Below are positions 1 through 30,607 of a DNA stretch of 30,607 nt, piece after piece. The notes beneath the pieces were generated by a model. That model searched no databases, was not told where the DNA came from, and saw only the letters and a program-made list of their open reading frames with translations. The DNA comes from a virus. Numbering within the stretch: position 1 is the first letter of the stretch; each line of letters begins with the position of its first letter. A program made the translations under genes and the position numbers. Location: positions 1 through 30,607 of IMG/VR virus record IMGVR_UViG_3300035670_000940; one strand, given 5' to 3'.

Positions 1-1034
1 ACGCAGGGAATACGAGCATCATTTACAAGACGCAAATCCAGGCTGATGGTACGGCGCTTGAAATCCCGACTGCTGCGGCTGAACTGCCGCTCGGTGAGAT
101 TGTGCGTTCCATTTACGGCTATCTCGGTTACATCATTCTTGGTACGGATACAGGGTTCCGTTTCTGTTCAACGGACACCGACGGCAATCTCACTGTCGGA
201 CCATTGGTGGAGACGGGTGCTGCGGTCGGGGCGATGGCTGGTATCGGCAAGTACGTCTACTTCGCGTGGACCAACTTCGATTCCACTTCGACAGGTATCG
301 GGCGTATGGACATCTCGGTGTTCATTTCCCCGAACCAGCCTGCGTACGCATCCGATTTGATGGCGACTACGCAGGGTACGGTGCAAGCAATTCACGAGTT
401 CCAAAACAAGCCACTGTTCACCGTCTCAGGGGTTGGCGTGTACACGCCCCACGCCACGAACCTTGTCACCTCCGGATACCTGCGATCAGGTATCTACAGG
501 TGGGGTGTGCCGGACGCCAAGTTCATCCCCAAATTGGACATTCGTTGCTTGCCGTTGTCGGGTTCTGTCACCATGTCGGTTGCTTCTGACGGTGGGGACT
601 TCCATGATTTTGCGACCCTTTCAACTTTGAACGTGAAAGAGAAAACGTTCGACGGGTTGGAGGACAAGATTTTTGAGGCAGAAATCAAGGTGACTTTGAC
701 CCGTGCTGCTAGTGCTACGACTGGTCCGACGTTGACCCGTTGGATGGCTAGGGCTTATGCTGCCCCGCTGCGATCCCAAATCTTCTCGGTGCCGCTTGTC
801 ATGCACCACAAGTTGTCTATCAATGGGCGGGAGTATTGGCAGGATGTGGACGCTGAGCTTGCCTATCTGCGGGATTTGGTGGAAACCCCCAGGGTGGTGA
901 CCTATCAGGAGAATGAGGAGACGTTCGCTGTGGTGGTGGAGAACGTGCAGATGCAGATAGCCCAGTTGGTGAACGCCCACCGTACGAACGATTTTGAGGG
1001 TACGGCTATTGTGGTGATGCGTAGTGTAAGATGA
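1..1034 (+). CDS. Virion structural protein, tail/nozzle-like, 5' partial
   Basis: The reading frame is open from base 3, so the gene starts before the window and the GTG at 102 is internal. About 343 residues are visible. The first half is rich in short beta-type stretches (SIYGYLGYIILGTDTG, IGKYVYFAW), a pattern seen in beta-propeller or nozzle-like phage tail proteins. The second half ends with a conserved-looking charged segment (YWQDVDAELAYLRDL, then VVTYQENEETFAVVV). It is followed at once by small virion-type genes on the same strand, which supports a late structural role. The exact family is not recognised; tail tubular/nozzle protein is an inference from the visible pattern and position. 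Alternatives are a distal tail or baseplate protein. Confidence 0.7.
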   Translation, partial: AGNTSIIYKTQIQADGTALEIPTAAAELPLGEIVRSIYGYLGYIILGTDTGFRFCSTDTDGNLTVGPLVETGAAVGAMAGIGKYVYFAWTNFDSTSTGIGRMDISVFISPNQPAYASDLMATTQGTVQAIHEFQNKPLFTVSGVGVYTPHATNLVTSGYLRSGIYRWGVPDAKFIPKLDIRCLPLSGSVTMSVASDGGDFHDFATLSTLNVKEKTFDGLEDKIFEAEIKVTLTRAASATTGPTLTRWMARAYAAPLRSQIFSVPLVMHHKLSINGREYWQDVDAELAYLRDLVETPRVVTYQENEETFAVVVENVQMQIAQLVNAHRTNDFEGTAIVVMRSVR

Positions 1035-1041
1035 TGAGCCG

Positions 1042-1533
1042 ATGGCAGCAGTAACACGTAGACAGTACAAGGGCGCAGCCGCCCAGACGACGATCACTAA
1101 CGCTTTGGCGTCTGGTGACACGTCGGCTACGCTCGCGGCGACGACTGGTTGGCCGACTGGTACTGAGCCGTTCTTTGTTGTTATCTCTCCTGGGACTGCG
1201 AGCGAGGAGAAGTGCAGCGCCACTATTTCTGGGTCGGTGTTGACTCTTACTCGCGCACAGGATGACACGACTGCTCAGAGTCATGCTTCGGGTGCGACGA
1301 TTTATCCGGTGTTCACAGCGGATGACGCTGATGAGGCGAACTTCCTTGCGTCGAGGTATGCGGCGAAGGGTGACCTTGTGGCGTTCAATGGGACGACGGT
1401 TGCTGCGTTGGCGGTCGGTACGAATGATTATGTGTTGACGGCTGATTCGGGTGAGGCGACTGGGCTAAAGTGGGCGGCGCTTCCAGCCGAGGAAAACGAC
1501 CAGAACATTCTCGCTGTACAAATCTTCGGCTAA
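1042..1533 (+). CDS. Small virion-associated protein, hypothetical
   Basis: The protein has 163 residues and is rich in Ala, Thr and Gly, like many surface-exposed phage tail or decoration proteins. It starts at ATG 1042, eight bases after the previous stop. There is no strong Shine-Dalgarno, so translation may be coupled to the upstream gene. The middle has alternating short hydrophobic strands (FFVVISPG, VLTLTRAQDD) typical of a beta-sandwich, and the C-terminal part repeats short beta hairpins (VAALAVGTNDYVLTADSG). Similar modular segments are common in tail fibre/appendage proteins of environmental actinophages, but I cannot name a family. No enzymatic motif is visible. Its position between a tail-like gene and a glycine-rich appendage gene supports a structural role. 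Confidence 0.75.
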   Translation: MAAVTRRQYKGAAAQTTITNALASGDTSATLAATTGWPTGTEPFFVVISPGTASEEKCSATISGSVLTLTRAQDDTTAQSHASGATIYPVFTADDADEANFLASRYAAKGDLVAFNGTTVAALAVGTNDYVLTADSGEATGLKWAALPAEENDQNILAVQIFG

Positions 1534-1545
1534 CATAGGAGACAT

Positions 1546-1905
1546 ATGGCTACATTCACTAAGAATCACCTGTCGGGTTCGACTGATGGGAAACTTATCA
1601 AGGTTGCTGCTACGGCGACACCTGGGACGACGATTCATACTGGTCCGACAAACACGTCGCATTTTCACGAGTTGTGGCTGTATGCGGTCAACTCGGATTC
1701 GACTGACCGCAAGTTGACGATTGAGTTTGGCGGTACTTCCTCGCCGGATGATTTGATTGAGCAGACGATTACTGCTGAGTCGGGTTTGGTGTTGATTGTT
1801 CCTGGGTTCGTTGTGCAAGGTAATGCGTCGGCGTTGGTTGTGCGTGCGTTTTGTGCGACGGCTGACGTGGTGATGATTGGCGGATACGTCAACGAGATTG
1901 CGTAA
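1546..1905 (+). CDS. Small virion-associated protein, hypothetical
   Basis: The protein has 119 residues, starting at ATG 1546 behind a clear ribosome binding site (TAGGAG, about 6 bases upstream). The sequence alternates polar and hydrophobic residues in short strands (KLIKVAATATPG, VLIVPGFVVQG, VVMIGGYVNEIA), consistent with a small all-beta domain such as a decoration or tail-tip protein. There are no membrane segments, cysteine clusters or catalytic motifs. It lies in the structural cluster 13 bases after the previous gene and 10 before the next. The function is not recognised; a capsid or tail accessory role is inferred from context. Confidence 0.75.
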   Translation: MATFTKNHLSGSTDGKLIKVAATATPGTTIHTGPTNTSHFHELWLYAVNSDSTDRKLTIEFGGTSSPDDLIEQTITAESGLVLIVPGFVVQGNASALVVRAFCATADVVMIGGYVNEIA

Positions 1906-1914
1906 GGGGTAGCG

Positions 1915-2841
1915 ATGCGTTACGGTGAACGTTTGCGTTCTGGCACAACTGTGGCGACGTGGACAAGCAGAACAGGCCGCCCAACTGTCATTCCTGTTGA
2001 GTATTTGGTCATCGCTGGCGGCGGCGGTGGTGCGACTTACGGTGGCGGTGGTGGTGCTGGCGGTTTGAACAACGGCTCAACATTTGTTGGTGTTGGAACC
2101 GTGACGGTGACTGTCGGTGCTGGTGGTTCTGGTGGCGCATCCGCCGCAAACGCTGGTTTAGGTGTTTCTGGTAATCCGTCACGATTTGGTGGTGTTATCG
2201 GTATCGGTGGCGGTTCTGGTGGTGCTGATAGTGAAATCAGTGCTGTGGCGCACAGTGGGCAAAACGGTGGTTCTGGTGGCGGTGCAAGCCTCAATCCCGT
2301 AGTAGGTGCTGGCGGTGGAACTGCGTTTCTTGGTCAGGGCAATGATGGCGGCACGGGTAGCACAAGTGCGCCGTACTATGGTGCTGGCGGCGGCGGCGGC
2401 GCTGGTGCTGTTGGTGGCAACGGAACTTCAACGACAGGTGGTGCTGGCGGTGCTGGCTCATCGTCGTTTTCAAGCACTTGGGCGACGGTCACATCAACAG
2501 GTGTGAATGTCGGTGGAACGCTGTATTACGCAGGCGGTGGTGGTGGCGCAACGACAAACGGTGGAGGTACGGGTGGTGCTGGTGGTTCTGGTGGTGGCGG
2601 TGCTGGCGGCTCTAGTGCGGCTGGTACGGCTGGCACAGCGAACTCAGGTGGTGGCGGCGGCGGCGGCGGTGGTGCTGGCACTAATCCTGGTGCGGCTGGC
2701 GGTAGCGGAATAGTGATTATCAGGTATTTGGAAACGGACCGAGCAAAAGCAGGTTTTTCTGTTACTGGCGGGACGACCTCAACTGGTAGCGGTTACACCT
2801 ATCACACTTTTACTTCTTCGGGTTCGTTGGTGGTGGCATAA
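1915..2841 (+). CDS. Glycine-rich tail appendage-type protein
   Basis: The protein has 308 residues. Residues from about 30 to 265 are dominated by Gly, Ala, Ser and Thr in runs of GGGG, GGAGG and GGSGG. Short unique ends flank them: an N-terminal segment ending PVEYLVIAGGGGG, and a C-terminal part with SGIVIIRYLE followed by a Gly/Thr/Ser-rich hairpin. Proteins of this plan are common at tail tips and fibres, where glycine-rich loops form polyglycine II lattices or adhesive surfaces; that is family knowledge, not proof here. The start is ATG 1915 with AAGGGG just upstream. The stop overlaps the next ATG by one base (TAATG). The repeated GGT/GGC codons give this stretch a strong compositional bias and make it prone to slippage and length variation. 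Confidence 0.85.
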   Translation: MRYGERLRSGTTVATWTSRTGRPTVIPVEYLVIAGGGGGATYGGGGGAGGLNNGSTFVGVGTVTVTVGAGGSGGASAANAGLGVSGNPSRFGGVIGIGGGSGGADSEISAVAHSGQNGGSGGGASLNPVVGAGGGTAFLGQGNDGGTGSTSAPYYGAGGGGGAGAVGGNGTSTTGGAGGAGSSSFSSTWATVTSTGVNVGGTLYYAGGGGGATTNGGGTGGAGGSGGGGAGGSSAAGTAGTANSGGGGGGGGGAGTNPGAAGGSGIVIIRYLETDRAKAGFSVTGGTTSTGSGYTYHTFTSSGSLVVA

Positions 2842-3095
2842 TGGCGCATTTTGCAAACGTTGAAAACGGCGTCATCCGCGAGGTAATCGTGGTTTCAAAC
2901 GATGACTGCGGTGGAGGAAACTTCCCAACAAGTGAACCGATTGGTCAAGCGTTTATTGCAAGTATCGGGCTTGTTGGTCAATGGAAACAAACCTCTTACA
3001 ACGCCAATTTTCGTGGTAAGTACGCAGGTATCGGTGACACTTATGATGCGATCAACGACGTATTCGTAGCACCGGCCCCCGCCGACGAAAACTAA
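2841..3095 (+). CDS. Small conserved phage protein (WKQTSYN / YAGIGDTYD type)
   Basis: The protein has 84 residues. It begins MAHFANVENGVIREVIVVSND and carries WKQTSYNANFRGKYAGIGDTYD at about residues 48-69, ending in an acidic tail. This combination (an N-terminal beta hairpin of the type A-x-V-x-N-G-V-I-x-x-V-I-V-V, then W-K-Q-T-S-Y-N and Y-A-G-I-G-x-T-Y-D) is one I recognise from many marine and freshwater phage genomes, where the gene sits among tail or appendage genes. Its function is unknown; a virion accessory or tail-fibre partner is usual by context. It starts at ATG 2841, overlapping the stop of the glycine-rich gene, so the two are probably translationally coupled. Confidence 0.8.
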   Translation: MAHFANVENGVIREVIVVSNDDCGGGNFPTSEPIGQAFIASIGLVGQWKQTSYNANFRGKYAGIGDTYDAINDVFVAPAPADEN

Positions 3096-3220
3096 TCGAG
3101 CGGCAACTCGTCGTCACCCCACAGCGACAACAACCACAACAAACCAGCAGCCAAAACTACACCCACGCCCACGAACAGGCATAGAAATACGCCTGCGCCA
3201 AGTGCTAGTCTTTCAACCAT
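3092..3220 (-). CDS. Possible antisense single-span membrane microprotein
   Basis: This 42-codon ORF begins at ATG 3220-3218 and ends with TAG at 3092. It opens MVERLALG, continues as one long hydrophobic stretch of about 25 residues (Val, Leu, Phe, Gly, Trp), and finishes with the acidic tail WGDDELPLD: a typical single membrane-spanning peptide with a charged end. It exactly fills the only gap between the structural genes and the holin-like gene, and its start codon overlaps the holin start on the other strand (CAT/ATG). The ribosome site is weak (GAGG about 14 bases upstream). The plus strand here is rich in CAA/AAC, which automatically yields Leu/Val codons in antisense, so chance is a real alternative. 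If real, it could be a holin regulator (antiholin). Confidence 0.4.
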   Translation of the reverse strand: MVERLALGAGVFLCLFVGVGVVLAAGLLWLLSLWGDDELPLD

Positions 3221-3452
3221 GACAAAGAAGCGTACCTCAAAGCCCAGCGTCAAAGTCGGCATCACCCACCAGCAATGGCAGATGTGCCTCTCCTACCTAC
3301 GCTCGGCACTCGGAGCCGTCGTAGCCGTAGTCGCCACCCTCGACTACGAACCAATGGACCTAGCCAAAGCGTTCGTCGCAGCCCTCATCCCGCCCGTCCT
3401 GCGCTGGATCAACCCGAACGATCAGGCTTTCGGACGTGGCTCGGAAGCGTAA
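3219..3452 (+). CDS. Holin-like membrane protein
   Basis: The protein has 77 residues. A basic N-terminus (KKRTSKPSVKVG) is followed by a hydrophobic stretch at about residues 27-42 (LRSALGAVVAVVATLD) and a second at about 48-63 (LAKAFVAALIPPVLRW), then a short polar tail ending NPNDQAFGRGSEA. Two hydrophobic segments, small size and location directly before a peptidoglycan hydrolase fit a phage holin, which would make membrane lesions to release the endolysin. The pattern A-x-I-P-P-V-L-R-W-x-N-P-N-D resembles holin-like proteins of other actinophages. The gene overlaps the endolysin start by 17 bases, so the two are co-translated. No experimental class (I, II, pinholin) can be assigned by eye. 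Confidence 0.75.
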   Translation: MTKKRTSKPSVKVGITHQQWQMCLSYLRSALGAVVAVVATLDYEPMDLAKAFVAALIPPVLRWINPNDQAFGRGSEA

Positions 3453-3924
3453 ATACACAGGCACTAGCGACGGAGCAGCCCCAGGCAAACGGGCTGGCAC
3501 AGAAGAGTTCGTCAAACAGGTAGCCAAACTCACGGGCGGTGCGTTGTACAACAACGGCACGTGGGTCGTGCGCAACAAACGCGGTAAAGAATCGCTGTCC
3601 GTCCATGCCACCGGCAGGGCAATGGACTTGTCCTACCGCAAGACTGGCTCCAAAGGTAAGCCAGATGGCAGAGAACACGCACGGGAACTAATCAAACTTC
3701 TCGTAGCCAACAACGAAGAACTCGGTGTTGAAATGATTTTGGACTATTTCCCCGCACCGTATGGGCGTGGCTACCGCTGCGACCGTCAAGCATGGACCAA
3801 GTACACACGCCACACCATTACCGGCGCCCCAGGTGGCGACTGGATACACGTGGAAATCTCACCCAAAATGGCGGACTCACCACAGGCAGTGAAGGCTGCT
3901 TTTGCTAAGGTGAAACCGATTTGA
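3436..3924 (+). CDS. Endolysin, M15-type peptidase-like
   Basis: The protein has 162 residues and is read from GTG 3436 inside the end of the holin gene. The zinc-peptidase signature of the M15 / D-Ala-D-Ala carboxypeptidase-like superfamily is visible: SVHATGRAMDL with His57 and Asp64, and DWIHVEI with His138 and Glu140, the third ligand and the nearby acidic residue. A peptidase of this type would cut the peptide stems of host peptidoglycan at the end of infection. There is no cell-wall binding repeat and no signal peptide, so release depends on the upstream holin. The N-terminal basic segment (ARKRKY) precedes the domain. The length is that of a single catalytic domain. The exact bond cut is not predictable from the sequence. 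Confidence 0.82.
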   Translation: MARKRKYTGTSDGAAPGKRAGTEEFVKQVAKLTGGALYNNGTWVVRNKRGKESLSVHATGRAMDLSYRKTGSKGKPDGREHARELIKLLVANNEELGVEMILDYFPAPYGRGYRCDRQAWTKYTRHTITGAPGGDWIHVEISPKMADSPQAVKAAFAKVKPI

Positions 3925-3925
3925 A

Positions 3926-4210
3926 ATGGACATGGCCACCGCAAGCATCATCGTTGCTACCATTACGGCTGTTGGTGGAATCATTGTCGCGGTAATCAAC
4001 AAGTTCCGCAAAGAAAACCACGACGATCACGCCTATGTTCGGGGTCTTCTCACCATGCTCTACAAGTCCCAGAACCGTATCGAACATAAAGTTGACCGAG
4101 TTGACGAACGGCTCACCAGTCACATAGAGTCACACGCATCGGAGGGGATGCTTGACAATGGGCGAACAGTACACCAAGATGGAGTTGAAACAACTAGCCA
4201 AGTTTCTTAG
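3926..4210 (+). CDS. Membrane protein of lysis cassette (one span plus coiled coil)
   Basis: The protein has 94 residues. Residues 4-23 form a hydrophobic span (ATASIIVATITAVGGIIVAV). A basic stretch (NKFRKENHDDH) and a heptad-like helix (about residues 40-70: LLTMLYKSQNRIEHKVDRVDERL) follow, and the polar C-terminus overlaps the next small gene. This plan, an N-terminal anchor with a cytoplasmic coiled coil right after an endolysin, is common in actinophage lysis cassettes, where such proteins are called second holins or DUF2746-like. The start ATG 3926 lies one base after the endolysin stop; ATG 3932 is an alternative. A holin or antiholin role is inference from position and topology. Confidence 0.72.
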   Translation: MDMATASIIVATITAVGGIIVAVINKFRKENHDDHAYVRGLLTMLYKSQNRIEHKVDRVDERLTSHIESHASEGMLDNGRTVHQDGVETTSQVS

Positions 4211-4328
4211 GAAGGTCTACCCAGGCGTCGGGGATCAAGACGAGCTGTGGAACCTGATTGAGAAAACAGAACAACTCGTAAAGGGGAAACATGGAACCAG
4301 CAACCGCAGGCGCCGAGATACTGATTGA
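4158..4328 (+). CDS. Small hypothetical protein, 56 residues
   Basis: ATG 4158 follows a good ribosome binding site (GGAGGGG at 4141-4147). The frame reads MGEQYTKMELKQLAKFLRKV, then YPGVGDQDELWNLIEKTEQL, and ends in a very basic tail (SNRRRRDTD) before TGA at 4326. It overlaps the end of the membrane-protein gene by 53 bases and the start of the next gene by 38. The composition is that of a compact helical protein: a K/L-rich amphipathic helix, a PGVGD turn, and a second helix. The strong ribosome site and sensible amino-acid pattern argue for a real gene that size filters would miss. Its function is unknown. The basic C-terminus partly reflects the overlap with the next gene. Confidence 0.6.
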   Translation: MGEQYTKMELKQLAKFLRKVYPGVGDQDELWNLIEKTEQLVKGKHGTSNRRRRDTD

Positions 4329-4659
4329 GGCATACAACCTCATCACCGGTCAACGCCAAAACGATTACGACCACCCGCTAGAGGACTATTCGCGCACAGT
4401 CGACATCTTCCGATCCATCACCGGAATCAACCTGAGCGCAGAAGAAGGCATCCTGTTTATGATCTGCGTGAAGTTCTCACGGTTCGCCAATGAACTACAG
4501 AACGGTCTGAACGTACCCGACAATCTTCGGGACGCCGCCGGATACATCGGCTGTTTGAAGATGGCGATGGAAAAGCAACGCCAAGACGAATCCGATGTCG
4601 ACCGCATCTTTGACCAGTTGCATAAGCGCTTCAAGACAGGGGAATCAACATGGGGCTGA
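4291..4659 (+). CDS. DUF6378-like phage protein
   Basis: The protein has 122 residues with AAAGGGG just upstream of ATG 4291. The N-terminal half holds LIEAYNLITGQRQNDYDHPLEDYSRTVDIF, and the middle holds EEGILFMICVKFSRFANE followed by DNLRDAAGYIGCLKMAM. The pattern R-Q-x-D-Y-x-H-P-x-x-x-Y (matching the usual YGHP), then M-x-x-x-K-x-S-R, then D-x-A-G-Y, is that of the DUF6378 family, all-helical proteins found almost only in phages. I infer a MazG-like helical fold from the arrangement of acidic and His residues, but no hydrolase activity is established. It opens the rightward early block. The C-terminus overlaps the next gene by 10 bases. Confidence 0.75.
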   Translation: MEPATAGAEILIEAYNLITGQRQNDYDHPLEDYSRTVDIFRSITGINLSAEEGILFMICVKFSRFANELQNGLNVPDNLRDAAGYIGCLKMAMEKQRQDESDVDRIFDQLHKRFKTGESTWG

Positions 4660-4868
4660 TGGACGAAATCAACGCCGACGCACGGCCACGCACCTACGCC
4701 ACCAAGATTGACGAACTGAAAGCCAAACTTTCGGAGGAAGACTTTGAGGAGTTGATGGAAGCGATAAACGATCCGACTATCAACCAGAACGCGATACGTC
4801 GAGTGCTACGCGCTCGCGGTGTCAGCGTGTCATCAGGTTGGCTGTGCCAGTTCAGGACGGGCACATGA
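4650..4868 (+). CDS. Small putative HTH/DNA-binding protein
   Basis: The protein has 72 residues (MGLMDEINADARPR, then helices around KIDELKAKLSEEDFEELMEA and a C-terminal NAIRRVLRARGVSVSSGWLCQF). The C-terminal helix pair with R-x-L-x-x-R-G-V-S-V-S-x-x-W resembles the recognition part of small phage HTH proteins that choose between residues at a turn. Such proteins occur near replication or packaging genes of Gram-positive phages. The gene overlaps the upstream gene by 10 bases and the metallophosphoesterase gene by 4 (ATGA). No catalytic motif is visible. DNA binding is an inference; an alternative is a small adaptor for the neighbouring phosphoesterase. Confidence 0.6.
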   Translation: MGLMDEINADARPRTYATKIDELKAKLSEEDFEELMEAINDPTINQNAIRRVLRARGVSVSSGWLCQFRTGT

Positions 4869-5926
4869 GCCTCAAAGACCAGTTCGCTGACGAGAACGAA
4901 GCACTCGCCAAAGCCGACCTCATCAAAGCGAGACGCGAACGCGACATCGCCACAAAAGAACTGACCCGTATCCGCGAGGATTTGGACAAAGCGAACCGTG
5001 CCCTATCTATCGTGTCATCGGTGGAACAAGCACACCTGGAACCCCCGAAGTGGATGACCCCCGCCAAACCGAAGTCATCGGCAGCGACCCTGCTACTGAT
5101 GCTGTCAGACACCCACTTCGATGAAGTAGTCAACCCAGACGAGGTGGAAGGGTTGAACGCCTACAACCGTGAGATAGCCGTCATGCGCCTGCACAAATGG
5201 GCCACCAACACGGTCAACATCGCCCGCCACTATCTTGCAGGTGTGGACTACGACGGTGCGGTACTCATGTTGGGTGGCGACATTTTCTCCGGTGACATCC
5301 ACGAAGAACTAGCCCAAACCAACGAAGATTCGATGATCGGGTCGGTACTGTTCTGGTCGGAACAGATAGCTGCCGCTGTTGAAGTGTTGGTGTCAGAGTT
5401 CGGCAAGGTGCATGTGCCGGTCGTAATCGGTAACCACGGGCGTATGTCTCGTAAGCCGCGCATGAAACTGCGAGCCAAAACAAACTTCGATTGGCTGCTC
5501 GGCAAGATGGTGGAGAAACATTTTGCGAAAGACAAACGGGTCACCTTTGACATCCCCGAAGGTACCGATGCTCTCGTGTCCATCTACGAATGGAACCATC
5601 TGTTGAGCCACGGCGACCAGGTATCAGGCGGTGGCGGTATCGGTGGTATCTATCCGCCGATTATGCGGATGCGGGCACGCAAAGCGCAACGGTATCTCAC
5701 CACCGGACAAGACTTCTCAACACTTTGGATCGGACACTGGCACCAATACCTGCCATCACCACATCTGGTTGTCAACGGCAGCTTGAAAGGGTATGACGAG
5801 TATGCGTTCATCAACAACTTCCAGTTCGAGCAACCGCAGCAGGCGTTGGCTGTGGTGACACCGAAGCACAACATCACGTTCCACGCCCCAATTTTTTCTG
5901 CGGATCGTAAAGCCGAGAAGTGGTAA
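4865..5926 (+). CDS. Calcineurin-like metallophosphoesterase
   Basis: The protein has 353 residues from ATG 4865, chosen because it overlaps the upstream stop as ATGA; a longer TTG start at 4838 would only add nine residues inside the previous gene. The N-terminal 50 residues look like a coiled coil (KARRERDIATKELTRIREDL). The metallophosphoesterase motifs then follow in order: LSDTHFD (Asp82, His84), GGDIFSGD (Asp139), GNHGR (Asn190, His191), LSHGDQ (His249) and GHWH (His291, His293). This is the two-metal phosphodiesterase core shared by SbcD/Mre11-like nucleases and other phosphatases. In a phage early region, a nuclease or end-processing role is likely but the substrate cannot be read. 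The motif set is complete, so the enzyme should be active. Confidence 0.88.
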   Translation: MSLKDQFADENEALAKADLIKARRERDIATKELTRIREDLDKANRALSIVSSVEQAHLEPPKWMTPAKPKSSAATLLLMLSDTHFDEVVNPDEVEGLNAYNREIAVMRLHKWATNTVNIARHYLAGVDYDGAVLMLGGDIFSGDIHEELAQTNEDSMIGSVLFWSEQIAAAVEVLVSEFGKVHVPVVIGNHGRMSRKPRMKLRAKTNFDWLLGKMVEKHFAKDKRVTFDIPEGTDALVSIYEWNHLLSHGDQVSGGGGIGGIYPPIMRMRARKAQRYLTTGQDFSTLWIGHWHQYLPSPHLVVNGSLKGYDEYAFINNFQFEQPQQALAVVTPKHNITFHAPIFSADRKAEKW

Positions 5927-5929
5927 CCG

Positions 5930-6214
5930 ATGTCCACCTGCCCGTGGTCGCTTGTGGCAATCCATTGGATTGACGCATTTGACTCATCGAACGGGTGGAT
6001 TCACACGAAAGATTACGCACCGAAACCGCAACATGTGGTGTCGGTCGGCTGGCTGTGGCCCGACCTACTCGAAGGTTACTTGTCGGTAACTTGTTCGTGG
6101 TGTCCTGAAGAAGAACCGGAACTCGACAGCGTAGGTATGGTGACCCACATCCCGTTGGGGATGGTGCAACGAGTCGTCACCCTCGGTGAACCTGATTGGT
6201 GTTTGACTTCGTAG
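5930..6214 (+). CDS. Conserved hypothetical phage protein
   Basis: The protein has 94 residues, Trp-rich (eight Trp), starting at ATG 5930 three bases after the phosphoesterase stop. Visible elements are VAIHWIDAFDSSNGWIHTKDY, then HVVSVGWLWPDLLEGYLSVT, then HIPLGMVQRVVTL. The plan W-x-D-A-x-(n)-G-W ... V-x-S-V-G-x-L ... Y-x-x-V ... I-P-x-G-M-V matches a short all-beta family I know from many actinophage and other phage genomes as a hypothetical protein. Its function is unknown. It is probably co-transcribed with the phosphoesterase. The predicted promoter of the recombination operon overlaps its 3' end. Confidence 0.72.
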   Translation: MSTCPWSLVAIHWIDAFDSSNGWIHTKDYAPKPQHVVSVGWLWPDLLEGYLSVTCSWCPEEEPELDSVGMVTHIPLGMVQRVVTLGEPDWCLTS

Positions 6215-6232
6215 CACCCCACCTGTAAGGTG
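6203..6232 (+). promoter_or_regulatory. Predicted promoter with overlapping palindrome, recombination operon
   Basis: TTGACT at 6203-6208 and TAAGGT at 6226-6231 are separated by 17 bases, a sigma-70-like spacing. The -10 is embedded in a perfect palindrome CACCT-gta-AGGTG (6220-6232), which could be an operator for a regulator that would block polymerase. The exonuclease ATG is about 32 bases downstream, behind AAAAGGGG. The -10 hexamer is identical to that predicted for the leftward promoter at 14548-14553. This is inference from sequence only. Confidence 0.5.
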
Positions 6233-6263
6233 ATAAGCAACAACAACCAAAAGGGGATAAGCA

Positions 6264-7196
6264 ATGCTTACACAAATACCGAAACCCGAACACGGATCAC
6301 AAGCTTGGCTTGAAGTCCGCTGGCGCAACGACAACGGCGAAGCCCGCATCGCAGCCTCAGCGTGCGCCGCAGTCCACGGCCAACATCCGTTCATCACAAT
6401 GGCAGACCTCGCCAACGAACTGCTCTCCGAAACGCCACCGCAACCCAAAGAGCCGAACTCTGCAATGCTGCGAGGCACCACACTGGAAGCACCGATCCGC
6501 GAATGGGCAGCAAAACTGCTCGGTCACCCACTCACCGAACCCGACACCCTCTACCGTTGGGACGAGCCAGGTGTACGCCTAATCGCCACCATCGACTCAA
6601 TGAGTCAAGACGGCAGGGTGTTCGAGCAAAAGACAACGAACAAGATTTGGCGTGGCGAACTCCCCGACTACTGGTATTGGCAAGGCGTCCAACAAGCCAT
6701 CTGCACCGGAGTCTCAGAGATCACGTGGATTATCTTCGACTCCACTCTCGACCTGCATTTCCATGTTCAGCCGGTGTCAAGCGACGAGAAACAAACCCAC
6801 ATTGAAGCATGTCGCAGGTTCTTGGCCGCTATCGACATGGGCATCTACCCTGATGATGCCGTCGTCGAATACCGGCACGTCCAGGAACGTCACCCCGAAG
6901 GTGAAAAAAGCAAAGAAGTGGAACTGCCGATGTCGGCACTTGCCACCATCGAGCGACTACTGCTTGCCAAAGAGCAGATCAAGTCGGCTGAAGCAGCTGA
7001 GGATGCTTGCAAAGCAGAACTGTGCGCCATTCTCGGTGACGCAGAGTACGGTCTGATTCAAGACGAGTTGGTGTGTACCTGGAAAACCAGTCAACGTGAA
7101 TCGTTTGACTCCAAAAAGTTCCAGAAAGAACATCCCGCGTTGTGGGACAAGTATCGCAAGACAACTCCGGTACGCACGTTCAGGGTGAACAAGTGA
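6264..7196 (+). CDS. YqaJ-like viral exonuclease (lambda exonuclease fold)
   Basis: The protein has 310 residues with a PD-(D/E)XK exonuclease pattern: GSQAWLEVRW and RIAASACAAVHG (residues 28-39) matching the family N-terminus, GTTLEAPIREW with Glu75, IATIDSM with Asp111, FEQKTT with Glu121 and Lys123, and the Gln-rich helix WQGVQQAICTG (140-149). These are the conserved elements of the YqaJ / lambda Exo family, 5'-3' exonucleases that resect double-stranded ends for single-strand annealing recombination. The helical C-terminus contains LLLAKEQIKSAEAAEDACKAEL, usual for this family. The start is ATG 6264 with AAAAGGGG upstream. It is immediately followed by the annealing protein, completing a two-component recombinase. 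Confidence 0.88.
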   Translation: MLTQIPKPEHGSQAWLEVRWRNDNGEARIAASACAAVHGQHPFITMADLANELLSETPPQPKEPNSAMLRGTTLEAPIREWAAKLLGHPLTEPDTLYRWDEPGVRLIATIDSMSQDGRVFEQKTTNKIWRGELPDYWYWQGVQQAICTGVSEITWIIFDSTLDLHFHVQPVSSDEKQTHIEACRRFLAAIDMGIYPDDAVVEYRHVQERHPEGEKSKEVELPMSALATIERLLLAKEQIKSAEAAEDACKAELCAILGDAEYGLIQDELVCTWKTSQRESFDSKKFQKEHPALWDKYRKTTPVRTFRVNK

Positions 7197-7363
7197 CCAC
7201 GTACAACAAGGCTTACTATGACACACCCGCAGGTAAGGCTAAACAGAAGCGGGCAAATCAGCGGTTGCAAACCAAACGCAAACTTGCGTGGCAATGGTTG
7301 GCGGCGAACCGTCCAGATGTAATTGAAGAAATCAACAACCAAATCAACAAGGAGAACCAATGA
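7193..7363 (+). CDS. Small basic protein between exonuclease and annealing protein
   Basis: The 56-residue frame starts at GTG 7193, overlapping the exonuclease stop as GTGA, and overlaps the next ATG by four bases. It reads VTTYNKAYYDTPAGKAKQKR and then a basic helical stretch with WQWLAANRPDVIEEINNQI. A longer frame from 7142 is possible but would run deep into the exonuclease gene. The start Y-Y-x-T-P-x-G-K-A-K-x-x-R-A-x-x-R resembles small phage proteins often found beside recombination or HNH genes. It may bind nucleic acid, given the Lys/Arg-rich N-terminal half. Its function is unknown. Confidence 0.65.
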   Translation: MTTYNKAYYDTPAGKAKQKRANQRLQTKRKLAWQWLAANRPDVIEEINNQINKENQ

Positions 7364-8211
7364 ACCTGCAAGACATCCTCACCAAATACGGTGTACCCGA
7401 CCCGTCCATCGTCGGCAAACTACCTCGCGGTGGCATCACCCTCGACTTCGTAGGGCACGCTGAGATCACCAAGATTCTGATTGAAGTGGACCCGAACTGG
7501 TCATGGGAGCCGGTGGCATGGACAACCGACGGACGGCCCGCTATCGCAACAGTGAACGGTATGGCTGTCATGTGGGGCAAACTCACCGTGCTAGGTCAAA
7601 CCCGTCTCGGTGTCGGCTCAGCCCGCCACGACAAACCAGACCTGGACAAAGAACTGATTGGTGACTTCCTGCGCAACGCAGCGATGCGATTCGGTATCAG
7701 CCTGAGCCTGTGGTCGAAGTCTGAGTGGGAAGAACAGCAGGCTGCACCTCGTAAGCCTGCCGAACCGAAACCGGTGTCGCAAGATTTCGTCACCAAGTTT
7801 CGTGACGCCTGCGAAAAGAAAGGCATCAACCCCGACGACGTAGCGAAAGCTGCCGGTGTTGACTTGGCTGCGGTGACCGATGCGGATGCACCGAAGTTGC
7901 GGGACGCTTTCAAACAAGCAGAAGTCAAACCTGCCACCATCGAAGATGTGAAGCACGTGTTCGGGGAACAGGTCAGGGTGGTTGCCGAATCCAAGCCCGA
8001 CAATCCGACGCCGAAGAACCCTGGTGAGCCGGCAACGAAACCGCAGCTCGGCAAGATTCGTGCGCTACTGAACGCCAAAGGTATCTCGTCGTTCACTGAA
8101 AAGACTGAGGTGTGTGCCGATCTCATCAACCGTCCGATTACCAAGTTGGAACAGTTGACTCAGGGTGAGGCGTCACAGTGCATCGACATCCTTGACGCGA
8201 GGGTGTCGTGA
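7360..8211 (+). CDS. Single-strand annealing protein, Rad52/Sak-like
   Basis: The protein has 283 residues with a canonical AAGGAG upstream of ATG 7360. The N-terminal 125 residues carry DFVGHAEITKILIEVDPNWSW, then AVMWGKLTVLGQTRLGVGSA, then KELIGDFLRNAAMRFGISLSLW. This is the signature set of the actinophage annealing proteins related to Rad52/Sak/Erf: the hydrophobic hairpin, the G-x-G-S-A turn and A-x-x-x-A-A-x-R-F-G. These proteins form rings on single strands left by the exonuclease and promote annealing. A proline-rich linker (RKPAEPKPVS) leads to helical C-terminal segments and a final domain (KPQLGKIRALLNAKGISS) that may bind a partner. It overlaps the flanking genes at both ends. Confidence 0.82.
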   Translation: MNLQDILTKYGVPDPSIVGKLPRGGITLDFVGHAEITKILIEVDPNWSWEPVAWTTDGRPAIATVNGMAVMWGKLTVLGQTRLGVGSARHDKPDLDKELIGDFLRNAAMRFGISLSLWSKSEWEEQQAAPRKPAEPKPVSQDFVTKFRDACEKKGINPDDVAKAAGVDLAAVTDADAPKLRDAFKQAEVKPATIEDVKHVFGEQVRVVAESKPDNPTPKNPGEPATKPQLGKIRALLNAKGISSFTEKTEVCADLINRPITKLEQLTQGEASQCIDILDARVS

Positions 8212-8654
8212 CCGATGAACGCAAAGGGGAATGTCAAGGCAATAAGGACCGATGTACCCTGGACAACTGCCCGCTGTTTGGCACTTTGGGACGACCCGAC
8301 CGTCGTGGCGTACGCCGAATTAGAGGGTGTGCCGATCCTGCCGCTCGCGGTCGTAGAAATCGGACTAAAGGGGATGCGAAGGCGCGTCGTGCCCGTAAAA
8401 AGTTGGGGTTGGGCGGTCACCTTACACGTCACGAGGAGAACTGGGGTGGTGCTTTTCGTACCGAGATCAAAGCAGGCTTGCAGGTCGGTCCGATTGCTAC
8501 CCGTTTCTACGCCGCTAAAGCCCAGTCTGATGCGGCGAAGGCGTTGGGCGACATTCGCCCGTTCGTAATGGTGGCGATGCCTGACGGCACTACTCGTGGC
8601 ATTGTGCTTATGGATTTGGACGAGTTCAGTGACCTTGTTAGTCTGCTTGCGTGA
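8208..8654 (+). CDS. Putative Holliday junction resolvase-like PD-(D/E)XK nuclease
   Basis: The protein has 148 residues from GTG 8208 (GTGA overlap with the annealing protein). The N-terminal third has CTLDNCPLFGTLGR and RRIRGCADPAARGRRNR, a possible metal site (Cys16, Cys21, Cys41). The core then reads RHEENWGGAFRTEIKAGLQVGP, with Glu-x-Lys in FRTEIKAG, then IATRFYAAKAQSDAAKA and RPFVMVAMPDGTTRGIVLM. The basic start, acidic W-G-G, E-x-K and Q/A-rich helix match small phage nucleases annotated as resolvases near recombination genes. A role resolving branched intermediates would complete the exonuclease/annealing module. The family assignment is from motif memory only; a non-catalytic variant cannot be excluded. 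Confidence 0.6.
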   Translation: MTDERKGECQGNKDRCTLDNCPLFGTLGRPDRRGVRRIRGCADPAARGRRNRTKGDAKARRARKKLGLGGHLTRHEENWGGAFRTEIKAGLQVGPIATRFYAAKAQSDAAKALGDIRPFVMVAMPDGTTRGIVLMDLDEFSDLVSLLA

Positions 8655-8899
8655 GACTGTATTTCGGGCATAGTCCCGACGACGCAACCGAAATCGAACA
8701 GCAAGTCCAAAACTTTGAGGCCGCCACCTGTGTTATCGGGATGGCTGCCCTGGTTGCTGCTGCGGGTCCGGACGGATTCGAGGAGGACGAGTTGGATGTG
8801 GTGATGATCGGGGCGTCTCCGGCTGAGGTGACAAAGATGGTGTTGCAAGCGTTGAGTTCGCTGGTAGAAAGGGCTTGGCCGGATCACGAGTGGTCGTGA
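8651..8899 (+). CDS. Hypothetical acidic protein
   Basis: The protein has 82 residues from GTG 8651 (GTGA overlap with the preceding stop). It is acidic, with a first half MRLYFGHSPDDATEIEQQVQNFE, a small hydrophobic centre (CVIGMAALVAAAGPDGF) and an amphipathic C-terminal helix (EVTKMVLQALSSLVERAW). No catalytic or metal motif is visible. Its tight coupling to the resolvase-like gene suggests a related or regulatory job, but I do not recognise a family. It is the last gene of the recombination block; 22 bases with a strong AGGGTGAAGGGGG precede the next gene. Confidence 0.65.
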   Translation: MRLYFGHSPDDATEIEQQVQNFEAATCVIGMAALVAAAGPDGFEEDELDVVMIGASPAEVTKMVLQALSSLVERAWPDHEWS

Positions 8900-8921
8900 A
8901 CTAGGGTGAAGGGGGAACATA

Positions 8922-9458
8922 ATGGATTGGGTTGTGCGCCTGTTCGCAGGTTTGACGGCGACGTTCGCGGTAGTGGGATTGTGGGGGGTTTCCGAGCCGA
9001 CCCCCACCATACCTACCCCCACCCCTGTTGTGACGCTTAGAACGCTTCCTATTGCGTCTCAGACCCCTTCTACGACCACTACCACCACCCTGCCGGTGCC
9101 AGCTGACGCCCTCTGCCCCCAATGGTGGCCCCTCGCCATCGAGGTCGGCTGGACACTCGACCTGCTACCCACCCTGGACTATGTGATGTGGCGTGAATCC
9201 CGATGCGACCCCACCCAACACAACACCACCCTCAACCGAGACGGCTCCACCGACGTCGGGTTGACCCAAATCAACGACCGATCATGGTGCCTGCCGACCC
9301 GCTGGTATCCGAAAGGATACTTGCAAACCATCGGCGTATTACCTACTGTTGGATGCGAACAGCTATTCGACCCGCAACTCAACCTCATCTCAGCGAAAGC
9401 GATTTACGACTATGCCCTCCAACACAACAGAAACGGATGGCAGCCGTGGGGACTCTAG
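8922..9458 (+). CDS. Secreted/anchored lytic transglycosylase-like protein
   Basis: The protein has 178 residues. An N-terminal hydrophobic signal-anchor (VVRLFAGLTATFAVVGLWGV, residues 4-23) precedes a Pro/Thr-rich linker (residues 25-58, with PTPTIPTPTP and TTTTTTLP) typical of exported actinobacterial proteins. The globular part has VMWRESRCDP with the candidate catalytic Glu92, DGSTDVGLTQIN (107-118) and NLISAKAIYDYAL (154-166): the E-S, G-L-x-Q-I-N and A-x-x-I-Y order of the goose-type/SLT lysozyme fold. It should cleave glycan strands outside the membrane. Its place among early genes, far from the endolysin, is odd: it might help DNA entry, remodel the wall during infection, or act as a second lysis enzyme. 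The ribosome site is strong. Confidence 0.75.
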   Translation: MDWVVRLFAGLTATFAVVGLWGVSEPTPTIPTPTPVVTLRTLPIASQTPSTTTTTTLPVPADALCPQWWPLAIEVGWTLDLLPTLDYVMWRESRCDPTQHNTTLNRDGSTDVGLTQINDRSWCLPTRWYPKGYLQTIGVLPTVGCEQLFDPQLNLISAKAIYDYALQHNRNGWQPWGL

Positions 9459-9468
9459 GTACACCTAC

Positions 9469-9723
9469 ATGGAACTGCTAAGCGAATGGGCGCTCACGGA
9501 CAAAGGCCAAGACTGGAAAGATGAAGCAGCCTGCCGAGGTGTTGAAGGTGACTTGTTCTTTCCAGGGGACAACAACCAGTACAAACCGGAAGCGTTCACG
9601 ATTTGCAACCAATGTCCGGTACGGGAACGCTGCCTAATGTTTGCAATGAACAACCACATCGCCTACGGTATTTGGGGTGGGATGACACCACCGCAACGAC
9701 AACGATACAAAAGGAGCTTGTAA
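9469..9723 (+). CDS. whiB: WhiB-family iron-sulfur transcription regulator
   Basis: The protein has 84 residues from ATG 9469, chosen because it yields a standard WhiB length and follows the previous stop; ATG 9412 and an upstream start at 9349 would overlap the transglycosylase gene. The four cluster cysteines are Cys22, Cys46, Cys49 and Cys55 (C-x23-C-x2-C-x5-C), in AACRGVEGDLFFPGD and ICNQCPVRERC. The turn GIWGG (67-71) and the basic end RQRYKRSL complete the family signature. WhiB proteins hold a 4Fe-4S cluster and bind the primary sigma factor region 4 to redirect transcription. Phage copies are known to interfere with host WhiB control. The family is restricted to Actinobacteria and their phages, which fixes the host group. 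The stop overlaps the next ATG (TAATG). Confidence 0.92.
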   Translation: MELLSEWALTDKGQDWKDEAACRGVEGDLFFPGDNNQYKPEAFTICNQCPVRERCLMFAMNNHIAYGIWGGMTPPQRQRYKRSL

Positions 9724-10784
9724 TGATTCTCAGGGGAGACGTCAGAGAAATGTTAGGTCAGCTCGCTGACTGTTCAGTCCAAGCGTGCGTGACTAGCCCG
9801 CCCTATTGGGGACTGCGCGACTACGGAACAGCATCATGGGATGGCGGCGATTCGAACTGCAATCATCAGCCACCAGATGAGGCTCCAAATAGCCCCAAGA
9901 TGACGTCTGGGCAGAAGACTTCGCACGCTGGGCGATTTGCTGGACCGAACTGTTACAGGTGCGGTGCGACCCGTGTTGATTCACAACTCGGCTTAGAGCA
10001 GACACCCGACGAATACGTCGCACAGATGGTCGCCGTGTTCCGTGAGGTGCGCCGCGTGTTGAAGGATGACGGGGTGCTGTGGCTCAACTTGGGAGACTCC
10101 TACGCCGGTAATAACTCACGGGCATCCAACAACGGCAGAGCCGGATTTGGCAACGAAAGAGAAGGCGTATTTACCAAAACCGGCGAAGGATTGAAAACGA
10201 AAGACCTTGTTGGTATCCCGTGGCGGGTAGCGTTCGCACTCCAAGCAGACGGCTGGTATCTACGCCAAGACATCATTTGGCACAAACCCAACCCGATGCC
10301 CGAATCCGTCACCGACCGTTGCACCAAAGCCCACGAATACCTGTTCCTCCTCACCAAATCCGCCAAGTATTACTTCGACAACGAAGCAATCAAAGAACCG
10401 TCAGCACAACTTGGGAAAACCAACATCCGGTTCGGCGGCAATAAATACGGTGACAGCAACGACCCGAAACACGCCACCAAATCGGGCAACGAATACACCG
10501 ACAACGGCACCCGCAACCGCCGATCTGTGTGGACCATCCCCACCAAACCATTCAAGGGCGCACACTTCGCAGTCATGCCCGAAGCCCTCGTAGAACCATG
10601 TATCCTCGCCAGCAGCCGTGAAGGAGACACAGTACTCGACCCGTTCCTCGGATCAGGTACAGTCGGACTCGTAGCCCAACGCCACAACCGGCGATGGGTG
10701 GGCTGCGAACTCAACCCCGAATACGCCAAAATAGCAGAAACAAGAATCAGCAAAGAAACCAACATCTTCACGGAGGTATCATGA
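9723..10784 (+). CDS. DNA N4/N6 methyltransferase, beta class, with zinc-knuckle insert
   Basis: The protein has 353 residues from ATG 9723 (TAATG with whiB). Motif IV TSPPYWG is at residues 24-30 and the cofactor loop DPFLGSG at 306-312. This order (catalytic first, AdoMet pocket last) defines the beta class that adds a methyl group to an exocyclic amine. SPPY favours N4-cytosine but N6-adenine enzymes share it. Between them are a cysteine/histidine insert (CNH at 46-48, CYRCG at 77-81), a probable metal knuckle, VRRVLKDDGVLWLNLGDSY, and LRQDIIWHKPNPMPESVTDR leading to the target region. No restriction partner is adjacent, so it is an orphan enzyme likely used to shield phage DNA or regulate it. 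ATGA overlap links it to the next gene. Confidence 0.9.
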   Translation: MILRGDVREMLGQLADCSVQACVTSPPYWGLRDYGTASWDGGDSNCNHQPPDEAPNSPKMTSGQKTSHAGRFAGPNCYRCGATRVDSQLGLEQTPDEYVAQMVAVFREVRRVLKDDGVLWLNLGDSYAGNNSRASNNGRAGFGNEREGVFTKTGEGLKTKDLVGIPWRVAFALQADGWYLRQDIIWHKPNPMPESVTDRCTKAHEYLFLLTKSAKYYFDNEAIKEPSAQLGKTNIRFGGNKYGDSNDPKHATKSGNEYTDNGTRNRRSVWTIPTKPFKGAHFAVMPEALVEPCILASSREGDTVLDPFLGSGTVGLVAQRHNRRWVGCELNPEYAKIAETRISKETNIFTEVS

Positions 10785-10957
10785 GCGACAACCAATCCAT
10801 TTTCTATGAGGCGTGGATTAGCGATCTGCAACGCGACCTCGACAGTCTGCGAGAAGATAAACGAGAACTGCTACGCAAAGTTGCACAACTCGAAGAACTC
10901 GTGGCAGAATACGGCAATAAACTAACCAACCTCATCCAACAAAGGGGAGACGAATAA
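10781..10957 (+). CDS. Small coiled-coil protein
   Basis: The protein has 58 residues from ATG 10781, with CGGAGGT upstream and an ATGA overlap with the methyltransferase. It is almost entirely one heptad-patterned helix (WISDLQRDLDSLREDKRELL and onward to LVAEYGNKLTNLI), highly charged and lacking Cys or Pro. A parallel dimeric coiled coil is likely. Its function is unknown; it may be an oligomerisation partner of a neighbour. A longer frame from 10694 exists but lies inside the methyltransferase, so the shorter start is preferred. The stop overlaps the next ATG (TAATG). Confidence 0.7.
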   Translation: MSDNQSIFYEAWISDLQRDLDSLREDKRELLRKVAQLEELVAEYGNKLTNLIQQRGDE

Positions 10958-11178
10958 TGTCAGCAACATGGTACAAACTCAAAGACGAAACGTGGGGCGT
11001 GAAAGTACGTCACGACGGCCAACCAGGAGAACAAGTGGAAGTCACCAACAAAAAAGGTGAAACCAAAACCGTGTTCCTTGACAAGCGTGTCGCAAAGTTT
11101 GATGACGCCCAGCTTTGGTCGGTCAGCGACGAAGCCCCAGCAGTCGAACACAAAACATTGGACGAAGAACCGTTCTAA
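10957..11178 (+). CDS. Hypothetical small protein
   Basis: The protein has 73 residues with AAAGGGGAG upstream. A beta-rich opening (ATWYKLKDETWGVKVRHDG, then GEQVEVTNKKGETKTVFLDK) suggests a small barrel or SH3-like domain. The acidic tail ends in DEEPF, reminiscent of the acidic C-terminal tip that lets single-strand binding proteins contact partners. I do not recognise a family. The lysine-rich loop around VTNKKGETK may contact nucleic acid. It is coupled by single-base overlaps to both neighbours. Confidence 0.65.
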   Translation: MSATWYKLKDETWGVKVRHDGQPGEQVEVTNKKGETKTVFLDKRVAKFDDAQLWSVSDEAPAVEHKTLDEEPF

Positions 11179-11561
11179 TGTTCGTCAAACAACACCGGCT
11201 TCCATACGAACCTTTGGAACGCATGTTCAACAAAGAAATCACCGGTGCAGACCTATGCCAAATAACCGAAGTAGCAGAATCCACCGTGTCAAACTGGAAG
11301 AAACATGGCATCCCCGAACCGCAAGCAGACAGAGTTGCCGTCCGACTCGGACTCCACCCAGCCTCCATTTGGGGAGATCAGTGGTGGGATTTGGCGAACC
11401 TGCCAGCATTGCGGGACGGTGACACGGGCACTGACCCCACTGCCCCAACACGTTCACGACACGTGCGAATGTCCGTGTCATGCGTGGCGGATGGGCAAAC
11501 TGAACTCGATGGACAACAACTGGAAGAAAAAGAAACCCAATGGCAAACGAAACAAAAATAA
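11178..11561 (+). CDS. HTH DNA-binding protein (YdaS/Cro-like), C-terminus uncertain
   Basis: ATG 11178 overlaps the upstream stop (TAATG). The first 75 residues form a compact helix-turn-helix domain (PYEPLERMFN, then DLCQITEVAESTVSNWKKHGIP, then ADRVAVRLGLHPASIWGDQWW) with S-T-V-S-N-W in the recognition helix, typical of small phage Cro/YdaS-type regulators that end in an x-I-W-G-x-x-W motif. After the Trp pair the frame continues for about 50 polar residues that look like the shadow of a better ORF in another frame (11305-11568). The true protein may therefore be about 80 residues, or the two frames may be joined by a frameshift. Confidence 0.65.
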   Translation: MFVKQHRLPYEPLERMFNKEITGADLCQITEVAESTVSNWKKHGIPEPQADRVAVRLGLHPASIWGDQWWDLANLPALRDGDTGTDPTAPTRSRHVRMSVSCVADGQTELDGQQLEEKETQWQTKQK

Positions 11562-11568
11562 AATGTAA
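11305..11568 (+). CDS. Overlapping small zinc-binding ORF
   Basis: This ORF shares its first 80 bases with the HTH gene in another frame and then holds the more protein-like reading: IWRTCQHCGTVTRALTPLPQ, then a second cluster CECPCH near HDT. The Cys/His spacing (C-x2-C then C-x-C-x-C-H) fits a small zinc ribbon, as seen in actinophage zinc proteins with L-x-P-L-P-x-H-V-H-D. It ends in a basic tail (KKKKPNGKRNKNK). The start could be ATG 11305 or TTG 11335; no strong ribosome site is visible. It ends seven bases after the HTH frame stops. It is either an overlapping gene or the C-terminal part of a frameshifted HTH-zinc protein. Confidence 0.5.
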   Translation: MASPNRKQTELPSDSDSTQPPFGEISGGIWRTCQHCGTVTRALTPLPQHVHDTCECPCHAWRMGKLNSMDNNWKKKKPNGKRNKNKM

Positions 11569-11710
11569 CCACTGCCAAACCATCGTGGTTCACGACCGAC
11601 GCAACATCGTCGGCTGCGGCTGCGACCCCGATGCCCCACAATGGTGCTACATCCAACCCGACGGCAAGGTTAGAGGGTTCAGCCAAGCATCATGGGAAGT
11701 GTTGGAATGA
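11540..11710 (+). CDS. Small zinc-ribbon-like protein (DUF7695-like)
   Basis: The 56-residue frame starts at ATG 11540 and ends at TGA 11710, overlapping the next gene by 4 bases. It begins MANETKIKCNHCQTIVVHDR and then NIVGCGCDPDAPQWCYIQ, a pair of Cys-x2-Cys and Cys-x-Cys sites. The layout K-I-K-C-N-x-C-x-x-I ... V-x-C-x-C-D ... resembles the DUF7695 zinc-ribbon family of small phage/bacterial proteins. It is too short for routine size cut-offs. It is likely an early regulatory or adaptor protein; its function is unknown. A purine-rich stretch (GGAAGAAAAAGAAA) lies upstream. Confidence 0.65.
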   Translation: MANETKIKCNHCQTIVVHDRRNIVGCGCDPDAPQWCYIQPDGKVRGFSQASWEVLE

Positions 11711-12747
11711 AAGTATTGTCACTGTTCTCAGGTGTCGGCGGGTTCGACCTCGGCTTGGAACGTGCCGGTATGGAGACGGTGTTTCAATGTGAATGGGACA
11801 AACACGCAACCAAAATCCTGGAGAAGCATTGGCCCAACGTGCCACGCTGGACAGACGTGTCCACCCTCACAGGTGAACACATCCTTCCCCACGCACCTGT
11901 CATTGACGTCGTTGCGTGGGGATCACCATGCCAAGACCTATCAGTCGCAGGCAAACGAGCAGGACTACAAGGCGCACGGTCAGGCTTGTTCCATGAAGGA
12001 GTCAGAATCATCAACGAACTAAGGGGGCTAACCAATGGAAAATACCCAGGAATCTCTATTTGGGAAAACGTCGCAGGAGCTTTGTCTTCCAACAAAGGCA
12101 ACGACTTCGGTGTCGTCCTCAACAAAATGGTTGAAGCAGGGGCGTGTTTCAGCGAATGGGCTGTGTTGGACGCACAATACTTCGGAGTCCCCCAAAGGCG
12201 TAGACGAGTGTTCCTCATCTCTGTCTTCGATACTGCAACCGCAGCAAGATGTCCCGACCCGCTACTACCTGTCAGCGAAAGCATGCGAAGGAATCCTCAG
12301 GCGGGCAGAAAGAAGAAACAAAACCCTACCGATACAGTTGCATCAAGCGTTGACGAATGTAATCAGCCAATGATTGCATTTAGTCACACACAAGGACTCT
12401 CGGCGCAACCATCAGAAACCGCTTGGCCTACCTTGCGCAGAGAGGGAAGCGGTCAAGCCGTTGCGTATGTATTGCGTGATCAAGAAGGAAAACCAGGCGG
12501 GGGCAAAGGTCCGCTTGTGTCACGCGAGATGTCGTTGGCAATCAAAACCGGCAACGACCAAAAACTGTTCACGCCAACAATGGCGGTACGCCGGCTCACC
12601 CCACTCAAATGTGAACGGTTGATGGGCTGGCCTGATGACTGGACCGCAGGACAATCAGACACCCACCGATACAAACAATGCGGCAACGGCGTCGCCTCAC
12701 CCGTCGCAACATGGATCGCACAACAACTACTCAACATCGACAAATGA
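11707..12747 (+). CDS. C5-cytosine DNA methyltransferase, Dcm-like
   Basis: The protein has 346 residues from ATG 11707 (ATGA overlap with the small zinc gene; a start at 11692 would only add five residues). C5 motifs are visible in order: I LFSGVGGFDLGLERAG (6-21), IV WGSPCQDLS with the nucleophile Cys75, VI ENV (120-122), VIII QRRRR (163-167), a variable target region, and X GNGVA (326-330). It methylates cytosine at carbon 5 within a short site that cannot be read from the sequence. There is no endonuclease beside it, so it is an orphan, possibly anti-restriction, enzyme. It is remarkable for a second conserved-looking frame nested inside (12035-12373). The next tiny gene overlaps by 4 bases. 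Confidence 0.9.
   Translation: MKVLSLFSGVGGFDLGLERAGMETVFQCEWDKHATKILEKHWPNVPRWTDVSTLTGEHILPHAPVIDVVAWGSPCQDLSVAGKRAGLQGARSGLFHEGVRIINELRGLTNGKYPGISIWENVAGALSSNKGNDFGVVLNKMVEAGACFSEWAVLDAQYFGVPQRRRRVFLISVFDTATAARCPDPLLPVSESMRRNPQAGRKKKQNPTDTVASSVDECNQPMIAFSHTQGLSAQPSETAWPTLRREGSGQAVAYVLRDQEGKPGGGKGPLVSREMSLAIKTGNDQKLFTPTMAVRRLTPLKCERLMGWPDDWTAGQSDTHRYKQCGNGVASPVATWIAQQLLNIDK
12035..12373 (+). CDS. Nested ORF within the C5 methyltransferase gene
   Basis: A 112-residue frame, shifted relative to the methyltransferase, starts at ATG 12035 exactly 7 bases after AAGGGGG (12021-12027), the Shine-Dalgarno form used by the plus-strand genes here. It reads MENTQESLFGKTSQE, then a Ser-rich middle, then SSLSSILQ and RYYLSAKACEGILRRAERR, and ends QLHQALTNVISQ. 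From memory, L-S-x-K-A-C-x-G-I-L-R-R-A-x-x-R-x-K-x-L-P recurs in phage proteins next to or overlapping cytosine methylases, which suggests that the second frame is conserved. The methyltransferase frame is intact over the same bases, so the DNA would be dual-coding. Chance remains possible. Its function is unknown. Confidence 0.5.
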   Translation: MENTQESLFGKTSQELCLPTKATTSVSSSTKWLKQGRVSANGLCWTHNTSESPKGVDECSSSLSSILQPQQDVPTRYYLSAKACEGILRRAERRNKTLPIQLHQALTNVISQ

Positions 12748-12893
12748 GACGCACCACACGCTACGAATGTCCACGCTGCGGACAAACCGTAACCCTCTAC
12801 GTCCGTCCGTCCGTCCCGCCGATCTGCCGCAACCCGAAAGCTCACGGCTCAACCGCCGTAACAATGGCGACCCGCCCAGGAAAGAGAGAGTAA
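12744..12893 (+). CDS. Small zinc-ribbon protein
   Basis: This is a 49-residue protein starting at ATG 12744 (ATGA overlap with the methyltransferase). It reads MRRTTRYECPRCGQTVTLYV and then RPSVPPICRNPKAHG: a Cys-x2-Cys plus Cys/His zinc site of the kind found in small actinophage and actinobacterial proteins. It would fold as a minimal ribbon. An upstream start at 12678 is inside the methyltransferase and less likely. It is the last gene of the rightward early block; the convergent leftward cluster ends 31 bases away. Its function is unknown; a regulator or adaptor is likely. Confidence 0.7.
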   Translation: MRRTTRYECPRCGQTVTLYVRPSVPPICRNPKAHGSTAVTMATRPGKRE

Positions 12894-12924
12894 CCGGACG
12901 GGCCGCCACCCGAAACACTAGCGG

Positions 12925-13203
12925 TCAAATAACCCGCTTGGGAGGCAGCCGTGCGAACTCCACCCGCGATACCTCACGCACCTCAACACCCTTCCACCCG
13001 CACTGCTCAACCGCCGACTGCGCCGACTCCCGCCGCCCCCATAAATACGCCACGTGCTTTCGTGATGTGAATGTCCGCCCGCGCCACTTCCACTCGCCCG
13101 CCCAATACTTCCCGTCGCGCAACCTGACGACGACGAACACCGTCTTGCGTGGTCGAGGCTGCCTGATCTTGTGTGCGAGGCGCCGGAATAGGTATCGGCT
13201 CAA
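12925..13203 (-). CDS. Leftward cluster gene 12: basic Trp-rich protein
   Basis: The frame from TTG 13203 (TTGA overlap with the preceding stop; GTG 13230 is an alternative) has 92 residues. It is very basic at the start (RYLFRRLAHKIRQPRPRKT), then VFVVVRLRDGKYWAGEWKW, and a C-terminal half with VAYLWGRRESAQSAVEQCGW and VEVREVSRVEF. The block V-V-R-L-R-D-G-x-Y-W-A-G-x-W resembles small phage/plasmid proteins of unknown function that start with a beta hairpin and an RDG turn. It is the last gene of the cluster. A terminator could not be assigned in the 31-base convergent gap. Confidence 0.62.
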   Translation of the reverse strand: MSRYLFRRLAHKIRQPRPRKTVFVVVRLRDGKYWAGEWKWRGRTFTSRKHVAYLWGRRESAQSAVEQCGWKGVEVREVSRVEFARLPPKRVI

Positions 13204-13376
13204 CGGTTGCGCCGATACCAGGCACGCCACGCAAGGTAGCTAATGCCTGCGCTGCCAACGAACCTAGCCGCCCACACTCCGTAGCCGTCGCTCGGATCGC
13301 CCGTCGCCACCCCCAATAAGAGAGTGGCGACGAACGTGGTCGTCATCGCATCTGAGAACGCCGTCCTACCGTTCAT
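13200..13376 (-). CDS. Leftward cluster gene 11: small membrane protein
   Basis: The 58-residue frame is read from ATG 13376 (ATGA overlap with gene 10). A hydrophobic span (MTTTFVATLLLGVATG, residues 11-26) is followed by a second short hydrophobic segment (GYGVWAARFVGSAGISYLAW, 31-50) and a basic end (RAWYRRNR), so one or two spans with the basic tail inside the cell. It overlaps the last gene by 4 bases. It is shorter than usual cut-offs and easily missed. Similar small membrane proteins in phage early clusters often alter envelope properties or exclude other phages, but the role here is unknown. Confidence 0.65.
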   Translation of the reverse strand: MNGRTAFSDAMTTTFVATLLLGVATGDPSDGYGVWAARFVGSAGISYLAWRAWYRRNR

Positions 13377-13546
13377 GGTAAGATTGCTTCGGGTCGGATT
13401 ACTTCTAATAGTTCGGCCTTGCGCGCCATGTGAGCCTCAAAGGTCCATGCGTCACCTAGTTGGTGTTCTACCACCTGGTCGAGCGCCCATAGCACGGCAT
13501 CTATCTGTTCTAGTTCTCGTGCCGTGTAGTTGCGTTGCCGGTTCAT
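13373..13546 (-). CDS. Leftward cluster gene 10: small helical protein
   Basis: The 57-residue frame is read from ATG 13546 (ATGA overlap with gene 9). It reads MNRQRNYTARELEQIDAVLW, then helices with QVVEHQLGDAWTFEAHMARK and a C-terminal ELLEVIRPE. It is all-helical, charged and without Cys. A much longer frame from 13861 is open but has no start supported by the chain of overlaps, and its upstream part is Arg-rich shadow. It is translationally coupled to its neighbours. Its function is unknown. Confidence 0.65.
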   Translation of the reverse strand: MNRQRNYTARELEQIDAVLWALDQVVEHQLGDAWTFEAHMARKAELLEVIRPEAILP

Positions 13547-13731
13547 GCTGGCATCCCTGAATCTTCGGCGTCTGCAATCCACCAGTGGGATAGGTCTATG
13601 CCGTAGTGATCGAGAATGAATGTTCTCGCCGTGTCTGTTGCTTCCTCGTCGTTTCGTGCGGCGACCGTAGTTTGTATGGTGGCGTGGTCGTGCGCGAACG
13701 TCACTTGCCAAAAGGTTGTTCCGGCGCTCAT
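13543..13731 (-). CDS. Leftward cluster gene 9: small alpha/beta protein
   Basis: The 62-residue frame is read from ATG 13731 (ATGA overlap with gene 8). It reads MSAGTTFWQVTFAHDHATIQ, then ARNDEEATDTARTFILDHYG, and ends LSHWWIADAEDSGMPA. The pattern W-x-V-T-F-x-H-x-x-x-x-x-T-V-x-A-x-x-x-E-E-A resembles small domains with one hairpin and one helix seen in phage and plasmid genes of unknown function. The longer frame from 13896 overlaps gene 8 and is unlikely. It is coupled to the next gene by a 4-base overlap. Confidence 0.65.
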   Translation of the reverse strand: MSAGTTFWQVTFAHDHATIQTTVAARNDEEATDTARTFILDHYGIDLSHWWIADAEDSGMPA

Positions 13732-13919
13732 GACTTGGCCTGCCATCCGCAATGCGAACAGCGTCCGCAACGAATCGAACCTCGGCGCCGCCTGCCAGTG
13801 ACTTGAGCTTTCGTGAGGCACGGGTCTTGGTCTGCGTGTGTCGGGCATAGGAACGTGGCAAGCACGCTCCCGTCCGTGTGACGCGAGCAGGCGCACCTGA
13901 TCTGAATGGTAGTAGTCAT
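13728..13919 (-). CDS. Leftward cluster gene 8: multi-cysteine zinc-binding protein
   Basis: The protein has 63 residues from ATG 13919, overlapping the stop of the DUF6927-like gene by one base (TAATG). It has nine Cys/His candidates before the C-terminal cluster: CAC-x2-H near residues 9-14, C-P-T-H at 25-28, C34, then CGRCSHCGW at 51-58. Two zinc sites are likely. A conserved purine-rich leader (the cluster's CGACAGAAAGAGAGC motif) lies five bases upstream of the ATG, inside the preceding gene's end. Its function is unknown; small zinc proteins in this setting often bind nucleic acid or a host protein. Confidence 0.68.
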   Translation of the reverse strand: MTTTIQIRCACSRHTDGSVLATFLCPTHADQDPCLTKAQVTGRRRRGSIRCGRCSHCGWQAKS

Positions 13920-14494
13920 TACTTGCTCTCTTTCTGTCGGTTGTTGAGCTCTCGTGGTGCCGTGGTGACGATCACGAACTGGTATCGTGTGCGCCAGTCA
14001 CGCGGCAATCTAACTGCGATGGTGTATAGGCCGCCGTTGTCGCCGGTGGCAGTCGTTCGGAATCGGTTGTTCTTCAACAGCCTGAACGTGTCCGCCTTGA
14101 ATCCGCCGTTGAACTCAATCGGTGTCTCCACTCGGATCGTGTCGCCTGGTGCGAGCTTCGGTGCCGCTTTCTTGTTCGCGTGGTGTTCGCGTACTTTCTG
14201 GCGCCACTCGGCTGCGTACTCGTTCGGTGCTTCGCTCAACCGGTCGAGGAACGCGAGAGGGTACCCGTAGTCTGCGGGTCCCACGTCTTCGCCCATGATC
14301 TTCGTGCCGATCTCGCCGCGTGACTTGCGGACCAGTGCGACAACCGCCGTGAGTCGCCCCGTCTCTTTCTCGCGCATGAGCCAGTACTTTGCGCCTCGGT
14401 TGGCGACGATCTCGTATCGGCTTTCAGGCCACGATAACTCCCGCCGAACGTAATCTTCGGCTTTCTCCGTGGTGTAGGTGTAACTCCAACCCAT
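13919..14494 (-). CDS. Leftward cluster gene 7: DUF6927-like protein
   Basis: This is a 191-residue protein, the largest in the cluster. It begins MGWSYTYTTEKAEDYVRREL, and includes VVALVRKSRGEIGTKIMGEDVGPADYGYP, then AAEWRQKVREHHANKK. These match the DUF6927 pattern (M-G-W-x-x-x-Y, an internal hairpin ending in A-x-V-x-L-V-R, then M-x-E-x-x-G-P-x-x-Y, then Y-A-x-E-W-R). This family is scattered over phages, plasmids and bacterial accessory regions and has no known activity that I can recall. The C-terminal third (GDTIRVETPIEFNGG and FRTTATGDNGGLYT) looks like a beta domain. Its leader carries AGAAAGAGAG, and a promoter is predicted 54-83 bases upstream. Confidence 0.78.
   Translation of the reverse strand: MGWSYTYTTEKAEDYVRRELSWPESRYEIVANRGAKYWLMREKETGRLTAVVALVRKSRGEIGTKIMGEDVGPADYGYPLAFLDRLSEAPNEYAAEWRQKVREHHANKKAAPKLAPGDTIRVETPIEFNGGFKADTFRLLKNNRFRTTATGDNGGLYTIAVRLPRDWRTRYQFVIVTTAPRELNNRQKESK
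13925..13940 (-). promoter_or_regulatory. Purine-rich leader of cluster gene 8, inside gene 7
   Basis: This is the second exact copy of CCGACAGAAAGAGAGC. It encodes the last residues of gene 7 (NRQKES) while ending five bases before the ATG of gene 8, so it serves coding and initiation at once. Confidence 0.58.
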
Positions 14495-14503
14495 GTCTGT
14501 TTC

Positions 14504-14515
14504 TCTCTTTCTGTT
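14504..14515 (-). promoter_or_regulatory. Purine-rich leader copy upstream of gene 7
   Basis: The leftward leader reads ACAGAAAGAGAG at this place, a 12-base match to the cluster motif found in front of genes 1, 3 (partial) and 8. It lies 9-20 bases upstream of the gene 7 ATG, so it probably serves as the ribosome binding site or as part of a translational control element. It differs from the AAGGGG used by rightward genes. Confidence 0.5.
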
Positions 14516-14547
14516 GTTGTTGTCGAGCTCGCGCCCGCTTGTAGATA

Positions 14548-14577
14548 ACCTTAGTCTATCCGTCCGTCCGTTTGCAA
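14548..14577 (-). promoter_or_regulatory. Predicted leftward promoter before gene 7
   Basis: On the minus strand, TTGCAA (14577-14572) and TAAGGT (14553-14548) are spaced by 18 bases. The -10 hexamer equals that of the predicted recombination promoter at 6226. The -35 overlaps the 3' end of gene 6. This would add a second entry point to the cluster. It is inference only. Confidence 0.4.
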
Positions 14578-14822
14578 CACCGGTGCCACAAGTGAGCGAA
14601 AGGGTACGCGCCCACTCCCGCCGCGAGCGTCGCGCCCGCCGAACCCGTCACCGCCGCCACCGGCAACACCGCCCACAACGTCACCGCAAGCGACGGCACC
14701 ACAACCCGCGAACCCGCCAAACTATGCCGAACCCCATCCGAAACACGCGCCACAATGCCCCAGGATCGACGAACCGACCCCCGCCCGCTATCTAGGTACC
14801 CCCCAGAATGTCGCCGCCTCAT
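14556..14822 (-). CDS. Leftward cluster gene 6: small membrane protein
   Basis: The protein has 88 residues from ATG 14822 (ATGA overlap with gene 5). A polar, basic N-terminal part (RRRHSGGYLDSGRGSVRRSW) precedes one or two hydrophobic helices (VVVPSLAVTLWAVLPVAAV, about 45-63, and ATLAAGVGAYPFAHLW) and a basic C-terminus ending CCKRTDG. Two antiparallel spans are plausible. Its codons are very GC-rich. It is followed by 61 bases containing the promoter and leader of gene 7. Its function is unknown. Confidence 0.62.
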   Translation of the reverse strand: MRRRHSGGYLDSGRGSVRRSWGIVARVSDGVRHSLAGSRVVVPSLAVTLWAVLPVAAVTGSAGATLAAGVGAYPFAHLWHRCCKRTDG

Positions 14823-14959
14823 AGCTCGCGCCGGATGAAGAACCGCCACAGATCACGCCCGCAACCCTGGCACGCCCGCAACACAACCGCGAGCGGCACC
14901 AAGATCACGCCAAGCACGAACACCAGCCGCGCCGCCAATAGCATTAGGTCCGCCGTCAT
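14819..14959 (-). CDS. Leftward cluster gene 5: 46-residue membrane peptide
   Basis: The protein is read from ATG 14959 (ATGA overlap with gene 4) to TGA at 14819, which itself overlaps gene 6. It reads MTADLMLLAARLVFVLGVIL, then VPLAVVLRACQGCGRDLW and a basic end. One membrane helix (residues 5-26) is followed by CQGC, a Cys-x2-Cys pair in the cytoplasmic tail that might bind a metal or form a disulfide. A longer frame from 15016 is open but unsupported. Single-span peptides like this are typical of phage early clusters. Confidence 0.66.
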   Translation of the reverse strand: MTADLMLLAARLVFVLGVILVPLAVVLRACQGCGRDLWRFFIRREL

Positions 14960-15129
14960 TCTTCGCCCCCCATGTCCTCGGCATGGATCGCCCACCCCTC
15001 CCACTTGCACGCCCATTCAATCGACTGACCCTGCACGTTGAGCAGATAGCGCCACGCCTCGGCCTCAGTGTTGAACCTTGCCCGCCTCTCACCGTCCCGC
15101 GAGACGGTCCAAACAGTCCCAGCAGACAT
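14956..15129 (-). CDS. Leftward cluster gene 4: small Trp-rich protein
   Basis: The 57-residue protein is read from ATG 15129, overlapping gene 3's stop by one base (TAATG) and gene 5 by 4 bases (ATGA). It begins MSAGTVWTVSRDGERRARFN and continues TEAEAWRYLLNVQGQSIEWA, then WEGWAIHAEDMGGEE. The plan W-T-V-x-R-D-G-x-x-x-x-x-F-x-T-x-x-E-A-x-x-x-L resembles small one-helix, one-sheet domains in phage/plasmid genes, with a conserved RDG turn also seen in gene 12. Its function is unknown. It is too short for routine annotation but perfectly placed in the chain. Confidence 0.68.
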   Translation of the reverse strand: MSAGTVWTVSRDGERRARFNTEAEAWRYLLNVQGQSIEWACKWEGWAIHAEDMGGEE

Positions 15130-15482
15130 TATTCCACCCCCACCTCTCGCGGGCCGTTATCTGTCGGCACAATCAACCGCACAACCCACCCGCGAGGGTC
15201 CCCGCCAATCTGGGCCGCAATGGGGCCGTGATCCGTTGCCGGTAGCTCGGCCACTAACCCCGCCAGGCGCTTCGACACTTGCGCGTATCGTTTCTCGATC
15301 CAGGCCGCGTGAGCGTTGAACCATTCGCCGGAATGGATGCCGTCGCCGCACTCGATCTCAGTGAGGCGCCGCAGTGTCTTCGCGTGCCGCGCAATAAGGC
15401 TGCACGTATCCTCAACCCGCCACGGGGTAACCCCGTAACGCGATAGCGCTATTGCGAGCGCTTGCCCATTCTTCGTAGCCAT
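15129..15482 (-). CDS. Leftward cluster gene 3: phage/plasmid GDPRG-motif protein
   Basis: The protein has 117 residues from ATG 15482. It is mostly helical: LAIALSRYGVTPWRVED, then LIARHAKTLRRLTEIECGDG, then WIEKRYAQVSKRLAGLVAEL, then GDPRGWVVRLIVP (93-105). The plan L-x-R-L-x-E-x-x-C ... helix ... GDPRG-x-x-V-x-L is one I recognise from many small phage and plasmid proteins of unknown function, where the C-terminal strand follows a D-P-R-G turn. Its leader is a long GA run (AAGAGAGAAAGAGAGAGC), the fourth variant of the cluster motif. The 112-base gap upstream holds a hairpin and a tRNA-like minihelix. Confidence 0.72.
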   Translation of the reverse strand: MATKNGQALAIALSRYGVTPWRVEDTCSLIARHAKTLRRLTEIECGDGIHSGEWFNAHAAWIEKRYAQVSKRLAGLVAELPATDHGPIAAQIGGDPRGWVVRLIVPTDNGPREVGVE

Positions 15483-15490
15483 ACCTAGTA

Positions 15491-15506
15491 GCTCTCTCTT
15501 TCTCTC
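15491..15506 (-). promoter_or_regulatory. Purine-rich leader of cluster gene 3
   Basis: The leftward strand reads GAGAGAAAGAGAGAGC here, ending nine bases before ATG 15482. It is a longer variant of the CGACAGAAAGAGAGC motif in front of genes 1 and 8. It could pair only weakly with a normal anti-Shine-Dalgarno, which makes it an unusual initiation region. Confidence 0.5.
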
Positions 15507-15515
15507 TTATTCGGC

Positions 15516-15532
15516 CCCGCCGGATTAGCGGG
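15516..15532. other. Small GC-rich hairpin in the gene 2 / gene 3 gap
   Basis: CCCGC (15516-15520) and GCGGG (15528-15532) form a 5-bp stem with a 7-base loop. In the leftward transcript it follows the tRNA-like minihelix (15541-15586) directly. No U-run follows on either strand, so a terminator is unlikely; an RNA-stabilising or processing element is possible. Confidence 0.4.
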
Positions 15533-15540
15533 CTACCTTG

Positions 15541-15586
15541 CACCGTGCCACGGAATCGAACCGCGACGAACCCGCCAGGGCACGGA
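15541..15586 (-). ncRNA. tRNA-like acceptor/T-arm minihelix between genes 2 and 3
   Basis: In the leftward RNA the 5' strand CCGTGC (within 15586-15580) pairs with GCACGG (15548-15543), six consecutive pairs. It is abutted without a gap by a T-arm, CGCGG / TTCGATT / CCGTG (15565-15549), with a five-pair stem (one G-U) and the canonical T-loop. The 14 bases linking them are too few for D and anticodon arms, so this is a 46-base minihelix, not a decoding tRNA. No CCA follows. Such coaxial acceptor/T stems are the minimal substrate of RNase P and RNase Z, so an mRNA processing site between two genes is the attractive reading. A decayed tRNA is the alternative. Confidence 0.5.
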
Positions 15587-15594
15587 CCTAGAAC

Positions 15595-15804
15595 CTATTC
15601 CGCGACGATAAACAACCCGCGCCGCGTCAAGCTCTCACGGAACAAAGCCACGGCCTCGCGGCGAGTGTACCCCTCAAAGTGCATAGTTTCGTAGAACGGG
15701 CCGCCCCACGGGTTGCCGAGCGGGTTACGGTCCCGAACCAGGGCCGTAACGTTCAACCCGCCGGACGGGAACGATCTTTCGACAGTGACCGCGCCCGCGC
15801 TCAT
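15595..15804 (-). CDS. Leftward cluster gene 2: YTRREA-motif protein
   Basis: The protein has 69 residues from ATG 15804 (ATGA overlap with gene 1). It reads MSAGAVTVERSFPSGGLNVT, then GNPWGGPFYETMHFEGYTRR and EAVALFRESLTRRGLFIVAE. The core Y-T-R-R-E-A-V-A-L-F-R-E-x-L is one I recognise in small phage and plasmid proteins (often Y-T-K-R-E-A-x-x-x-F), preceded by a strand and followed by a helix. Its function is unknown; it appears in accessory gene sets together with GDPRG and DUF6927 proteins. A 112-base gap with structured RNA follows. Confidence 0.7.
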   Translation of the reverse strand: MSAGAVTVERSFPSGGLNVTALVRDRNPLGNPWGGPFYETMHFEGYTRREAVALFRESLTRRGLFIVAE

Positions 15805-16016
15805 TGCGCGCCCCGCTCATAACGCGCCCGAAGAACGCTAACGGCGTCTTCTATGTCGTCAAGTGTCGCCAGATCGATGACAGACGGCGTGCCCCATGTC
15901 CGGCCCCGCATGTCTTCGGCCCACCCCATAACCGAGCTTAGAACGTCTTCCGTTCTTTGCTCATTGATCTGACGCCGCATTATCTGGCGCCGAATCTCCC
16001 TTACTGCCTGGCCCAT
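15801..16016 (-). CDS. Leftward cluster gene 1: small helical protein
   Basis: This is the first gene of the leftward cluster, 71 residues from ATG 16016. It is preceded by the leader CGACAGAAAGAGAGC and a predicted promoter. It opens MGQAVREIRRQIMRRQINEQ, a strongly basic amphipathic helix, then RTEDVLSSVMGWAEDMRGRT, and ends with a helix (LDDIEDAVSVLRARYERG). The same frame stays open back to 16388 but that extension crosses the promoter and lacks support. ATGA overlap couples it to gene 2. Its function is unknown; the basic helix suggests nucleic acid or membrane contact. Confidence 0.68.
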   Translation of the reverse strand: MGQAVREIRRQIMRRQINEQRTEDVLSSVMGWAEDMRGRTWGTPSVIDLATLDDIEDAVSVLRARYERGAQ

Positions 16017-16024
16017 GTCTAATA

Positions 16025-16040
16025 GCTCTCTTTCTGTCGG
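16025..16040 (-). promoter_or_regulatory. Purine-rich leader of cluster gene 1
   Basis: The minus strand reads CCGACAGAAAGAGAGC, identical over 16 bases to the leader at 13925-13940 in front of gene 8. It ends eight bases before ATG 16016. The identity between two distant leaders of the same operon suggests a functional ribosome-binding or regulatory site rather than chance. Confidence 0.6.
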
Positions 16041-16053
16041 CCCCTTGCCGACA
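16035..16053. repeat. Inverted repeat in the leftward 5' leader
   Basis: TGTCGG (16035-16040) and CCGACA (16048-16053) make a six-pair hairpin with a seven-base loop, located between the predicted leftward start site and the ribosome site of gene 1. It overlaps the leader motif, so folding could hide that site; a translational switch is possible. Confidence 0.4.
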
Positions 16054-16059
16054 CAATCA

Positions 16060-16088
16060 AAGATAAGGGATACCCTTATTCGTTGCAA
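16060..16088 (-). promoter_or_regulatory. Predicted leftward promoter with operator-like palindrome
   Basis: On the minus strand, TTGCAA (16088-16083) and TATCTT (16065-16060) are separated by exactly 17 bases. The spacer and the edge of the -10 are a perfect inverted repeat ATAAGGG-ATA-CCCTTAT (16063-16079), placed where a dimeric repressor would block polymerase. The start site would fall near 16053. It is well placed to drive the twelve-gene leftward cluster. It is inferred from sequence alone. Confidence 0.6.
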
Positions 16089-16246
16089 GTGTAGCCGCCA
16101 AAAGTAACACAACCGCAACACACACAACCCGCCCCGCCAATAACTAGGCGCAACGCTATCCCAGATACTTTGCCGCCGCCCCGCGTTGCGTCTTGCCGTG
16201 GCGTCCCCGCGTTGCCGGCGATGCCACTGGCGGGGGGTGGGGGGTG

Positions 16247-16301
16247 GATCACGGTGGACGGTGGCGAGCTTGCTCGCCGCGTGATCGTGGACCGGTGGCG
16301 A
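16247..16301. repeat. Nested inverted repeat with flanking direct repeat
   Basis: The outer arms GATCACG (16247-16253) and CGTGATC (16280-16286) enclose a tight inner hairpin GGCGAGC-TT-GCTCGCC (16263-16278). A near-identical direct repeat, GTGGACGGTGGCGA (16254-16267) and GTGGACCGGTGGCGA (16287-16301), differs by one inserted base and ties the structure together. It could extrude as a cruciform or bind a dimeric protein; origin or packaging roles are possible. Confidence 0.6.
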
Positions 16302-16417
16302 CATCGACAGGACCGCCCCCACGTCGCGGGGGGTATGCCCGCGCACCCGTCCCCCTATGTACGTATTAGGTGTTTTCTGTGTGGTCATTTTTGTGGGTGG
16401 CGGCGCCGTGTGACCCA

Positions 16418-16453
16418 GGGAGGCAGGGAGGGGAGGTGGGGGGTGGGGCGGGG
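16418..16453 (+). other. G-tract cluster, potential G-quadruplex
   Basis: Within 36 bases the plus strand holds six runs of at least three G separated by one to five bases (GGG, GGG, GGGG, GGGGGG, GGGG, GGGG). This meets the usual sequence rule for a stable intrastrand quadruplex. A smaller G cluster (16231-16244) precedes the nested repeat. The role is unknown. Confidence 0.55.
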
Positions 16454-16634
16454 TTGCTGGTTATCTTCTGTGCTGCGGTGGGTTGGGCCTGTTCTCGAAG
16501 TCGTGTGTGTGGAACCGGTAGCAACCGAACGTAGTGAGGGCGCTAGGACAACTGAGCGTATGCGAAGGCGTCAGGCTCTTGACCTTTTTAGCCCCCCCAA
16601 GTTCTGTTTTACGCCTGAACCCGTCTGTCTTGAT

Positions 16635-16669
16635 ACCGAAAGAAGGCGACCATCTTCGGTCCCCTTTTC
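16635..16669 (+). terminator. Terminator-like hairpin
   Basis: ACCGAA (16635-16640) pairs with TTCGGT (16655-16660), and the stem continues imperfectly through AGAAGG and CCATCT to a CGA loop. It is followed by CCCCTTTTC. The T-run is short, so intrinsic termination would be moderate. No gene ends just upstream, which raises the possibility of a short noncoding transcript. Confidence 0.35.
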
Positions 16670-16793
16670 AGGCCACTATTCGCGTGCGATCTAACCATGC
16701 TGCCCCAACCGATGATTGTGGTTGGGAGGAATGTAATCGTTTAGCGTCCGTATTCTTGGGGTGTTGTGCGCGTCTCTCGACGTGGCGGTGTTG

Positions 16794-16821
16794 AGTGTAG
16801 CAGAGGTTTGCGTGTTTGCAA
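16794..16821 (-). promoter_or_regulatory. Weak predicted leftward promoter after the tRNA-like element
   Basis: On the minus strand, TTGCAA (16821-16816) and TACACT (16799-16794) have a 16-base spacer. This is the third TTGCAA in a leftward promoter-like setting. It lies directly behind the CCA end of the tRNA-like element; it would produce a long leader or a noncoding RNA. Confidence 0.3.
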
Positions 16822-16823
16822 CT

Positions 16824-16888
16824 TGGTGGACGTGATCGGAGTTGAACCGATGTTCCACTCCCCAAAGGTGGTCTTGCCTTGCACGCCC
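16824..16888 (-). tRNA. tRNA-Pro(UGG)-like gene with shortened D-arm
   Basis: On the minus strand the acceptor strands GGGCGTG (16888-16882) and CACGTCC (16834-16828) pair over seven bases with one G-U. They are followed by discriminator A (16827) and an encoded CCA (16826-16824). The T-arm ATCGG / TTCAACT / CCGAT is perfect. The anticodon arm CCACC / TTTGGGG / AGTGG has one C-A mismatch next to the loop and presents anticodon UGG (16864-16862), which reads the proline codon CCA. Only 10 bases (CAAGGCAAGA) stand where about 19 are normal, so a standard D-arm is missing and the total is 62 bases plus CCA. It may be a functional D-less tRNA, a decayed tRNA, or a tRNA mimic or processing element. 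Confidence 0.55.
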
Positions 16889-16894
16889 TTAGGT

Positions 16895-16951
16895 GCCGGT
16901 CGGTGCCAACAACCCGTTCGCACAAACCCGTATGCGATTACACCGACCGGC
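16895..16951. repeat. 11-bp perfect inverted repeat upstream of the late operon
   Basis: GCCGGTCGGTG (16895-16905) and CACCGACCGGC (16941-16951) are exact complements with a 35-base loop. The right arm ends just before a -10-like TATGCT (16958-16963) that precedes the first late gene, and the left arm begins seven bases before the 5' end of the tRNA-like gene. It may be an operator pair for a late regulator, or arms of a site-specific DNA-binding protein. Confidence 0.6.
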
Positions 16952-16973
16952 GTAATGTATGCTAGCAGGCACG

Positions 16974-17786
16974 ATGGCACGTCGCGCTCCGAAGAATCCG
17001 ATCAACGACATCGTGGATACGGTTGGTGGCTGGTTGGGTGGTCGTGGTCCTGGGACGAATCCGCAGGTGCAAGCTGCGATGCAGGCCACTCGTGCTATTG
17101 CTCGTACGGCGGATACGGCTACTGGCGGGTTCGGGCAGGCGCTTCTTTCTGATGCTCAACGGATGGCGATGACTGGATCGTCGACGCCTTCGGCGTTGTA
17201 CAAGACGGCTGCGGTGAATCTGGGGGCTGCTGCTGCTGGTGTGGGGGCAGCGAAAGTGGTTGGGAAGGCAGCAAGTAAGGTCGTCGAGTCCGGTGTCCCT
17301 GCCCGCATAGTCAATAAAGCGCGTGGAGAAATAGTTGGCTTGCACGGTTCTCCAACCCAGGGCTTGAAAGTCATTGAGCCACGCATCCCCACCAAAGGCC
17401 CCAACAAAGGAAAAGGTGAGCAGGTTTATCTATTCCGCACAGACCAATCCCCTGCCAGAAACGCGAACCTTGCCAAATTTGGGAAACAGAATACCGACCT
17501 TTCCGACAGCATCGAACTATCCCGAAAGTATGCAACTGGTGAAATGGGTTGGCTAAAACCCCAAACGCCAAGTGGACAGGGTTCTGTTTATGTTGTTCGC
17601 ACCCCAACGAAAACCACGGATTTGTCCCAAGAGACACTAAATCGCGGAATCTTGGCCACTTCGTCTACATCAAAAGCAAAAGTTGTTTCAGAAATACAAT
17701 TAGGTAGTAAATCTCCTGAACAAATAGCGGCTGAAGTAACCAAAAAACTGAAGCGTTCGGGCGTAAAGATTCCTAAAAAGAAGTAA
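16974..17786 (+). CDS. Phage protein with possible ADP-ribosyltransferase-like C-terminal domain
   Basis: The protein has 270 residues from ATG 16974; ATG 16959 is also in frame, but 16974 leaves a short leader behind the -10-like TATGCT and fits a near-leaderless start. Residues 1-110 are small and Ala/Gly-rich (NDIVDTVGGWLGG, TATGGFGQALLSDAQRM, AAVNLGAAAAGVGAAKVVG), a pattern of freshwater/marine actinophage head-region proteins. From residue 121 a different domain starts: VGLHGSPTQGLKVIEPR (His124), QVYLFRTD (Tyr152), GSVYVVRTP (204-211), and VSEIQLG (Glu240). H-G-S-P near the start, an aromatic strand in the middle and a late Glu recall HYE-type ADP-ribosyltransferases such as those injected by T4. 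That link is tentative. The stop overlaps the terminase ATG. Confidence 0.65.
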   Translation: MARRAPKNPINDIVDTVGGWLGGRGPGTNPQVQAAMQATRAIARTADTATGGFGQALLSDAQRMAMTGSSTPSALYKTAAVNLGAAAAGVGAAKVVGKAASKVVESGVPARIVNKARGEIVGLHGSPTQGLKVIEPRIPTKGPNKGKGEQVYLFRTDQSPARNANLAKFGKQNTDLSDSIELSRKYATGEMGWLKPQTPSGQGSVYVVRTPTKTTDLSQETLNRGILATSSTSKAKVVSEIQLGSKSPEQIAAEVTKKLKRSGVKIPKKK

Positions 17787-19762
17787 TGCCTGCTGGTCGT
17801 TCGGGGAGACGTCAAATCCCGCCACAAGACGTAGCCCGCTACTGGCAATCCAGGGCAGCAGGCATGTCGATGAAGGATGCTGCCGCTATCGCCGGTGTGC
17901 ATGTGAACACGGTCGCAAAATGGGAGGCGAAGAAACGTAAAGCCCAAGCCGAAATCAAGTTGGCTGAGGTTGAGGTTGGTCAGGTTCGCAAAAAGCAGGG
18001 TGGTGTTCAGGCTGAAGCGTGGAAAGCGGCGATGGATGTCGCTGATCTACCGCCAGTTATCCCGTATGAGCGTCTAAGCCCAGAAGCGCAGAGGGGTTGG
18101 GATGATTTCGATTACTTCCGCCGCCGCTACTTGGGTCGTGTTCCTAGCCCGTGGCAGGTGGATGCTGCGTACAAGATCGTTCAGATGTTGGAATCGCCCG
18201 AAAAAGAGTTCATTTGCATCAACTGTCCCCCAGGTGCCGGTAAATCTACGTTGTTTCACGACTTCGCCTGTTGGATGATTGTAAGAAACCGAAAGATTCG
18301 TGTACTTATCGGCTCAGCTACGCAAACGTTGGCGAAAATGTACAGCCGTCGTATTAGGGAGACGTTGGAACGTCCGTTCCCTCTCAGCCCCGACCCGATC
18401 CTTGTAGAAAAAGGGTTGGCATTGAACGCCGAAGGGTGCCTCTCTATTGACTATGGAAGGTTCAAACCGTCATCTTCGGGTGCGTTGTGGCGTGCCGAGG
18501 AGTTCATCGTTGAACAAGAAGACCTCTCAGGTTTGGATAACAAAGAGCCGACGGTTTCGTCGTACGGTATTGACTCAGAGTTCATTGGACATCGTGCCGA
18601 TCTCTGTTTGTTCGACGACGTGGCAACCCCAGAGAACGCCAAAGAGTCCGTTGCACGTGACAAACTTTTGGAACGGTGGGATACCGTGGCTGAGGCACGT
18701 GTCGACCCAGGTGGTTTGCTCGCTGTCATCGGGCAACGTCTCGGACCAGGTGACCTCTACGCCCATTGTCTCTCCAAAGTGACTTACGAGGAAGACCCTG
18801 ACGCGTATGACGGGTCCGACGTCACCGACATTTCCGACGTCAAGGAACCAGAAAAAAAATCCAAGTACACCCACTTTATTTACAAGGCGTACTACGACGA
18901 GTTGGATACAGGTAGGGAATCCCGTAAAACTACTGCACCACCGTGGCCCAACGGACCACTACTCGACCCGTACAGGTTGTCGTGGAAAGACTTGTCGTAC
19001 CTGAAACATTCAACACCAGCGAAGTTTGAGGTGATCTACCAGCAGCAGGATTTGGCGCAAGGCCAGTATTTGATTGAGCGTGTTTGGGCGACTGGCGGAA
19101 TGGGCAACGATGGGGTGCTTTATCCTGGGTGTATTGACGGCGACCGTAAAGCCGGTTACATACCTGGCGGACTAGAACCCCCGATCATCTCGATAGCGTC
19201 CGTTGACCCAAGCCCGACGAACTTTTGGGCTGTGCAATGGTGGCTGTTTCAACCGAACACCAACCTGCGTTATTTGATAGACGTTGAACGGACACGACTT
19301 ACCGCTGAGGAGTTATTGGGGTTTGATACCAGCTCTCGTGAGTACGGCGGAATAATGGAGGTTTGGCAGAACAGGTCGTTCGAGATGGGTTACCCGATCT
19401 CCCATTGGATTGTGGAAGTGAACGCTGCTCAACGGTTCTTGTTGGCTCACGATTTCGTGAGAAAGTGGCAAGCCCTCCACGGGGTTCTGGTGGTTCCTCA
19501 TACGACCTCTAGGAACAAACTAGACGAAAACCTCGGCGTGGAAGCGTTGCTGCCCCCACTGTGGAGAGCAGGTCAGGTTCGCTTGCCGACGATGCGGGAG
19601 AACTGGAAGACGCTCGCTTTCATCGAAGAAATGTCGTCGTGGACTCGGAACAAAAAGAACGGTACCGACCTTGTGATGGCCCACTGGTTCGCAGAGTTGC
19701 ACATGCCTCAGCTTGGTCCGGTGAAGCGTCCACCTCGCATGTGGCGACCAACCTGGATTTGA
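17786..19762 (+). CDS. terL: Terminase large subunit with N-terminal HTH
   Basis: The protein has 658 residues from ATG 17786 (TAATG overlap). The ATPase half shows Walker A PPGAGKST (148-155), Walker B LCLFDDV (273-279, Asp277/Asp278) and the coupling motif IGQRL (315-319). The nuclease half has Asp474 in ASVDPSPT, Glu544 in WIVEVN and Asp628 in GTDLVMAHWF, the three acidic residues of the RNase H-like headful/cos nuclease. It pumps DNA into the prohead and cuts it. The N-terminal 50 residues contain a helix-turn-helix (YWQSRAAGMSMKDAAAIAGV then HVNTVAKWEAKKRKA), a feature usual in small terminase subunits; no separate small subunit is recognised nearby, so the DNA-recognition function may be fused. 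Confidence 0.93.
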   Translation: MPAGRSGRRQIPPQDVARYWQSRAAGMSMKDAAAIAGVHVNTVAKWEAKKRKAQAEIKLAEVEVGQVRKKQGGVQAEAWKAAMDVADLPPVIPYERLSPEAQRGWDDFDYFRRRYLGRVPSPWQVDAAYKIVQMLESPEKEFICINCPPGAGKSTLFHDFACWMIVRNRKIRVLIGSATQTLAKMYSRRIRETLERPFPLSPDPILVEKGLALNAEGCLSIDYGRFKPSSSGALWRAEEFIVEQEDLSGLDNKEPTVSSYGIDSEFIGHRADLCLFDDVATPENAKESVARDKLLERWDTVAEARVDPGGLLAVIGQRLGPGDLYAHCLSKVTYEEDPDAYDGSDVTDISDVKEPEKKSKYTHFIYKAYYDELDTGRESRKTTAPPWPNGPLLDPYRLSWKDLSYLKHSTPAKFEVIYQQQDLAQGQYLIERVWATGGMGNDGVLYPGCIDGDRKAGYIPGGLEPPIISIASVDPSPTNFWAVQWWLFQPNTNLRYLIDVERTRLTAEELLGFDTSSREYGGIMEVWQNRSFEMGYPISHWIVEVNAAQRFLLAHDFVRKWQALHGVLVVPHTTSRNKLDENLGVEALLPPLWRAGQVRLPTMRENWKTLAFIEEMSSWTRNKKNGTDLVMAHWFAELHMPQLGPVKRPPRMWRPTWI

Positions 19763-19783
19763 TGTGTTATCCTAAGAGACACT

Positions 19784-20197
19784 ATGGCTAAGAAGCGTGC
19801 GACAGGCAAGCGTCGTGGTTTAGATGATTACGGCCAACCTGTTGATTTGAGCAAAGATGCTGGAAGGTCTTACGAAAGAGCAAAAGAATCGGCAAGTCGG
19901 CTCGCAGACGAACTTTCCAAAATCAGAAAACCTACTTCCGCTGACAGATTTGAATACATGTCGGACATCAAACGCAACGCCAGAAATGCCAGCGACATTC
20001 TTCGCAACAAAACTACAGAAAAAAGTCCAGCAGGATTTGGTTCTCGGCGCACCAAAATCTCCCAAGCCATCCAACTTCCTGCAGCAAAAACCAATCCGCT
20101 TGCTGGGAGAACAGTGGAGTTTGGCACTCGTTCAATGTTGCAAGGTCTTCGTTCATGGATTGCTGGTGGTGGCGGTTCACGTCTCACTGGACGCTAA
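19784..20197 (+). CDS. Basic hypothetical protein between terminase and portal
   Basis: The protein has 137 residues from ATG 19784, 22 bases after the terminase. It is rich in Lys and Arg (MAKKRATGKRRGLDDYG at the start; FGSRRTKISQAIQL in the middle; a Gly/Arg end with GGGGSRLTGR). Its central helix (SYERAKESASRLADELSKIR) is amphipathic. It may bind DNA or the inside of the head. I do not recognise the family. Its place between terminase and portal suggests a role in packaging or head completion, by context only. Confidence 0.65.
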   Translation: MAKKRATGKRRGLDDYGQPVDLSKDAGRSYERAKESASRLADELSKIRKPTSADRFEYMSDIKRNARNASDILRNKTTEKSPAGFGSRRTKISQAIQLPAAKTNPLAGRTVEFGTRSMLQGLRSWIAGGGGSRLTGR

Positions 20198-20209
20198 AGG
20201 GGTTGACCA

Positions 20210-21964
20210 TTGAGGTCGCTTGACGAAATCGTAGAACTGTACCACCAGCGCCGATTGGCGGCTGGACCTGTACATGAGCAGATGCGCCGCGTGCGCGACC
20301 TCGCTAACGGTGATGTCGTGGTACCGCTCAACGAGTTGGACCGCAACGCCAAAACCAATGTAGCCAACCTGCTTGTACAAGGGTTGGATCAGATGTCGAT
20401 GCGTGTCTCATCCACGATGCCGTCACCGTATTTTCCGCCGGTGAAGGAAGGTTCGGAGAACGCCAAGAAGTATGCGCGTATGCGCAAAAAGGCGATGCTC
20501 GGCTTCTGGGATGAGAACCGTATGCAGATGAAACTGCGTCGCCGTGCCCGACACCTGCTCGCCTACTCGTCATCGCCAGTGTTCATCAAACCTGATTTCG
20601 CTACGTTGACTCCGAAGTGGGTGGTGCGTAACCCGTTGGACACGTTCGCTGCGCCGATGGAAGACGACGAAGTAGTACCAGAGAACTGTATTTTTACTTC
20701 CCGCGTATCAGCATCATGGCTGCTCAACAACTACGGTCCGCTTGTCGCAGATCAGTTGCGTTTCGGTCGCGTTGACTCCGACGCCCGCTACACACTTCTC
20801 GAATACGTGTGCGGAGAATCCATGCAACTCGCCGTGTTGGGTGCCGAGGATAATCCTGAACTTACTCAGTCTGAGCGTGCAGGTTTGGAAGCAATCCTTT
20901 TGGAAGCAATCCCGAATCGTACCGGTATGCCACTCGCAGTCGTACCCAAGCGCATCACGCTCGACAAACCGCGAGGACAATTTGATGGTGTACTCGGAAT
21001 GTACTACACCCGTGCCCGTTTGCAAGCGTTGACAGAGATCGCTATTGAGCGCGGCATCTTCCCCGAAGAATACTTGGTTGCACGCCCAGGCGAAAACCCA
21101 GAGATTCTCCAGTTGGCTGACGGCAAGTCAGGCATTTTGGGTGTTGTCAAAGGTGGCGACATCCAACAGTTGCAACTAAACCCTGGCTACAAAACCGACA
21201 CCGCCCTCGACCGCTTAGAGCGCCAAGAACGGCTTGAAGGTGCGATACCTGCCGAGTTCGGCGGCGAATCCGCAACCAACATCCGAACCGGTCGACGAGG
21301 CGAAGCCGTCCTGTCTGCAACGGTGGATTACCGTGTACAAGAAGCACAAGAAACCTTCGCCAACTCCCTACTGCATGAAGATAAAATCGCAATCGCACTC
21401 GAAAAAGCCTATTGGGGTGACACCACCAAAACGTTCTTCCTTTCTGGTCGTACGACACAGGGACAGGAAACGTACACGCCGAACAAAGTGTGGCAAACCG
21501 ACTTCCACTATGTCGCATACTCGGCTGCCGGTTCAGACGTCAACTCGCTGATTATCGGATTGGGTCAACGATTGGGTGTCGGGCTGATGTCCAAAGAGTC
21601 TGCCCGTGAAGCCGACCCGCTTATCTCGGACCCCGATTTGGAACATGATCGCATCATCGCAGAAGGTGTTGAAGCGGCATTGCTGTCGTCAATTCAGCAG
21701 CAGGCAGCCAACCCGCAAGGCCCGTACCAGCCAGACGACTTGGCGTACCTAACGAAACTGGTTGTCGAGCAGGATGTTCCACTGTTTGATGCGGTGCGTC
21801 GTACGAACGAACGGGCACAGGAACGTCAAGCGATGGCAATGCCTGAAGGCGCACCGGAAACGATGCCAGGGTTGGCGTTGCCTGGTATGGGTGCCGAGGC
21901 ACCAATCGCAGGTCCGGCTGGGGCACCACCCATTGAGGCTCTACTAGCGCAACTGGGGGCGTAA
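20210..21964 (+). CDS. Portal protein
   Basis: The protein has 584 residues from TTG 20210, supported by AAAGGGG seven bases upstream. The N-terminal third (LYHQRRLAAGPVHEQMRRVRDLANGDV; NAKTNVANLLVQGLDQMSMRVSS) has the long helical wing of portal proteins. A hydrophobic core follows (HLLAYSSSPVFIKPDF and NPLDTFAAPM), then an acidic/basic mixed middle, a helix rich in Glu/Gln near 370-410 (YRVQEAQETFANSLLHEDKIAIALEKA), and a flexible Pro/Ala/Gly-rich C-terminus (residues about 550-584) inside the head. The length is typical. It should form the dodecameric ring through which DNA is packaged and ejected. It lies directly after terminase, the classic order. Confidence 0.85.
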   Translation: MRSLDEIVELYHQRRLAAGPVHEQMRRVRDLANGDVVVPLNELDRNAKTNVANLLVQGLDQMSMRVSSTMPSPYFPPVKEGSENAKKYARMRKKAMLGFWDENRMQMKLRRRARHLLAYSSSPVFIKPDFATLTPKWVVRNPLDTFAAPMEDDEVVPENCIFTSRVSASWLLNNYGPLVADQLRFGRVDSDARYTLLEYVCGESMQLAVLGAEDNPELTQSERAGLEAILLEAIPNRTGMPLAVVPKRITLDKPRGQFDGVLGMYYTRARLQALTEIAIERGIFPEEYLVARPGENPEILQLADGKSGILGVVKGGDIQQLQLNPGYKTDTALDRLERQERLEGAIPAEFGGESATNIRTGRRGEAVLSATVDYRVQEAQETFANSLLHEDKIAIALEKAYWGDTTKTFFLSGRTTQGQETYTPNKVWQTDFHYVAYSAAGSDVNSLIIGLGQRLGVGLMSKESAREADPLISDPDLEHDRIIAEGVEAALLSSIQQQAANPQGPYQPDDLAYLTKLVVEQDVPLFDAVRRTNERAQERQAMAMPEGAPETMPGLALPGMGAEAPIAGPAGAPPIEALLAQLGA

Positions 21965-22339
21965 ATGAGTGACACCGCATACAACGAAGGTCCAGCAATG
22001 ATGGCCGCCCGCGGACAAACATACGGGAAACGCAAACAGCAAGAAGAAGCCCAGCGTGCAGTACCGATGCGTCAAGCACCAACAGATGTTGCGGTACAAC
22101 AGCCGACACGCCGCCCCGCACCGATGGCACCTGGGGCTTTTATGCGTCCCACCGAACGCCCACAGGAACCAATCACCGCTGGCGCACCGTTCGGCGCAGG
22201 CCCAGGACCAGAAGCAGCCGGTATCCTGCCAGCAGTACCCGCAGATCGTGACGTTCTTTCGACGCTTCAGTATTTGAATCAGATGTATCCGAACAGCGAT
22301 TTGCAGAATCTAATTGACGATTTGATGATGGGGGGCTGA
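21965..22339 (+). CDS. Disordered Pro/Ala-rich protein, possible head accessory
   Basis: The protein has 124 residues starting one base after the portal stop. It is rich in Pro, Ala, Gln, Arg and Gly (residues 30-85: AQRAVPMRQAPTDVAVQQPT and onwards), so mostly disordered, with a short C-terminal amphipathic helix (LSTLQYLNQMYPNSDLQNLIDDL). This looks like a flexible linker or scaffold-type peptide. It overlaps the next gene by one base (TGATG). The function is not recognised; assembly chaperone or internal protein is plausible from position. Confidence 0.68.
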   Translation: MSDTAYNEGPAMMAARGQTYGKRKQQEEAQRAVPMRQAPTDVAVQQPTRRPAPMAPGAFMRPTERPQEPITAGAPFGAGPGPEAAGILPAVPADRDVLSTLQYLNQMYPNSDLQNLIDDLMMGG

Positions 22340-25300
22340 TGCCTCAGCTTGACCCCAAAGAAGAACAAATCATTTTCAACACGCTGCGCGATGAACAGTC
22401 ACGCATTGAACGCATGTCGGTGGTTGCATCACCCGAACTGTCGGAACGTATCGGCTCAATCTACAAAAAGAATCCAGCGATGCCAGCAGGTGTCGTTTTG
22501 GCTTCAGCGCAAGCAGGTATTCCAGACGAAATCATTGACCAGATGGGAAACCAGTTCGCTGAACAAAAGATTCGCAACGCCGAATTAGGCAAACCAAAGA
22601 AACCGAAAAACTGGTTCCAACGCAATGTCTACGACAAGTTCAAGACAGCGACCCGTTACATGTTTGCTGGGTTGGAGTTCCCGTTGCAAACCATTCAGGG
22701 TGGTGCTGCTCAAATCTTTGCCGACAACCCCGACGGTATCGACGGATGGTTTGCATCCACCGATCTTGGTTCGCTCATCAAAAACGATGAGTTGGCTGGC
22801 GAAGGATTCTTTATCGGTGGCGAAGCCAAAACATTACAACAGCAACGAGTTGAAGCGTATCGAGGTAAAACAAGTGGCGGTCAGGCGTGGACCATTGGGC
22901 GTGGTTTGGCAGGCGTCGTTTCAACCGAGGACAGTCTTGCCTACAACCTGATGTCAGGTTTAGTTGACGGTGCTATCGCCGTCAGCGTGCCTGTGTTGCC
23001 TGGGTTCAAGCAGGCTGCTGGTGCGGTGAAAGCCGCGCAGGAAGCCGGCAAAGGCGGCAAGTTCATTCGTGGTGCCGATGTTGCATTTGACATCGTTCGT
23101 GGCAAGGGTACCGCTATCCGCATGTCGGAAATGACTGGTGAACAGTTGAAAGCATTGCGTTTGGAAGCTGGTTTGTCTGGTCAAACCATTGACGCTGCGG
23201 TTGCTAATAAATGGATGGGTACAAGGAAATACCTTGCCATTCGAGAAAAACTTGTGGAAGCAAACACGATTGACGAAGTACGTGGATTGGTCGGTGACAA
23301 AGTGTATCTATCTACGGCTCAACGGTTGCGTAACGCTAGGACCACCGATGAGATAGACGAGGTGATGGCCGATGTTCTCGGTGTTGCCCAGCAGGGTTTG
23401 GTGCGCAGTGTCATGCCAGGAACCCGCAGATTTTCGGTAAGTAACGCCCGCCGCGTTCAAGCCATTGACAATCTGGTAGGCGCATTTGAAGATACAAAAC
23501 TTGGTCGTATTGCGGGTCGAGCGTTTGAGTACCGCCCGATGCAAAACATTATTGACTGGGATTCTGCTAATGAAACCGATGTGTTGCGCACGGTCAACGA
23601 CGTAGATCGCTGGTTGAAAGCCGCGCTTATCAAGGACACAGCGGAAACGGTTGTCCGTAACGGTGAAGAAATCGTTATGCCAGGACGAGTTGAGTTCTTG
23701 GATCAAGTGGTTGATGCTTTGACCGGACCGAACGCAACACCAACTGCACGCAGGGCAGCAAAAGAACGGTTTGACAACATGATGAAAGAAGCGTTGATTC
23801 GTAACGGAGGCAATGAACCAGAAGTCATCAACGCCGTGTTTGACTATCACAGGGGTTGGTTGAAGCGTTCCCGTAGTTATCACGTTTCACTTGATGGAAC
23901 CGTTGATGATGGTGGGATGTACATGGGTATTCACGGCGACAAAACATTTGCACAGGGAACGTTTGGTGGACCTTTGATGCAATCAGATTTGGCAAATGTG
24001 ATTACCGAAATGCCCGATGTTGACCAAGTTCGAGCCTTGACTGGCAGATGGAATCGTATTTGGCGCAAACGCCCAACGGCATCAGGTTTGGATGTGTATG
24101 CCGATGAGAACATTCAACGACTTGCAGAAGCAGGCAGATTGAGGTTGCCGTTGGCGGTTGTCAGGAATCTACAAGAAAATGTGTTCAGGAAAATCGTTTT
24201 GGCTACCGGCGGATACGCAGTAAGAAACATTGCGGAAGGACAAATAAGTTTGACGCTTTCCCAACGACCAGTAACCAGCCTGTTTCGCCACCCATTACAG
24301 CACATGCAATGGATTGCCCACGACTTCGCAGCAGGCAGATCGGGCAGGCTCGGTCGTTTAGGTATCGGTGATTTGATGGGTGAACGTTGGACTGACGACA
24401 TCGCTATTGCCAGCCAAACCGAATACCAAAAAGCAACAGGTCTAGCCGTAACATCCCACTACAAAAACCCGACAACAATTCTTCGACGCGGGACACGCAC
24501 CGGCGATTTCGGTGTTGCCCGACGAGGCGTTGACGACAAAGTACGAGTCGTGTCCGGTCACGCCGATCAAGTCGGACGTATGAACGCAGACCCAGTGATG
24601 CGCCAGTTGGCCGACGGAATGAGCGACGACGAACTTATCGACTTTATTCGCACCACGGACGAAGGAAAAACATGGTTCCGTGACCAACAGGATTACCACA
24701 TCAACGGACGCCCAGTACTTGACACCAGCGGTCCCAAACCAGTATGGACTACACAAAGCGTTGATTTGAATGACGAACACAACTTGCGCATGTTGCTTCA
24801 GTCGTATCGCAGCCGATACAACATGATTGTTGGCGGCCATGAAAGCGTCAGATTGGCTGTTGCAAAAGGTTTGATGGAACCCAAACAGTTGTCTGATGCC
24901 GACATAGCCAAGAACGGGTTGCGACCCGAAGACGCTGGAACCGTAAAACAAATCACTATCGGCAACCGTGTTCTTGATGTACGCGTAGACGCGAACGACT
25001 ACACCATCGTCCGCCCGTTCGCTTTCCGTAACGGTGAAGCAACGAAAGACCTTGAAGATTTGCTTGGGCGCAGCGGCATCTATGACGATCCGAAAATTGC
25101 CCAAGAACTCACCTACGAAAGCAGGGCAACACCACAGCTCGCTCGAAGGGGAGTCAAAGAAGCATGGGATGACACCACCGACAGGTTCTTCGGTTTCATT
25201 GCAGGCAAACCATTGAAAGTGTTGGAACGTTCCCCAGCGTGGCGTCAACGGTTCTATTCGTGGGCCATTGACGAAATGGTTACGTCTCTGTCGCCAGCCG

Positions 25301-27087
25301 ATCTTGACCGAATGATTCTTCGCATTGAGGACGCGGCACGAGCCGCTGGAGTAACACCAGCCCAGTATGTCGGTGACAACGGGCAGTTCACGGATGTGGT
25401 ACGTCGACTGTTCGGTGTAACAGAACGTCCTGGTGATCGCTGGCAAAAAATCTTGGATTTGCAACAAAACCCAAGCAAACTAAAAGGCACTCTCACGTTG
25501 GAAGAAGTGAACTCTTTCGCCAAAGGTCAAGCCACCGATGACCTGTCTCGAATGGTTTATGACGCATCAGAACGAACGAACCTCATGGATGTAGCACGGT
25601 TCTTGGTTCCGTTCGGACAAGCACAAGTTGAGTTCTTCCGACGCATCAGTCGCATTTACACTGTAGAAACAGGTGGAGTACCACTACCCAACTTGTCGGC
25701 GTTACGCAAAACACAACTGATTGTTGAGAATGGTCGAGAAGCCGACCCCGACAACAACGGGCGCGGATTCTTTTTTACTGATGCACAAACCGGTGAATGG
25801 TCTTTCACCTATCCATTCACCGATAAATTGACGCATCTTGCTACTGGTGGAATCGGTGGCGGTCCAGGCGTCAAATCCATGTTCCAAGCACCAGTAAAGG
25901 GTGCGTTGATGGGATTGGATGTCCGCCCAGGATTGGGGCCTTTTGCGCAAATTGGTGCCACGATTATGTTGCGCGATCAACCGACCTATGACTGGGCGCG
26001 GGCACTGTTTTTGCCGTACGGCGAACTTGACATCGCAGGCAACAAAGGTATCGGCGGAACCGTCATTGACGCTCTTACTCCGGCATACGCCAAGAAACTA
26101 CAATCAGCGTTCTTTGACAGCCCAGAATCACAAACCACTTACGGCAACACCTACTTTGAGGTCTACCAAGCTCTTGCCGCCAGCGGACAATACGATTTGA
26201 ACGATCCGCAAGATGTGTTGCGTATGGCTGACGACACCACAGGAAAAGCACGATTCCTGACGGTGCTTCGAGCATTAGGGCAGTATTTTGGGCCGTCCCG
26301 CCCAACAAACAAACTCTCGGTAGAAACCAAGAAAGGTGACGTGTTCGTCAACCTTTTGGCACAGGATTTGCGTGAACGCCAGTTGCAGGACTACGACACC
26401 GCAATCTCATCATGGCTAGACGACTACGGCGAAGACGTGTTCGTGTATCTGTCAGGAAAGACGAAAGCTGTTGCTGGTGGTTTGACTGCTTCGTCAGAGT
26501 TCGGACAGTTTGAACGAAACAATAAAGGTTTCTTCAAAAAATACGGCTCAGTCGCAGGTTTCTTTGCCCCTGGTGGCACCGATCTTGACTGGCAGGTCTA
26601 CACTCGCCAGTTGGAAACCGGTCAACGTGAACGCCTCACCACGGATGAAGCGTTGGCGGCAGCCCAACGATACATCGCCTACAAGAAGTATCGGTCGGTG
26701 CAAGAGTTCATCGGCCCATACCCGAACGGTGAACAACGTGACTATCTTGCCCGTTACCGCGAATACTTGGGCGAACTGTACCCAGGGTTCCAATACGCAG
26801 CGTTTGACCCGAACGAGTTGCGCCGTCGAATTGAACAGTTGAAGTTGGCCGCCAACGATTCTGATGTCGCGGATAACAATGTTGCTGATGCGGCACGCCG
26901 CTATTTACAGGTTCGTGACGCTGTTTATGCCCAAGCAGCCAACGCTGGTCTAAAGAGTATTGAGCGAGCGAAAGGGGCAGAGAACTTCCGTGGCTACCTG
27001 CGCGAATACGCCCAGATACTCATTCGAGAGGTACCTGAGTTTGAGAGATTGTACAATCAGTTGTTACAACAAGAGGTAGATGAATAA
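22339..27087 (+). CDS. Giant 1582-residue internal virion/ejection-type protein
   Basis: This single 4.75 kb gene starts at ATG 22339. It is helix-rich throughout, with a hydrophobic segment near residues 208-230 (SGLVDGAIAVSVPVLPGF), a basic amphipathic middle, and near residue 1085 the run ARFLVPFGQAQVEFFRRISR, a phage pattern seen in large polyvalent or internal virion proteins. The C-terminal quarter (GDVFVNLLAQDLRER; DYGEDVFVYLSGKTKAV; GQFERNNKGFFKKYGSVAGFF) repeats features I recall from large actinophage virion proteins. It is probably carried in the capsid and injected or used to move DNA into the cell. No polymerase, nuclease or protease motif could be fixed by eye. It lies between portal-linked and capsid genes. 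Confidence 0.75.
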   Translation: MPQLDPKEEQIIFNTLRDEQSRIERMSVVASPELSERIGSIYKKNPAMPAGVVLASAQAGIPDEIIDQMGNQFAEQKIRNAELGKPKKPKNWFQRNVYDKFKTATRYMFAGLEFPLQTIQGGAAQIFADNPDGIDGWFASTDLGSLIKNDELAGEGFFIGGEAKTLQQQRVEAYRGKTSGGQAWTIGRGLAGVVSTEDSLAYNLMSGLVDGAIAVSVPVLPGFKQAAGAVKAAQEAGKGGKFIRGADVAFDIVRGKGTAIRMSEMTGEQLKALRLEAGLSGQTIDAAVANKWMGTRKYLAIREKLVEANTIDEVRGLVGDKVYLSTAQRLRNARTTDEIDEVMADVLGVAQQGLVRSVMPGTRRFSVSNARRVQAIDNLVGAFEDTKLGRIAGRAFEYRPMQNIIDWDSANETDVLRTVNDVDRWLKAALIKDTAETVVRNGEEIVMPGRVEFLDQVVDALTGPNATPTARRAAKERFDNMMKEALIRNGGNEPEVINAVFDYHRGWLKRSRSYHVSLDGTVDDGGMYMGIHGDKTFAQGTFGGPLMQSDLANVITEMPDVDQVRALTGRWNRIWRKRPTASGLDVYADENIQRLAEAGRLRLPLAVVRNLQENVFRKIVLATGGYAVRNIAEGQISLTLSQRPVTSLFRHPLQHMQWIAHDFAAGRSGRLGRLGIGDLMGERWTDDIAIASQTEYQKATGLAVTSHYKNPTTILRRGTRTGDFGVARRGVDDKVRVVSGHADQVGRMNADPVMRQLADGMSDDELIDFIRTTDEGKTWFRDQQDYHINGRPVLDTSGPKPVWTTQSVDLNDEHNLRMLLQSYRSRYNMIVGGHESVRLAVAKGLMEPKQLSDADIAKNGLRPEDAGTVKQITIGNRVLDVRVDANDYTIVRPFAFRNGEATKDLEDLLGRSGIYDDPKIAQELTYESRATPQLARRGVKEAWDDTTDRFFGFIAGKPLKVLERSPAWRQRFYSWAIDEMVTSLSPADLDRMILRIEDAARAAGVTPAQYVGDNGQFTDVVRRLFGVTERPGDRWQKILDLQQNPSKLKGTLTLEEVNSFAKGQATDDLSRMVYDASERTNLMDVARFLVPFGQAQVEFFRRISRIYTVETGGVPLPNLSALRKTQLIVENGREADPDNNGRGFFFTDAQTGEWSFTYPFTDKLTHLATGGIGGGPGVKSMFQAPVKGALMGLDVRPGLGPFAQIGATIMLRDQPTYDWARALFLPYGELDIAGNKGIGGTVIDALTPAYAKKLQSAFFDSPESQTTYGNTYFEVYQALAASGQYDLNDPQDVLRMADDTTGKARFLTVLRALGQYFGPSRPTNKLSVETKKGDVFVNLLAQDLRERQLQDYDTAISSWLDDYGEDVFVYLSGKTKAVAGGLTASSEFGQFERNNKGFFKKYGSVAGFFAPGGTDLDWQVYTRQLETGQRERLTTDEALAAAQRYIAYKKYRSVQEFIGPYPNGEQRDYLARYREYLGELYPGFQYAAFDPNELRRRIEQLKLAANDSDVADNNVADAARRYLQVRDAVYAQAANAGLKSIERAKGAENFRGYLREYAQILIREVPEFERLYNQLLQQEVDE

Positions 27088-27815
27088 TGGCAAAAGACGA
27101 CGACAACAAGCAACCGGTCAATCCGGCTGAAGAAATACTCGGCGCCATACCGTCTGGCGAACGCGATCTCACTTTTCGTACAGGTATCCCAGCAAATTAT
27201 CGCCCACCGTCAGGTCAACTTCCCAAACCGGTGTTTGACGAGAAAACTGGTCAGGAAATAACTCGTACCTATTATGACTTGACGAATGACCCTGGCGTCA
27301 TTCTCAATGCCCTGAAACCTGAAACCCGTACCCAGATTCTCAATGGGTTGGCACAGAAAATTACTGGCTACAAACCAGGCACAGGCTTTGACGACAAAGA
27401 TCGCAGCGCGTTCTCGGACTTGTTGTATTTCGCCAACATCACTGGCAAATCGTTTGCTGAAGCGTACAACGAGTTTATGCGCACCGTTCCAAACGTGCAA
27501 AAGGTGACTAAAGCGCCGACGATTCGTGTGTCATCCGAGGATGATGTGAAGGCGGTGTTTCGTCGCACGACCCGCGATTTGTTGGGACGTGACTTGGGTG
27601 ATGCTGAGGCAGCGAAGTTCGCCAAAATGTATCGCAATCTGGAAATTGGTGAGGCTCAACGTATGCAAGCGGGTGGGGTCGTGGAGCAGGCGCCCGATGC
27701 TTCTGTGTTGGCTGAGAAGCGTGTTGAGAAACAGTTTGGTGTTGAGGCGCAGGCGTACAGAGCGATGCAGTTTATGAACATTATGGATGATTCAATTCGA
27801 AGGCTTGGTGCGTGA
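27087..27815 (+). CDS. Virion-associated protein, hypothetical
   Basis: The protein has 242 residues from ATG 27087 (TAATG overlap). The N-terminal 75 residues are polar and partly disordered (DDDNKQPVNPAEEILGAI, RPPSGQLPKP). A helical core includes FDDKDRSAFSDLLYFANITG and FAEAYNEFMRTVPNVQ. The C-terminal half contains VSSEDDVKAVFRRTTRDLLG and DLGDAEAAKFAKMYRNLE, a pattern (S-x-x-D-x-x-A-x-F-x-x-x-x-x-x-x-L-G-R-x-L-x-x-x-E-A-x-x-F) I recall in internal proteins of actinophages. It is likely a companion of the giant protein in the head. No enzymatic motif is visible. Confidence 0.7.
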   Translation: MAKDDDNKQPVNPAEEILGAIPSGERDLTFRTGIPANYRPPSGQLPKPVFDEKTGQEITRTYYDLTNDPGVILNALKPETRTQILNGLAQKITGYKPGTGFDDKDRSAFSDLLYFANITGKSFAEAYNEFMRTVPNVQKVTKAPTIRVSSEDDVKAVFRRTTRDLLGRDLGDAEAAKFAKMYRNLEIGEAQRMQAGGVVEQAPDASVLAEKRVEKQFGVEAQAYRAMQFMNIMDDSIRRLGA

Positions 27816-29347
27816 TGGCTTCATTCGAAGAAACACGGATTGCTTTACTGCAAAAAGAAATTGACGACATCAACACACTAATTTCGTCGGCAGTAAAAAC
27901 TGGTGCAAAAATCAACTACAAGCGGGACGATTATTCGGTTGTAGAAGCGGCACAACTTGTAAAAAATCTGACCGACGAACTTGATCTTCTTGTTTCCAAA
28001 CGGGAAAGATTCCTGAAAACACAACAGGATCGCGCACGTCAAATCAGTCTCCTTGAATCAAACTTTGCAACCGCAACGAAAACGGTGACATGGGCGCAAA
28101 ATGCGTTCACCAAAGGCGACATTGACGAATCGGTATTGCAAACATACCTTGATCGTGCAAACTCGTTGCGGCAACAGTTGAACGCGTTGACAACCACCCC
28201 TACGTCACGAAGGATGGCTGGCGCAACCGAAATTGGGGCAGCACAACAACGTGGAGTAACCGGTGAACTAACCGAGGAAGAACTTGCGGCCTATCAGCGG
28301 CGAAGTGAGGCTATGGGAACTCAGCTGATTCCGCCTGTCACATCACCAGAGACCACACCAAGCGGTGTGACACCAACTGGAACACCTCCAAAAGTTACCA
28401 AAAAGCAGGTGTCGGCTGAGTTGGCTGCCCGAAACCTTGAAGATACCCCAGCGAACCGTGCGGCAGTACGAAAAGAATTGACCGAAGCCAAAACAGTCAG
28501 TCCCGCTTATCGTGCCGATTGGGAAAACGAAGTCCGTCGCCTGTACTCACAGTATGCGTGGATGCTTGACGATCTTGACCGCAACAAATACGAGGACGTA
28601 TTTGACCTTTTGGCTGAGGCGGTCAACCCCGAAACCAGAATTACCGATCCGCAACTTTTCAAGACACGATTTGAAGCTACGAGTTGGTATCAGGAACTTG
28701 CCACTCAGCAGATGGGTCGAAGGGTGCGTTCTGCGGTGGGCGCATTGTCGTTCAATCCTGCGAACTACGCAAAATTGTTGAACAATGCGATGCGTTTCGG
28801 TTGGGAGGGCGACAATCTGAAAGCCGAAGCGTACAAGGAAGTGTTCCGTAAGAACGATGATGGCACGTTTGCCAACCCGAACGCTGTGGGTGAAGCACGT
28901 AAAAGCAACGACTATTTGGCAATCAAGACGATTGGTAGCGCGTTCCTTAGCCCGATGTCTGACGACCGGATTGTTGAGACGTTGACGGGTACGACGACAC
29001 GAGATGACCTGTTGCGGATTTATCGTGAGAAAGCGAAGGTGAGTAACCCGCATTTGGCGCAGGCGATTGACGCAGGTGTTACTTTGGAAGACATCGCTTA
29101 TGACTATCGAAAGGCTGCTTCGGATGTATTGGGCGTTCCGTTGGCTGGTATCCCGTTGACTGAAGATTTTTTGGGTGCTGCGTTGAAGGCTGGTGAGCCT
29201 GGGAAGCCTCGTTTGATGACGACGAATGAGTGGAAGACTCAGTTGAAGTCAAACCCTGATTACGGTTATCAGTTCACTGGTACTGCTCGTAAAGAAGTGA
29301 ATGACATCGTTTCCAGTTTGGAGAAAGCGTTTGGGTTCGTCCGATGA
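27815..29347 (+). CDS. Virion structural protein with coiled-coil N-terminus
   Basis: The protein has 510 residues from ATG 27815; GTG 27812 just before gives one more residue and a GTGA overlap, so either is possible. The N-terminal 110 residues are a long coiled coil (IALLQKEIDDINTLISSAVK and ELDLLVSKRERFLKTQQDRA). A Pro/Thr-rich linker (about 165-195) leads to a helical C-terminal domain with YSQYAWMLDDLDRNKYEDVF, then LFKTRFEATSWYQELATQQM, then LAIKTIGSAFLSPMS. It shares its domain order with the next gene (see findings). It is probably an internal or head-tail region protein; its function is unknown. Confidence 0.72.
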   Translation: MASFEETRIALLQKEIDDINTLISSAVKTGAKINYKRDDYSVVEAAQLVKNLTDELDLLVSKRERFLKTQQDRARQISLLESNFATATKTVTWAQNAFTKGDIDESVLQTYLDRANSLRQQLNALTTTPTSRRMAGATEIGAAQQRGVTGELTEEELAAYQRRSEAMGTQLIPPVTSPETTPSGVTPTGTPPKVTKKQVSAELAARNLEDTPANRAAVRKELTEAKTVSPAYRADWENEVRRLYSQYAWMLDDLDRNKYEDVFDLLAEAVNPETRITDPQLFKTRFEATSWYQELATQQMGRRVRSAVGALSFNPANYAKLLNNAMRFGWEGDNLKAEAYKEVFRKNDDGTFANPNAVGEARKSNDYLAIKTIGSAFLSPMSDDRIVETLTGTTTRDDLLRIYREKAKVSNPHLAQAIDAGVTLEDIAYDYRKAASDVLGVPLAGIPLTEDFLGAALKAGEPGKPRLMTTNEWKTQLKSNPDYGYQFTGTARKEVNDIVSSLEKAFGFVR

Positions 29348-30447
29348 GCATTAGGGCCGACGATCCACGTCTCGCTGATTTCACTCCAGAGGAAATCACT
29401 CGCGGGCTACCAGAGCAGATAGCCGAACAAGAACGTCCTGGGGCACCGATGCAATACGACATCGTTTCGGACACGACAACGGTAGAGAATGGTCGCAACA
29501 TTCGACGAATCCAGTATTCAAACGGTGTTGTTCAAACTCAGGATTTAGGTCCCGCCGAAGATACGCCGAACGATACGCCGGACGAAGTTACTATTCCGAC
29601 TCCTGGACGAGAGTTTGACGAAGATGCGTTCTCCCGCCTCGGAGCATTGCTCGGTCGCATTGGCTTGCAAGGACTCACAGGACGAGTCCGTGAACTCGTA
29701 TCCAAAGGCGTCACAGATGGTGATGCGATCTTGTTTGAACTTAGGGGCACTGAGGAATACCAGAAACGGTTTGCTGCCAACGCCAAGCGAGCCGCAAAAG
29801 GGCTACCGGAACTTTCGCCATCCACCTATGTCGGTTTGGAGGAGTCATACCGCACTCTACTTAGAGGCGCAGGACTACCATTGGGTTTCTACGACGAACC
29901 ATCCGACTTTGAGAAGTTTATTGAGAACGACGTTTCCGCATCAGAACTGAACACCCGCGTGCAGCAGGGTTTCGTGATGGTTCGTGATGCCGACCCAGAA
30001 GTGAAACGTCAAATGCAACGTCTGTACGGTGTTGACGAAAACGGGCTGGCCGCCTACTTCCTAGACCCCGAACGAGCCACCCCGATCCTTACCCGTCAAG
30101 CCCAAGCAGCCAAGATTTCGGCTCGCGCCCGCGAACAGGCAGGATTCACCCTTCTTGCTCAAACCGCCGAGGACCTAGTTGCCCGCGGGTACAGCCCAGA
30201 AGAAGCACAAACCGCGTTTCAACGCGCAGGGCAGTTGGCTGGTCTGTATCAGGAAATGGGCGGCGAAGAAATGCTGACCGAACAGCAAAAGGTCGGTGCA
30301 GCTCTTGGCTTTGATGTGCAAGCACAGCAGGCGTTGGAGCGTCGTCGCGCTCAGCGTGTCGCAGAGTTCGCTGGCGGTGGGGCGTTTGCCCGCACCACAG
30401 GAGCCACCTCAGGCACCGTGGAAACCGGTGTCGGCACCGCCCAATAG
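29344..30447 (+). CDS. Virion structural protein, paralogue-like of preceding gene
   Basis: The protein has 367 residues from ATG 29344 (ATGA overlap). After an N-terminal polar stretch, its core reads LFELRGTEEYQKRFAANAKR, then LSPSTYVGLEESYRTLLRG, then LPLGFYDEPSDFEKFIENDV and SASELNTRVQQGFVMVRDAD. L-F-E-L-R-x-T-x-E-Y-x-x-R-F parallels the L-F-K-T-R-F-E-A-T-x-x-Y block of the previous protein, and both end in Ala/Glu-rich helices with A-x-x-L-x-x-R-G-x-x-P-E-E-A. A shared origin is likely. The Gly/Thr-rich end (GAFARTTGATSGT) is flexible. It precedes the promoter of the next gene. Its role is probably internal or head-tail assembly. Confidence 0.73.
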   Translation: MSIRADDPRLADFTPEEITRGLPEQIAEQERPGAPMQYDIVSDTTTVENGRNIRRIQYSNGVVQTQDLGPAEDTPNDTPDEVTIPTPGREFDEDAFSRLGALLGRIGLQGLTGRVRELVSKGVTDGDAILFELRGTEEYQKRFAANAKRAAKGLPELSPSTYVGLEESYRTLLRGAGLPLGFYDEPSDFEKFIENDVSASELNTRVQQGFVMVRDADPEVKRQMQRLYGVDENGLAAYFLDPERATPILTRQAQAAKISARAREQAGFTLLAQTAEDLVARGYSPEEAQTAFQRAGQLAGLYQEMGGEEMLTEQQKVGAALGFDVQAQQALERRRAQRVAEFAGGGAFARTTGATSGTVETGVGTAQ

Positions 30448-30454
30448 CACCCCC

Positions 30455-30482
30455 TTGACAACAGTGGTCAATGTGCTACGCT
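30455..30482 (+). promoter_or_regulatory. Strong predicted promoter before the capsid-region gene
   Basis: A consensus TTGACA (30455-30460) and TACGCT (30477-30482) have a 16-base spacer. The -35 starts an inverted repeat TTGAC-(7)-GTCAA (30455-30471). It sits in the only gap of any size within the late block (100 bases), right after the previous stop, in front of the gene at 30548. Such an extra promoter usually boosts scaffold or capsid expression. Confidence 0.65.
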
Positions 30483-30505
30483 GAGTGATGTCATAACGAC
30501 ACAGC

Positions 30506-30528
30506 CACCAGGAACCTCCAACCTGGTG
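30506..30528 (+). promoter_or_regulatory. Leader hairpin before the 30548 gene
   Basis: CACCAGG (30506-30512) and CCTGGTG (30522-30528) form a seven-pair hairpin with a nine-base loop in the 5' leader. The ribosome site AAAGGAG (30534-30540) follows six bases later. The hairpin probably stabilises the messenger 5' end or tunes translation. No U-run follows, so it is not a terminator. Confidence 0.6.
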
Positions 30529-30547
30529 TGGGTAAAGGAGTGAGCCA

Positions 30548-30607
30548 ATGTCAAACATCAACGAGTTCGAAGACGATACTGTTGACGAGGCACCGAAAGA
30601 CCCCGTG
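30548..30607 (+). CDS. Acidic late gene, 3' partial (scaffold/capsid region)
   Basis: Only the first 20 codons are visible: M-S-N-I-N-E-F, then a strongly acidic run with EDDTVDEAPKDPV. The start is supported by AAAGGAG at 30534 and a dedicated promoter. An acidic, disordered N-terminus following portal and internal proteins is usual for a scaffolding protein, which normally precedes the major capsid gene. That identity is inferred from position only and the gene runs out of the window. Confidence 0.75.
   Translation, partial: MSNINEFEDDTVDEAPKDPV

Follow-up and report, generated by a model that had tools for sequence, protein, structure and literature searches.

The window analysed here, the whole stretch of 30,607 bases that makes up one IMG/VR virus record, carries at positions 12925-16016 a run of twelve tiny open reading frames (ORFs), all read leftward between flanking genes read rightward. 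The locus raises the question of whether such short ORFs are genes and, if they are, what kind of gene set they form; an earlier note made from the sequence had taken them for a host-takeover or anti-defence island. The left border of the island is a DNA methyltransferase gene (11707-12747, rightward), and further left lie a second methyltransferase, a single-strand annealing protein (7360-8211, + strand; phrog_3290, E 1e-58) and a YqaJ-type exonuclease (6264-7196, + strand; PF09588, E 7e-7), all rightward. To the right are TerL (phrog_38, E 6.5e-63) and portal, again both rightward. The gene at 9349-9723 encodes a WhiB protein (E 5e-21), of an actinobacterial family, and thus points to an actinobacterial host, and the window is probably a tailed phage of an actinobacterium, with a genome of roughly 35-41 kb. 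Megablast against deposited phages revealed no close relative, the best TerL matches among them were to Streptomyces phages (26%), and a TerL pattern scan of a GTDB genome collection found no carrier, so that neither a prophage nor a host was found.

Coding status of the twelve ORFs

Reading the sequence bore out all twelve minus-strand ORFs at the positions claimed for them in the earlier note, as well as all nine of its overlap junctions. Six of the junctions are of the ATGA type (15804/15801, 14959/14956, 14822/14819, 13731/13728, 13546/13543 and 13376/13373), two are TAATG (at 15129 and 13919) and one is TTGA (13203/13200); the chain is interrupted by two gaps, of 112 bp (15594-15483) and 61 bp (14555-14495). 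The minus strand has 11 overlap links and an unbroken run of 6 ORFs, the plus strand 2 links. Dinucleotide shuffling (500 replicates) gave 2.2 links on average and 6 at most, and a chain of 6 arose in none (0/500).

A TerL search of IMG/VR returned 162 relatives, 80 of which were kept (97 to 72% identity). Same-frame tblastn relatives were found for 10 of the 12 ORFs, in 2-30 loci each, and all ten display an excess of third-position changes, with synonymous changes outnumbering non-synonymous ones among codons with a single change (525/200, 101/59, 70/10 and 32/5, for example). The remaining two have no relatives among the loci and instead match Pfam DUF6927 and PHROG 38200. Since ten ORFs combine in-frame relatives with synonymous bias and the other two have these database matches, all twelve are probably genes under protein-level selection, as judged from their patterns of substitution and similarity. 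The alternative is that the ORFs are mostly spurious, with a GC-rich minus strand standing open by chance over content that is truly noncoding. The high GC of the island (about 58-64%) and the shortness of the ORFs would suit such a reading, but shuffling does not reproduce the chain, and the reading is refuted for the ten ORFs that could be tested, all of which show synonymous bias; we regard it as almost certainly wrong for the island as a whole. Frameshifts, or a lack of amino-acid conservation in relatives, had been named in the earlier note as grounds for rejecting the genes; the comparison was run and did not refute them, which argues that they are real.

In order of transcription, ORF 1 (15801..16016, minus; 71 aa) has relatives in 2 loci (synonymous/non-synonymous 29/11) and shares an ATGA overlap with ORF 2. 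Its frame is open up to an ATG at 16388, so that the start at 16016, which follows a GA-rich, ribosome-site-like leader, is a preference only. ORF 2 (15595..15804, minus; 69 aa, family 29) has relatives in 7 loci (102/34) and ORF 3 (15129..15482, minus; 117 aa) in 2 loci at 61-63% identity (70/10), and ORF 4 (14956..15129, minus; 57 aa), which has none among the loci, is the one that matches PHROG 38200 (E 3.5e-7). ORF 5 (14819..14959, minus; 46 aa) contains one strongly hydrophobic segment (peak 2.69; 3 loci, 32/5), and ORF 6 (14556..14822, minus; 88 aa, family 46) is likewise hydrophobic (peak 2.23; 4 loci, 77/40). The 191-aa product of ORF 7 (13919..14494, minus) carries DUF6927 (PF21992), a domain of unknown function, at residues 90-159. 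The Pfam match (E 2.9e-18; 66 bits against a curated cut-off of 27) upholds the DUF6927-like assignment of the earlier note, and the protein also matches phrog_21047 (E 1.6e-9). No relative of it was found in viral contigs, and a literature search of incomplete coverage, mostly of titles and abstracts, found no paper naming DUF6927.

ORF 8 (13728..13919, minus; 63 aa, family 48; 4 loci, 73/21) is cysteine/histidine-rich and has a counterpart on the opposite strand in locus L005. By its CxC/CxxH/CxxC pattern, its product is a candidate for the zinc protein of the earlier note. ORF 9 (13543..13731, minus; 62 aa) has relatives in 5 loci (58/40), with a + strand counterpart in L024, and ORF 10 (13373..13546, minus; 57 aa) in 3 loci, one at 91% identity (24/11). 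ORF 11 (13200..13376, minus; 58 aa, family 16) is moderately hydrophobic and has relatives in 8 loci, with an opposite-strand DNA match in L005 and L024. The three small membrane proteins of the earlier note are thus a fair description, with hydropathy peaks of 2.69, 2.23 and a weak 1.42. ORF 12 (12925..13203, minus; 92 aa, family 6), which starts at TTG 13203 or GTG 13230, has the most relatives (30 loci, 525/200). Family 6 closes nearly all leftward islands, is on the minus strand in 30 of 30 cases and was seen in no rightward copy. AlphaFold models of family 6 (pLDDT 82) and of family 12, another island family (pLDDT 86), gave no notable PDB match.

Variability and orientation of the island in related phages

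The comparison of gene order that the earlier note had proposed was run on the 80 relatives, and those with enough upstream sequence were entered, together with the window, into an all-against-all ORF comparison of 54 rows, in which the gene calls are our own, made from ORFs and conservation. The slot between the methyltransferase and TerL is constant in position and is filled in the relatives with mostly other, mostly small genes; it is a hypervariable accessory island between conserved flanks. Three states were found: leftward, as in the window; rightward; and rightward in company with a MoxR-like AAA protein (PF07728) and a DCSGSMS-motif protein. In most genomes the island is strand-pure or nearly so. 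The first reading had missed that the leftward orientation is not fixed; rightward islands occur in near-identical phages. The TerL proteins of L003 (leftward) and of L005 and L024 (rightward) are identical, as are those of L054, L057 and L058 (leftward) and of L055 (rightward); L003 and L005 share 1 of 16 island families, and L054 and L055 share 1 of 21. The contigs of the relatives are metagenomic, and some joins could be chimeric, but opposite orientations recur among contigs from different metagenomes. Mapped onto the TerL tree, the three states require 8 changes, and on starred branches at least 7 changes are forced for the leftward state and at least 5 for the rightward.

Homologous genes can be followed across the change of strand. 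Family 16 (ORF 11) matches over 151-153 bp at 92-97% between the leftward L003, L006, L007 and L008 and the rightward L005 and L024; in the two rightward copies the match begins either with the ATG itself or 2 nt ahead of it. For family 12, the match covers 640-860 bp at 80-83% between L003 or L006 and L005 or L024. Both matches are on opposite strands, and between L003 and L024 the two families are inverted and mirrored in order. In a set of 203 homology blocks, 26% have their ends no more than 10 bp from a stop codon, as against 4% of random positions, a six-fold excess over chance. Given these inverted homologues and block ends at stop codons, the units of exchange seem to be single genes or short runs of genes.

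One way to account for two orientations would be a Gin/Cin-type invertible segment, in which the island as a whole is flipped by a recombinase between inverted repeats, so that its expression is switched. The island resembles such segments in occurring in both orientations between flanks of fixed orientation, and the mirrored order of families 12 and 16 in L003 and L024 is what a flip would leave behind. However, serine and tyrosine recombinase domains (PF00239 and PF00589; resolvase and integrase, respectively) were found in 0 of 15 records, which may be incomplete, with positive controls. No long or near-perfect inverted repeats stand at both borders (the window, L003, L024 and L055 contain weak or internal ones only). 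The gene content is almost wholly different between orientations, and this argues that no single segment is being flipped. Inversion driven by a recombinase, lacking a recombinase, border repeats and a shared gene set, is largely refuted, and we consider it very improbable. Inversion through the GA-rich leader AAAGAGAG was considered as well. The window has five copies of it, all of them within the island or bordering it, but the leader occurs in only some leftward islands (16 coding-strand copies) and is missing from the coding strand of the rightward islands, so that it offers no general route.

With neither recombinase nor border repeats found, the likelier agents are the annealing protein and the exonuclease that the phage encodes, rather than a site-specific recombinase. 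We infer that single genes or short runs would be swapped by relaxed recombination at short stretches of homology near gene junctions, with the phage-encoded YqaJ exonuclease and annealing protein as the catalysts; no junction homology shared by every compared island was found. Selection would then retain only those arrangements in which the island genes lie on one strand and in one transcript. Repeated change of orientation together with strand purity makes this a clear case in which to study the shuffling of single genes by phages without a site-specific recombinase.

A possible counter-defence or takeover role

Phage counter-defence genes are often found through their neighbours. In the slot of two relatives, the leftward L006, which is closely related to the window, and the rightward L040, lies a gene for an ArdA-family protein (PF07275; Pfam E 2e-18 and 2e-19, respectively). 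The same sequence family, family 37, also occurs in L030, L044, L048 and L055, with Pfam confirmation in L006 and L040. ArdA is absent from the island of the window, and no protein of that island matched a known anti-defence protein in Pfam searches with ten of them and PHROGs searches with the full twelve. The host-takeover or anti-defence island of the earlier note therefore stands in part: the hypervariability of the island and the ArdA genes in the relatives' slot speak for it, while the proteins of the window are without a known function of this sort. Because ArdA is found in the slot of relatives and not in the window, the counter-defence label is given by association; on that footing it is the best reading of the island, and it attaches to no individual window gene.

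A more modest reading is that of an ordinary early operon of small orphan genes, with roles in transcription, metabolism or other host takeover and none in counter-defence. It is in keeping with the absence of a Pfam or PHROGs function beyond DUF6927 in the window proteins and with a weak winged-helix similarity in one island family. The extreme turnover, the presence of ArdA in this slot in relatives and the methyltransferases on the left border all fit an arms race better, and we judge such an operon unlikely, if a good deal more credible than a flipped segment. Our preferred explanation, which we hold to be fairly probable, is that of an accessory island, most likely early, serving host takeover and counter-defence, exchanged among phages and switching strand; each tiny protein would act on a host target or on a defence, as ArdA does in the relatives.

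Silas et al. (PMC12373910) screened highly variable accessory-gene regions of phages and describe anti-defence genes within them. The present island is like those loci in being highly variable and made up mostly of genes of unknown function, with anti-restriction genes among them, and differs from them in its either-way orientation in near-identical phages, its near strand-purity and the conserved structured RNA adjoining it. The island is of a known kind in an unusual, strand-switching form, with a function that is likely but unproven. Some 80 phages share a fixed slot of exchangeable tiny genes, and because pairs with identical terminases carry almost wholly different islands, the function of the island can be tested directly by comparing them.

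Conserved noncoding elements beside the island

A conserved structured RNA candidate, termed class I (16583..16804, minus), lies immediately upstream of the cluster and shares its strand; the first reading had missed it. Its block recurs in 28 relatives, in most of them at 80-97% identity, and a multi-helix fold is supported: model R1 scores 246 bits, and the multi-helix alignment has 97.4% of its cells paired, with 11 covarying pairs changed on both sides and a covariation score of 0.236, against 0.108 when shuffled and at most 0.07 when slid. Relatives without class I have a second class at the same place, in which 22 of 38 pairs covary (score 0.440 against 0.150 shuffled). Class I or class II is present in 76 of the 80 loci, and in two of the four loci with neither the sequence upstream of TerL is shorter than 130 bp. 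By pattern scan, class I was found in 42 stretches and class II in at least 120; in the class II loci holding TerL, the RNA is on the strand opposite TerL in 97 of 97 (median 695 bp). The sense of the RNA is most likely leftward, since on the minus-sense strand G-U pairs outnumber A-C mismatches by 54 to 6 and 100 to 15.

Models of each class gave no convincing match to the other, and neither class had an Rfam match at E up to 5; the ctRNA and hammerhead II matches that Rfam gave in relatives fell below the gathering score and were set aside. A + strand ORF over the RNA (family 28) was dismissed: the lengths of the RNA core in relatives do not keep one frame. Unlike the state of the island, the class of RNA has only two changes on the TerL tree. 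That the RNA stays constant next to an island in rapid flux, and is retained in almost all members with either orientation of the island, speaks for a core role and against a rapid arms race; regulation, packaging or an action on conserved host machinery would be candidates. We think it probable that this is an undescribed two-class family of structured phage RNA, read leftward from a conserved promoter-like sequence and serving such a function. As a probable new structured RNA family, it is the most novel part of the locus. No paper apparently describing it emerged from a literature search of partial coverage, mostly of titles and abstracts.

The RNA resembles phi29 pRNA, GOLLD and ROOL in being a conserved, multi-helix, phage-encoded RNA, and it differs in its length, about 180-220 nt, and in having no Rfam match. 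A phi29-type packaging RNA would have a phi29-type packaging ATPase as its partner; the packaging gene here is instead a classical TerL, unlike that of phi29. Having no counterpart in Rfam, and with 11 covarying pairs in class I and 22 in class II, the RNA is a candidate new phage RNA family of well-defined structure.

The promoter-like sequence preceding the RNA (16794..16821, minus) consists of TTGCAA and TACACT separated by 16 nt, with TGC before the second hexamer, and is a match to consensus only. The sequence TGCTACACTC at this site is conserved in most class I relatives. A generic sigma-70 scan of the window listed no consensus sites, and this site was not among its results. A second conserved noncoding block, detected by blastn at 16325..16396 (minus), comprises CCACAAAAATGA...TAATACGTACATA followed by a GGGGG...CCCCC hairpin. 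It is matched in most loci, with islands of both orientations, and may be functional.

Conserved noncoding elements

Conserved, covarying structured RNAs fall into two classes, with copies on the minus strand at window 16583-16804 (class I) and at 9670-9862 of the relative contig L043. Both classes lie upstream of TerL and are encoded on the strand opposite to it, and 76 of the 80 relatives carry one or the other; neither matches any Rfam family. A second conserved noncoding block (window 16325-16396, minus strand), containing a G5/C5 hairpin, is retained alongside leftward and rightward islands alike and is perhaps a leftward promoter.

tRNA-like elements

Directly upstream of the structured RNA's promoter-like sequence (16794-16821, minus strand), a tRNA-like element (window 16824-16888, minus strand) sits within an ∼87-bp insert that is found only in the window when compared with relatives. 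It has a 7-bp acceptor stem, a T-arm, a CCA end and a proline-like anticodon loop, and lacks a D-arm. ARAGORN did not call it as a tRNA, the one Rfam hit, to tmRNA, was weak and partial, and a 24-mer from it does not occur in IMG/VR. A second tRNA-like piece (window 15543-15585, minus strand; CCGTGCC...GGTTCGATTCC...GGCACGG), located in the 112-bp gap of the leftward gene cluster, was not found among relatives.

The variable slot and the host

The window encodes a WhiB transcription factor (9349-9723, plus strand), which suggests an actinobacterial host. Many relative contigs, including L002, L004, L010, L013, L016, L019, L020 and others, extend no more than ∼2.3 kb beyond TerL on its upstream side, which looks as though assemblers had broken off at the hypervariable island. 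The small genes of this slot give way, in about ten relatives, to a MoxR-like AAA ATPase together with a protein bearing a VWA/MIDAS-like DCSGSMS motif (L072:4494-5237 and L073:1019-2350, both plus strand).
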